Positions 1-64,000 of a stretch of DNA of 64,000 bases are shown here, in pieces. A program made the translations under genes and the position numbers. The DNA lies in assembly GCF_009905375.1 (NCBI RefSeq), contig NW_027420682.1, forward strand, positions 55,280 through 119,279, given 5' to 3'. The stretch's first letter is position 1; every line of letters begins with the position of its first letter. Below the pieces are notes generated by a model, which had not been told where the DNA came from, did no database searches, and saw only the letters and a program-made list of their open reading frames with translations. The stretch is from Apium graveolens. Taxonomy: Eukaryota; Streptophyta; Magnoliopsida; Apiales; Apiaceae.

Positions 1-129
1 CGTTGCGAAATCGTTGATGTTATATCGACTTTTCAAAAGTTTGCAATTGGTCGGCAATCCGTTGGTAATTGCTAACGGATAGATTTTCGTCAGCAACTTT
101 TGTTGGTAAAAATGAGATTTCTTGTAGTG
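1..129. mobile_element. CACTA (En/Spm-type) transposon, right terminus only
   Basis: The segment ends in TTTCTTGTAGTG at 118-129, the reverse complement of the CACTACAAGAAA terminus usual for plant CACTA elements. Short GTTGGTAATTGC- and CGTCAGCAAC-type motifs precede it, as expected of subterminal repeats. The rest of the element lies outside the window. No transposase sequence is visible. The sequence just after it (130-378) matches a copy at 43727-43975 that has no CACTA end on its left, so 129/130 is a real insertion boundary. Confidence 0.75.
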
Positions 130-378
130 TTACGTACACAACACTAAAAGATTCTTCAAAATAATGGTATTTTGTACCATGTGCAATGGCATCAAATTAT
201 TTAATACATTCTCAGCTAGTACGAGTGTGAACGTTGATCTAGTGTCCAGTCTAATTTATTATTGATCGCCGCTAACGGCATTCCTTCTTAAAAATTTCTG
301 TGATTACAAAACCGGAAAAATACCTGATCTAAAAGATGAATCAGTAAATTACTTGTTGCTTTGACTTATTATTGAGGG
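130..378. repeat. Dispersed 249-bp repeat, copy 1
   Basis: Aligns without net indels to 43727-43975 in the same orientation, at roughly 90% identity by eye. On the left it stops at the CACTA terminus. On the right this copy continues past GAGGG into CCAATAAGGG, whereas copy 2 is cut there by a SIRE-type LTR. The repeat is therefore part of a longer dispersed or duplicated sequence. No convincing coding content. Confidence 0.8.
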
Positions 379-2107
379 CCAATAAGGGCCAATGTTTTAT
401 TCGCTCAACTACTTCAAATAAATAGAAATGCTTATAAACTATTTAAAAATTGTGTCCGGAATTTCTTTAGATATTGATACTTGGAAATCAGTTATGATAC
501 TTGCTGGGCATTTTTGGCTCACTCTTGCTTTGTGAATTCTTATTTTTTCAGTTTCAAATGAGAATTAAAGTGAATAGTGCTTAGTAGACAGCGAAATTGG
601 AGAAATCCTAGTTGGAGAAGTTGGAGATGTCAGAGTGAATAAGACAAGGAAATTAGTAAAGAGGTAATGAAATTGTAATTAGTTGATATAATTTTTAGAA
701 GGTTAGATTCTTGTTTCAAACCATAACCTATAAACGATCCAGAATTGAGGTGTCATCTGTATATTATTTTAATATACAGATTTATATTATGTAAAGATTG
801 TATAGTGACACCCAATCCTGACCCCGAATTTGAGGACGTTACATCTTCGACTTAGCCAATTCTCAACAAGGAAAATAGTGTATTTCCTTGGTATAAATAA
901 TTCCACTTGCGCCAAGAATTGAAGAAATTCATACTTAGAACTTTTTATAGGTTCTACAAATAAGGCTCAAATCTTTCTAAGTCTTGATTCATTCTTTTCT
1001 GTATCAGCTTAATTTTTTATGAATGATTAAGTTATCTTTCCCGATGTGCTAACTCTTAGTTCACTGTTCTGGTTCACAAATGACTAGCACTCACTGGTAT
1101 TCACTCAACCTCTTTATAATTCTGAGTTAATAATGTCTATTGGTCATTCATTGCTTCATTCACTAAAATACATTCTTTTACCATTTAAAATCCTTTGACA
1201 TTTTATTCTTCACGGAGGCTTGAACATATTAATGAACTTCTTTTCATGACCTTATTACAAACTTAGTGCATTAATTCCATATATTGATTTTTTGTATTTA
1301 TCCATTCTTCATCTTCTGAGTTCCTGTGCTTCACAGTTAATATTAATATTATTTATCTATTTTTGTTTCATGTTGAGTAATATTTTCTCAGTTTAATATT
1401 ACATTACATATACTTTACAACCCTGGTTGTTATTGAGGAGTGGCTCGGTTCGTTAAGCTCTGAATCTCATCTGCCGATAATATGTAGTTACAAACCATCC
1501 CCAATATTATTTCTTTGAGTTGGTTCGTGCTGCAGATTATCATGACTTCCTAAAAGTTATATATACATAAATGAAAGCTCGTGTTCAGCTGGTGATAGAG
1601 GGGTTTAAGCCCAAACAAGTGACATTTCAAAATAAGTTTTTGCTTTCTTAGTATTTTTCTTATTCTTAATCTGAACTGTGATTTCCCATTTATGTCCTAA
1701 ACTTGTATGGATAAATAAGTTTGCACAATATAATGCATTTTCTTTTTACAAGAAGTTTGAATTGAATTAGGAAAAAAAATATCTTAATACAATGCTAGAA
1801 ATACGGGAGCCATATTTCAGTTTCATATCTCTAAAGATCAGGCAATTATATTTTGATTATATTTATGTCTAATTTTACTTTTAATTTAACCTAAGTTTAA
1901 ACGACTAAGCTTTGAAATTTGAAAAAAAATATCGATTTAACATAAAAGAACGATTGAACAAGTACTTAACTGATTAGTTGATGCTGTTAAATTAATTTAT
2001 GTATGAGTGATCAAGTACTTACTCATTAGTCTATGCGGGAAAATGTTTTGTAAACGAGTGATCATGATCATACTTTACTGAACGGAAGTCAGTTCACATA
2101 TGTAATT
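379..2107. other. AT-rich intergenic stretch without recognisable gene
   Basis: Both strands are full of stops. Nothing resembles an RNA gene. A short piece near 808-842 (GTGACACCC...GAGGACGTTA) vaguely recalls the LTR end of a gypsy element but is too short to call. The last three bases (ATT, 2105-2107) are the left target-site duplication of the CACTA element that follows. Confidence 0.6.
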
Positions 2108-2116
2108 CACAACAAA

Positions 2117-2440
2117 AAAAGGCTAAATATAACCGGTTTAAAATCGGTTGTATTTAGCTAAATTCGACCATTTTTGGACCGGTTGTATTCACTCGAGTCA
2201 TATCTAGTAAACCGATTGTATTTGGTACTAAATACGACCGACTAAATAAAACCGACTAAATACAATTGCTTCCGGTCAAATTTAATTTTTCAAATATAAT
2301 TCGAATCACCCGCCCAAATAATTAAATTTTTCGAAAATCTTTAAATAGCCGCCCAAAAAACTAAATTCGACCGAAAATAATCAAAAATAGGATTTTTAAT
2401 TTCAACCACATGCGGTTAAAATAACGAAAACCAGATTTAA
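2117..2440. repeat. CACTA left subterminal repeat block
   Basis: Repeated short motifs around CGGTTGTATTTAG, AAATTCGACC and TAAATACGACCG occur in both orientations. In En/Spm-type elements such arrays bind the element-encoded transposition protein. That role is known for the family and inferred here. Confidence 0.7.
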
Positions 2441-2807
2441 AAAAAACTCATCGAAAACGGGAAAATTTCCCGAATCAGGTGAGTTTGCCCAAATCCGTCA
2501 TACTCCGGAAACTTCGATGATCCAAAAACACAATTTTCAGTCTGATTTTCAGATTAACACACTCAAAACTGCCCAAGCAATGTAGTGTTTTTACAAAATT
2601 AATTGATTCAGGCCTGGAGCTTTTCCGACGATCTCGAAAAACTAACCATAAATCATGAAATACTTTTATACGCACTCCTTGTTCAACGAACTAATGATTC
2701 ATCACTTCAAAATACATGAACAAACAACCTAAAGTAAAAATCCAAATTCGAATTAAACTTAAAAAATAAAATTTTTTGGTAACAAATCGTTACCTAGGGG
2801 GGAGGGG

Positions 2808-2895
2808 GTGAGTGAGAGAGAGAGGGGCCGGAAAAAGAGAGTGGAGAGGGAAGGTGGAATCTTGTGCGGCGGAGAGGGAATATGTTCGGCGGTGG

Positions 2896-2981
<86 letters not shown>

Positions 2982-3060
2982 AGGGAGAGAGAGAGGGAGA
3001 GAGAGAGAGGGGGGATCTTGTGCATCGGCGGCGAGGGGATCAGAAGAAGAAGAAGAAGAT
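2808..3060. repeat. (GA)n microsatellite with GAA-rich tail
   Basis: An uninterrupted GA run spans about 2898-2974. Shorter GA/GGGA runs lie on either side and an AGA run at about 3041-3059. Open frames through it on both strands encode only Arg-Glu or Ser-Leu repeats and are artefacts of the microsatellite. Confidence 0.95.
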
Positions 3061-3797
3061 GAAAGCAGCGGCATTGTTGATTTAAGGAGAATCAATATTC
3101 ATGTTGTATGTGAGTTGAGGACTGAGTGTAACACAAGATTCGGAGAAGAAAACTACTGGTACTAGTGTTTAGTGGTAGTGATATACTACTACTGTTAGTC
3201 TAGGATTGATGGGGGGCTAGTTAAAAAGTAGTACAACTATTTGTACCGGTTCTAGAACCAGACGTGGCTCATGGGGACCGTTGCATTGTAGTTATATTTT
3301 GGTTAAATTTTGTTCGTTAGATATATTTCACTAGGATCGCTGACGTGGGTCTAAATACAACTGCAATCGGTCGAATTTAGGAGTGTCAAGTAAAATATTA
3401 TTGTTATTATTATTATTGTTATTTTACATTTTATAGGAGTGTCCATTGATTATAAATATTAAAATATTACTATTATTATTGTATAATAATTAATATTCTA
3501 AATTTAAAAATTTATTTTTGATAGCTCACTATTCTATTTATACTTTATTTGATAAAATTGGTACGCTCTAATGTTTAAATGTTTTTAAAATTTTGCATAT
3601 AATAGTTTTTCTTAGCCATTTTAACATCTATACGGTTCGACCATTCAATATTTATTCTAAATGGTAGAAACATTTTAGGGTTAGGATCTCAACCCCTAAA
3701 TTTAATTTTGTAAAAATAGTTAATAATTAAATATGACAAACTTCATATTCGTACGTCGGATTATAAAAAAAAATTACAGAAATTACAAAATATTATT
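3061..3797. other. CACTA interior, no gene seen
   Basis: AT-rich sequence with an ATT/TTA-rich patch near 3395-3500. No conserved ORF, transposase motif or RNA gene is recognisable. It ends where the 174-bp tandem array begins. Confidence 0.5.
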
Positions 3798-4905
3798 TTA
3801 GTGATATAACAAAAAGTTTAGAAAAAAATAAATATATCTGGCTTGTATTTTAATAGTCAACTAGTAGTTTTACCAGTACTTCTAACTAGTGTTTAATCCC
3901 ATATTGATGTTTCGATTTTTTAAAAAAAATATTAATGAATGATCCAACCGTATGGATTTCAAGATCTGTATATTTTAGTGATATGACAAAAAAAATTTTG
4001 AAAAAAAAATATTTGGTTTGTGTTTTTATTAGTCAACTAGTAATTTGACCAATAAATCTAACTAATATTTAATCTCATATTGATGTTTTAATTTTTTTTA
4101 AAATATTAATGAATGATCCAACCATATGGATGTGAAGATCTGTATATTCTAGTGATATGACAAAAATTTTAGAAAAAAATAAATATATTTGGTTTCTTTT
4201 TTTAATAGTCAACTAGTAGTTTGACCAATAATTCTAACTAGTGTCTAATCTCATATTGATGTTTTGATTTTTTTAAAAAATTTATAAAAGATCCAACCCT
4301 ACGGATGTCAAGATCTATATATTTTAGTGATACGACAAAATTTTTAGAAAAAAATAAATATAATTGGTTTGCTTTTTTAACAGTCAAATAATAGTTCGAC
4401 TAGTACTTCTAATTAGTGTTTGACCCCATATTGATGTTACGATTTTTTAAAATATTAATGAATTATCCAACTGTACGGATGTCAAGATCTATATATTATA
4501 GTGACATGGCAAAAATTTATAAAACAATAAAAATATCTGGTTTGGTTTTTTAATAGTCAACTAGTAGTTTGACTAGTACTTCTAACTATTGTTTAATCCC
4601 ATATTGATGTTTCAATTTTTTTAAAAAATTTATGAATGATCCAACCTTACGGATGTCAAGATCTATATATTTTAGTGATACGCCAAAATTTTTAGAAAAA
4701 AATAAATAAACTTGGTTTGCTTTTTTAACAGTCAACCAGTAGTTCTAATAGTACTTCTAACTAGTGTTTGGTCCCATATTGTTGTTGCGAGTTTTTTAAA
4801 ATATTAATGAATTATCCAACCATACGGATGTCAAGATCTATATATTTTAGTGATATGGCAAAAATTTTATAAAGCAATAAAAATATTTGGTTTGGTTTTT
4901 TAAAT
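3798..4905. repeat. 174-bp tandem array, about six copies
   Basis: The marker AAGATCT recurs at 3961, 4135, 4310, 4484, 4658 and 4833, a period of 174-175 bp. Each unit has the order AAGATCT(A/G)TATATT, TAGTGATA, AAAAAAATAAATAT, GTCAACTAGTAGTTTGAC, CCATATTGATGTT and ATGAATGATCCAACC. From 4310 on, alternate units resemble each other more than their neighbours: the unit from 4310 matches that from 4658 (both with TTTTTTAACAGTCAA), and 4484 matches 4833. This suggests a later duplication of a roughly 349-bp dimer. The array lies inside the CACTA element. Noncoding. Confidence 0.85.
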
Positions 4906-5159
4906 ATTCAAATTACTTAATTTTTTCCGTATACTTTTTATTTTTGACAATATTCGAATCCATATGGTTGGATAATAACTTAAAACAAATACAAAATAAA
5001 TTGAAAGTCAAACTATAACTATTACTTGAACCATAAATATTTAACTACGATCTCTAATTATTACTCAAAACATATTTCAAAGCACTTTTATAAATTTCCA
5101 ATTTTTGTTATGCAACGAATAAAATTTAACTTTCGTGTAAACTTTATTCTATTTTTCGG

Positions 5160-5318
5160 AAATTTTCCGCCATTTTGAAAAATCGAATTCAACCGAAATT
5201 GGTTGAATTTAGTAGTCTCAAAAAAATTCTTTTGCGGGAAAATTCCCTCCATATTTTTGGCATGGCTAAATTCAACCGAGTGCGGTTGAATTTAAGAGTA
5301 CGGCTAAACTCAACCATA
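5160..5318. repeat. CACTA subterminal repeats left of the Copia-1 insertion
   Basis: Several AATTCAACCG / CGGTTGAATTTA motif pairs in opposite orientations, matching those at 13391-13560 on the far side of Copia-1. The retroelement therefore landed inside this subterminal block. Confidence 0.7.
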
Positions 5319-5323
5319 TATGG

Positions 5324-5782
5324 TGTTGGGTTCCGAAGGCATAAAACGCAGCGGATAAACGTAAATAAAACAAAAATTTCGAAACCCAAAAACAGGATCC
5401 ATGTATAATTATGGGCAGATTATGGAGATAATGAATCATACCTTTCAAGAGCTTAACTTTCACGAACTCAACAGAGATCCTAGCTATCACGCTTTGTGTC
5501 TACCTCTCGGAGAAGGAGGCTAGTACATCCATCCCATAGTCAAGTTCGTGAGACGTTCTTGAAGGTGCTCATGTGGATACCATAGAGGTGTTTCTCCGAG
5601 AGGTAGACACAAAGCGTGATAGCTAGGATCTCCGTTGAGTTCGTGAAAGTTAAGCTCTTGAAAGGTATCATTCGTTATCACCATAATCTGCCCATAATTA
5701 TACATGGATCCTATTTTTGGGTTTCGAAATATTTGTTTTATTTACGTTTATCCGCTGCGTTTTATGCCTTCGGAACCCAACA
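5324..5782 (+). repeat. Copia-1 5' LTR remnant folded as inverted repeat
   Basis: An inverted arm (5324-5514) and a direct arm (5592-5782) are 191 nt each, with no indels and about six mismatches, separated by a 77-nt spacer. Both arms are the LTR 3' tail. The direct part from 5515 matches the 3' LTR from 12819. The expected LTR head and middle (counterpart of 11568-12818) are absent. The junction shares AGAA between the two parental sequences, which suggests a microhomology-mediated switch or deletion. Confidence 0.85.
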
Positions 5783-5783
5783 A

Positions 5784-5795
5784 TGGCATCAGAGC
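5784..5795 (+). other. Copia-1 primer-binding site (initiator tRNA-Met)
   Basis: TGGCATCAGAGC starts two bases after the LTR-terminal CA and differs at one position from the TGGTATCAGAGC used by most plant Copia elements. The homologous element Copia-2 has the canonical form at 56072. Confidence 0.85.
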
Positions 5796-6663
5796 TACGT
5801 GTATAAGGGGCTGATTTGGTTACGTGTTTACTGTATTTTTACAAGTATGCATGTGTGATGAGTCTGCCATGATAACAGTTATATTATATGATCCTGCCAT
5901 GATAACAATTATGTTATATGAATGATATGATGAATCTGTTAATGATCTATATGATGATACTAGTATGTTTAAGATTTGCCATAACTCATATGTATGCGAT
6001 CTCTTAAAATATGTATACTGATACATGTTTTGGTAACTGGGATATGGATCATGTGTATACTGATACATGCTTCTGGAATAGTATTCTGATACATGTTTTG
6101 CTAGTATTCAGATACTTGATTTTGCAAAAATTTCCGCCATCGGGGGGCTCGCTGCTTAGGGTTTCATTTTTAATTTGTGCTTTTGACATATGCTTTACTT
6201 ATTTATTATTCTTGATTGGATCATGATAAGTGATAAATAGTATGTCATCTTTATATGATCTATCATGTTCTTTAATGGTTACTTGAGCATGGTGCATAGT
6301 TATGGCCTTAAGACCTTAGTTGTAATGGTTTATTCTTTTGGTTTGTAATAAATACGACTTGCATGTCTTTTTCTATTTGTAGTTGTTTTATCTCGAATGT
6401 AACTCGAGTTCTTTTGTAAGTTCATTAGTATAATTCTTAATGTAACATCCAAGAAGGACAAGGGAAAGAGGAGGAATCCTATGGAGGCCAAGGAGACAAT
6501 GGAAGCAATAGAGAAGACATATGTAATAGTTATTTTTACACCATAGACTGACCTTGATCTTTTCATTAGCCTGAAAAGATCACATAGGATTGGGCCATAA
6601 CTATTGCACGTTTACTTTACGCACTTTTCATATGATGTATAAATAGTATGTGTAGAGTAGAAA
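5796..6663 (+). other. Copia-1 leader, first part
   Basis: Untranslated leader between the primer-binding site and a conserved small ORF. It contains ATGATCCTGCCATGATAACA-type and ACTGATACATG-type near-duplications (5860-6110). No coding evidence. Confidence 0.5.
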
Positions 6664-6948
6664 ATGCATGTTTTAATTAGATTAATGATACATGTATGTA
6701 TTAGATACATCACTCATGCCATGCCTTTAAACAAGATAAAATCTGTAACGACTCAAGATTTAAAATTAATAAACGATCATGAGATTCTCGTGTTTATGAA
6801 ACACGGAATAAAATACGAAATTTCTTTATTTCTGACATGGGGCGATTTTGTCAACAACGGGTTCATAGAACTTGTAAGGCTGTGGGTTTTAAGCGAGACC
6901 GATGTGACTCCTCCACTACCTGGAAATCAAACCATTGACGAGTATTGA
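6664..6948 (+). CDS. Small leader ORF of Copia-1, partly conserved in Copia-2
   Basis: A 94-codon ORF lies about 650 nt upstream of gag; no known domain. The stretch at 6775-6825 (residues 38-54, containing HEILVFMKHGIKYE) aligns without gaps to 57129-57179 in the diverged Copia-2 leader. Of nine nucleotide differences over 17 codons, six are at third positions and all six are synonymous, the pattern left by selection on a peptide. Flanking sequence also aligns (GATTTTGTCAACAAC with GATTCTGTCAAAAAC), but Copia-2 has stops and a shift there. Start codon uncertain: ATGs at 6664 and 6721 are both possible. It could be a translated leader peptide or a remnant of an accessory gene. An RNA structure is a less likely explanation because of the codon pattern. 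Confidence 0.45.
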   Translation: MHVLIRLMIHVCIRYITHAMPLNKIKSVTTQDLKLINDHEILVFMKHGIKYEISLFLTWGDFVNNGFIELVRLWVLSETDVTPPLPGNQTIDEY

Positions 6949-7147
6949 TTTGAAGTATTTTATTCAAGAAAAAATTGGGAATCTCTTTATGATGGGATCA
7001 TGATCGTTCTAAATTAAAAATCCCTAAGTAAAAATATTAAGTTTTAATCAAATACTTTCCAATGAATGAACACTCATTAAATCCTAGATCGATAAGGGGA
7101 AGGGCTGTCAGTGGCAGGGGACTCCTATCTATCGTGGTGAAATGCAA

Positions 7148-7246
7148 CGAATATAAATGGTTATATTCGGAAGTTGTATCATTGGGTCTAACTTAACTGA
7201 GTCATCATAATAAGGTGAATATAAACGGTTATATTCAACTATTATG
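7148..7246 (+). promoter_or_regulatory. Two stem-loops in the Copia-1 leader RNA
   Basis: Hairpin 1 (7148-7169) has a 9-bp stem CGAATATAA/TTATATTCG around ATGG. Hairpin 2 (about 7203-7246) has an inner stem TGAATATAA/TTATATTCA around ACGG and an outer stem TCATAAT/ATTATGA. The inner stems are nearly identical. They occupy the same leader position as the four stem-loops of Copia-2 at 57454-57786. A role in RNA packaging, dimerisation or Gag binding is an inference. Confidence 0.55.
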
Positions 7247-7593
7247 AACTTAGAAGCATAGAGTTGGGTTAAAAATCTATTAGATAGATAAGATCAATTG
7301 TTGTTCACCAAATTATCCAAGAATTATATATAATATAATTGACAACTGTTGTCTACCTAAATAATCATGTTTTAAGGATACCAGTGGTTGATTTAGAACA
7401 CGACGAAATATGGATCTTGGCTCACTAGAAAGATTTATGGGATATACTTTCCGAATTAATAGTTAGGGCTATTAATTTGATAAAAAAATAGTGGGAGATA
7501 TATTATGAATATATCATAATCATATGAACATAAAATTTTAACTCAGACAATCTAATGTTTATTTTGCGTTTTTATTATTGTAGATACTGAGTA

Positions 7594-8877
7594 ATGGAAA
7601 ACAACACAAACACACTATCCGTACGTTCAGTCCTTGAGAAGGACAAGCTGACAGGAGGAAACAACTTCCTAGACTGGCAGAGGAATTTGAGGATTGTCCT
7701 CAGGCAGGAGCGCAAGCTTCATGTCATTGATATTCCTCCTCCAGGCCCCCTTCCTGAGGGTGCTACTGCTGATGAACGAGCAGCACGCACAAGGGATGAG
7801 AATGATGCAAATGATGTTGCATGTCTTATGTTGGCAACTATGAGTGCTGAGCTTCAAAGAAAGCATGTGCATATGGATGCATATACTATCAATGAGCACT
7901 TGCAAAGCATTTTTGCAAGCCAAACTCGTCAAGAAAGGTTCAACATGAGTAAGTCACTTTTTAATTGCAAACAAGGGGCGAGTGAACCAGTTGGCCCACA
8001 TGTTCTGAAGATGATTGGTTACATTGAGTACCTTGAAACTTTGGGTTTCCCGATTGGTCCGGAAACTGGTATTGACCTAATCATGAATTCTTTGAACAAA
8101 AAATTCACTCAGTTTGTTGTGAACTACAATATGAATGAATTTGACAAAACACCTACTGAATTGTTGTATATGTTGAGAACATATGAGACCAACATGAAGA
8201 CAGCTGAACCTGCTCCCATACTGATGGTGGGAAATAAAGGTAAGGCCAAAGGGAAGGGCAAATGGAAGGGTAAGAAGAAGATTGGATCTGATTCTACACC
8301 CAAGCCAAAGTCAGGTCCCAAACAGGCTTTAAAGCCTAAAGGTGGTGTGGCCAAGGGTGAATGTCACTACTGTAAGAAAGATGGTCACTGGAAGAGAAAC
8401 TGTCCAATTTACTTGGAGGATCTGAAGAAAAAGAAAGCAGTTCAGATTTCTGGATCAGGTATTTATGTTATAGAAGTCAATTTGTCTATTTCTACATCTT
8501 GGGTATTTGATACTGGATGTGCTTCTCACATTTGTATAAATGTGCAGGGCCTGCAGAGAAGTAGAACTTTGGCTAAGGGAGAAGTGGACCTAAGAGTAGG
8601 CAATGGAGCAAAAGTTGTTGCTTTAGCTGTAGGGACTTATTATTTATCTATGCCCTCTGGGCTTGTTTTAGAACTAGAAGACTATTTTTACGTGCCTGCG
8701 ATTCGCAGAAACATTATTTATGTTTCTTGTTTGGACAAGAAAGGTTTTTCTTTTACAATAAAGAACAACAATTGCTCTTTTGCTTTGAATGATTTAATCT
8801 ATGGTGTTGCACATTTATTTAATGGTTTATATGTTCTTGATTTAGATAACCCTATCTGTAATATAGAAAACAAATGA
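7594..8877 (+). pseudogene. Copia-1 gag and protease part of the polyprotein
   Basis: 427 codons to a TGA at 8875. Residues 1-230 are a Copia-type Gag with the characteristic N-terminal LTGGNNFLDWQRNLRIVLR, followed by a Lys/Gly-rich basic stretch. The zinc knuckle CHYCKKDGHWKRNC (C-x2-C-x4-H-x4-C, about residues 256-269) binds RNA during packaging. The aspartic protease motif is WVFDTGCASHIC (about 303-314), with the catalytic DTG intact. The TGA is followed after two codons, in the same frame, by the integrase region, so this is the N-terminal part of a single polyprotein cut by a nonsense codon (CGA to TGA is one possible origin). No frameshift is seen. Confidence 0.85.
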
Positions 8878-8883
8878 CTTAAA

Positions 8884-9567
8884 ATGAATGACTCAAATCA
8901 AACATACCTCTGGCATTGTCGTCTAGGCCACATAAATGAGAAATGCATATCCAAATTACATAAGGATGGATACTTGGATAAGTTTGATTTTGAATCATAC
9001 CAAGAATGTGAATCTTGTTTGCTTGGTAAGATGACTAAAGCCCATTTCACTGGTAAGGGTCAAATGGCCATTAAACGTCTGGAGCTAATACATAGTGATG
9101 TATGTGGCCCAATGCGTGTAATGGCTAGAGGAGGCTACTACTACTTCATAACATTTACTGATGATTTCAGTAGATATGGATATGTATATCTTATGAAGAA
9201 CAAATCCGATTCTTTTGAAAAATTTAAAGAATACAGGGTTGAAAAAGAGAAGCAAATTGGCGGACATGCAAGTATTAAGATCTTACGATCCGATCGTGGG
9301 GGTGAATACTTAAGCACCGAATTTAGAGAGTATTTGAAAGAGTGTGGTAGTGTATCACAACTCACTCCGCCAGGAACACCTCAATGGAATGGAGTTTCAG
9401 AGAGGAGAAATCGCACCTTGTTGGACATGGTGCGATCGATGATGAGTCATGCAGATCTTCCAATTAGTTTCTGGGGTTACGCTCTAGAAACAGCGGCTTT
9501 CACACTTAACCGTGTTCCTACTAAGAAGGTTCAAAAGACTCCATATGAGATATGGAAGGAGAAATAG
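8884..9567 (+). pseudogene. Copia-1 integrase part of the polyprotein
   Basis: In frame with the preceding gag-protease segment. The zinc-binding HHCC domain begins with WHCRLGHINEK and ends CESCLLGKM. The catalytic DDE triad is visible as D in HSDVCGPM, D in RSDRGGEY and E in NGVSERRNRT. It ends at a TAG (9565-9567) exactly where the family continues with a KP-type linker into the conserved VWGC motif, which is found just downstream in the same frame. CAG to TAG would explain the stop. All recognisable catalytic residues are present, so the nonsense codons are the main damage. Confidence 0.85.
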
Positions 9568-9573
9568 TCAGGC

Positions 9574-11166
9574 ATGAACTTTATGAAAGTTTGGGGATGT
9601 AAGGCGTTTGTGAAACGTCAAGAATCTGACAAGCTTGGACCTAAATCCGAAGAGTGCATTTTTGTAGGATACCCTAATGAAACAAAGGCATATTATTTTT
9701 ATAGTCCTTCTGAGCAGAAAGTGTTTATTTCTCGAGATGCTATCTTCATGGAAAGAGATTTTGTTTCCAAAAGAAACAGTGGGAGAACTATAGATCTCGA
9801 TGAAGATCGAGAACCACAAAATAGCATTGAACTTGAAGTGGAACAAGAGCTGAATAATGATAATGATCAACAAACACAGGTTGTTCATAGATCTGGTAGA
9901 TTTCGCCATGAGCCAGAGAGATATGGATTTCTCATGACTCAGTGTGGTGATTTGATGCTCATAGATGAAGATGAGCCTCTCACATACCAAGATGCTATGA
10001 ACAGTCCAGACTCTAAGAGATGGCTTGAAGCCATGAAATCGGAGATAGATTCTATGTACGAAAACCAAGTATGGACTTTGGTTGATCCACCTGAAGGGGT
10101 AAAACCCATAGGGTGCAAATGGGTTTTTAAGAAGAAAAAGGGCATGGATGGAAATGTTCAGACCTATAAAGCTAGTCTGGTTGCAAAAGGTTTCCAACAA
10201 ATTCATGGTATTGACTATGATGAAACTTTCTCACCAGTGGCTATGGTCAAGTCTATAAGGATTTTACTTGCCATTGCAGCATTCCATGATTATGAAATCT
10301 GGCAAATGGATGTCAAAACAGCCTTCCTTAATGGAAGCCTTGAAGAGGATGTGTACATGACACAACCTGAGGGTTTTGTCGATCCAAGGAATGCTGGCAA
10401 GGTATGTAAATTGCGTCGATCCATTTATGGATTGAAGCAATCCTCTAGGAGATGGAATATCCGTTTTGATGAAATAGTCACAGAATATGGCTTTGTTCAA
10501 AACGAAGATGAACCGTGTGTTTACAAGAAGGTTAGTGGGAGCTATGTGGCATTCATAGTACTATATGTTGATGATATACTACTAATGGGGAATGACATAC
10601 CTTCTCTAAAGGCTGTTAAGACTTGGTTAGGGAGCAATTTCTCCATTAAAGACTTAGGAGAGGCATCCTACATTCCAGGAATGAGGATCTATAGAGAAAG
10701 ATCTAGAAGGATGATCGGTCTAAGTCAGAGCACATACATTGATAAGGTTTTGCATCGTTTTGGAATGCAAAATGCAAAAAGGGGATATGTCCCCGTGTCT
10801 CAAGGGATAACGATCTTTAAGGACCAGTGTCCGAAATCATTGGATGAGAAGGACCACATGAATAAAGTTCCATATGCTTCAGCAATTGGATCTGTCATGT
10901 ATGCAATGGTATGTACTCGCCCAGATGTCTCGTATACTTTGAGCATGACGAGCAGATACCAGTCTAATCCGGGTGAAGGTTACTGGACGGCAGTTAAGAA
11001 TATTCTTAAGTACCTGAAAAGAACTAAAGATTCATTCTTGGTGTATGGAGGAGAAGAGAAACTCGTTGTAAAAGGTTATACCGATGTAAGTTTCCAAACA
11101 GACAGAGATGATACTGTATCACAGTCTGGTTTTGTGTTTTGTCTAAACGGAGGTGCTGTAAGCTGA
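9574..11166 (+). pseudogene. Copia-1 reverse transcriptase and start of RNase H
   Basis: Continues the same frame for 530 codons. It starts with the integrase C-terminal VWGCKAF block and a variable acidic linker. The reverse transcriptase follows: QVWTLVDPP, WVFKKKKG, QMDVKTAFLNG with a catalytic Asp, YGLKQSSRRW, and the catalytic LYVDDILL. RNase H begins with GYTDVSF, first catalytic Asp present. A TGA at 11164 replaces the Trp usual after AVS in this family (TGG to TGA). RT adds DNA copies of the element RNA; RNase H removes the template. Apart from the nonsense codons this domain looks intact. Confidence 0.88.
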
Positions 11167-11202
11167 AAGAGTTTAAAGCAAGAAACAATAGCTAATTCTA
11201 CA

Positions 11203-11553
11203 ATGGAGGTTGAGTACATTGCAGCTTGTGAAGCAGCTAAGGAGGCCATTTGGATTCGAAAGTTCATTTCTGATTTGAGAGTGGTTCCATCGATCGCAGA
11301 TCCCATTGATATATACTGCGTTAATAATGGAGCCATTGCACAGGCTAAAGAACCTAGATCACACTCCCGGGATAAACATATACTCAGGAGATTTCACCTT
11401 ATTCGAGAGATTAATGAAAGGGGTGATATACACATATGTAAAGTGCACACAAATGATAACATTACAGACCCACTGACCAAAGGCTTGTCGCAGCAGAAGC
11501 ACGATGGTCACACTAGTTCCATGGGTATTAGATATATGGGTGATTGGCTCTAG
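11203..11553 (+). pseudogene. Copia-1 RNase H C-terminal part
   Basis: Same frame, ending with the normal polyprotein stop at 11551-11553, four bases before the polypurine tract. The catalytic Glu is seen in EVEYIAACEAA. The next motif reads YCVNNGAIAQ where the family has C-D-N: GAT has become GTT, so one catalytic Asp is lost. The terminal HTNDNITDPLTKGL motif is typical. With the active-site change, this copy would be defective even if the stops were read through. Confidence 0.85.
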
Positions 11554-11556
11554 TGC

Positions 11557-11567
11557 AAGTGGGAGAT
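11557..11567 (+). other. Copia-1 polypurine tract
   Basis: AAGTGGGAGAT sits directly before TGTTAGTG, the first bases of the 3' LTR. Plus-strand DNA synthesis is primed at such sites. Confidence 0.75.
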
Positions 11568-13385
11568 TGTTAGTGTAAGTGCCCTAGAGGCAATACATTA
11601 TTCTTTTATAATCTTTATGTTAGTTGATCATTCAATAAATATATTTATTATGACCTTAATTACTGCGATATTTTGTTAGCATAATAAATGTCCTTAGAAT
11701 CATGATACAAATTGTATAGTTTAAGTACATGACTTGAACTTGATCATATTCTTAAAGGTCCCTAGTCGAGTATTATTATATAGGACAATAATAATACATA
11801 GATAGACTAGTATGTTGTTTGACAAGATAACCACATCTCATTGGTTATAAGTATGGGGATACTAAAGTCAATACATAGGTACATGTGAGAGTACATGGTA
11901 CTGGACAGACCCACAGTGAGATTCTTCATGTTTAATAAAGTCATAAGAAAGACTCACAGTGATAATGGTGTAACGATCCTTTGACTTGAAATCATTATAT
12001 TTCTATACGAGGATTAATATACTTTGACTACATTAAAAGTTACTTTTGATCGGGTGATGATAAAAGTGGACATTGGGTATATCATGAGTCGTATGAGAAA
12101 TATGAATGATAGATAAAGGATTTAACCCTCCTATAATTAGGAGAGATATTATTGGCCTCTTGATTGAGTGAGATTATAAAAGCATGGCCATGCTCAAATA
12201 ATGATTTGTCTCGATAATCTACTCATGGATCAAGTAAACCCGGATTAAATGTTGAAGAGGATGACTAAATACATGCCTCGAGTTTAATCTATAATATGTA
12301 TGGTTAAAGGGATTATATTACATGAAAAACATTAATCACGAAAGGTTTTATCTAATCACGATTTAATTATTGTTTAATTGGGTAACAATGATATATTACT
12401 AGATACCGCTCATTGTTTATAATTTTATTAGTAGATTAAATTATTGCCAATTAAATAATAGTCTATAGGGTCGCACAAATAGAGCACTTAATGAAATAGT
12501 TAATTTAAATTATGGATTTAAATTAATTGATGATTATTTGAATTTTATTATAATTAAGTAAGACTTAATTGAGATAATATAAATTCGAATTAAAAGGAAT
12601 ATTTTTGCCCATAATAATTAAGTATGACTTAGTTATTAATTAAATAATAGAAATTTGTTTTTATTATTTAATCCAATACCTACTAGGGTTGGGCTTTGCT
12701 GTTATGGGCCTTTTTAATCAGCCATTATAAATACATAATGATAGGTTAAAGAGGTTTGCACGTTTTTGAGAAAACCCTAGCAGTAAAGAGAGGCAGAGGC
12801 AATTCAGATCGTCAAGAAGGAGGCTAGTACATCCATTCCGTAGTCAAGTTCGTGACACGTTCTTGAAGGTGCTCGTGTGGATACCATAGAGGTGTTTCTC
12901 CGAGAGGTAGACACAAAGCGTGATAGCTAGGATCTCCGTTGAGTTCGTGAAAGTTAAGCTCTTGAAAGGTATGATTCGTTATCTCCATAATCACTGTGAG
13001 TCTTTCTTATGACTTTATTAAACATGAAGAATCTCACTGTGGGTCTGTCCAGTACCATGTACTCTCACATGTACCTATGTATTGACTTTTGTATCCCCAA
13101 ACTTATAACCAATGAGATGTGGTTATCTTGTCAAACAACATACTAGTCTATCTATGTATTATTATTGTCCTATATAATAATACTCGACTAGGGACCTTTA
13201 AGAATATATTCAAGTTCAAGTCATGTACTTAAACTATACAATTTGTATCATGATTCTAAGGATTTTTATTATGCTAACAAAATATCGCAGTAATTAAGGT
13301 CATAATAAATACATTTATTGAATGATCAACTGACATAAAGATTATAAAAGAATAATGTATTGCCTCTAGGGCACCTACACTAACA
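11568..13385 (+). repeat. Copia-1 3' LTR followed by inverted LTR head
   Basis: A direct LTR runs from TGTTAGTGTAAG at 11568 to about 12992. It lacks the last ~90 bp seen at the 5' side. From 12990 to 13385 follows the reverse complement of 11568-11963 (396 nt, no net indels), ending in CACTAACA next to the TATGG duplication. The junction shares ATC between the two parental sequences. The region 12819-12992 is the only part present in direct orientation at both ends of the element. Confidence 0.88.
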
Positions 13386-13390
13386 TATGG

Positions 13391-13578
13391 TTGCATATAA
13401 ATACGGTTGTATTTATTTGGTTGTAATTATAACTAAATTCGACCACATAAATACAACTGTATTTAAATAGGACCGCCTGCGGTTGAATTTAGTTGTGCCC
13501 TTAAATTCAACCGAAAGTGGTTGAAATTGACTCCGGTTGTATTTGTGCTGTTGTATTTAGCCTTATTTTCTTGTAGTG
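13391..13578. repeat. CACTA right subterminal repeats and right terminus
   Basis: Dense CGGTTGTATTT, GGTTGAATTTAG and AAATTCAACCG motifs end in TAGCCTTATTTTCTTGTAGTG, the right terminal repeat of the CACTA element that begins at 2108. Confidence 0.8.
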
Positions 13579-13581
13579 ATT

Positions 13582-14338
13582 TTTGAACATTTTACTTTTA
13601 GTTTTTGTTCTCTCTTAATTAAGAGATTTGAAATTTAACGAAGAAACATTTTTTAATATGGTAAATATTGTGATGCCAATTTGTAAAGTATATTTTTCGC
13701 TTTCTTCTTTGCAATAGATAAGTATATAGTATAAATTTGTTTGATAAGATGATACAGAAGAATGCGGGAAAAAACAGTCACTTAAAATATTTTTAATATT
13801 GATAAAATATATATTGTCGGTTAAGATATTCAAATTCCTTCTCTTCTTAATACTAAAATGTATCATGTACAACGTATGCATCTAATTTGAGTTTTAATTA
13901 ACACTTAATAACTCACTTTTAAATTTAATTAAATGTTTCAATAATTACGTGCTTGCTATATTCTATATATAACTCATTTTGCTTCTGTATCGAGCCCACA
14001 TCAAAATAACAAAAAATGATAGCAAATATTTGAAGTACGGAAAATTAATAAACAAGTAATAGCAAATATTCAACAAATTCACGTAACTACCAACATAAAT
14101 GCTCAATTAATATATTTAGTGCATCACGCGGATTATTGACCGGTATAAATAGATTGATGGAACGAGAATAGATGGTTATAAATATATTGATAGAATGAGA
14201 ATATATGGTTACGGTCGAAATATTCACTAATAAAAACTTATTTAGACACCTAAATATAGAAACCGGTCGATTCACCGGTAATATTAATTAATACAAGGTG
14301 TTTAGCTCAAGATGTTTATATATTATGATATATATATA
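13582..14338. other. AT-rich intergenic stretch, no gene seen
   Basis: No coding, repeat or RNA feature is supported. Near 14140-14230 there are two related GGTTAT(A/G) / GAATGAGAATA(G/T)ATGG segments about 40 bp apart, a weak local duplication. Confidence 0.5.
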
Positions 14339-14746
14339 GGGCTGAGTTCTATGGAGTCCACCTTTTTATCGGAGTCCTCGGAGTCCATCTACGTTCTGCA
14401 AATAAAATATATTGTAAAACGTGTTATTTTGCAAAACATGTTACACAAATAGCATAACTTCAACAAAATCATGCAAATCTCATATATTTACGGTACAATA
14501 TGTATGTTCTGTAATATGTTCTGCAACATGAACATTTATGTTCTGCAAACTAAACATGTTTTGTAGAATATATATTTTTGTAATGTTCTACTTGTAAAAT
14601 GTATGCAATCTACAAGATTTTTGATAGAATAGTGATGTTTGTCGAAAAATAATATGTTTTGCAATATTTTAAGCTATATTTTACTTGCAGAACATATATG
14701 GACTCCGAGGACTCCAATTAAAGGTGGACTCCATAGAACTTTACTC
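14339..14746. mobile_element. MITE-like element with about 40-bp terminal inverted repeats
   Basis: The left end AGTTCTATGGAGTCCACCTT and the right end AAGGTGGACTCCATAGAACT are perfect reverse complements, and the similarity extends inward through GGAGTCCTCGGAGTCCAT. Total length is about 408 bp with no ORF, so it is non-autonomous. The interior is full of short TTCTGCAA/TTTGCAGAAC-type motifs. Flanks are TA dinucleotide runs, so the exact target duplication and hence the superfamily cannot be read. Confidence 0.8.
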
Positions 14747-14819
14747 TATATATATATATATAGAAAATTAATAATTATTAATTGTAACTAAAAATGAAAA
14801 AGAAAATTAATTTTAATAT

Positions 14820-14966
14820 TATAGAGGTTTGGGCCACGTGTCTTCTGGGCTTGAGCCGTCCATATTGGGTCCGATCCGTTTTGTGGAATCTTCGTGTAAT
14901 AAAAAGGGTGACTGGTGTAACTTGTAACCCTTACATTTCACTTGCTTCTGTGGTCTGCAGTTTTTG
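14820..14966 (+). promoter_or_regulatory. Possible host promoter and 5' leader exon
   Basis: A local rise in GC holds a G-box-like CCACGTG (14834), then AATAAAAAGGG, then a pyrimidine-rich leader that ends CAGTTTTTG followed by GTAAGC (14967), a good plant 5' splice site. The SIRE-A1 insertion begins 65 bp further on. With the coding exon near 28057 it could form one gene whose first intron received SIRE-A1. This is inference; no transcript evidence is available. Confidence 0.35.
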
Positions 14967-15031
14967 GTAAGCACCCCTTAATCTTGTTCAAATTTTTTTA
15001 TAAACGTGCTCTTGTTTGCTTTATATCTACT

Positions 15032-15642
15032 TGTTAGGGCACACAACACTGTAGAAGGGGGTTAAATACAATATTTAATACAATCAAATTGATTTCGAAT
15101 ACAGGTAATAGTAAACAGATATATTCAATATAATAAACTATGTTACAATGGAACTGTTCTCTCTCAGTGATGAACAAATATCACGAGAGCTGCTAGGTTA
15201 TATTGTATGATCTTCTCGATAATGATAACACATATAGTGTAAACCTATGTCTGTGTTTATATAGTACACAGTTACAAGATAACTTCTAATTGATATGGAA
15301 TATAATTCTGTCTCCTAAAATATATCAATCAAATATCTTATACAATTCTTTCAGTCCTCTAACTCTTTCCATGCATATCTTCTTTTGTATTAGTCTCGAT
15401 CTTCTTTCCTATAAATCAGCTTCCTTCCTTAACTGTAAGTCCTCCCGTACTTAAGTTCTGATATCTATCTTCTGATATTTATCTTCTGATAACCTAAGTT
15501 CTAATATCCTTAAGTTCTGACTTCAAGTAAGTACTGATTCCAGTAAGTACTGATTCCAGTAAGTACTGATATTTCCTGTTTGTTATGATCTAAAAACTAA
15601 ACATGAAACATATTAGACATGACATCTCAAATATATCTAACA
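15032..15642 (-). repeat. SIRE-A1 3' LTR
   Basis: 611 bp, TG...CA ends, closely matching 26810-27404. Contains runs of AAGTTCTGATATC and AAGTACTGATTCCAGT motifs (about 15450-15570), the same TTCTGAT words that recur in the element's spacer and ORF linkers. Confidence 0.92.
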
Positions 15643-15656
15643 ATCTCCCCCAATTT
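15643..15656 (-). other. SIRE-A1 polypurine tract
   Basis: ATCTCCCCCAATTT on the plus strand, i.e. a GGGGGA-type purine tract on the coding strand, directly abutting the 3' LTR. Conserved in SIRE-B (45038) and SIRE-A2 (46598). Confidence 0.85.
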
Positions 15657-15783
15657 GTAAATTGTGCAAAAATATACAAGTTAATAGATTTGATGATGTC
15701 AAAAACAATTAAGTTCAAATGCAATAAGAGTTTAATAAGACTATTAACTACAACTTACAGTCCTTGTAGTTTTACCATCATCA

Positions 15784-18700
15784 CTAGATCAATCTAAATC
15801 CATAATGATTCTTAACAAAATCTTTTACCAACTTATCTTCAGCTTTTCTCAGAACTTCAACTAACTGTGCTTTGACCTGTATCAGTTCTTCATCTTTACT
15901 ATCACCAATTTGATAAATGGCTGTTCTGAGAGCTTGAATTGATGTTCTTTCAAGTCCATCACCAAGTCTGATAACTTTAGGATGTGAAGAATTTTCATTA
16001 TAACATAAGCATCTTCCTTTCAGAATAACTTCCACTTTAGCAGAGTTCTTAAGCATAGGAATTTATCTTCCATCACCTTCAGTAATTATTGGTATACACT
16101 GAGAAGTCTTTGTACCAGATATTCTAAGTAGATCTCTTACAGCCTTCAAAATGTATTCTGACCATCTTCTTCTAACATCAGATTTTACTTCCAGAAGATA
16201 GTGAATATGTTGAAGCTCTCTGACAGACTTCTTTAGCACATCAGTATCAGCTAGTCTGTAAGTTAGTCCATCATTGAGAAATAAGTTCAATTTCTCCTTT
16301 ATATTATCCTTATCATGTGCATCTATCACAATTTGAGCAGACAGCACTTTGTCAAGGTGCTTTTGTTTGATTTGTTCATATTGTTTGTCTGTCAACATGA
16401 AAGGATCTCTTAGAGTAACTTCTACTCCTGTTTGTATCTTCTCTTCATCATAACCTAATCCAGCTCTATCTCTAGGTTGCTTGGCTCTCAACCCAAATGT
16501 TGCGAGTTGATTAATCATAAGATTGGATTTTGGTTCAATTGGAGTAGCTTTCTTCCATAACAGCTTCTTCTTATCAGCAATTGTCATCTTTTTCAAATCA
16601 ACTTGATCAGAATTTGCTGTTTCTTCTATAACTTTCCGTTCTTCATTCTGAACAACTTAAGCAGTGTCAGAGGTTATTTTAGATTCTTCAATTATCTTTC
16701 TTCTCTTCAGAATTTGAACAGTTTCATCTTCTATCAAATCATCATCATGCATTGTAGTTTGATAGACTGGAACGGAAGAATTTATCTTTTTCTCAATATT
16801 TAAAGGTTCACCAACCTTTTCTTTTCCTTTTGACTTAGGATCAATCTCAGTTTGTGATCTAGTCTTGAACTTTGAAGTCTCAGAATTTGACTTTTCCCTG
16901 TTCACAATGCCTTTTTCCTTAGGCCTTGGAGGTTTCTTTGCATCAGAAGCTTTAGACTTAAGATTTGTCTTCTCAGCTGCAAATTTAGCTTCTTCCTCCT
17001 TGAGAGTTTCTAAATCCATTCCTGGATTTTATTTCAGAAATAATCTTCTACCTATCTTCTCATCAAGTTTCTGGATTTTAGGATCTTTGTAATAAATAGT
17101 AGTCTGCTTCCCTTTTAGCTTCAGAGTTTGTAAAAACTTATCCTGACTAAATCAGAATATCAGAACTTGACATCAGACTTTGTTTATCAGAACTTGACTT
17201 ATTTTGTGTAGAAGATTTGCTAACATCAGAAATTACTTTCTGTGAAGATTTTCCTTGAACTTTTCCTTGACCTCTGGTCTTATCAGAGTTTCCCTGGTCA
17301 TCACCTTTATCATCCTTTTTCTTCAGTATTTGAGTAGGTGATCATTTGGACTTAACTATCTTCTCCCCCTTTTGGCATTATCAGGAAGTAAGAGAGAGAA
17401 GAAGTTCAACTGAAGATTGGATTTCATCCAATTGAGCTTTCTGAGAAGCTTGGTTAGCCAGGACCTCGTCAATTTGGGCATGTTGCTTCTCTTGAATCTT
17501 CTCAATAGCTTCAACTTTCTCAAGAGTAGGTCTGATATATCTATTCTTGTCAAGCTTGATCTGTAGATCTAGCTTATCAGCATGTTCCTTTGGTGTATCA
17601 ACCTTTTCAAGAGTAGAAGAATGTAGACCTTGAAGATGTTTGGTAGATAGAGCAGTGATCTTGAGTTGTGTTTTTAAATCATCATTTGTGAGCAACTCAT
17701 CAGCTTTAGCAATGTACTCTGTCAGAATTTTAGGACATGGAATGAAATCAGTGTCATTCCACTTCTTGGTCCACTCCACTCCTGTGTGAGTATCCTCCCA
17801 AGGAATAAGTGCTTCCTTTTTAACAAAATTCTTCCCCAATGCTTCCTTGCATAGAATGGTAATTGGAGTGTCAACAGAAACACTTTCTTCAGAACTTGAG
17901 GAAGACTCATTATGTTCTGACAGCACAAGAGTGTGTGATGCTACTGTAGATTCAGGAATAACATTATCTAAATTCTGAGCATCAAAATTTATCTCTAGAG
18001 CTGGTGTGGTTGGTGTAGATGGTATCTCAGCATTTAAAATTGGAGAATGAGTTGGAGATTGCTGAGCTGCTTTGGATGCAGCTTCCAGATAAAGAACAGT
18101 TGGTATATTCAAATTATTAATATCTATCTCAGAGTTTTCAGTTTGTTCTTTAGCATCATCTGTAGCTTTAATAGGAGAGACATGAGGGGTAATCACTGTA
18201 TCATTAGAAGTGTCTTTGGCTTGAGCTGGAAGGGCTTCAATGATAATTGGTTCTTGTGAGATCAGAGATTCCTGATCCCCTTCCTCAGCTTCTTCAGTAT
18301 CCTCTGATGGAGCCTTAGCCAAATACCTCATTGCCTTCATTTTCTTCAATCTCCTTGCCAATGAAGGAGTTGCTTCAGCAACAACATAACTTACAGATTT
18401 CTTTCTTTTCAAAGTATCAGAACTTTGAGCTAATGTTTATTTCTGAGAAGTATCATTCTCAGCTTCAATTGTCACAGGTTGTGATGCATGAACCTGTGCT
18501 CCAACTGTGTCCTCTTCATCACTATCAGTTTCATCTCTGAGAATCATCTTCCTTCTCTTTTATGGAGGTTGAGGAATAGACTTTGTCCTCTTTGGCCTGA
18601 AAGATGAAGATCTGATGGTATGTGCTGATGATTCAGGTTGAGATGATTGAGTTGATGGTTTAAAAGATGTCCTGATGGTAGATTTTGGTTGTGGTTGAGA

Positions 18701-19588
18701 AGTTTGAGGTGTTTGGGTAGTGACGGTAGGTGCTGATGGTTGAGGTTCAGATGATTGGACATCAGGATATAGTATAGTGTATGTAACTGGATCATAGGTT
18801 ATTAAGGCTTGTTTGACAGATAAAGGAATTTGGAGGGGTCTTAACATTGCCTTTTTATTATCAGTAGATAATAAGTCATTAAAAGCTCTTTTAGCTAGTC
18901 TAAATGGTGAAATTGATTCACTAGCTAATTGGGGCTTATCAGAACAACAAACACTATAGATAAGCTAACAGAATCTAGCAAAAAAAACAGTATTCCTATC
19001 TTCTGTCATCATATCCCCAATAAAGCCTAAAATAGCACTTGCATAATCAAAATCAGTTTGATTAATGAAAGCATACCCGATTTGTTGATTGAGTATGGGG
19101 ATTGCATCGAAATTAGAACATTTGTTGGTAAAGGTCTTTGTAATGCAGTCAAAGAAGAAACTCCATTCCCTCCTTATGAAAGATCTCTTCAATTGACCCA
19201 GCTTTTCTAATGTATTTTCATACCCCAGATTGACCATCATATTTTGAAGAACTGGCTCCTCAACAGTTGTATAAGCGCAGTTCTCAGGCAAATGCAATGC
19301 TTGGCGAACTGTAGCAAAAGTCACGATATGCTCATCCTCCCCTATTGTAAAGATAATACTTGGGGACCCTTGAGCACCACCATCATCATAGATTCCACTT
19401 CTCCAAAACTCCAGCACTTGGGTTCCAGAGAGTACTTCAGGTTGGGTCAAAGCATACCCAATATCAGAATTAGCAAAGAAATCCTGAATAAAGTGAAGTT
19501 CCGATAGAGCTTCAGCCTTGCTAAGAATAGACGGGTAGTTGTTAGGAACAAACTTAGCTCCATTGAAAATCAAGTCTTTTGGTGCCAT
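15784..19588 (-). pseudogene. SIRE-A1 ORF3, additional protein downstream of pol
   Basis: Begins at the ATG at 19588 (MAPKDLIFNG) and runs about 1,250 codons to 15784. The N-terminal 200 residues form a globular-looking region (motifs VLSGTQVLEFWRSG and VRQALHLPE) that I know only from uncharacterised plant transposon proteins. Then come a Pro/Ser/Gln-rich linker (about 18850-18560), an acidic region (EEGDQESLIS, 18270), a Lys/Glu/Gln coiled coil (about 17610-17390), a charged linker (17019-16657) and a C-terminal domain (16596-15784). Breaks: in-frame stops near 18962, 18560, 18440, 16655 and 16060, and one frameshift near 17385. No signal peptide or membrane segment is obvious, so calling it envelope-like would be unjustified. 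SIRE-A2 and SIRE-B carry relatives. Confidence 0.7.
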
Positions 19589-19748
19589 CTCTGTAAGAAA
19601 TTAAGTGAGAAAATATATTGCTCGAAAGGTGTTTGTGAAAATGCCTGTAAGAAAAACTGCTTCAGAGAATATTAGTGGGTGAGAGAAAATAAGAGAGATG
19701 AGAGAAGAAGAAAAGTAGGTAAAAGATTAAAAAATCTTTTAACTCTCT

Positions 19749-19756
19749 TATTTATA
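19749..19756 (-). promoter_or_regulatory. TATA box of an internal promoter for SIRE-A1 ORF3
   Basis: On the minus strand TATAAATA occurs about 160 nt before the ORF3 ATG (19588). It is followed by a pyrimidine-rich leader with a TTCTTCTTCTCTC patch, typical of plant core promoters, and by TTTCTTACAG just before the ATG. SIRE-A2 has a TATTTAAA at the equivalent place (50078-50085), 78 nt before a MAPK-starting ORF. The shared upstream block CCCATTAACTC is present in both. This suggests ORF3 is transcribed on its own. Confidence 0.55.
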
Positions 19757-19779
19757 CAACCCATGTGATAACGGTTAAT

Positions 19780-21109
19780 ATTTGAAGCATGGCAGACAAA
19801 TTACACCTGGAAACGTGTGAACAGTCAGTAAAAAGTTAAAGCAGGAGTTAATGGGCACGGGAAATAAGCAATAATTACCGTGCACATACAGTTTTTCAGG
19901 ACTTACACGTTTACCACTAACCCTTAATGATTATGACTATTCTTATCTCACCTAAATATATTCGGAATAAATATGACTATTTCAGTTTTTACCACAAATA
20001 AGTCAAGTAAAGAATAATGGCATGTAAACATCAAGGATTCCATCAGGATTTAATATCAGAACTTTAACTTATATCAGATTTTAACAATCATCAGAATATA
20101 GCTTCTGAACTCAAAAAGTGAATATCTTTTTTTGTGATTCTTCATACAAATACTGACTTGATTCTTTATAGTTTAATCATCAGAACTTTCATCAGAACTT
20201 GTCCTTAGAATTTATGAAAATGACACTTAACTGTTTGTCAAAAACAACTTAATCACCACAGTAATTTTCATCATTCATATGGAGTGAAAGTGTGTGCATT
20301 CAGAAGAATATCAGATAAAGATTAAAGTCTGATAAACTTCAGTACATCTTAGAAATAAGGCATAACTAAGAATAGTGCTTAAAATCTATCATCAATCATG
20401 AAGTCTACTATAGAACAAATTTATGCAAGAGTCCACCTCAACTGTTTGTGCTCATTTTATGCATCTTTTGAAATTCCTTTTTACAGTGGCTTCTCAGTGT
20501 AAGTGAGTCACAACTGCTTATCAGAATTTATGCTATTATCAGAGTATTTCTCCAGTAATCAGAGAATGTGAAAAGTCACGAAGAAAAATTTATTTGCTTT
20601 TCTAATGCATATTACTTAATACCAGCAATGCACTTGGGTCTTCCCTTTCACATATTAACTCTAGATCTCAAAGGAGTACCTGACTTTTCTTTTCTTTTCT
20701 TTTCTTTTGATAAGTGAGGCTTATTAGCATTTAGTTCATCTTTAAAATTTACTAATATCAGTATCTGACAGATAAGAAGCAAGAATCTAGTTTGTGACTT
20801 AGTAATAAGATACAAAAAGTAAACTTGACTAAACTCAATATCAGAATTTGCTTGTGTTAATGAGTTTCCACATAAACGACTAATTCAAACATGGGATTTC
20901 TAGTATGTTAAAGACTACTAGGTCAGCATCTAGAACAGTTATCCTCATTGGATTGAATAGTCATGGAACATTCAAAACACTTTCAGAGTTTAAAGATCCA
21001 CATCTGATAACAATCAGCATTTAATGAATTTTCAAATTAAGTACAGATTACACGAAGATAAGATAATCTGTAAACAGTGATCATAAAGTTTGATGCATGA
21101 GAACAAAAA
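19780..21109 (-). other. SIRE-A1 spacer between RNase H and ORF3
   Basis: About 1.3 kb without ORF, yet strongly alignable to SIRE-A2 50110-51390 (for example CAGTACATCTTAGAAATAAG and CTAATGCATATTACTTAATA are identical in both). Contains several ATCAGAACTT words (20049, 20178, 20188). Conservation of a noncoding spacer fits an upstream promoter region for ORF3. Confidence 0.6.
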
Positions 21110-21667
21110 CTAAGCAGATTTAGAAAAAGAACCTGAAACCATTCCAAGTTCATTTACAAATCTTGTAAAAGTAGCTTCACATAGTGGTTTTGTGAAGATA
21201 TCTGCTAGTTGTTGATCTGTTGGAACAAAATGCAATTCCACTGTACCTTCCATCACATGTTCCCTTATGAAATAGTACCTAATGCTGATGTGCTTTGTCA
21301 TTGAGTGTTGAACTGGATTACCTGTCATAGCGATAACACTTTGATTATCACAGTAAATAGGGATTTTAGAAAATTTTAACCCATAATCCAGTAACTGATT
21401 CTTCATCCAAAGAATTTGTGCACAACAACTTCTTACACCAATATATTCTGCTTCTACAGTTGATGTGGAAATTGACCTCTATTTCTTGCTAAACCAAGAA
21501 ACCAATCTGCCTCCAAAAAATTGGCAGCTTCCACTAGTGCTTTTCCTGTCTATTTTGCATCCTTCAAAATCTGCATCTGAGTAACCTATTAGCTTAAAAT
21601 CTGATTCTCTAGGATACCACAATCCCAGATCAGCTGTACCCTTAAGTGACTTGAAAATTCTTTTCAC
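21110..21667 (-). pseudogene. SIRE-A1 RNase H
   Basis: Two segments in one frame split by a stop near 21480. The first contains [18 protein letters not shown] (catalytic Asp) and the second CDNQSVIAM and the C-terminal [16 protein letters not shown] motif. RNase H degrades the RNA strand during reverse transcription. Adjacent to and in frame with the RT segment at 21866. The break is a CAG-to-TAG-type change in a KKQ(R)S stretch. SIRE-A2 51428-51850 is the homologue. Confidence 0.85.
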
Positions 21668-21865
21668 AGCTATTAAGTGAGGTTCTCTTGGATCAACCTA
21701 AAATCTTGCACAAAGACAGGTAGCATACATGATATCAGGTCTACTTGCAGTTAAATAGAGTAAAGAGCCAATCATATCGCTGTAGTTAGTAATATCTACT
21801 GATGAACCAGTATCTTTATCTAACTTGGTTGTAGTGGCCATGGGAGTGGATGCAGTTGAACAATC

Positions 21866-22605
21866 TTACATTCCAAATTTCTTCAGTAAATTTCTGGTGT
21901 ACTTGGATTGGCAGATAAAAGTACCTTCTTCATTCTGCTTGACTTGAAGGCCTAGAAAATAACTAAGTTCTCCTATCATACTCATTTGATATCTTGACTG
22001 CATTAGCTTTGCAAACCTCTCACAGAGTTTGGCATTTATAGAGCCAAATATGATATCATCAACATATATCTGTACCAAAAGTAAGTCCTTTCCATGGTTG
22101 AGGTAGAACATTGTTTTATCAATAGTACCTCTGTGAAATCCACTTGCTAGAAGGAATTGAGCTAAAGTCTCATACCATGCTCTAGGAGTTTGCTTAAGGC
22201 CATAAAGTGCTTTGTCAAGCCTGTAGACATGATTTGGAAATTTCGAATGTACAAAGCCTGGAGGTTGTTCAACATACACCTCTTCTTCCAATTCTCCATT
22301 AAGAAAAGCACTTTTTACATCCATTTGAAAGACTTTAAACTTTTTGTGAGCAACATAAGCCAAAAAGATTCTTATAACTTCTAATCTAGCAACTGGTGCA
22401 AATGTTTTAGCATAATCAATACCCTTCTGTTGAGAGTAACCCTTAGCAACCAGCCTTGCTTTGTTTCTTGAATTATGCCATCACTGTCAGTTTTGTTTCT
22501 GAACACCCATTTTGTTCCAACAATGGATCTGTTCCTTGGTCTTGACACTAGGGTCCAGAATTTATTTCTTTCAAATTCAGTTAACTCTTCCTGCATTTCT
22601 TGCAC
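21866..22605 (-). pseudogene. SIRE-A1 reverse transcriptase
   Basis: The N-terminal part (22605-22381) has NKFWTLVSRP and [10 protein letters not shown] frameshift near 22380-22450 separates it from the main body (22363-21866), which has [11 protein letters not shown] with a catalytic Asp, [12 protein letters not shown] and the catalytic [11 protein letters not shown]. It ends at a stop near 21867, after which the ATTKLDKDTG-type connector to RNase H can be read. The polymerase motifs themselves are intact. Synthesis of element DNA is the family function; this copy is broken. Confidence 0.87.
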
Positions 22606-23539
22606 CTAATTAGCATCTTGAAGAGCTTCTTCCACTTTCTTTGGTTCAGTCTGAGATAGAAAGGAATGATAGAGACATTCATTTGATGTTGCAGTTCTAG
22701 TTCTGACACCTGCTTCAGGATCTCCAATAATTAAGTCAGGTGTATGTGATTTGGTCCACTTCCTTGCAGATTGAAGTTGACTTCTAGAAATGGATCCTCC
22801 CCCATGATCCATGCTGTCTCCATCAGCATTTTCTGATGCTCCCCCTGTAGTTATGCTCTCTGAGACTTCAGAATTTGACTTGGATCCTTCAGGATTTGAA
22901 GTATCGGAGTTTCCAGAATTATCAGAATTTAGCCAGTGACAGGTTCTGATGCTTCTTGAGAGTCTTGAGATGTGTTAGGATCTTCAGCTTGCTCCCCTGG
23001 ACAGGTGCATTTTCCTTTGGAGTTGTTACCACAGATTCAATGACATCAGTACTTACAGGATCAGAGTATAAGTCATCAGAATTTACAGAATCAGAATTTA
23101 AGTCTTCATTTTCAAATCTCAGCTGATCGTGATCATTGAAATTTTCAAGTCTAGTAATCTTCTTATCAAAAGATACATTGATAGATTCCATGACAACCCT
23201 TGTTCTTAAATTGTAGACTCTGAAGACTTTTGTGGAAAGTTGATATCCAACAAAAATTCCTTCATCAGCTTTTAGATCAAATTTTGACAGATGTTCAGGA
23301 TGAGTCTTAAGAACAAAACACTTACATCCAAATACATGAAAGTATTTCAGATTTGGCTTCTTTTTCTTCACCATCTCATATGGTGTTTTTCCATGCTTGT
23401 TTATGAGTGTTGCATTCTGTGTAAAACCAGCATCCTGTACAGCTTCTGCCTAAAAGTAGGTTGGCAGCTTTGCTTCATAAAGCATAGTTTGTGCAACTTC
23501 AATGAGAGTCCTGTTCTTTCTTTCTACAACTCCATTTTT
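22606..23539 (-). pseudogene. SIRE-A1 integrase C-terminal region and variable linker
   Basis: In the segment 23374-22922, FHVFGCKCFVLK and DEGIFVGY are the conserved post-catalytic integrase block, followed by a Ser/Asp-rich linker of repeated NSD/YSD words. A second segment (22812-22606) continues in another frame. Upstream, the plus-strand complement of GVVERKN (near 23520) supplies the catalytic Glu just after the stop at 23540. The linker length and composition differ from SIRE-A2 (53656-53051), so this part evolves fast. Confidence 0.75.
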
Positions 23540-24436
23540 CTATGGAGTTCCAAGTGCAGAAAATTCATGTTTGATTCCATGCTCTTTGCAGAACTTTTCC
23601 ACGATTGAATTCTTGAACTCAGTGCCATTATCACTTCTTATAATTTTAACAGAATCTTTGACCAACTTATCCAGCTGTCTGACATGATCAACTAGAGTAG
23701 ATGTAGTTTCATTCTTCTTATGCAAGAAGTACACCCAAGTGTACCTTGTGAACTCATCCACTATAACCATGGCATATTTCTTCTTTGCAATAGACATGAC
23801 ATTGACTGGACCAAACAGATCAACATGCAGTAGGTGATAAGGCTCAAGAATTGATAACTCAGTTTTGCTCTTGAAAGAAGATTTTCTTTGTTTTACCTTT
23901 TGACAAGAATCACAAAGGTCATCAGGAGCAAACACTGATTTTGGCAGTCCTCTTACAAGATCTTTCTTTACAAGCTCATTTACGTTCTTGAAATTTAAAT
24001 GAGAGAGTCTTTTGTGCCAATTCCAGCTTTCTTCAATTGATGCTCTACTCAATAAACAGATTGCAGAACCATCAAAACTTGTTGAAAGTCTGGATTCATA
24101 AATGTTACCATGCCTGTAACCTTTCAGAACCACTTTGCCTGTAGAATTGCTTATAACTTCACAGTGTTCTTTAAAGAAATCCACATGATAACCTCTGTCA
24201 CAAATTTGACTCACACTCAGCAGATTGTGTTTAAGTCCTGAGACAAGAGCTACTGTTTCAATGATGACATTCCCAAGATTAATATTGCCATATCCCAGAG
24301 TTTTTCCCATGTTTCCATCTCCATAAGAAACTCCTGGGCCAACTTTTTCCACAAAGTCTGAGAGCAGGGCTTTATTTCCAGTCATATGTCCTGAACATCC
24401 ACTACCCAGTACTAGGATGTTTTTCATAAAGACCAC
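23540..24436 (-). pseudogene. SIRE-A1 protease and integrase core
   Basis: The protease motif reads VLGSGCSGHMTG; the family has L-D-S-G, so the catalytic Asp is replaced by Gly. The integrase zinc domain spans WHKRLSHLNF to CDSCQKVKQ. The first two catalytic Asp are in LLHVDLFGPV and IIRSDNGTEF. The segment ends with a TAG where the family has a Gln just before NGVVERKN. The integrase inserts the DNA copy into the genome; the protease matures the polyprotein. The Asp loss would abolish protease activity. Confidence 0.85.
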
Positions 24437-24737
24437 TAATGGTTAGTTTTAAGGACCCAGACTTGCTTGGATCCTTTGGCCTTTTTAAGTTTGTTAGCAT
24501 TTGCAGCGGATTAATATCAGAGTTTATGCTAACATGCTGTTTATCAGAACTTATATCAGACTTTGCATCAGACTTTACACTAGAAGGAATTAAAGTAACT
24601 TTCTTCAAAGAAGGTTTTATTTGATAATAATTATAGTACAAACTATGATATTCCTTACAAGTATAAATGGAATGCCATAGACTACAACAATGAAAATAAG
24701 GATTTTGTGGCTTAAATCTAACAGACTGACTCTTAAC

Positions 24738-26756
24738 TCATGACTTAGGAGGTAAAGAGTGTATATTCTTATTCTTCCTGCAAAAAGAAGCAAGATGGTT
24801 AGAGTTTCCACAGTTATAACATTTCTTTCTGGGAGCATTAGGAACAGGCATATAATTATTGCTTTTATTCACACCTTCCTTTCCATTCCTATTTTTCCTA
24901 GCTGCCTTTACCTTGTTGACATTCCTTATTTCTTTCAGCTTATGCTTAAGCTGCTTCTTTGTCAGTAAGCCTATGTTGACTTCAGCTAGTTTATCCTGTT
25001 CTAATTTGTCAGAAGTTGACTTTTCCTTAACTTCTGCTACAGACTCTTTCATCTTTTCAGAATCAGACTTTACAGTTTTAGCTACAAACTTAACAGGATT
25101 TACCTTTGGCTTAGCAGTTTGTTTAACAACAATTGGCTCAATTTGTTCAGTTCCTTTTTCACTTTTCTCATCTCCATAACCTAAGCCCTCTTTCCAGTTT
25201 CCACTACTTAATAAATTCTGAGTTGTTCTGCCAGAGTTAGTCCAAGTCCTGATAATCTCTCTTTCCTTTTCTAACTCAGTTTTTAGAGATTGATTCAATT
25301 TTAGCACTTCATCTCTAACATAAAAAACATCATCTCTTTCTTTCTGAGTTTGATGGAACTTAACTAACTTCTTTTCTAAATAGTCATTCCTTTTCTTATA
25401 AGCAAGATTTTCAGAAGTTAATCTTTCACATGTTAAAGTTTGATCTCTGTAACTAATAAACATAGTTTTAAGATATAATCTCAACTCAGTAATATTATCA
25501 GTATGAAAATCATAAGTTGTTTGAGGTACCTTTAATTCAGCAGTTTCAGGGCTACCATCAGGATTTGCCATTAAAGCATAATTCACCTCATCTTCAAAAT
25601 CTAAAGAGTCTGTCCAGCTTTTCTTCTTTGTGACAAGTGCCTTGCCTTTGTCACTCTATCCTTTCTTGCAGTAAGGAGATATGTGGCCTCTTTCACCACA
25701 ATTATAGCATTTGACATTTGAGTTGTCTCCTCTGTCAGACTTTGCACTTTTTCCTTCATACTTTTTGAACCCTTTCTTATCAGTACTTCTACCTTTCTTG
25801 GAAAACTTCTTTCCCCTTCTGAATTTCCTGTAGGCTATCTTTGTGATACCCTTCACCATAAGAGCACACAATTTCATCATCTCTTCATCAGCATCTATTT
25901 CAAGTAAACTTTCAGTTTCTGAATCATCATCATCAGAACTTGATGATTCTGAATCAGACTTTATAATGAGAGCCTTTCCTTTGCCTTTCTTTGATATAGC
26001 TACTTTGGGGATTTCCTCCTCAGCCTTAAGAGCAACTGTCCTTGACTTTCTCCCATGCCTCTTGCTCCTTTGATCCATCTCAAGTTCATAAGTCTTGAGC
26101 ATACCATAAAGAGCATGGTTGTCTCTTATAGTAGTAGACTTCAAATCCCAACTTTCAGGAAGAGCTAAAAGGAATTTTAGATTTAAATCTTCAAGATCAT
26201 ATTCCTTGTCCACCAGTGACAGATCATTCAAGAGTTTGACAAACTTGTCATATAAGTCGGTTAATGACTCATCATCTTTTGAGTCAAAGTGCTCATACTC
26301 TTGAGTGAGTATAGTCCTCATGTTCTTCTTGATTGCATCAGTTCCCTGGCATCTTGTCAAAGCATCCCATATCTCCTTTGTAGTCTTGCAATGAATTACC
26401 CTGTTTGACATGACATTATCAATGGCCCTATGCATCAAATGCCTTACCTTTGCATCCTTGGCAATGGATGAGATATCTTCAGCTGTATACTCACTTTTCT
26501 CCTTTGGTATGGTCTTTGTTGGCTGATCTGCAACTACAACAGTGAGCTTGGTTAGCTTATGTGGTCCTTCATTAATTCTGTCAAGGTATTCTGGATCTGT
26601 AGCTTCCAGAAACGTAGCCATCTTCACTTTCCATATGGGATACTCAGAAGGCCTCAGTATGAGAACCCTAATAGTCTTATATCGACTGTGGATTTGATTG
26701 TTTTTAGTTTCTTCAGTTTTGGCGGGCTTGTTTGGATTTTCTGCTTCTTCAGACAT
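24738..26756 (-). pseudogene. SIRE-A1 Gag with two zinc knuckles
   Basis: Begins with ATG at 26756, only about 50 nt inside the 5' LTR. Residues 1-230 are a Copia-type Gag (RPSEYPIWKVKMATFLEA; NRVIHCKTTKEIWDAL). A Ser/Asp-rich acidic stretch follows, then zinc knuckle 1, CYNCGERGHISPYC, at about 25700. A stop at 25656 interrupts the frame, which resumes (25586-24738) with a coiled-coil-like Lys/Glu region and zinc knuckle 2, CYNCGNSNHLASFC, at about 24810. The large Gag with two widely spaced knuckles fits SIRE-type elements. After 24738 a degenerate linker (24641-24402) leads into the protease. Confidence 0.85.
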
Positions 26757-26795
26757 GATTGTTTAGATCTTTACTGTATGTGTGTTAACAGATAA

Positions 26796-26807
26796 GCTCT
26801 GATACCA
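26796..26807 (-). other. SIRE-A1 primer-binding site (initiator tRNA-Met)
   Basis: GCTCTGATACCA on the plus strand, i.e. TGGTATCAGAGC on the coding strand, two bases from the LTR edge. Confidence 0.88.
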
Positions 26808-26809
26808 AT

Positions 26810-27404
26810 TGTTAGTTCACACAACACTGTAAAAGGGGGTTGAATACAGTGTTTAATACAATCAAATCGATTTCGAACACAAGTAACAGTAAACAGATAT
26901 ATTCAATATAATAAACTCTATTACAATGGAATTGTTCTCTCTCAGTGATGAACAAATATGATGAGAGCTGCTAGGTTACAAGGTATGATCTTCTCGATAA
27001 TGATAACACATATAGTGTAAACCTATGCCTATATTTATATAGTACACAGTTATAAGATAACTTCTAATTGATATGGAATATAATTATGTCTCCTAAAATA
27101 TATCAATCAGATATCTTATATAATTCTTTCAGTCCTCTAACTCTTTCCACGCATATTTTCTTTTGTATTAGTCTCGATCTTCTTTCCTATAAATCAGCTT
27201 CCTTCCTTAACTGTAAGTCCTCCCGTACTTAAGTTCTGATATCTATCTTCTGATATTTATCTTCTGATAACCTAATTTCTGATATCCTTAAGTTCTAACT
27301 TCCAGTAAGTACTGATTCCAGTAAGTACTGATATTTCCTGTTTGTTAAGATCTGAAAACTAAACATGAAATATATTAGACATGACATCTCAAATATATCT
27401 AACA
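26810..27404 (-). repeat. SIRE-A1 5' LTR
   Basis: 595 bp, TG...CA, followed by the CTACT target duplication. Differs from the 3' LTR by scattered substitutions and a short deletion in the AAGTACTGATTCC repeats, so the insertion is not brand new. Confidence 0.92.
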
Positions 27405-27409
27405 CTACT

Positions 27410-28056
27410 TGTTTCTTATAAATCTTGTGTTACCTCAAATCGGTTTTCTTGCATATTATTTATCTATGTTGTTCAATTTTTGGCTTGGGATGTGCACGAT
27501 AATATCTTTTTTTATAATTTGTAGCACCAGGAAAATTATAAAATCAACGTGCCTTTTTAATTCAATTAGTAATCAAAGAAGTTACATGAGCGGGAAATTT
27601 TCACATGAGGTGATTTATGAATTAACGATATTATTGGTGATTTTGTTTTTTAGATTTTGTTAAGATAAATTATACATATTGAAATGATTTTATTTCTGTA
27701 TGTAACCTGACACTGTCAGTTTTAGTAGTTTTATTAGTGGGTTACTAATCGCATTCAACAACCAACATTTAGTCCTTTGTTTGCGTAATTTTTCCAGCCT
27801 GTAAACTGTATTGTTGATTCAGATGTCGTCATTGTGCAATGATTTGCTTATATGTGTGGTTGAATTTATTATCTGTATGAGTGGTAGTATTTGTGATGTT
27901 ACATGCATATTTGTGTTGTTACATTTGCATGTTTATCTCGGTTATTTATCATGTTGATTATTTATACTTGTGAAAGACATTTCTTTGTTAAGTGATTGTC
28001 CTTTTCCTTTCTCAATGTTCTATTTACGTGAATGTTTCTGTGAAGATCAAGCATTA
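27410..28056 (+). other. Possible intron sequence of a host gene
   Basis: T-rich sequence directly continuing the pre-insertion site of SIRE-A1. A pyrimidine tract (CCTTTTCCTTTCTC near 27998) and TTTCTGTGAAG (ending about 28045) could form the 3' splice site before the coding exon. No other feature. Confidence 0.3.
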
Positions 28057-28419
28057 ATGGTGTATAAGTTACCATCCGGAAAGGAGTCAATGACGGCATC
28101 CAAGAGGCCTATCAAGAGTGACTCGTCTCTCGAAAAACTGACCGAGAACATAACTGTGGCTCCTCCCGCCTCCAACCAACCTTTAGACCCGAGGCCCTTA
28201 ACGACAGGGGTTAAGTTGAGAAAAGACGAGGGGACTATTTCTGAGGACGCTAATGTGTTTAGTGATGCTGACAGTGACGCTGACAGTGATGCTAAGAGTG
28301 ACACAGACGGTTGTAATCATCATGAAGAGACAATTAACAACTTGAAGAAAGTGAAGGCAGAGCTGGAAGAAGAGTTGAAGTATCTGAAAGAGAAGGTGGA
28401 AGCGCAGGTGGATAGCTAG
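28057..28419 (+). CDS. Hypothetical host protein, acidic with C-terminal coiled coil
   Basis: 120 codons from the ATG at 28057 (MVYKLPSGKE) to TAG at 28417; an upstream in-frame ATG at 27970 is less likely because the sequence before 28045 looks intronic. Visible parts: a Lys/Ser-rich N-terminus, a Pro-rich middle, an acidic repeat (DSDADSDAKSDTD, about residues 70-83) and a C-terminal heptad-like coiled coil (about residues 90-117, NLKKVKAELEEELKYLKEKV). I do not recognise the family. After the stop, the +1 frame stays open for about 40 codons (LVEDVVALKLELARG) and continues the helical character, so the present stop may result from a frameshift. The codon composition is unlike that of the surrounding transposons. 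Confidence 0.4.
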   Translation: MVYKLPSGKESMTASKRPIKSDSSLEKLTENITVAPPASNQPLDPRPLTTGVKLRKDEGTISEDANVFSDADSDADSDAKSDTDGCNHHEETINNLKKVKAELEEELKYLKEKVEAQVDS

Positions 28420-29813
28420 TGGAAGATGTGGTTGCCTTGAAGCTTGAGCTTGCTCGTGGGGTGGGCAAGCATATTTTATTTGTCCTACTCATAAAGGAGG
28501 TGGCAAAGAGGGGCGGGCTTTTACCAAATATTAAGCATATTTAACTCAGCGAATTACCCTAGTATCTGCTTTTATTTTGTGGGTACATGGGATACTTTAA
28601 AACGATAGATATTAATGTTTTTTGATGTTGGCTCAACAATCATTATTCATTTCCTTAAGGGATTTCGCGTTCAGTTAGAAATTGACCTAAATTTGTTTCA
28701 TCATATTATTGAATCCGTTAGCATTATAAGTTTTTTACAGTTGTATTAGCCCATACATAATTGAAAGTACTTGTTTGCTTTTAATTCGGTAAAGTAGACG
28801 AGGTATACAACGTTAAAATTTGTAGTTTTATATATAAAGCCGTTTCAAGATCCGTAATAGTTATTGACTTAATGGGGTTATAGATCCTCTAGCCCCGATA
28901 AATAAAATTTAACGGAACCTACCTTTTTGGTTATGCAGATTAAAGTTATGTTCTGCAATCTAATTTATTATCACGATGATTTGAATGTCCAAAAAGTCCT
29001 TACTATTTGATTCACATATTGTGTTACTGGTCTAGTTTCTTTAACGAGGTAAATTAAGATAGGGAATTAGAAACCTATGTTATGTTTGGTCGGTGGAAAT
29101 CAACGGAGGTTATAGGGAAGATTAGAATAAAACCGAGTGAGTTAAAAATTATTAGTATAGGAAAATGTGTATGGTGAAAAGTGAATGTAGCAATCCTTCT
29201 AAAATAAAGGGTTTGAGTTCTAAAGGATGTTAAGAATGGAATGGAGCAATGAATGCATGCGAAGAACCAAAGTTTTTGTACTTTAAATTCAATCTACATC
29301 TAGCTTGTCGGTCTTTATCCTGGGCATTTGAAGGCATTTTGTTCCATCTAAGTTGGGACATCGATCCATTCTTCTTGCATTTATCTACTTCCTCAAATGA
29401 TGAATATTGTAATAATAAAGTAGTCGAAGAGCAGAGCTGCAGGTGCTTTTCTTATCCGCAGCTGAAGTGTTTGAAAATGTACATCGCCAAGACAAGCTTA
29501 TTAAATAGATACCGGCAAGGGTCAAATATAGAAGGACAAAATGGGCACTTCTAGTCGGGCATCGACTCTGGTCACTATACGTGGTCAACTTCTCACTTTT
29601 AGTCGGGCATTGATTGTGGTCAGTATATATGTCTTACCATTACGCTGGATTTACATTGCTCTTTTGAACACAGGAGACCACCTGTTTACATATTAGTAAT
29701 AGTTTCTGAAGGTGTATTAATTATGAAAAGAAGGTAGAGATTTCTGCAGCAGTTGAGTCTGGCCATGTCTGCAACAGTTGAGTCCTGCTAATATCTCAAG
29801 TATAAAGGCCAAT
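28420..29813 (+). other. Noncoding stretch before Tekay-1, with two short duplications
   Basis: No gene is supported. An imperfect 48-bp duplication is seen at about 29547-29640 (AGTCGGGCATCGACT at 29553, AGTCGGGCATTGATT at 29601). Two copies of TCTGCA(G/A)CAGTTGAGTC lie near 29742 and 29769. It ends with the CCAAT target duplication of Tekay-1 (29809-29813). Confidence 0.5.
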
Positions 29814-32800
29814 TGTTACGACCGGCATTTTATGTAATATTATTTGTTGATTGGGTATAATATTAAAGTCAAATGAAAATATATTCAATGATTGTACGCT
29901 AGTGTGAGTGAAAGTTTCTGCATTATAAATTTGCTTTGTGTAGTATATGATTTTTCAAAGCAAGAGTTTATTTAATTTCTTTATTTTTGAATTATAAGGA
30001 ATATTCTAAGCTTTGGAAAAATTTTCTTTTAAAAGGTATTTTGTTCACAAATTTTGAAAATGATTTTATAAAGTCTCTAAAAATCCAAGTTATTTTATGG
30101 TATAAATTTTATAATTTTTGAACTTGTATTTTATTTTATAAAAATAAATCATTATAAATTTTAGTTGTCATATTTATCAAATTACATAAGAGACCATGCA
30201 TGCAAATCACCCTTCTATTCTCTCAAAGGGCAAACAAGACTTTTCCAACCCCACTAACTCATTTGATTATTACCAAATTACTACCTTAGCCTTGCATGCA
30301 AAATGGCCTAACTTTAACCAAGGGACATTTTTGTAAGTTCTCACTTCCACTCATCATTTGTAAACCAAATAGCATAAAACAAAGAAATCAAAGTGGGAGA
30401 GGTCATTTTCATTCCACACTCCAACACCCCACAAATTTTCTCTCCTCCCCCTCCCACATTGCTCTTGGCCGAAGGCCAATTCCCCACCCCCCTTTCATTT
30501 TTCAATTCATTCTTCATCTTCCCAAATGTAAATCTTTTACCTACATTCATCTTATATACTTTCCAAGTATTTTGTGACTTGGAAGTTGAAGTTCCATGGA
30601 TGCATGTGTAGTTCTTATGTGATCTCCAAAGAGAAACTCTTGATTCTTGTGAATTCAAGAGCTCTCTATGAGATATATTATGTATATGTGCTAACTAAGT
30701 GTTTTATGGAGATATCATGCTTTAAAATCCTTTGCATGATACTGAAATTTTATTATATATTTATGTTTAGCCATGCATGTTAGTTTTAAGACATTAAAAT
30801 GATGATCAACCATGAGTTGCATGCTACTTTTTTCGAAATCATGTAGTTATGTTTAAAAATCTATAAATTCGAAATATGTGTGCTTAAAATAGATTGTTTT
30901 CATGATAAATTTCTTATTAATACTTAAAAGAAGTTATATTTCATGATTATTAAGGATGAGTATTAGGTGCAAGTCGATTTTGCAAGCATTTAAAACTTTA
31001 TGCCTAGCCGAAATCTTGTTATGTGCTTTCCATGAGTTGCATGTCATATATTTGGTTGCATGTTGTTGTTTTTGGGCATGGATGATCTCACCCAAGTTTA
31101 TTTTGAGAATAAGGGAGTTATTTCAGTAGATCACCATGTATAAGTCTTGGTTTAAGTATTGAGTTGTTGTTAGTTGAGTTTGTCAAGTCAAAACCTTGGA
31201 AAATGAGAGTTATAGTTTCTGCAGAAAAATCAGTATAGCACCCTGAGGTTTAGAGTGAGTTTTGACCATGTCATTGGTGTGAACTTTGAGGCTCAAGCTA
31301 CCAGAAGTTAGTATTGGGAGTATATAAAAGGTTTTAGGAGTTGGTTGGAGGATTGCATGTCATTTGGTTAGGTACACAAGTAGAATCACAAAATCTGTCC
31401 AGCAGGGGACAGTTTTGTTGCAACTTAGAAATAGGGAGATTTGACCATGTCATGGGTAGGCCCTCATTAGGCCCAATTGGGCCTTAGTTAGAGGGTATGT
31501 CAGAGAAGTTTTTCCAACCATAGTTCATAGGATATGAGCTAGAACCATGTGTCACAAGTTAATTCAAGTCAGGGCATTTTCTGCCCAGAAAAACAGGGGA
31601 ACCTTGGACTTTTAGCTTAGGCCCAAGAAGGCCCAAACCAGACCCTTGAGCCACATCAAGTTTGTGAGATGCCCTTAGGTCAGGAGAGTCTTGTGTAAAA
31701 GTTTTGAAGGAAAACTTGTAGTTTAAAAGTGTCTAATGTACTCAAGAAACCATAGTTGTCATTCTGAAATTTGCACCAGTGAGCACTATCACTTATCACA
31801 TAGTTTTAGAACACTTAGAAGTGAGTATTAGGTCGACCACCATAGTTTTAAGATAGTATAAGGTCAGTAGAGAAAAAGGCACAAGTGAGGGTCAATAGGT
31901 TTTGGATAATTTAGGAAAGGCACATCGAGTTAGGAAGCCAAAATTAGAAGACCTTGTCTAGTTTAGCGACCAAGTGACTTAAGTTGTGAGTCGAGATCAT
32001 CCAAGCCTAGTGATGCATTATGGTATATATGGTGTTAATATATGATATGTGAATATGTAGCTATGTGTGTGGAATTGTAATTTAAAAGTGAATATAAATT
32101 AAGTGCATATAGGCCTAAGTGCCATCCGTGTTTAATTTCGGGTTGTAAATAGGTTAAGATGGTAAGAATATATTATAATGAGGATTATTATTATTTATGT
32201 AGGATCTTGAGACGAGGGAAAACTTGCCATAAAAGTCGAGTGAAGCTCCAGTTGCTCCTACCAGTCAGACCAGACCAGCCTATCTCAAGGCAAGTGATTC
32301 AACTTGACCTTCGTATTTACTAAAATCAGTTCATATATATATCGATGAAACTATCCTGAGTCATTTTGATATATTTAAATCAAGCGTATCTTATGCTTAT
32401 CTTTGAATCATATAAAATGCCATGAACCCTCAAGTACTTATTGCAAGTAGATCAAAAGTCATACCATGCTAGTATACCAAAGTAATGGTGATGCCATGAT
32501 AAAATAGAGAATTTGTTATAATACTTTATTGATCCTTTTGATTATCATGCTATTGCACCCTGATGCTTTGATTCAACTCTTGAAATAACCTCGATAGAAA
32601 CTTTATCTTGATACCTAAAAGCCAATCATTTCTTAAATTCATTCATGATTATTTGATAACCCTATCCTTACCCTAAAGATTGATACCCTGTTATATCTTG
32701 AGCTGATGATCACTTTCTTTATATTTTAACACCTCTATCCTATTGGAACCAGTGATGCTTATCTTCTTGATGTTCTAATACCTATACCTTGTCTACAACC

Positions 32801-33687
32801 ATTGCTTTAAACCTAGTTTGGCATTACTCTTTCATATTATCCAATAGCCTTGCTCAATTTCCTTGTCAAAGTTCTTGTTTATGGAAACCTCTCAGTTACC
32901 CTAATATAGTAAAGTCTAGTGGATAATGGCCCTGAGATTTAGTGTCATATTTCCAGTGTTTCAAGTTGATCTATAATCCCTTGATAAAAATACAGTCAAA
33001 AGAGATTTTGTCATAAATCGGCATCAGTTTTTAAAATGATTAAAATGTGGATTTTTCAGTCCCAAAGGGGGATAAATGTTTTCTTTGAATGGTGGATCTG
33101 GACTGAGACGCGAGTCCTTTCCGCACTTATATTAGGCTTAAAAGTTGCCTAGGGATTCCCAATAATGTTTTAAAGCCCAGCGAGGTTCGGGATTACTTCG
33201 CGGCTGATCACCGGCTGTAATTCGTAGCGTCATAAAATGATTTTGATTAAGACATGATTTTAAAATTGTTTTGATGCAAGCAAAATGATGCCATCTCACA
33301 TAGTTTTTATCTCTCGTTACCTTTGGTTATGTCTTTCCATTATCGTTCTTAAAAGTATATCTCAATTTATGTTTTGTGTCGTACTGTTAGCACTTGTTGA
33401 GCATTTGGCTCACTTCTTGCTTTACCCTTATATTACAGCTAGCAGCTATGGTTAGATTCAAGCAGACTGCCCGTAAGACCTGTGATGCTGATGCTTATGT
33501 TCGAGCTCAGGTAGAATAAGTAATAATAGTTGTGTGAGGACTCGGTATTCTAAATCAGATGTAATAGTTGGTAGTGTTGGGCTGTTCCAAACCCTAAATT
33601 GTAAGATCTTGGATTTTGGTTGTGTATTCTTCATTAAAAAGATGTAATAGCTATATTTATTTTGCTGTTTAAGTTGGGGGTGTGACA
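29814..33687 (+). repeat. Tekay-1 5' LTR (3.9 kb)
   Basis: Starts TGTTACGACCGGC and ends GGGGGTGTGACA. Noncoding, except that its last 240 bp contain the first exon of the candidate accessory gene (33448-33510). A TGAGCATTTGGCTCAC motif near 33400 is shared in similar form with the minus-strand LTR at 61772-64000. Lacks a 23-bp segment present in the 3' LTR near 41884. Confidence 0.93.
33448..33510 (+). CDS. Candidate accessory gene, exon 1: histone H3-tail-like N-terminus
   Basis: ATG at 33448 with a favourable context (G at -3, G at +4). The 21 codons begin M-VRFKQTARKT. After removal of Met, residues 1-10 align without gaps to histone H3 residues 1-10 (ARTKQTARKS): R2, K4, Q5, T6, A7, R8 and K9 are identical and S10 is replaced by Thr. 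The exon ends CAG followed by GTAGAA at 33511, a good donor, in phase 0. It lies inside the 5' LTR. The 3' LTR copy (42797) has the same sequence but a TAG at codon 6 (42812). Function is inferred, not shown: it might bind readers or modifiers of H3K4/K9. The short length allows chance, but the exact register argues against it. Confidence 0.5.
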
Positions 33688-33824
33688 GGTTTTGGTATCA
33701 GAGCTACGGTTTAGAGTCCCTGGACAGCCCAAATAGGTTATAGGATATGTGTGTAGGATATAGATAATATGCGAGAGAGTAGGTTAAGTAAATTATTATT
33801 AATACTCCTCTTATTGGTTGTCAG
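33511..33824 (+). other. Predicted 314-nt intron spanning the LTR end and primer-binding site
   Basis: Donor CAG|GTAGAA (33511); acceptor CTCCTCTTATTGGTTGTCAG ending at 33824, with a pyrimidine-rich tract and TTAAT branch-like sequence before it. Removal joins two phase-0 frames. The intron includes the LTR 3' edge (33687) and the primer-binding site (33693-33704), so spliced RNA could not be reverse transcribed by the normal route and would serve only as mRNA. Confidence 0.45.
33693..33704 (+). other. Tekay-1 primer-binding site (initiator tRNA-Met)
   Basis: Canonical TGGTATCAGAGC, five bases after the LTR-terminal CA. Confidence 0.9.
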
Positions 33825-34181
33825 CAAAGGGCGCATTCCTCGTCATCCTCTGGGTCAGATGACACTATTGCTTTCTCCGTGTATGCTGAGTTGAGGCGCG
33901 AGTTCGACATGCTTCAGGGCAAGTATGACCGACTGATAGACCGACTGAAGAACGTGTATCCGGACAGCCGAAACTACGAAGGGAAGCCCAAGGAGCAGAT
34001 GACTGCGAGACTTGAGACCTTGGTTCAGTACGTCAACACTAAGCTTGAGAAGATGCCAGCGCACCGGGACCGTACCAGCCAGTATGTCATTCAGATGGTG
34101 GCGGATGAGCTCCAGAGCATTGCGAAGACGCTTCGAGAAGAAAAGACTACCAAGCCCCGTTCAGATGGAGTGGAGCCTTAG
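33825..34181 (+). CDS. Candidate accessory gene, exon 2: helical protein upstream of gag
   Basis: Open in phase with exon 1 from the predicted acceptor to TAG at 34179, 118 codons. It starts with a Ser/Asp-rich linker (SSSSSGSDD) followed by a largely helical, charged region (for example VYAELRREFDML and VADELQSIAKTLREE), likely coiled coil. No ATG lies in this frame before 33909, and an in-frame stop precedes 33791, which supports reliance on splicing; initiation at the ATG at 33909 would give a shorter product. I recognise no family. It has no stop or shift, while gag-pol has three stops. An ORF between primer-binding site and gag is not a standard part of Tekay elements as I know them. Confidence 0.55.
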   Translation, partial: QRAHSSSSSGSDDTIAFSVYAELRREFDMLQGKYDRLIDRLKNVYPDSRNYEGKPKEQMTARLETLVQYVNTKLEKMPAHRDRTSQYVIQMVADELQSIAKTLREEKTTKPRSDGVEP

Positions 34182-34492
34182 TTCTTTCCATTTACCTTTC
34201 ATGTTGTTGTACTATCAGACTCTATGGAATCCCCAGTTGTTTCCGTTTTTCCTTTAAATAAGCCTGTTATTCCTAGAATCAGACTATGTCCCAATCCTAT
34301 GTACTGTGACCTTTAAAATTTTAATAATTATGTGCTATTGTTCCATTTGCTCTCAACTGTTATTTTATGTTTTTATCATCATATCTGCTTAATTTGGAAA
34401 CTTGACCCCATATGAAAATGAGAATGCCATGCGATACCCTCGAATCATTTTATCATTCATATCTGTTTTGACACAACTCTTATTTCAGGATC
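34182..34492 (+). promoter_or_regulatory. Untranslated segment before gag with a splice-acceptor-like end
   Basis: T-rich, ending TCTTATTTCAG at 34488, four bases before the gag ATG at 34493. A polypyrimidine tract plus CAG so close to the start suggests a second acceptor that could place gag on a spliced RNA. Joining exon 1 (33510) to it would be out of frame with gag. Confidence 0.35.
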
Positions 34493-36844
34493 ATGCCTCC
34501 CAAAAAGAAGAACCCAACAACCACCTTCACCACAGACCCAAATATTCTTCTACTACTGGAAACCTTGTAACAGCAAACCAATGCTATAGCTCAACAACAA
34601 CTAACTCTTCAACAACGAATTGAAAACCAAGATAACCGTGAACCACACTAACCACCTGAACCACCAGTACCACCTAGACAAATTGTCACTTTCAAAGCTT
34701 TTCAGAATGTGAATCCACCTGTATTTCATGATACCACTGATCCAGTGATAGCTAACACATGGATCAAGGAGATGGAAAGGGCTTTTGAGTTGGTACAGTT
34801 AGGAGACGATCAGAAGATGCCGTATGCTACTTACTTCTTGAAGGGAGAAGTCATCTATTGGTGGGAATCAGTAAAGGCTATGGAAGTCACTCAGCAGGTT
34901 TCTTGGGAGAGATTTAAAAAGTTATTTCTGGACAAGTATTACCCTAAGTACATGCAGAATCAGATGGAGCTAAAATTTCTTGAGTTGAAGCAAGGGAACA
35001 TGACTGTATTGGAGTATGAGAAGAAGTTCACTGAGTTGTCAAGGTTTGTGACAAAGTATACCAGCACTGAGGAGGAAAAAGCAAAGAAATTTCAGCAAGG
35101 ATTGGAGCCTTGGGTCAGAGATAGGGTGGCTATGTTTGAGCTTGAAACTTATGCGGGAGTAGTACAGAAAGCTGCTCTGATTGAGAATAATGGGATGCAG
35201 TCAAGGAAAGAGAGGGATAACAAGAAGAGGAAGGTTCCATTTTATGGTGAAAAGTCTGAAGCTGGAAGTTCGCAAGATCGGAATGTAAAGAGGATTGGTT
35301 TCCAGAAGGGCGGAAATTTTCAAAAGAAAGGAAATTTGGACAAAAGGCAAGAATCAAAAGGGAACAACCAGGCAAGCCAAGGGCAAGTTGGAGAAGACAG
35401 GTTCCAAAGACCGGAATGCAAGAACTGTGGAAGAAGGCACCCCGGAGTATGCAATAAGCTGAGCATGACCTGTTATAGGTGCAATCAGAAGGGACATTTG
35501 GAAAATGAGTGCAAGATGCCGAAGCCAGGAGTTACGTGCTACAAGTGTGGGAAGACTGGACACATGGCTAGGGAGTGTAAGGCAATAGGACCAGTCAAAG
35601 CTCTGATGAACGTGGCAAGTACCAGTGCAAGCGTGCCAGCTGAGGTATTGGCATTACCTCCACCACCCGCACCAACCCCGCAAGCAACAGCAAGGACATT
35701 TGATCTAAAGATGAAAGATGCTGTTCAGAATTCTGAGGTGATAGCAGGTACACTTTTACTCAATAATGTCAAAGCTAAAGTATTGATTGATTCGGGAGGA
35801 ACAAGATCTTTCATATCGGAATCTTTTGTTGATAAGCTTCAATGTGAGAAAATGATTATGAGTGAGGTAGTAAATGTGGTAATTGCAAACCAAGAGAAGA
35901 TTCCTGTGAATCAATTTTGTCCAAAGTGTGAGATCGATATTTCGGGATATAAGTTTTCAGTCGACTTGATACTCTTCAAGTTGGGAGAGTTTGATATAAT
36001 TTTAGGAATGGATTGGTTAGGAGAGAATAGCGCTCAGATTAATTGTAAGACCAAGAGAGTGTATTTAAAGACGAAGAGTGGAGAGAAGGTAGTATTTAAG
36101 GGGCAGAGGCAAGAGCAACTATTTCTTACAATCGTTCAGGCTAAGAAGTTGCTTAGAAAAGGTTGTGAGTCGTTCCTAGCATACGTAGTGGATTCAGAGA
36201 GAGGCAGCCTCAGCATGGAAGATATTCCTGTAGTTAGTGAGTTCCCCGATGTGTTTCCCGACGAACTACCAGGCTTACCACCAGATCAACAAATTGAGTT
36301 TGAGCTCAACCTTGTTCCAGGAACGGAACCAGTTTCAAAGGCCCCATATAGGATGGCACCAGCAGAAATGAAAGAGTTGGCGAGCCAGCTACAAGAATTA
36401 TTGGATAAAGGAGTGATACGACCAAGTACGTCGCCATGGGCAGCCCCTGTTCTGTTTGTAAAGAAGAAAGATGGGAGTATGCGTCTATGCATAGATTACC
36501 GGGAGCTGAATAAGGTGACGATAAAAAACCGTTACCCGCTACCAAGGATATATGACCTTTTTGATCAGTTGAAGGGAGCAAAATTCTTTTCGAAGATTGA
36601 TTTGAGATCCGGATACCATCAATTAAAGATCAAAGAAGAAGATATTCCTAAGACCGCATTCAGGACCAGATATGGGCATTATGAATTCCTAGTAATGCCG
36701 TTTGGATTGACCAACGCTCCGGCCACATTTATGGATCTAATGAATCGAGTATTTAAGAAGTATTTGGACAAATTTGTCGTGGTATTTATTGATGACATCC
36801 TTATTTATTCTAAGTCGGAAGAAGAACATAAGCAGCACCTCTAG
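34493..36844 (+). pseudogene. Tekay-1 gag, protease and N-terminal RT
   Basis: Start ATG at 34493 (MPPKKKNPTTT). TAA codons at 34568 and 34649 and a TAG at 36842 interrupt one otherwise continuous frame, each one C-to-T step from CAA or CAG. Gag (from about 34700) has the retrotransposon Gag fold ([23 protein letters not shown]). Three Cys-rich knuckles follow: [26 protein letters not shown] and [14 protein letters not shown] (about 35417-35580). Protease: [13 protein letters not shown], with D-S-G present and Gly where the family usually has Ala. [33 protein letters not shown] and the catalytic [12 protein letters not shown]. Retrotransposition functions; this copy is disabled by the stops. 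Confidence 0.9.
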
Positions 36845-36850
36845 ATAGCA

Positions 36851-39106
36851 TTGGAGATACTCCGACAAGAGAAGTTGTATGCCAAGTTTACCAAATGTGA
36901 GTTTTGGTTAAAGGAAGTTCAATTTTTGGGGCATGTTATTGGAAATGAGGGAGTTAAAGTGGATCCGGCAAAGATTGAGGCAGTTATGAGTTGGAAGAGG
37001 CCAAAGACTCCTACGGAAGTGCGAAGTTTTCTAGGATTAGCCGGATACTATAGAAGATTCGTCAAGGATTTCTCGAAGATCACCACGCCATTGACCAAGT
37101 TAACCAGAAAGAATCAAAAGTTTGAATGGAGTGCAGAATGTGAAGATAGCTTTCAAGAGTTAAAGCAGAAGTTAGTAACAGCTCCGGTGTTGGTACTTCC
37201 AGATGATCAAGGGAATTTTGTAATATTCAGCGACGCTTCACATAAGGGTTTGGGTTGTGTGTTGATGCAACACAGTAAAGTGATCGCATATGCGTCAAGA
37301 CAGTTGAAGCCGCATGAGTTAAAGTACCTGACGCATGACTTGGAACTAGCCGCCATAGTGTTCGCACTCAAGATCTGGAGACATCACCTCTATGGAGAGA
37401 AGTGTGAAATCTACACGGATCACAAGAGTTTAAAGTACATTTTTACTCAGAAAGAGCTCAATATGAGGCAGAGGAGATGGCTGGAATTGATCAAGGACTA
37501 TGACTGCTCGATAAATTACCATCCTGGAAAGGAGAACGTAGTGGCCGATGCTCTCAGTAGGAAGGAGAGATTGAATATGATGATAACATCAAAAGAGTTA
37601 ACTGGAGAAATCGAAAAATTGGAATTGGAACCTTGTGCTTATGGAAAAGTTGAGGAAGTTTGTCGTGCAATGACCTTTCAGCCAACACTAGTGGAAAAGA
37701 TAAAGAAGTGTCAAGGGGAAGTAATGGAAAAAGAGAAGAATCAGTTATCTGGAGAGGAGATTAATATTCAAAGGGATGAGCAAGGGATACTAAGATTTTC
37801 ATCCAGAATATGGATTCCCCATGTACCTGAATTAAAGAATGAGATCCTCCATGAAGCCCACAATTCGAAATTTTCAATCCACCCGGGAAGCACCAAGATG
37901 TATCGAGACTTAAAGAAGAACTTTTGGTGGCCAAATATGAAGCGAGACGTGGCAGAATGGGTTGCAAAGTGCTATACCTGTCAGAAAGTAAAGGCAGAAC
38001 ATCAACGACCAAGCGGATTAATTCAGCCCCTGAAGATTCCAGAATGGAAATGGGAAAATATCGCTATGGACTTTATAGTAGGACTACCGCGAACGAAATC
38101 CGGACATGACGCAATATGGGTTATAATTGATCATCTTACGAAGTCGGCGCATTTCCTTCCAATAAACGAGAAGTCGTCATTGGACAAGTTGGTTCATTTG
38201 TATGTGCGCGAAATCGTACTAAGGCATGGAGTACCCGTATCAATAGTTTCAGACAGAGATCCCCGATTTAACTCGAGATTTTGGAAGCAATTTCAGGAAT
38301 GTCTTGGCACGAAGTTGAATATGAGCACGGCGTACCACCCGCAGACTGATGGCCAGAGTGAAAGGATAATTCAAACAATTGAAGACATGTTACGCAGTTG
38401 TGCAATCGATTTTGCAGGAAGTTGGGACGACCATTTGCCGTTGATTGAATTCTCTTACAACAACAGCTATCATTCCAGTATCGGCATGCCACCATACGAA
38501 GCTTTGTACGGGCGAAAATGTAGATCACCAACAAGTTGGGATGAAGTAGGAGAAGGAAGAATTCTCGGTTCGGATTTGGTACAACAGTTGCATGACTCGG
38601 TCAAGTTAATTCAGAGAAGGTTGCTTGCTGCTCAAGATAGACAGAGGAAGTATGCAGATCCAGTGCGTAAGGACGTTCAATTCCAAATTGGTGAAGCTGT
38701 GTTGCTGAAGGTGTCACCTAGAAAAGGGTTGATAAGATTTGGCAAGAAAGGGAAGTTAGCACCTAGATACATAGGTCCTTTTGAGATTTTGAGTCAAGTG
38801 GGAAAGGTGGCCTACGAGTTGGCCTTACCACCTCAGTATCGGCATGTGCATAATGTGTTCCATGTGTCGTTGCTTAAGAAGTACAATCCTGACGCTAGCC
38901 ATGTGATAGAATATGAACCTGTAGAAATTCAGGCAGACCTGTCATTTGTGGAGCAACCAGTTAAAATACTCGACTGGCAAGTAAAGAGTCTTAGAAATAA
39001 ATCAGTAAAGTTAGTAAAAGTACTTTGGAGGAACCCTAAGGTCGAAGAGTCGACTTGGGAGTTAGAGTCGGATATGCGTTCCCGACATCCTCATCTTTTC
39101 TCTTAG
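36851..39106 (+). pseudogene. Tekay-1 RT C-terminus, RNase H, integrase and chromodomain
   Basis: Same frame as the preceding segment, two codons after its TAG, 751 codons to TAG at 39104. RT thumb region ([26 protein letters not shown]). RNase [13 protein letters not shown] and [12 protein letters not shown] with catalytic Asp present, ending VVADALSRK. Integrase: zinc domain [18 protein letters not shown] to [11 protein letters not shown] in [16 protein letters not shown] and [10 protein letters not shown]-terminal [16 protein letters not shown] module, then a chromodomain-like tail ([27 protein letters not shown]). Chromodomains of chromovirus integrases are known to direct insertion to chromatin carrying particular histone marks. 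No internal damage in this part. Confidence 0.92.
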
Positions 39107-39126
39107 ATTCTGGGGATAGAATCCCT

Positions 39127-39140
39127 TAAGGGGAAGAGGA
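39127..39140 (+). other. Tekay-1 polypurine tract
   Basis: AAGGGGAAGAGGA directly before the TGTTACG start of the 3' LTR. Confidence 0.85.
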
Positions 39141-42100
39141 TGTTACGACCGGCATTTTATGTAATATTATTTGTTGATTGGGTATAATATTAAAGTCAAA
39201 TGAAAATATATTCAATGATTGTACGCTAGTGTGAGTGAAAATTTCTGCATTATAAATTTGTTTTGTGTAGTATATGATTTTTCAAAGCAAGAGTTTATTT
39301 AATTTCTTTATTTTTGAATTATAAGGAATATTCTAAGCTTTGGAAAAATTTTCTTTTAAAAGGTACTTTGTTCACAAATTTTGAAAATGATTTTATAAAG
39401 TCTCTAAAAATCCAAGTTATTTTATGGTATAAATTTTATAATTTTGAACTTGTATTTTATTTTATAAAAATAAATCATTATAAATTTTAGTTGTCATATT
39501 TATCAAATTACATAAGAGACCATGCATGCAAATCACCCTTCTATTCTCTCAAAGGGCAAACAAGACTTTTCCAACCCCACTAACTCATTTGATTATTACC
39601 AAATTACTACCTTAGCCTTGCATGCAAAATGGCCTAACTTTAACCAAGGGACATTTTTGTAAGTTCTCACTTCCACTCATCATTTGTAAACCAAATAGCA
39701 TAAAACAAAGAAATCAAAGTGGGAGAGGTCATTCTCATTCCACACTCCAACACCCCACAAATTTTCTCTCCTCCCCCTCCCACATTGCTCTCGGTCGAAG
39801 GCCAATTCCCCACCCCCCCTTTCATTTTTCAATTCATTCTTCATCTTCCCAAGTGTAAATCTTTTACCTACATTCATCTTATATACTTTCCAAGTATTTT
39901 GTAACTTGGAAGTTGAAGTTCCATGGATGCATGTGTAGTTCTTATGTGATCTCCAAAGAGAAACTCTTGATTCTTGTGAATTCAAGAGCTCTCTATGAGA
40001 TATATTATGTATATGTGCTAACTAAGTGTTTTATGGAGATATCATGCTTTAAAATCCTTTGCATGCTACTGAAATTTTATTATATATTTATGTTTAGCCA
40101 TGCATGTTAGTTTTAAGACATTAAAATGATGATCAACCATGAGTTTGCATGCTACTTTTTTCGAAATCATGTAGTTATGTTTAAAAATCTATAAATTCAA
40201 AATATGTGTGCTTAAAATAGATTGTTTTCATGATAAATTTCTTATTAATACTTAAAAGAAGTTATATTTCATGATTATTAAGGATGAGTATTAGGTGCAA
40301 GTCGATTTTGCAAGCATTTAAAACTTTATGCCTAGCCGAAATCTTGTTATGTGCTTTCCATGAGTTGCATGTTATATATTTGGTTGCATGTTGTTGTTTT
40401 TGGGCATGGATGATCTCACCCAAGTTTATTTTGAGAATAAGGGAGTTATTTCAGTAGATCACCATGTATAAGTCTTGGTTTAAGTATTGAGTTGTTGTTA
40501 GTTGAGTTTGTCAAGTCAAAACCTTGGAAAATGAGAGTTATAGTTTCTGCAGAAAAATCAGTATAGCACCCTGAGGTTTAGAGTGAGTTTTGACCATGTC
40601 ATTGATGTGCACTTTGAGGCCCAAGCTACCAGAAGTTAGTATTGGGAGTATATAAAAGGTTTTAGGAGTTGGTTGGAGGATTGCATGTCATTTTCTTAGG
40701 TGCACAAGTAGAATCACAAAATCTGTCCAGCAGGGGACAGTTTTGTTGCAACTTAGAAATAGGGAGATTTGACCATGTCATGGGTAGGCCCTCATTAGTC
40801 CCAATTGGGCCTTAGTTAGAGGGTATGTCAGAGAAGTTTTTGCAACCATAGTTCATAGGATATGAGCTAGAACCATGTGTCACAAGTTAATTCAAGTCAG
40901 GGCATTTTTCTGCCCAGAAAAACAGGGGAACCTTGGATTTTAGCTTAGGCCCAAGAAGGCCCAAACCAGACCCTTGAGCCACATCAAGTTTGTGAGATGC
41001 CCTTTTGGTCAGGAGAGTCTTGTGTAAATGTTTTGAAGGAAAACTTGTAGTTTAAGAGTGTCTAATGTACTCAAGACACAATAGTTGTCATTCTGAAATT
41101 TGCACCAGTGAGCACTATCACTTATCACATAGTTTTAGAACACTTAGAAGTGAGTATTAGGTCGACCACCATAGTTGTAAGATAGTATAAGGTCAGTAGA
41201 GCAAAAGGCACAAGTGAGGGTCAATAGGTTTTGGATAATTTAGGAAAGGCACATCGAGTTAGGAATCCAAAATTAGAAGACCTTGTCTAGTTTAGCGACC
41301 AAGTGACTTAAGTTGTGAGTCGAGATCATCCAAGCCTAGTATTGCATTATGGTATATATGGTGTTAATATATGATATGTGAATATGTGGCTATGTGTGTG
41401 CAATTGTAATTTAAAAGTGAATATAAATTAAGTGCATATAGACCTAAGTGCCATCCGTGTTTAATTTCGGGTTGTAAATAGGTTAAGATGGTAAGAATAT
41501 ATTATAATGAGGATTATTATTATTTATGTAGGATCTCGAGACGAGGGAAAACTTGTCATAAAAGTCGAGTGAAGCTCCAGTTGCTCCTACCAGTCAGACC
41601 AGACCAGCCTATCTCAAGGCTAGTGATTCAACTTGACCTTCGTATTTACTAAAATCAGTTCATATATATATCGATGCAACTATCCTGAGTCATTTTGATA
41701 TATTTAAATCAAGCGTATCTTATGTTTATCTTTGAATCATATAAAATGCCATGAACCCTCAAGTACTTATTGCAAGTAGATCAAAAGTCATACCATGCTA
41801 GTATACCAAAGTAATGGTAATGCCATGATAAAATAGAGAATTTGTTATAATACTTATTGATCCTTTTGATTATCATGCTATTGATCCCTGAGAAATCTTC
41901 ATATTGCACCCTGATGCTTTGATTCAACTCTTGAAATAACCTCGATAGAAACTTTATCTTGATACCTAAAAGCCAATCATTTCTTAAATTCATTCATGAT
42001 TGTTTGATAACCCTATCCTTACCCTAAAGATTGATACCCTGTTATATCTTGAGCTGATGATCACTTTCTTTATATTTTAACACCTCTATCCTATTGGAAC

Positions 42101-43035
42101 CAGTGATGCTTATCTTCTTGATGTTCTAATACCTATACCTTGTCTACAACCATTGCTTTAAGCCTAGTTTGGCATTACTCTTTCATATTATCCAATAGTC
42201 TTGCTCAATTTCCTTGTCAAGTTCTTGTTTATGGAAACCTCTCAGTTACCCTAATATAGTAAAGTCTAGTGGATCATGGCCCTGAGATTTAGTGTCATAT
42301 TTCCAGTGTTTCAAGTTGATCTATAATCCCTTGATAAAAATACAGTCAAAAGAGATTTTGTCATAAATCGGCATCAGTTTTTAAAATGATTAAAATGTGG
42401 ATTTTTCAGTCCCAAAGGGGATAAATGTTTTCTTTGAATGGTGGATCTGGACTGAGACGCGAGTCCTTTCTGCACTTATATTAGGCTTAAAAGTTTCCTA
42501 GGGATTCCCAATAATGTTTTAGAACTCAGCGAGGTTCGGGATTACTTCGCGGCTGATCACCGGCTGTAATCCGTAGCGTCATAAAATGATTTTGATTAAT
42601 ACATGATTTTAAAATTGTTTTGATGCAATCAAAATGATGCCATCTCACATAGTTTTTATCTCTCGTTACCTTTGGTTATGTCTTTCCATTATCATTCTTA
42701 AAAGTATATCTTAATTTATGTTTTGTGTCATACTGTTAGAACTTGTTGAGCATTTGGCTCACTTCTTGCTTTACCCTTATATTACAGCTAGCAGTTATGG
42801 TTAGATTCAAGTAGACTGCCCGTAAGACCTGTGATGCTGATGCTTATGTTCGAGCTCAGGTAGAATAAGTAATAATAGTTGTGTGAGGACTCGGTATTCT
42901 AAATCAGATGTAATAGTTGGTAGTGTTGGGCTGTTCCAAACCCTAACTATAAGATCTTGGATTTTGGTTGTGTATTCTTCATTAAAAAGATGTAATAGCT
43001 ATATTTATTTTGCTGTTTAAGTTGGGGGTGTGACA
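39141..43035 (+). repeat. Tekay-1 3' LTR (3.9 kb)
   Basis: Nearly identical to 29814-33687, with a few substitutions, single-base indels and a 23-bp segment (about 41884) absent from the 5' copy. Followed by CCAAT (43036-43040). It carries the H3-like exon 1 sequence at 42797 with a nonsense codon at position 6. Confidence 0.93.
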
Positions 43036-43040
43036 CCAAT

Positions 43041-43546
43041 AGCTGTAGTGTTGATGCTTTTAGCAAAGAAATTTTAAAAATAGTGCTCTGGGTCAGAATC
43101 AAATCACTATTGTTCTTATGTATGACAAGTTATTTCTCAAATTGAGTCGGCAATCTATTTTGAAAAATACGACTTTAACTTCAACCAACCAGTCAGACGA
43201 AAGTTTCAACATTTTAACTTGTTAACAAATCATTCATCAATCAATATATGTATCAGTTCCTTATCCTCTCTAATACAAAAGTGTTACCTTTATAGCCTAG
43301 CATAATTTTTTAACACAAGCGTAACTAAACCACATAATTGGTAACAGTAAATATTACCCAATGTTGCAACATAATAAAATTGTCCTTTCTGCTACCAGCA
43401 CATACAGATTTCCTCAAGCTGTGAGAAAACATGAGAAATGGAATAACTAGAGATCTATTTTAACTGGTAAAGTCATGAAACATCCTTAGATCCACAAACA
43501 GCCCGAGTCCAGGGAAATAATATTCCGTAGCCATTTCTCATGCAGC
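43041..43546 (-). other. Noncoding stretch, possible 3' flank of a minus-strand gene
   Basis: No ORF is supported. On the minus strand it would lie downstream of the putative terminal exon at 43547-43603 and could include its 3' UTR. Confidence 0.3.
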
Positions 43547-43603
43547 CTATGAGGGCTCTGAATTCCAAAATCCTATTCGTTCTTGTTCATCGATTCTTTG
43601 CAC
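43547..43603 (-). CDS. Possible last coding exon of a host gene (partial)
   Basis: On the minus strand, TTTTATATTTCAG (an acceptor-like sequence ending at 43604) is followed by 18 sense codons and TAG. The peptide VQRIDEQERIGFWNSEPS has ordinary protein composition and lies in a locally less AT-rich stretch. No further exon can be identified, because upstream sequence passes into a repeat and then SIRE-B. Short, so it may be chance. Family unknown. Confidence 0.25.
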   Translation of the reverse strand: MQRIDEQERIGFWNSEPS

Positions 43604-43726
43604 CTGAAATATAAAAAAGTAACAATATTTTTATGTGCTCTGGTGATTACAGACTGAAATAGACCCTTAATTGCTACACGTGAATGGTGAAGAAAAGAGG
43701 CTCCCTGAAATAGAAGGACCAACTTA

Positions 43727-43975
43727 TAACGCACACAACACTAAAAGATTCTTGAAAACAGTGGTATTTTGTACCATGTGCAATGGCATCAAATTATTTA
43801 ATACATTCTCAGCAGGTATGAGTGTGAATGTTGATCTAGTGTCCAGTCTAATTTGTTGTTGATCACCGCTAACGACATTCCTTCTTGAAAAGTTCTGTGA
43901 TTACAAAACCGGATAAATACATGATCTAAAAGATGAATCAATAAATTAATTGTTGTTTTGACTTATTATTGAGGG
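43727..43975. repeat. Dispersed 249-bp repeat, copy 2
   Basis: Matches 130-378. Here the left side runs on without a CACTA end (it is the unoccupied form of that site), and the right side is cut by the SIRE-B LTR immediately after GAGGG. Confidence 0.8.
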
Positions 43976-44188
43976 TGTTATTCCCTAACAATATAACAAG
44001 AATTACAGAAGGGGGGGGGTTTGAATGTAATTCTGGCTTCTTTTTGAGATTTATGAAAAATGGTTCTAACTCAATTTATATCTAACTGTTTGATTTGCAA
44101 AGTGCGGAATACAGAGTTAACTATATCAAACATAAAGTAATAAAAACTCAGGTCTTTAAAACTTTTCTGGTGGATTTGAATGTATCCA

Positions 44189-44190
<2 letters not shown>

Positions 44191-44250
<60 letters not shown>
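44191..44250. repeat. (AT)30 microsatellite
   Basis: Uninterrupted AT dinucleotide run inside the SIRE-B LTR. Confidence 0.97.
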
Positions 44251-44253
<3 letters not shown>

Positions 44254-44637
44254 GAGAACCCTGTGAAGCTTGAATAGCTTACAGCTGCTTTACAAGTGAA
44301 CAAACAAACTACAGAGAAATTCTACAGAATACAGCTTACAAATGTTTCTCTGCTAAAAATGTGTTTGCTTAGTTTATTTTCTAGTTGTTCTACTTGCTAC
44401 ACTTGGTTTATATATCACCAAGTTTATATGGTAATAAGACAAGATAATAAAACAAAACCTATTAAGTATAACTCCATGCTGCTTCACTACTCTATTCCAG
44501 CATCTTTGAATATCTTCATAATAGCATGAAAATGGCAATGCTTCTTTGTTCTCAAAACTCTACTAAACAGGCTGCCACATTCCTTTTGCAAACACTCAAC
44601 GCATGTGACTTTGTTGTCACTGTCAACATATATTTGA

Positions 44638-44960
44638 ATTGATCATCCATCGGGTACATGGTTGTTAATCGTCGGGTAGCCTTGTTGATCATCCGTCGGG
44701 TCGCCATTTATCACTTGACTCCATTTCATTTGTGCAGAATTACAAGACATCTTATATTTACATTTAATCAACCTATTATGCACATCTACTAGCAGTGTAC
44801 ATGATTCATAAGCTACTACAGAATCTATATAAAGTTGTTTGCAGGAATGTGCTACATGACTTATTGTTACATAAGCTACTCACCCGGTGGATATCAATTA
44901 GTCATCTGTTGAGACTATATTGAATCATCCGTCGGGACTATAATTGATCATCCGCCGGGT
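44638..44960 (-). repeat. Repeated GATCATCCGTCGGGT motif in SIRE-B LTR
   Basis: Variants at 44641 (GATCATCCATCGGGT), 44668 (AATCGTCGGGT), 44687 (GATCATCCGTCGGGT), 44923 (AATCATCCGTCGGG) and 44946 (GATCATCCGCCGGGT); a weaker one is at 44900. The CG-containing core stands out in AT-rich DNA. On the coding strand it reads ACCCGACGGATGATC. Clustered repeats in an LTR may be enhancer units; that is inference. Confidence 0.7.
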
Positions 44961-45037
44961 GCTACAAAATTTACTAAGTTAAATCTACTAAGGTGTTTTG
45001 TTTAGCTTATAATCAAGTGCACAACATATTCCTAACA

Positions 45038-45051
45038 ATCTCCCCCAATTT
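45038..45051 (-). other. SIRE-B polypurine tract
   Basis: ATCTCCCCCAATTT on the plus strand, identical to the SIRE-A1 tract at 15643. Confidence 0.8.
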
Positions 45052-45242
45052 ATGTCTACTGGAATTGTAGCCATAAATTAAGAGAAACTTGATGATAACA
45101 AAATATACTAAAGATACAGATTGAAAAATAGTAGATAAAATTAATAAGTGCTGCAAATTGCTGAAAGTTGAACAATGCAAAGTACATAAAGAGATTGCTC
45201 ACAATTGTTATCAAGATGCTCCTCTAGTCTGAGCAGATAGAT

Positions 45243-45974
45243 CTATTTCCTTGATTGTCTAGATTTCTTCCCAAGCCTTCTGTTGTTTTCTTCAATTTGA
45301 TCCTGAAGTTGTCTGTGGAATTCAAGTTCATTAGCTTCTGAGAGATTTAGCATGTCCTGCATTTCCAAAAGAGTCTCATTTTTAGAGATACTCAATTGGT
45401 CCTCCAATATGAAGAATTTTTTAACACCTTTGTCATCCATGAATTCCATCAGCGAATAGGGCCTTAGATGCACTCTTTTTCCTGTAAAGGGAATAGATAG
45501 AGTTTTTGGAATTCCATCTTTGGCTTTAGTACTCCTTAGTTCCTCAATCCTCTTTAGAACTATTCTTTTTGCAGTCATATTGTATCCAAAGTTCTTTTTG
45601 AAGGATGAGTAGACTTTAATCAGAACAGATTGGCTTTCTTGGAGAATCCTGTGAAGAGGCCATGTTATCTCTTTCCCTCCCTTGTATTTAAATACCAGTC
45701 TTTCAGGAAGGTGTTTGTAAGCATCAATTCCTCTTACTTCTTCCAGTTCATCCAAGTAGAGATTCAAGTCTGATAATTCCTTGATATCACAAATGTACAT
45801 GAGATCTCTCTTGTTGACTGTGGGTTGGGATTTGGTTAGAGCTTTGGATCTTAGAGATACAGGCTTCACTTTCTTGCTAGCTTTAGTCTTTGTCTTCTTT
45901 GTCTTGAAGATGGGTAAATTTAGCTCAAGAATTGGTAAACTATCCCAGTTTACTAGCTCATCCTTAGAAACAAT
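45243..45974 (-). pseudogene. SIRE-B ORF3, C-terminal fragment
   Basis: Open for 243 codons on the minus strand from the insertion border at 45974 to the stop at 45243, with no internal stop. It begins in mid-protein (VSKDELVNWDSLPILEL), then a Lys/Thr-rich stretch (TKKTKTKASKK), then a region with DLMYICDIKELSDLNLY and YNMTAKRIVLKRIEELR, ending in a Glu/Asn/Gln-rich helix (EFHRQLQDQIEENNRR) and a basic tail. It occupies the same place relative to the polypurine tract as ORF3 in SIRE-A1. Truncated at its N-terminus only by the SIRE-A2 insertion. Function unknown. Confidence 0.7.
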
Positions 45975-45976
45975 TG

Positions 45977-46597
45977 TGTTAGGTCACACACACTGTAGAA
46001 GGGGGTTGAATACAGTGTTTATCACAATCAAATCAAATATAAGAACTTAAGTAACAGAAAACAGATTTTATTCAACACAATAAACTCTGTTACAATATGG
46101 AACTGTCCTCTCTCAGTGATGAACAAATTATCACGAGAGCTGCTAGAGTTATAAAGAATAATAATTTCGATAATTGTAACAGTTATAGTGTAAACTCTAT
46201 GCATGTGTTTATATACTACACAATTACAAGATAATCTTCTAATTGATATGGAATATAATTCCGCTTCCTAAAATATATCAACTAGTTATCTTTTCTTCCA
46301 AGTATTCTATTATTCATAGAATTCCTTCTTCATGCACAATTCTTTCTGTCTTAGTCTCGATCTTCTTTCTTTTCAATCAGCTGCATGCCTTATCTAAAAG
46401 TCATCTTAAGTCCTGATATTATCTCCTGATAAATATCTTCTGAACCTTAAGTTCTGATAACTTAAGTTCTGATATCTTAAGTTCTGTCTTCAGTATAAGT
46501 GCTGATTTCCAGTTAAGTATTGATTTGTCCTGTAAGGTAAGATCTGAAAACTAAACACAAATCATATTACACATGACATTATCAAATATATCTAACA
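45977..46597 (-). repeat. SIRE-A2 3' LTR
   Basis: 621 bp, homologous to the SIRE-A1 LTRs. Three TTAAGTTCTGATA-type words stand in tandem at about 46446-46490. Confidence 0.9.
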
Positions 46598-46612
46598 GTC
46601 TCCCCCAACTTG
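46598..46612 (-). other. SIRE-A2 polypurine tract
   Basis: GTCTCCCCCAACTTG, next to the LTR-terminal CA. Confidence 0.8.
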
Positions 46613-46779
46613 TAAATTAGCATAATATACAAGTTCAACAGATATTTGATGATGTCAAAAACATTAAGTACAAATGCATGAGAATTTGACTAGATAACTA
46701 CAACTTATAGTCCTTTCAGCTTTACTATCTTTAACTTTTGATAACAGCTTCAGTCTGTATAAACTTCAGAATTTAAGTA

Positions 46780-49481
46780 GTTATAGATCTTTGACTTGGC
46801 TTCAATTACTGATCTCTTTGATATCAGGAGTTGTTCTGAGATAGTTCTTTAACAAACATCTCTCAGCATATTCAAGTTCATTAACCATCCTCCTTTTGAC
46901 ATTCTTCAATTCAGCTGTATCTTCTCCAGTTTAAAAAATAGCTGCTCTGAGATCATTTATCTTAGCTTTTCTTATCTCCTGATCTAGTCTGATTAAATAT
47001 GCCTTGTCAGACTCAAGATTGAATTCCACAGCCTTATAACCCAGAAAAGTAGTTATAATCTTACCAGTGTTAGGCTTCATATCGACAATATCACCCTTGT
47101 GATCTTTGTACTTGGGACAATATGTGCTGTCAGACTTTACAGAGTAAAGCTTCTTCTGTCTTTGAAATTTGAGTCTTCAAATAATTTGCATCACTATCTG
47201 TTAATCTGTTCTTCACTTGAAGTAAGAATAAAACATGTTACAGTTCCTCAAAATACTTCAGTGGTATAGCATTCTGCCTAATATGGTATACCCTTTCATC
47301 TGTCATAAAATATAACAAGATAAGTTCTTTCAAGAAGGTATGGTAAACCATTTGTACATATTCAAGTCGATTCAATCTTTCAGGAGTTGCTCCAAAACCT
47401 GGTTCACTTAAAGAAGTTGGATCATTGGTTGTGTTCTGTATTCTTCTTTCATCAGCACTACCCAATCCAGATTTATCTCTTCCTTCTTTTCCTGTAACAA
47501 CTCTTTCTTCAAAACCACTTGTTGCGGTCTTCAAAGATTGAGTTTGTTTAGCTTTGGTGAATCCTGGTAGGAGTAACTTTGAAGGTTTAACATGAGCAAT
47601 GTCAGAGGTTTCCTTTTCCTTATCTTCTGATATCAAGCCAACTTGAGCTAAGTCAGAGGTTGCTTGCTTCACTGTCATATCAGAACTTACTAAATCTTGA
47701 CTCTGAACAACATGAGCCATGTCAGAGGTTGTTTGAAAATTCTTCTTATGCATCAGAGTAAGATTAACATCTGCTTCTTCATTAATTATTTCTTCATCCA
47801 TAACAGACATATAAACCTTTACAGGTTCATCAACTTTTTCTTTGCCCTTGGACCTTGGATCTATCTCCACCTGTGATTTGGCTTTAATTGCCTCATGATT
47901 TGTCCTTTCTTTTATCACAATGCCTTTAGCCTTAGGAAGTTTCTTTTCAACAACAGAAGCTTTAGATTTGAAGTTGACTTTTTCTAACTTAAGTCTAGCT
48001 TCTTCTTCCTTTAGACTCTCAAAGTCCATTCCTGGATTTTCTTTCAGATGTAATTGTCTTGAAATTTCCTCATCAAGTTCCAGATGTTCATCAGAACTTA
48101 TCCTTTTACCAGTATCAGAACTTATTCTTCTCCCAGTATTAGAACTTGTTCTTTGACTTATAGTTCCAGCTTTACTTGATGAAAATCCTTTGCCTTGACC
48201 TTGACCTCTACCCTTGTTAGAATTTCCCTGGTCATCATTTTCATCATCATTTCCTTTCAGTGTCTGAATAGATTTGCATTTGGACTTAATCACTTTCTCC
48301 CCCTTTTTGGCATCAGCAGGTAATAGAAGAGAGACAAGTAATTCCACTGAGGATTGGATCTCATTGAGTTGATTTTGGTGAGAAGCTTGATTCTTTAGAA
48401 TTTCTTCAATTTGAACTTGTTGCTTCTCCTGAGTTTTCTCAATGTAGGCAATTCTGTCAAAGGCTGGCTTGAAAAATATGTTCTTTTCAAGTTCAGATTC
48501 AGATCTTGCTGGATCAAGTTCTCTTAAATTTTATTCACCTTGTCATGAGTTATTGAGTGTTGACCTTGAAGGTGCCTTGTACTCAATGCAGTAACTCTCA
48601 GCTATGCCTTGAAATCATCATTTATCAGCATTTCATCAGCTTTTGCAAGATGCTCAGCAAGAATCTTTTCAGAAGGAATAAAACTAACTGAGTTTCATTC
48701 TTTAGTCCACTCCTTTTCTCTAGGAGTTTCACTCCAAGGTACTGGTGCTTCCCTTGTAACAAACTTCTTGACTAAATCAGCTTTATGAACAGTTTGTTGA
48801 GGTGCATGTCCTGATGGACAAGCTGCATCAGCATCTAAATTGGCAGCAGCTTCACCCGTAATTTCTTCATTGGCAGCATCCGAATTTGTAGATCCTGCAG
48901 TATCAGTATCCTCTGGTAAAATAGCAGTATGTGAGGCTATAGAGGCTTCAACATCATCCTCTAAATTCTGATCCGCAGCCAGGTTCCGATCAACATTCAA
49001 AAGTGATATTGTTGGTGGAGTGAGTTGAATTTGTGGAGCTTCCAAGTACAAAACCTCAGGCACAATCAGGTTATGAATATCAATTTCAGAACTTGTACCC
49101 GGTTTTTCAGTATGTACTGGATCAACTATAGGTGACATAGAAGGTGTAGGCATTTTATCTTGAGCAGTTTCTGGTTGTGCAGTTTCTGGTTGTGCAGAAG
49201 GAAGTAATTCAATAACAACTGGTTCTGTTGAGATCAGAGATTCCTGATCCCCTTCTTTAGCTACTTCCACTACATCTGAATCTGACTCAACTATGTTCCT
49301 ATGAGCTCTCTGTTTCTTTACTTTCCTCAAAGGTGGAGACACTCTAGGAGTTTTATCATCAGAATTTAATTTTCTAAGCCTTTTGAGGGGCCTAGAACTC
49401 CCAGTTACAGTATCTTTCTGAGAAGAAATCTTCTCAGCTTCTATAATAACAGGTTCTGATATAGGAACCTGTTCCTCAGTT
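46780..49481 (-). pseudogene. SIRE-A2 ORF3, degenerate
   Basis: Best segments are 49342-48695 (acidic region with KEGDQESLIS as in SIRE-A1) and 48347-47238 (coiled-coil end VSLLLPADAKKGEKV, a Ser/Gly/Arg-rich stretch, LKEEEARLKLEKVNFKSKAS, and the RLNRLEYVQM region). In between (48694-48348) and beyond (47237-46780) the homology continues with shifts and stops. Compared with SIRE-A1, the first ~300 codons (MAPKDLIF... and the Pro/Ser/Gln linker) are missing. The sequence upstream of about 49481 is unrelated to SIRE-A1 ORF3 until the promoter region. Function unknown. Confidence 0.65.
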
Positions 49482-49844
49482 GTTTTCTCAAATCAACAGA
49501 ATTTAATCAAAACATTCATCACAAAATAAGATTAAAAAGTTGATGAAGTAAAGATTAAAACTTGCAGTTCAACATGTACAATCACATAATTTGAGAAACA
49601 AAGAACAAATCTTGCAATTAATCAAAATTTCATTAATATATCAGATGATTACATTCGATGAAATTAAACAATTACATGCAAAAAATTACAAGACAGTCCT
49701 AATCTACGATTCCTAACATCAACAGCTTTAGTCCTAAGCTAAGAAGCCTGACAAAGCTGACGGTGAAGAGAACGGATGGATAATACTTAATTCTTCTTCC
49801 TACTTTCAACAAAGAGAACAACAAGACGAATGATTTTGCTCCTG

Positions 49845-50000
49845 CTATCGAAGAATACGAAGATGAGCTTCTCTTTGGAAAGACAACAGATCATTTTTAA
49901 TGTTCTCTGGAAGTTGAATCCAGAGGACAAATGGAATGTTGTTGATAAGATTATGACGTCGGAATTCCATTTCAAAAAATGTGCACAGTTTCGGTGCCAT
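49845..50000 (-). CDS. Small MAPK-starting ORF behind the SIRE-A2 internal promoter
   Basis: ATG at 50000, 51 codons (MAPKLCTFFEMEFRR) to a TAG at 49845. After a frame change the reading continues to 49787 with plausible composition (SKIIRLVVLFVES), so the original protein may have been about 75-80 residues. It shares only the first four residues with SIRE-A1 ORF3, but lies at the same place behind a TATA box. The AT-rich 300 bp after it looks like an untranslated tail. Could be a captured or replaced first part of ORF3. Not recognised. Confidence 0.35.
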   Translation of the reverse strand: MAPKLCTFFEMEFRRHNLINNIPFVLWIQLPENIKNDLLSFQREAHLRILR

Positions 50001-50077
50001 AGTTGTAAAACCAACTAAAATGAGCCATTGTTTGAGAGAAATGACCAGATGTGGTTTTACTGATGAATGATCAGTCA

Positions 50078-50085
50078 TTTAAATA
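50078..50085 (-). promoter_or_regulatory. TATA box of the SIRE-A2 internal promoter
   Basis: TATTTAAA on the minus strand, 78 nt before the ATG at 50000. The upstream sequence shares the CCCATTAACTC block and the following ~1.2 kb with the SIRE-A1 ORF3 promoter region. Confidence 0.45.
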
Positions 50086-50109
50086 GGCAATGGAATACTA
50101 AGGGACGCT

Positions 50110-51390
50110 GAGGAATGGGCAACAATTACAAGCAAAAATAATGGACCCCTCGACTCCCTAGGACTGATGTGTAATAATAACAGTCTGTAAAAGATCTAAA
50201 ACCAGAGTTAATGGGCATGAGATATAATAATAATTAATGTGCGCATGCAGTTTTTCAAGGCATACATGCTAACCACTAATGACCAAAAATAAACCAAGTA
50301 AATAAATACTGTCACGTCAGCATCACAACTTGATTAATATCAGGATTTAAAAGTCATCAGAATATGGCTCCTTAACTCGAAAAGTGAATGTGTATTCCTA
50401 TAATTCTTCAAACAAATGCTGATATGGTTTCATCTGAACTTAATCATCAGAACTTCCAATCAGAACTTGTTCTCAGAATTTATGCAATCTGACACATAAA
50501 CTGTTTATCTAAAACAACGTTGATCACCACAGTAATTTTCATCATTCAGATGGAGTGTAAGTGTGTGCATTAAGCTAAATATCAGACAAAGAGTAAAGTC
50601 TGATTCACTTCAGTACATCTTAGAAATAAGGCATAACTAAGAACTTTGCTCAAAATCTGTCATTATTCTGAGGTTTACTTTAGAATGAGTTCATGCATAA
50701 GTCCACCTCAACTGTTTTATGTTCATTTTATGCATCTTTTGAAATTCTATTTTACAGTGGCTTCTCAGTGTAAGCGAGTTAGGACTGCTTATCAGAATTT
50801 ATGCTGTTATCATAGAATTTCTCCAATAATCATAGAGTGTGAAAAGTCACCAAGAAAATTTTATTTTGATTTTCTAATGCATATTACTTAATACCAGCAA
50901 TGCACTTGGGTTTTCCTTTCCATATTTTTACTCTAGATCTCAAAGGAGACCTGATTTTATTTCTTTTCTTTCTTCTTCTTTTGATAAGTGATGCTTATTA
51001 GCACTTAGTACATCCACTAGATTTACCAACATCAGAACTTAATAGATAAGAAGCACTATTCTAGTTTTTGACTTAGTAATAAGATACACAAAGTAAACTT
51101 AACTAAACTCACTATCAGAATTTGCTTGTGTTAAAAGATTTCCACATAAACAATTACTTCAAACATGGGATCTTTAGTATATTAAAGACTACTAGGTTAG
51201 CATCTGGCACAGTTATCCTCATTGGATTGAATAGTCACAGAAACATTCATATCACTATCAAAGTTTTAGAAATTCACATCAGACAACATCAACACTTAGA
51301 AAATTTCTAATTAAGCACAGAATACACAAAGATAGTAATATCTATAAATACTGATCATAAATTCTGATGTATCAGAACATAAACTAAGCA
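50110..51390 (-). other. SIRE-A2 spacer between RNase H and ORF3
   Basis: Noncoding, strongly similar to 19780-21109. ATCAGAACTT words occur at 50454, 50470 and 51035. Confidence 0.6.
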
Positions 51391-51427
51391 GATTTAGAAA
51401 AAGAACCTGAAACCATTCCAAGTTCAT

Positions 51428-52163
51428 TTACCAATCTTGTAAAAGTAGCTTCACACAGTAGTTTGTGAAGATATCTGCTAGTTGTTGATCTGTTGGAACA
51501 AAATGCAATTCCACTGTACCTTCATCCATATGTTCCCTTATGAAGTGGTACATAATGCTGATGTGCTTTGTCATTGAGTGCTGAACTAGATTACCTGTCA
51601 TAGCAATAGCACTTTGATTATCATAGTAAATAGGGATTTTAGAAAATTCTAACCCATAATACAGTAACTGATTCTTCATCCAAAGAATCTGTGCACAACA
51701 ACTTCCTACAGCAATATACTCTGCTTCTGCAGTTGATGTGGAAATTGACTTTTGTTTCTTGCTAAACCAAGAAACCAATCTGCCCTCCAAAAAATTGGCA
51801 GCTTCCACTTGTGCTTTTCCTGTCAATTTGCATCCCTGCAAAATCTGCATCTGAATAACCTATTAGCTTAAAGTCTGATTCTCTAGGATACCACAATCTC
51901 AGATCAGCTGTACCCATAAGGTAATTGAAAATTCTTTCATATCTGTTAAGTGAGATTCTCTTGGATCTACTTGAAATCTTGCACAACAGACAGGTAGCAT
52001 ACATGATATCAGGTCTACTTGCAGTTAGATAGAGTAGTGAGCCAATCATACCTCTGTAATCAGTAATATCTACTGATTTACCAGTATCTTTATCCAATTT
52101 TGTTGCAGTGGCCATAGGAGTGGATGCACTTGAACAATCTTGTATTCCAAATTTCTTCAACAA
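51428..52163 (-). pseudogene. SIRE-A2 RNase H
   Basis: Two overlapping frames split by a 1-bp change near 51800. The N-terminal part (52163-51762) has SSASTPMATATKLDKDTG, ITDYRGMIGSLLYLTASRPD and [18 protein letters not shown] with the catalytic Asp. The C-terminal part (51850-51428) has the catalytic Glu in [17 protein letters not shown] and [14 protein letters not shown] shift truncates the usual KPL end. Homologue of 21110-21667. Confidence 0.83.
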
Positions 52164-52949
52164 ATTTTTGGTGTAAGATTGACAAATAAAAGTTCCTTCT
52201 TTATTCTGCTTGAACTTGAAGGCCCAGAAAATAGTTAAGTTCTCCCATCATACTAATTTGATATCTTGACTGCATTAGTTTGGTAAACTTCTTACAAGTC
52301 TGTCATTTGTAGAATCAAAAATGATATCATCAATATATATTTGCACCAAAAGTAAGTCCTTTCCATGGTTGAGGTAGAACAGTGTTTTGTCAACAGTTCC
52401 TCTGTTAAATCCACTTTCCAGAGAGAAACTGAGCTAAAGTCTCATACCATGCTCTTGGAGCTTGCTTAAGGCCATAAAGTGCTTTATCAAGCCTGTAGAC
52501 ATGATTTGGAAATTGGGGATCTACAAATCCTGGAGGTTGTTCAACATATACTTCCTCTCCCAATTCTCCATTAAGAAAAGCACTTTTCACATCCATTTCA
52601 AAGACTTTAAACTTCTTGTGAGCAGCATACGCCAAAAATATCCTTATGGCTTCCAATCTAGCAACTGGTGCAAAATGTTTCATCATAATCAATTCCCTCA
52701 TGTTGAGAGTATCCTTTTGTAACCAGCCTTGCTTTGTTCCTTGTAATTATGCCATCACTGTCAGTTTTGTTTCTGAACACCCATTTGTACCAACAACTGA
52801 TATGTTCTTGGTCTTGGCACTAGGGTCCAGACTTTATTTCTTTCAAATTCATTAACTTTTCCTGCATTGCTTGTACCAATCAGCATCTTGAAGAGCTTCT
52901 TCCACTTTCTTTGGTTCAGTCTGAGAGAGAAAAAGAATGATAAAGACAT
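52164..52949 (-). pseudogene. SIRE-A2 reverse transcriptase
   Basis: Main segment 52701-52405 with [13 protein letters not shown] and [12 protein letters not shown]. The catalytic motif reads Y-I-D-D in another frame near 52333. The N-terminal RT ([10 protein letters not shown]) lies in 52949-52761, again shifted. More degraded than SIRE-A1, with at least three frame changes. Confidence 0.8.
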
Positions 52950-53050
52950 TCATTTGATGTAGTTGTTCTAGTTCTGACACTTGTATCAGGAATTTCCAAT
53001 AATTAAGTCAGGTGTATGTGCTTTGTCCACTTCCTTGCAGATGGAAGGTT

Positions 53051-54397
53051 TTATCTAGAACTGGATGCTCCCCCCATGATCCATGCTATCTTCATCAACA
53101 TTTTCTGATGCTCCCCCTGAATTATGCTCTCTGAATTGGATCCTTCATTATTTGAGTTTCCAGAAATATCAGTACATGAGTTTCCAGAATTATTAGAACT
53201 TGACCCATCAGTACTTGAAGAGCCTGTTGTAGGTTTGATGCTTCTTGAGATGTGGTTGATCTTCAGTATGCTCCCCCTGCACAGGTGCATTTTCTTAGGC
53301 GTAGTCACCACAGTTTCAATAACATCAGAGTTTAATCCATCAGAGTTTGCAGTATCATGATTTACAGAATCAGAATTTAAAACTTCATTTTCGAATCTCA
53401 GCTGATCATGATCATTGAAATCTTCAAGTCCAGTAATCTTCTTATCATCAAAAGAGACATTGATAGATTCCATGACAACCCTTGTTCTTAAATTGTAGAC
53501 TCTGAAGGCTTTTGTAGAAAGTGGATATCCAACAAAAATTCCTTCATCAGCTTTTAGATCAAATTTGGATAGCTGTTCAGGATGAGTCTTAAGAACAAAA
53601 CACTTGCATCCAAATACATGAAAATACTTCAGATTTGGCTTCTTTTTCTTCACCATCTCATATGGTGTTTTTCCATGCTTGTTAATGAGTGTTGCATTCT
53701 GAGTAAAAAAGCAGTCTGCACAGCTTCAGCCCAAAATAGGTTGGCAACTTTGCTTCATCAAGCATAGTTCGTGCAGCTTCAATAGAGTTCTATTCTTTCT
53801 TTCAACAACCCATTTTGCTGTGGAGTTCCAGGAGCAGAATTCCTGCTTTTCCATGGTCTTTGCAGAACTCTTCCATGATCAAATTCTTGAACTCAGTGCC
53901 ATTATCACTTCTTGATCTTCACAGAATCTTTGACCAATTTTCCAGTTGCTTGACATGATCAATCAAGATAGATGCAGTTTCACTTTTTGTGCAAGAAATA
54001 CACCCATGTGTATCTGGTGAACTCATCCACTATGACCATAGCATATTTCTTCTTTGCAATAGACATGACATTAACTGGACCAAATATCAACATGTAGTAG
54101 GTGATAAGGCTCAAGAATTGATGATTCAGTCTTGCTCTTGAATGAGATTTTCTTTATTTTACCTTCTGACATGAATCACAAAGGCCATCAGGAGCAAATA
54201 CTATTTTGGCAGTCCTCTCACAAATCTTTCTTGACAGTTCATTTATTGTTAAAATTTAAATGAGAGAGTTTCTTGTGCCAATCCCAGCTTTCTTCAATTG
54301 ATGCTCTACTCAACAGACAGATTGCAGAACCATCAGTACTTGTTGAAAGCTTGGCTTCATAAATGTTACCATGCCTGTATCCTTTCAGAACAACTTT
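53051..54397 (-). pseudogene. SIRE-A2 integrase, truncated by Copia-2
   Basis: Segment 53656-53051 has FHVFGCKCFVLK, DEGIFVGYPLS and a Ser/Asn/Asp-rich linker with many NSD words. Upstream (53660-54397) the catalytic core is recognisable by comparison with 23375-24130 but carries several small deletions. The homology stops at 54397 in the sequence corresponding to about 24130 of SIRE-A1. Confidence 0.8.
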
Positions 54398-56070
54398 TGA
54401 AAGAGATGTGTCCTAAGTCCAATCATGTATGATGATTTAGGAATAACTTTTATGTAATCTGTTTTGATTTCATTAATATTAATAAAAGACTTGTTTTGGT
54501 TTTATTGTGGCCATTATATATTTAAGAGTTTAAATAACATATACCATAGTTTAGAGTAAAGCTTTTTATTGATTATGATGAGATCATAATAATGAGACCT
54601 AAAAGATGATAACTCTGAACTTAAATAGTTCCTGGTCGTAGGATTACTAACTGGTAATTAGTAATCCGCAAAGATCGGTATATACTATACTTGCTTCATT
54701 ATGAAGGATGTCTGTTCTCATAGACATTTGTGTGGTGACACTATAGCTAGTATGTAGGTGCTTATTATAGAATAATTTCACTGAACATGACTCACACAGC
54801 TGAACAACTGATAGAGTTCACTCACGTGTTAGCAGATGTTCACATAGTGATAGTTGTATAAGTATCCTTAGACTTGAGGTCATCATAGTCATCTTGTATA
54901 CACTGAACTATACTTTGGTTTCGTTCTTAGTCTCCAGGGACAATAATAAGGGCTCTACTGGGTGTAGGAATTTGTACACGAAGATAGTGTATGATCAATA
55001 AAGGATCTACCCCTTCCAGTGAAGGAAGAGAATGTTCAATATTGATCCACTTATGCTAGTTCAGGAATCTCTGGCCAGAGTGAATGGAATTAGAAAGGAG
55101 TTTCTAGTTCGTATTAATTAGAACTAAGCATAGAGAATGGGAAAGCATATGATTAAATTAGATAGGCTTGACACGAGTTCCATGCATTGTATTTAATCGG
55201 GACATTGTAGGGTAGAAGGAATTGATTGTATGGTAACTATTCACTGATTAGGTTCTTGGTATTTTAAGCAGTGAATTCGTATCATCCGGATAGTCGCGAT
55301 ATGCTGAGAAGTATCCCTCACGATGTAGAATAAATATGATTAATTTATTAATTAATCATATTTAATGAATTAGAGAATTTATATAAATAATGATAAAATA
55401 ATTTTATTAATATTTATTTCTACTACCGGCTTAATATTGAACCTACAGGGTCACACCATAAAAGAGAATGATTTAATGGATTAATTAATAATGGCCGGTA
55501 ATTATTTATTTGTGAAATAAATAATTAATTAGCAAATTTAATAATTGATTAAATGAGATTTAATTAATTATAAATTAATTAAGAAAAAGTTCTTAATATT
55601 ATTAATTAAGAATTTAACTTTTGGAAATTAAATCAAGTGAGAGAATTATTTTTAAAAGTGTTTAGAAAAAGGATTAATGATTAAAAGGTGTTTTAATTAT
55701 TAGTTAATTGGTTAATGAGAATAATCAATTAAAGGGTTAATAATAATAATATTTTATGGGAAAATTTTCAGCTGAAATTTTTGCCTATAAATATACTATT
55801 ATAAACCCTATTTGCCTCAACCAAGGAAAAAGAAAGAAAACCCTAATTCTCTCAACCCCTTCCTCCTCTATTACTTTGATCTCTTGGAGGATACCGGTGG
55901 AGAGCTTCACACTTGAGGAGCAGCTGTTAGGGATCTCCGTTCATCATTATTGGATCGCTTTTAAAGGTTAGTAATCGATCCCTCGATTTATTCACGATTT
56001 ATATGCGATTATATGGATTTTATATCAAGAAAATGTTTTACCATGCTTCTGTGATGTATAAAATCCTACA
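54398..56070 (+). repeat. Copia-2 5' LTR
   Basis: 1,673 bp, TGAAAGAGATG...ATCCTACA. A TATAAATATAC near 55785 followed by AACCCTA and TTCTCTC sequences is a plausible promoter and start region. Confidence 0.82.
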
Positions 56071-56071
56071 A

Positions 56072-56083
56072 TGGTATCAGAGC
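56072..56083 (+). other. Copia-2 primer-binding site (initiator tRNA-Met)
   Basis: Canonical TGGTATCAGAGC, one base after the LTR-terminal CA. Confidence 0.9.
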
Positions 56084-56439
56084 ATAGGTTGTATGCATAT
56101 AGATATGTGATAAAAATTTCAGAATATTATGATCTTGTATGATTTATTATGATTTTTGCAAGTTATATCATGGATTAATTATGATTGATTAGAAATTGTT
56201 TCTCAAAATTGTTTTGACTGTAGATTTGGGTTCTACAAGTGTTGTAAATCGTCTAGGTATTTTTTTCATAATTTTCTAATGTGTGGATTAATTATTATGA
56301 ATATTTAAAGTTGTTTTAATTAAAATTTGTAATAAAATATATGTATATATATCTCTGTTATGTATATATATATATTCTGTATCCTGCTGGAAATCAAAAA
56401 AAAAGAAGAAGGGGTGTACTGATGTTGAAGGGTGGCACG

Positions 56440-56775
56440 GCGTTCAATGATGGCGGCGGCTGTTGATTAAAAAAAGGAAGACAGAAACGGGCGAAGGACC
56501 GCGCGGCTGGCTAGCGCGTGTAAGGGTCACGCGCTCCTGTGTCATGCGCAGCGCCTGTTTAACACGCGCGGTTAACTGGTCAGCGCTGACGCTGACGTCA
56601 TGCTGACGTTATTAGATGACGTCACGCTGACATCAGCTCAGCTGTCAAGGCGCGTGTGCGCGTGGGGGCGAGTGGCTGAATGTCAGTCACGCGCCTGACA
56701 GCGCGTGTGCGCGTATAGGCGCGTCAGATTTCTTCTTGCAGCGCGTGAGGGCGCGTGGGGAGCCTGTTTGGGGCG
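56440..56775 (+). promoter_or_regulatory. GC-rich, CpG-dense island in the Copia-2 leader
   Basis: About 330 bp of markedly GC-rich sequence in otherwise AT-rich DNA. Two palindromic TGACGTCA sites (56593-56600, 56617-56624) plus further TGACG half-sites match known bZIP/TGA-factor targets. GCGCGTGTGCGCGT occurs at about 56650 and again at 56701, with a related GCGCGTGAGGGCGCGTGGGG at 56741. Regulatory role inferred. Confidence 0.55.
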
Positions 56776-57453
56776 TGCTTGGTGCCGTTGGATTCGTCTT
56801 TTGGAGACGCATCTAATGGTGTAGTAAATTATTTTTCCTGAAATTGTTTCGGACTGTTTATAGCTAACAGTAGTGTTTTATAGCTGTTTTTAATTATTTT
56901 AATTACTTTTAAATGCTTCATGTGGTACATAGAGATGCATAATGCTTAGAGTAATATGCTACATGATTTAAAATGCCTATATTTACGTTTATTCATGCTT
57001 ATATATGATATATGCTTTACTTATCATGCGATGATAGATTTAGGTGAACTTAATTAACATAAGGCGTATGTTAGACAATCTAGTATAGTGAAATTGTTTC
57101 ATGACCTTAATATAAATATTATGAATACAATCATGAAATTCTTGTGTTTATGAAACATGTAATTAAATATGAATTTTCAATATTGAGAGAAAGGATGATT
57201 CTGTCAAAAACAGATTTCTATCTAAGAAAGGGGTATTAAGTGACGCCTCTTGACAATGCTCCCCCCGATCTGGGATCATCTGATTATCGATTATTGATTT
57301 GAAATATTTAATTTAAAAGGAAGAATCTCTTTATAGTATGATATGATTGTAACATAATATAATCCCTCTAAAATTAAATAATATCAAGTAGTAATTGGCC
57401 AATGACACAACGGGCTTGTGTCGGTCAAAGCCTTCCAACATGGTAGAAAGTAG
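56776..57453 (+). other. Copia-2 leader, middle part
   Basis: AT-rich, mostly noncoding. The segment 57129-57179 holds the counterpart of the Copia-1 leader peptide (NHEILVFMKHVIKYEFS) but without an upstream ATG and followed by a shift. A perfect 7-bp stem GACACAA/TTGTGTC is at about 57400-57420. Confidence 0.5.
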
Positions 57454-57786
57454 TTCTTATTTTTAAATCATTGTCATTTCGTGCTACAGCCGAGGGCTTT
57501 CATTTTGAAATAAGAAATACTTGTCTATTACATAGAGATGTGTACATTGAATTAGAATGTAAAGGTCGTTGCGTGCTGCAGCCGTGGGCCGTTGGAGACT
57601 GATTCAATTGTACGAAATGTTGGGTTAGACTTGACTTAGAATATTGAGTATGTCGTGCTACAGCCGTGACTCAATTATTCATGAGGCTAAAGTTTTATTA
57701 AGGAATAACATAGATGTAATTAACAAGAGTTTTCTGCCTATTTAACATCACATGACGTTTCATGCTACAACCAAGGTTGTGTGATG
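57454..57786 (+). promoter_or_regulatory. Four stem-loops with a shared loop sequence
   Basis: CGTGCTACAGCCG(A/T)G-type words occur at 57480, 57572, 57654 and 57761 (the last as CATGCTACAACCAAG). Each is flanked by a different inverted repeat: 57454-57468 with 57502-57516; 57542-57552 with 57601-57613; 57640-57649 with 57669-57679; 57746-57752 with 57780-57786. Constant loops on unrelated stems indicate repeated RNA structural elements, possibly packaging or Gag-binding sites. Confidence 0.6.
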
Positions 57787-57977
57787 GAATGTACGATCCA
57801 TATTCCCACTAGCATTATGAATGCTTAATTTTTCACTTAAGGGGGTTATATAAATTAGATAAACTAGTGGGAGCCAGTTATGAATAAAGACCCGATTCAT
57901 ATAGTGTTTTGAAATGAAATTGAATATTTGCTAAGTGTTGTTATGTGTTCATCATTTACAGATTTACTATATACATT

Positions 57978-58800
57978 ATGTCTTCTACACTATCACTCCG
58001 GAGTATACTAGATGCTCAAAAGTTGACTGGTCCTAATTTTGCTGACTAGCTTCGAAACTTGAGAGTTGTTCTCAGGGTTGAGAAGCTGGAATATGTGCTT
58101 GACTCACCTAAGCCTACTGAACCTGCTAACGATGCACATAATGATGAACATGTTGTGTATCGTAAGGGATAGATGATGCAAATGTTGCTCAATGCATCAT
58201 GCTAGCTTCCATGAACATTGAGCTATAGAAGCAGCATGAGCATATGGATGCTCACACTATCCTTATGCATCTACAAGAGTTGTATGATGTGGCAGGGAGG
58301 ACAGCTCGATATGAGATATCGAAAGAGCTATTCGGTTGTAGGATGTCTGAGGGATCATCTGTGAATGACCATGTACTTAAGATGATCAATTTGATTGAAC
58401 GTCTTGGACAACTTGGTTTTGCTATGGATGGGGAGCTGAGCCAAGACTTGGTCTTGCAATCACTTCCGGGTTCGTTCTCGTAGTTTGTTGTGAACTTTCA
58501 TATGAATAAGCTAGATGTCAGCCTGCCTGAACTCCACAATGTTGAAGACTGCGGAATCGAATTTTCCCCCTAAGAAGAGTTCTGTTCTTCTAATTGGTGA
58601 AGGTTCCAATCCTAAGAAAAGGAAGAAGAACCCTTCCAAGAAGAAGAAAGTAGGTGAGAAAAAGCCGTTCCACCAAAAGCTGAAGACCCCAAGAGCAAAG
58701 CTGTTTGCTTTCACTGTAACAAAGTGGGGCCTGGAAGAGGAACTGCAAGGTTTACCTTGCAGAATTGAAGAAGAAGAAGGGTAGTGAGACTACCGCTTCT
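57978..58800 (+). pseudogene. Copia-2 gag
   Basis: ATG at 57978 (MSSTLSLRSILDAQKLTGPNF) with the Gag start typical of the Copia-1 lineage. A TAG at 58047 replaces the family Trp. A frameshift follows near 58165, and further stops near 58226 and 58481. The best segment is 58244-58483 (HLQELYDVAGRTARYEISKELFG). The zinc knuckle region has only CFHCNKVG; the His and last Cys positions are lost (GPGRGTA where the family has GHWKRNC). Not functional. Confidence 0.82.
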
Positions 58801-59240
58801 GTTTCAGGTATGTTCATGATTGAATTGAATATGTCATTAAATCAAATTTCTATTGGGTATTAGATACCGCCTGTGGTTCTATATTTGTAATTCGTTGCAG
58901 GGACTAAGGAGAATAGGACTCTTGAAGAAGAGGAGGTGATTCTACGGATGGGAAATGGAGCCAGAGTTGCTGCTGATGGTGTAGGATCATTTCATTTAGA
59001 TATGCCTACGGGAAAGACTATTGTTTTAAATAATTGTTATTTTGTTCCCTCGATTGTGAGGAATATTATTTCTATTCCCATGTTAGAGTTGGATGGATTT
59101 TTGTTTGTTATTCAGAATAATAAACGTTCAATTATTAGAGATAACGTTCTTTATGGAAGTGATATTTTAAAAATGGTCTGTATGTATGTGACGTAGAGCA
59201 TAATTTACTACAAATTGAACATACTAATAAAAGAAAAAGG
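58801..59240 (+). pseudogene. Copia-2 protease region
   Basis: The protease active-site region is recognisable as LDTACGS near 58858-58878 (family DTGC), in a frame interrupted near 58862. The segment 58936-59196 (LRMGNGARVAADGVGSFHLDMPTG; CYFVPSIVRNIISIPML) is the post-protease linker that aligns with Copia-1 8590-8850. Gly of the active-site triplet appears replaced. Confidence 0.7.
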
Positions 59241-60437
59241 GATGATGAAAATCTCACTTTCTTGTGGCACTGCAGATTGGTCATATTAGTGAAAATAGAC
59301 TGCGGACATTACATAAGGAAGGGTTACTTGATCCCTTTGATTTTAAATTAATCACATGCGAGTCTTGTCTATTGGGTAAAATGATCAAATCTCCATTTAG
59401 TGGACATGGAGAGAGGGCTGCAGATTTGCTAGGATTGGTACACACAGATGTATGTGGACCAATGTCTACGCAAGCCATGGGTGGATTTTCATACTTCATT
59501 ACTTTCATAGATGATCGATCTAGATTCGGATATGTGTATTTGATGAAACACAAGTCTGAAGCCTTTGAAAAGTTCAAAGAATATAAGCATGAAGTAGAGA
59601 AACAAACCAAACATAATATTATAACTCTTCGATCAGATCGAGGTGGTGAATACTTGAATGGAGAGTTTCTAGATTATCTCAAAGAAAATGGTATAGTCTC
59701 CCAGTGGACTCCTCCATATACTCCACAGTTGAATGGGGTATCTGAAAGGAGAAATCGAACTTTGTTAGACATGGTTCGGTCCATGATGAGCTATGCGAAT
59801 CTTCTAGTATTCCTGTGGGGTTATGCATTGGAAACCTCAACATATTTACAGAATAAGGTGCCTTCCAAATGTTCCTCAAACTCCATATGAGATATGGAAA
59901 GAAAGGAAACCGAGTCTTAAACACGTTAAGATTTGGGGATGTCCAGCTTATGTCAAGAAAGTTGACCCAGATAAGCTGGAATCTCGATCCGTAAAATGTA
60001 ATTTTGTGGGATATCCTAAAGAGACTTTAGGGTATTACTTTTACACCGATCATAGGGTGTTTATCTCCAGACATGCTACCTTCTTGGAAAAGCAGTTTAT
60101 CCTTGAAGGAAACAGTGGGAGCAAAATTGAACTTGATGAAGTTCAAGAAGCACAAACTACTACGGTTCAAGTGGAAACACCTATTCAGACTGAACAACCT
60201 TCTGTGGAACAGCCCATTCATAGGACAGGGAGAGTGTCTCGCCAGCCTGAAATGTATTATGGCCTTGTCATTGAGAATGACAATGAGTTGTCAATCATTG
60301 ATGATGACGACCCTATGACCTATAATGAGGCTATGAGTAGTGTTGACTCAGAGAAATGGCATAGTGCCATAAATCCGAAATGGAATCTATGTATACCAAC
60401 CAAGTATGGACTTTCGTTGAAGCACCTGAGGGTGTGA
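59241..60437 (+). pseudogene. Copia-2 integrase and linker
   Basis: 59264-59890 holds LGHISENRLR, CESCLLGKM and the catalytic residues in VHTDVCGPM, LRSDRGGEY and NGVSERRNRT, all intact. The first zinc-domain residues (LWHCR) lie just upstream in another frame. A frameshift near 59860 moves to 59823-60437, with VWGC-type KIWGCPAYVKK, CNFVGYPKETLGY and an acidic linker to the RT start. Confidence 0.85.
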
Positions 60438-61033
60438 AGCCTATTGAGTGCAAATGGGTATACAAAAGAAAGATCAGAGAGATAGCTAGGTGGAGACCTA
60501 TAAGGCCAGGCTCGTGGCAAAAGGATTCAGACAAAGGCAAGGGATTGACTTTAATGAAACTTTTTCTCCTGTAGCCCTGTTAAAATCAATTCGGATTTTG
60601 TTGTAATTGCTGCTTACTACGACTATGAGATCTGGCAAATGGACGTGAAAATGGCCTTCCTCAATGGAAACTTGAAGAGGAAGTGTATATGACACAGCCA
60701 GAGGTTTTCTTTCCAAGGGAAATGAACACCTATTGTAAGCTGCTACGAACCATATATGGTTTAAAGCAAGCTTCTCGTAGATGGAACATCGTTTTGATGA
60801 GACAATCAAAGAGTTTGGTTTTATCAAAAACATAGATGAACCATGTGTCTACAAGAAGGTTAGTGGGAGCATGGTGACATTTCTTGTATTGTATGTGGAT
60901 GACATACTTCTTATAGGAAATGATATACCGATGCTGCAATTAGTCAAAGTGTGACTATCGAAGAACTTCACTATGAAGGACTTGGGAGAAGCATACATTC
61001 TCGGTATGAAGATCTATAGAGATCTCTAGAAGA
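60380..61033 (+). pseudogene. Copia-2 reverse transcriptase
   Basis: Begins with NQVWTFVEAPEGVKPIECKW. Multiple single-base shifts around 60470, 60600, 60680 and 60790. The motifs WQMDVKMAFLNG, YGLKQASRRW and the catalytic LYVDDILLIGND (about 60885-60920) can each be read in short frames. A TGA at about 60953 replaces a Trp. Confidence 0.82.
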
Positions 61034-61771
61034 ATGATAGGTCTTACCCAGGGTACATACATCCAGAAAGTGCTTAAAAGGTTTAGCATGGAAAACTCCA
61101 AAAGAGGTCTCATACCGATGAACCATGGAGTGTCCCTTTCCGAAAAGATGTCTCCTAAGACACCTGAGGAAAGAGAGCGTATGAGTAAGATTCCTTATGC
61201 TTCAGCAATAGGATCTATCATGTACGCGATGTTATATACTAGTCCTGATGTTGCTTATTCAATTAGTGTGACGAGCAGATATCAGTCTGATCTAGGTGAA
61301 GACCACTGGAAAACAGTGAAGAACATCCTGAAGTACTTGCGAAGGACTAAGGATATTTTTCTTATTTTTGGTGGTGAATCTGAGTTGAAAATAGAGGGTT
61401 ATACTGACTCTAGTTTTCAATCAGAAAGTGATGATAGCAAATCCATGTTAGGGTACGTGTTTATTCTGAATGGTGGTGCGATTAGTTGGAAGAGTTCCAA
61501 ACAGTCTACAATGGCTAACTCCACAGCGGAAGCAGGATATATAGGCTGCAAGTGAGGCTGCAAAAGAAGCCGTTGGATGAGGAAATTTGTTTTTGAGTTG
61601 GGAGTTATTCCTAGCATTGAGGAGCCTATTGTGTTGTATTGTGATAACAACGCATCAATAGCACAAGCTAAGGAACCAAGATCTCATAAGAATTCCAAGC
61701 ATGTCCTGCGGCGCTTTCATCTGATTAGGGAGATTGTTGAAAGAGGAGATGTCAACGTCAAAAGGGTTGAT
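61034..61771 (+). pseudogene. Copia-2 RNase H, cut by a gypsy LTR
   Basis: 61034-61555 contains the connector (IPYASAIGSIMYAM) and GYTDSSFQSESDDSKS (catalytic Asp), then NSTAEAGYIG where the family has AEY. After a shift, 61577-61771 has YCDNNASIAQAKEPRSH with catalytic Asp intact. The reading stops at 61771, within the sequence equivalent to Copia-1 VHTNDNITDP, where a TGTGGCACC LTR begins. Confidence 0.83.
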
Positions 61772-64000
61772 GTGGCACCCTCCAAACCCGGGTCAGAGGT
61801 TTGGGGTCCACAACACATACTCAATATATAAACCTGTATATAAAATATTATTTGCAATGACCCTGCTTTACATAACCACTGATCGCAATAGGTTAAAGTA
61901 TGAAAACAAGCCACAATCTTAACTTTTATTACAACGTACCAAATCCCAACTCATTTAATTTATAACTGATATGAAATTATTCTTACAACCTTACTATCTC
62001 ACTACTGCAATAAGCTCCTGCTAGCTCGATCAATCATAATCTGGAATCCTAGCTCGAACATTGAACTGGGAAACCTTGCTATCAACTATATCCTTCTAAC
62101 TGTAGAATACATAAAAAGATTCACAAGAGTGAGCTAACTAGCTCAGCAAGTCATATTATCAATAACTGAGGTTAAACAATAATAAACGAGGTGATTCAAA
62201 GGAATCAAGCTTCTTGTTAAACAACCAATAGAATTGGATATTCATTTTAAGTTTTTAAAACCAAGGTTAGGCTGCTGATCAGTCACGCACTAACCCCGAG
62301 CAAAGCACACAACACTGCTCTGACTACTGGATCCAAGGCACACATTGGCCTAACTTGACCATTGATATGGTCTGACCATGAATCTGGTCCACACAAAGAA
62401 AACTATCCAATTCTAAAGCAGTTCAATATTATAACAATAAAATTTAATAAAACCAGATCATAATCCATAACAATAAAACATTTGTATAAGAGCATGGTAA
62501 AAATTCATGGTTACTGAAAGGGTATGTCAAAATACATAAAAGAAGTGGCCTCCAGCCGGTAGGATAATCGGGTATTAGATGAATAGTGTTTTTACAAGGT
62601 TTTAGTACTTTGATATCACAAGGTATGGTTGAGTATAAAAGTTCCTGTATGTTCAAACAATTCTGTTTCAGTATTTGGTATTTGATGGATATATAATTGT
62701 GGAGTAGTATTGTATTTGTGTGGTTTAATATCTGGTAAATCAACAAGAAATGGTTCGCAAAGAATAAGGCTTACGGCTCAAAGATCAAATGATGTGGCTC
62801 AGGTTCAAGGCTGAAGGATTCAAAGTATTTACAGTATAAAACAGAGCTATTTTGGGTATTAAGTATGTCACAAGAGAATTTAAAAATATTTGCTTTATAT
62901 CTTGAGAAAGGTTTAGAAGTACTTGCCTTATCATAATCGATTTCAACTTCACTTGTACTTGTCTACTGACTCCATTCAACAATCACTCGTCTGCTTCTCC
63001 TATGCCTCGCTTCTATCCTTTGCTTACTTGCTGTATTTCTACATGTCAATTCTATTTTCTGATCACCTGCTTCTCTTTTCTACGCCTTGCTTACTCTGCT
63101 AAGCATCATAAGCATCCATTAATATTCATCTCACATTGTTCTAGTCGTCACATGGACGTCATAAGGTTTCAACTACCCTTCGTTTCACCCAAATCCGATT
63201 AACGGATTGAAAGTTATGCTATAAACAAGTAATCACCGAACATATAGACCGATAGTCAATCAACGAGTGACATATAACACATAACACGTCAAATAATCAA
63301 TGACATATCACTTATAAAGAAGTCTCGGGTCATAAACAGGCTTTCGGGTATTTAAAATGATTTTTAAAATATTTTTCGGAATTAAAACGGGTCATTGGAT
63401 CAATTTCAGAGTAATAAACAAGGTTCGGTTGGCCAATTCTGGCTTTGAAACAATTTTATAATAATTATCGAGCCTTGGAAATAATTTAAAATAATATTTT
63501 AAAGCTCGAAACTTTATTTCGGAATTTTTAAATCAATTTTAGATAATTAAATCCAATTAAATAATCAATTAAAATTAATTAATAAATAATTAAATCAATT
63601 AATCAATTAATATTTAAATTAATTGACTAATTAAATATTTATTTATTAATTAAAATTAATTAAATAAATAATTCAAATTTATTTCTAAATTTTTAAATCA
63701 TTGAAAGTATTTTTGGAATTAAAAATGAATTTTAGGAAATAAAAATAGAATTTTGATTTATTTTTAAAAAGAAAATCCCAGAAACAGGATTTGGAAATGC
63801 AACTGAGCAAAAGAAGATTGAAAGCGGGTCGAAAATCAGGGAAACAGGTCAACAGTCGGGTTGCCAAGAACAACCCAGACCCGCCGGAAATTTTGCAGAA
63901 TCCGGCTAGGTCGGGAAGCTCCGGCGACCTCGATTCAAGCCTATTTCGAATCGTTTCTTTTGATTTATTAGCTCCAATCAATTACACACCACCCCAGCAT
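61772..64000 (-). mobile_element. Tekay-like gypsy LTR on the minus strand (partial)
   Basis: Starts TGTGGCACCCTCCAAACC, whose complement GGTTTGGAGGGTGCCACA resembles the Tekay-1 LTR end GTTGGGGGTGTGACA. On the minus strand TTGCTGAGCTAGTTAGCTCACTC (about 62126-62148) matches TTGTTGAGCATTTGGCTCAC of Tekay-1, and GTTCGAGCTAGG occurs where Tekay-1 has GTTCGAGCTCAGG. The stretch 63540-63720 is AT-rich low complexity. No ORF is supported. The LTR runs past the window. The left flank GTTGA (61767-61771) is the likely target duplication. Confidence 0.7.

What the first reader, a model, noticed from the sequence alone, without database searches (positions are those of the whole stretch)
33448..34181. 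Chromovirus with a spliced accessory gene whose N-terminus mimics the histone H3 tail
Seen: a strong-context ATG inside the 5' LTR opens 21 codons beginning M-VRFKQTARKT and ends at CAG|GTAGAA. The next good acceptor (33824) continues in phase 0 into 118 open codons with a Ser/Asp linker and helical domain. After Met removal, seven of the first ten residues equal H3 residues 1-10 in exact register, including K4, R8 and K9, and S10 is Thr. Known: chromovirus integrases such as this one end in a chromodomain, a module that reads histone tails. Inference: the element makes a histone-mimic protein from a spliced RNA, perhaps to recruit or titrate H3K4/K9 readers or modifiers, or to bind its own chromodomain. 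I know of no description of such a gene in Tekay elements, but I cannot search.
Basis: partly seen in the sequence, partly recalled or inferred. Interest (0 to 1): 0.88.

Follow-up and report, generated by a model that had tools for sequence, protein, structure and literature searches.

The report
Celery retrotransposon gene with histone-H3 tail
A jumping gene of celery and hogweed carries a small accessory gene in which one exon begins almost exactly like the tail of histone H3, and comparison of many copies indicates that this tail was kept by selection, which suggests that the element uses a false histone tail to deal with the plant's silencing machinery.

Summary
The window is celery; the element is a Tekay-like chromovirus. 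Exon 1 (33448-33510) lies in the 5' LTR, exon 2 (33825-34181) before gag. In the window 7 of 10 residues match the H3 tail. Of 90 celery loci chosen mostly on exon 2, 79 have exon 1, and 60 of those 79 match H3 1-10 at 8 or 9 residues. Three annotated Heracleum sosnowskyi proteins start M-VRTKQTARKS and use the same exon join, as do four celery gene models, in which, however, the tail lies inside a longer predicted protein. Between two celery subfamilies the tail codons differ at five third positions, all silent (pN/pS 0.07; exon 2 0.45), so the peptide is under purifying selection there; for the window's subfamily against the larger one (A) the test is not decisive. Likeness to celery H3 genes stops at about codon 12. 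Splicing rests on gene models and conserved sites; no read was seen. Function is inferred: most likely a decoy or tether for H3K9-pathway proteins. Binding to its own chromodomain is weakened, since this chromodomain type lacks the methyl-lysine cage. No description was found in the held literature.

The parts
29814..33687 (+). 5' LTR (TGTTACGACC...GTGTGACA)
   Evidence: 97.7% identical to 39141-43035 by blastn, K2P 0.0152
31321..31331 (+). TATA-box-like TATATAAAAGG, candidate promoter, about 2.1 kb upstream of the exon 1 ATG
   Evidence: motif scan only, one of 13 TATA motifs in the LTR; none seen in 1.2 kb of one subfamily A copy
31553..31675 (+). candidate leader exon in the LTR
   Evidence: matches the upstream part of celery gene models P0011 and P0017 (71-82% by tblastn; a stop in this frame in the window)
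33437..33438 (+). AG of a putative acceptor before exon 1 (...ttatattacag|ctagcagctATG)
   Evidence: AG in 94 of 107 loci; phase fits the LAAM joint of models P0005, P0011, P0015; P0017 instead reads through from about 33391 and P0001 is unclear
33448..33510 (+). exon 1: MVRFKQTARKTCDADAYVRAQ, H3-tail-like
33511..33512 (+). splice donor GT (CAG|GTAGAA)
   Evidence: CAG|GTA in 81 of 107 loci with exon 1; used in gene models P0001, P0005, P0015, P0017
33693..33704 (+). primer-binding-site-like TGGTATCAGAGC, inside the intron
   Evidence: tRNA-Met assignment recalled
33823..33824 (+). splice acceptor AG
   Evidence: AG in 78 of 101 distinct copies
33825..34181 (+). exon 2: 118 codons, Ser/Asp linker and three predicted helices
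   Evidence: between-subfamily pN/pS 0.36-0.46
34493..36844 (+). gag-protease-RT region; stop at codon 26 of gag (34568-34570), open again from 34652
36845..39106 (+). RT-RNaseH-integrase-chromodomain part of pol, after an in-frame stop
38885..39103 (+). integrase C-terminal chromodomain (73 aa tested)
   Evidence: PF00385, E 6.5e-5, 23.2 bits against a cut-off of 25.1
39141..43035 (+). 3' LTR; its exon 1 copy (ATG 42797) has a stop in place of Q5
29809..29813 (+). target site duplication CCAAT (with 43036-43040)

Best explanation
The element makes, from a spliced RNA, a small basic protein of about 139 residues. Its N-terminus copies the H3 tail (V-RTKQTARKS/T; VRFKQTARKT in this copy's subfamily) and its second part is a helical domain that may oligomerise. 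Shown: the peptide, its exact register, its conservation, selection on it between two subfamilies, and the exon layout. Inferred: splicing in vivo, start at the exon 1 ATG, Met removal, nuclear location and function. Most likely function: the tail engages host H3K9-pathway writers and readers (SUVH4/5/6-type methyltransferases, CMT-type methylases, ADCP1-type readers). By titrating them or being methylated in place of H3, it lowers H3K9me2-linked silencing of the element's own DNA; this is a decoy. Tethering of the element's particle or integrase to such readers is the second option.
For: PDB sequence search with Heracleum P0008: 86 hits at E up to 10; the best 60, the ones shown, are all named histone H3 or an H3-type protein and align at its N-terminus, best E 0.06, so weak singly but uniform. 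Same exon join in celery models P0001, P0005, P0015, P0017 and Heracleum P0008, P0010, P0012. 79 of 90 loci chosen mostly on exon 2 have exon 1; identity to H3 1-10 is 9 in 19, 8 in 41, 7 in 12, 6 in 4, 5 in 3. Tail changes between A and B: pS 0.626, pN 0.047 on open copies, 0.662 and 0.078 on all; 5 silent to 0 replacement majority differences, Fisher p 0.0004. T6 101, K9 97, K4 96 of 101. The H3K9me2 reader ADCP1 contacts R2, K4 and K9me2 (PMC6318295 section 6), all kept here.
Against: No RNA, protein or binding data. In all five celery gene models with exon 1 (P0001, P0005, P0011, P0015, P0017) the predicted protein starts further upstream, so the tail would be internal; only the Heracleum models start at it. 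V replaces A1 in 96 of 101 copies, and the window's subfamily has F3 and T10. For A against F the tail ratio is 0.49, no tighter than exon 2 (0.45); one C copy gives 3.41 (A-C) and 0.65 (C-F); within A 1.46. Only 2 open B copies carry the strongest ratio. The fold of exon 2 is uncertain (pLDDT 70.6, pTM 0.41), with no significant fold match.
Confidence: 0.42

Rival explanations
1. Tether: the displayed H3 tail recruits host H3K9 readers to the element's particle or integrase, steering integration into heterochromatin, beside or in place of the cage-less chromodomain.
For: Group II chromodomains lack cage aromatics and have no identified partner (PMC3350952 passages); chromodomain at the end of this integrase; a helical second domain could bind Gag or integrase.
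Against: The same passages tell of a group II chromodomain (Tma) that co-localises with an HP1-like protein, so the domain may still find heterochromatin unaided. No sign of fusion to Gag or Pol; integration sites of copies were not analysed here.
Confidence: 0.2
2. The tail serves as a nuclear import or chaperone signal, H3 style, and the working part is the helical domain. It need not be N-terminal.
For: The H3 tail is a known import substrate (recalled); protein calculated basic, pI 9.2; celery gene models place the tail internally.
Against: T6, Q5 and A7 are kept too, and an import signal should tolerate other basic arrangements; majority changes between A and B in the tail are silent only.
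Confidence: 0.17
3. Capture of an H3 gene start with no selection: the likeness is a relic.
For: Subfamily A matches the best celery H3 gene at 27 of 30 bases over codons 3-12; within A the tail ratio is not below 1.
Against: The tail is on both sides of a well-supported split (99/95), so it is not recent; silent differences between A and B; likeness falls to 9-12 of 33 bases right after codon 12.
Confidence: 0.07
4. Exon 1 is only an upstream ORF or leader peptide of the genomic RNA; splicing to exon 2 is not important. Unspliced RNA would still give a 23-aa peptide with the H3 tail (VE then stop after the donor).
For: The intron gives an in-frame stop soon after the donor in the window; many other copies run further before a stop.
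Against: Exon 2 is itself under constraint, and phase 0 joins are kept in A, B, C, F and in Heracleum models.
Confidence: 0.1
5. Chance resemblance.
For: None beyond the imperfect 7 of 10 match in the window.
Against: Expected 0.0003 per window; 9 of 10 in three Heracleum models and 19 celery loci.
Confidence: 0.01

Closest known systems
5' additional ORFs (5'aORF) of Tekay chromoviruses in sunflower, rice, maize and sorghum (PMC11728184: section 2.5 and passages seen; Steinbauerova 2011 only as cited there)
   Same: Sense ORF between 5' LTR and gag in Tekay elements, conserved among copies, function unknown, helical and disordered parts.
   Different: The sunflower one is a single ORF of 402 aa; the main text has no hit for 'histone', 'splic' or 'intron'. 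Here about 139 aa, spliced, starting in the LTR. Their sequences were not held, so homology was not tested.
Spliced subgenomic RNA of plant LTR retrotransposons, such as barley Bagy2 env-like (PMC7264820, passages)
   Same: An accessory ORF reached by splicing of element RNA.
   Different: Bagy2's ORF lies 3' of pol and is env-like; here the ORF lies before gag and its first coding exon is in the LTR.
Histone H3 mimics of host and viral proteins (G9a/EHMT-type mimicry, PMC10611923, passages; influenza NS1 recalled)
   Same: Short H3-like motif around K9 (ARKS/T) in a non-histone protein.
   Different: Here the likeness starts right after a Met codon, runs in exact register over up to 11 residues and covers K4 as well as K9, in a retrotransposon.
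VANC anti-silencing proteins of VANDAL transposons (PMC10398659, abstract and outline)
   Same: Transposon-encoded protein that counters epigenetic silencing (there shown, here proposed).
   Different: VANCs act on specific DNA sequences of DNA transposons; no likeness was tested here.
Histone H3 genes of celery
   Same: Codons 3-12 of subfamily A encode the same peptide.
   Different: No H3 body; likeness stops after codon 12.

Membership tests
Tekay chromovirus | Ty3/gypsy gag-pol order with integrase C-terminal chromodomain | tested here: met
   Pfam gag, protease, RT, RNase H, integrase zinc-binding in order; rve core 24.7 bits, under its cut-off of 32.6; Chromo 23.2 bits, under its cut-off of 25.1 but E 6.5e-5
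Tekay chromovirus | Reverse transcriptase or integrase falls in the Tekay clade of a reference tree | not tested
Tekay chromovirus | Group II chromodomain without first and usually third cage aromatic | tested here: inconclusive
   W is kept and the third position is P where solved chromodomain 2m2l has Y; the first position was judged against a recalled HP1 sequence
Tekay 5'aORF | Sense ORF between 5' LTR and gag, conserved in family copies | tested here: met
   exon 2 position; open in 56 of 101 copies, 19 of 24 of the window's subfamily
Tekay 5'aORF | Sequence homology to known 5'aORF proteins | not testable with these tools
   their sequences are not in the tools; protein searches returned only Apium, Heracleum and unnamed contigs (one search scored a capped list)
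Histone H3 mimic | H3-like sequence in exact register, beyond chance | tested here: met
Histone H3 mimic | Selection at the peptide level | tested here: met
   A against B; not resolved for A against F or for the single C copy
Histone H3 mimic | Tail at a free N-terminus | tested here: inconclusive
   three Heracleum models start at it; five celery models start upstream
Histone H3 mimic | Bound or modified by an H3 writer or reader | not testable with these tools
   needs peptide binding or methylation assay
Histone H3 gene or pseudogene | Likeness extends past the tail | tested here: not met
   9-12 of 33 bases after codon 12, for nine copies against ten H3 gene starts

The most novel reading that the evidence does not exclude
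A plant retrotransposon lineage whose integrase chromodomain lost methyl-lysine reading turned the interaction round: it carries an H3 tail as an exon of its own LTR, so that host H3K9 writers and readers, or its own group II chromodomain, bind the element's protein instead of chromatin. To my knowledge and in the literature held here it would be the first histone-tail mimic of a retrotransposon.
Probability: 0.38. Interest if true: 0.92.

Novelty: new variant of a known kind. Interest (0 to 1): 0.82.

Why it matters
Accessory ORFs of plant LTR retrotransposons have no known function. Here one shows its likely target in its own sequence, on both sides of an old split among celery subfamilies, with Heracleum on one side. 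If the tail works as a decoy, it would be a transposon counter-defence aimed at H3K9 methylation, the core of plant transposon silencing. It also offers something testable for group II chromodomains, whose partner is unknown, and a natural series of tail variants (V1, F3, T10) for testing readers.

Full report
What the window is. The window lies in a genome of 3,332,948,439 bases. Contig C9 is 289,786,985 bases long, which fits the 3.33 Gb, 11 chromosomes and 289.78 Mb N50 given for celery in the abstract of PMC8051603 (listing), and the best protein match is 'hypothetical protein AgCh_012955 [Apium graveolens]'. The element runs from 29814 to 43035 with a CCAAT target site duplication, two LTRs of about 3.9 kb at K2P 0.0152 (about 0.6 to 1.1 million years at recalled rates), a TGGTATCAGAGC primer site, and gag, protease, RT, RNase H, integrase and chromodomain. 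This copy has a stop early in gag and one in pol, so it is not intact. That it is Tekay was not tested against a reference tree.

The observation. Exon 1 and exon 2 read as described. Of 2,643 ATGs on both strands, this one alone reaches 7 of 10 residues of H3 1-10; its own 3' LTR copy has 6 and a stop.

Relatives. Searching the joined protein gave 11 proteins at E up to 1, and profile searches (the last on a capped candidate list); named ones are all Apium or Heracleum, the rest unnamed contigs. Heracleum P0008 (cluster of 13), P0010 and P0012 begin MVRTKQTARKS, nine of ten residues of H3 1-10 after Met, and continue ...AQQRAHSSSS (P0012 has C for R) where the exons join. Celery models P0001, P0005, P0015 and P0017 use the same join; P0011 has exon 1 but joins another sequence. 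Against my reading, all five celery models start upstream of exon 1, so that the tail is internal in them. What lies upstream differs: in P0011 and P0017 it matches LTR sequence at 31553-31675, some 230-350 bases behind a TATA-like motif at 31321; in P0005 it is protease sequence of such an element; in P0001 and P0015 it did not match the element. P0005, P0011 and P0015 reach exon 1 through LAAM, which fits the AG at 33438; P0017 reads in from about 33391; P0001 (PAAM) is unclear. The matched LTR stretch has a stop in the window. The celery cv. Challenger annotation kept only models with Iso-Seq or Tag-Seq support and removed models overlapping annotated transposons (PMC12148408, passages); that AgCh_ names belong to it is my inference, and such support need not cover this junction.

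Copies in celery. A genome search with P0008 scored 150 places. I read 90 of them (30 given by the tool and 60 fetched, mostly in rank order, some skipped unseen) plus 28 loci at 23 of the 40 places listed by the window-like search. Exon 1 was found in 28 of 28 of the latter, which were chosen with a query that included exon 1, and in 79 of 90 of the former, most of whose matches cover exon 2 (11 misses). The 118 loci give 112 distinct sequences, 101 with exon 1. In these 101, V1 is kept in 96, R2 88, T3 76 (F 24), K4 96, Q5 87 (K 10), T6 101, A7 84 (T 11), R8 88, K9 97, and position 10 is S in 56 or T in 39. Many departures at R2 and R8 are C or H, as C-to-T decay in old copies would give.

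Subfamilies and selection. By tail codons and donor context there are groups A (59), B (13), C (5) and F (24, the window's). A and B have different majority codons for V1, R2, Q5, A7 and S10, always silent: 5 silent to 0 replacement (Fisher p 0.0004 treating sites as independent). On copies with open exons and canonical inner splice sites (35 of 101; 34 used: A 14, B 2, C 1, F 17; one recombinant set aside) pN/pS for codons 2-11 is 0.07 for A-B, 0.23 for B-F, 0.49 for A-F. A-C and C-F rest on one C copy and give 3.41 and 0.65, from 0.2 and 2.7 silent changes. For exon 2 it is 0.36-0.46 between subfamilies; for the rest of exon 1 it is 0.43 for A-B, 0.50 A-F, 0.37 B-F, 0.38 C-F, 1.09 A-C. Within A it is 1.46 for the tail and 0.47 for exon 2; I read the tail value as decay after insertion, but it is no support. 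With all 101 copies A/C-B gives 0.12. So selection on the tail is clear for A-B, fair for B-F, and not resolved for F against A, where F3 and T10 changed.

Age. A tree of exon 2 (27 rows) puts Heracleum with celery A/B/C (99/95), away from celery F. The H3-like tail is on both sides, so it is older than that split, unless moved by recombination, which occurs: L082 and L099 join an F-type exon 1 to an exon 2 of the other kind.

Origin. Ten celery H3 gene starts were compared with nine copies. Over codons 3-12 the best H3 gene matches A-type copies at 26 or 27 of 30 bases, B at 25, F at 19; the next 33 bases match at 9-12. The H3 genes differ much in codon use among themselves, so capture and convergence cannot be told apart, but any capture was short or has been erased outside the tail.

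Gene anatomy. An acceptor-like ...ttctacag|ctagcaatc precedes the ATG in most A, B, C and F copies shown (AG in 94 of 107 loci), CAG|GTA follows exon 1 in 81 of 107, and an AG precedes exon 2 in 78 of 101. The primer site sits in the intron. Inferred: promoter near 31321, leader exon, an LTR intron, exon 1, a second intron, exon 2. The AlphaFold2 models show a low-confidence tail and three main helices (pLDDT 66.8 and 70.6, pTM 0.41); no fold match is significant.

Mechanism. The conserved residues R2, K4 and K9 are those the plant H3K9me2 reader ADCP1 contacts; A7, R8 and S10 make no direct contact there (PMC6318295 section 6). The further conservation of Q5 to R8 points to readers or writers that grip the QTARK strand, such as SET and chromodomain proteins (recalled). 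V1 argues against readers that need A1 (recalled). I therefore favour a decoy or substrate for the H3K9 pathway, then a tether, then an import signal.

Known or new. Tekay 5'aORFs are known, with conserved but unexplained proteins (PMC11728184, section 2.5). The 2019 survey looked only for extra ORFs of at least 250 codons (PMC6317226, passages) and would have missed this one. The literature searches aimed at this question showed no histone-tail mimic of a retrotransposon.

Noticed in passing
G000 C7:180.04-180.48 Mb and contigs C684, C685, C1422, C2988, C3902, C4164: Dense array of divergent H3-like gene pieces (matching H3 45-81 and 78-134 at about 70-84%), nearly all without a matched N-terminal tail; perhaps a lineage-specific H3 variant cluster.
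   Followed up: no
P0001, P0005, P0011, P0015 (celery gene models): The LTR exon is joined to unrelated or displaced upstream sequences, and in P0011 to an unrelated downstream one, so the LTR may act as an exon trap that puts an H3-like segment into other transcripts.
   Followed up: partly
L082 and L099: Recombinant copies: window-type exon 1 with exon 2 of the other subfamilies (L082).
   Followed up: partly
window 45243-49492, - strand: Three long open frames (246, 430 and 265 codons) without Pfam match, perhaps parts of another mobile element.
   Followed up: no
window 33448-33516: Unspliced RNA would still encode a 23-residue peptide with the H3-like tail (VE then stop after the donor).
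   Followed up: no
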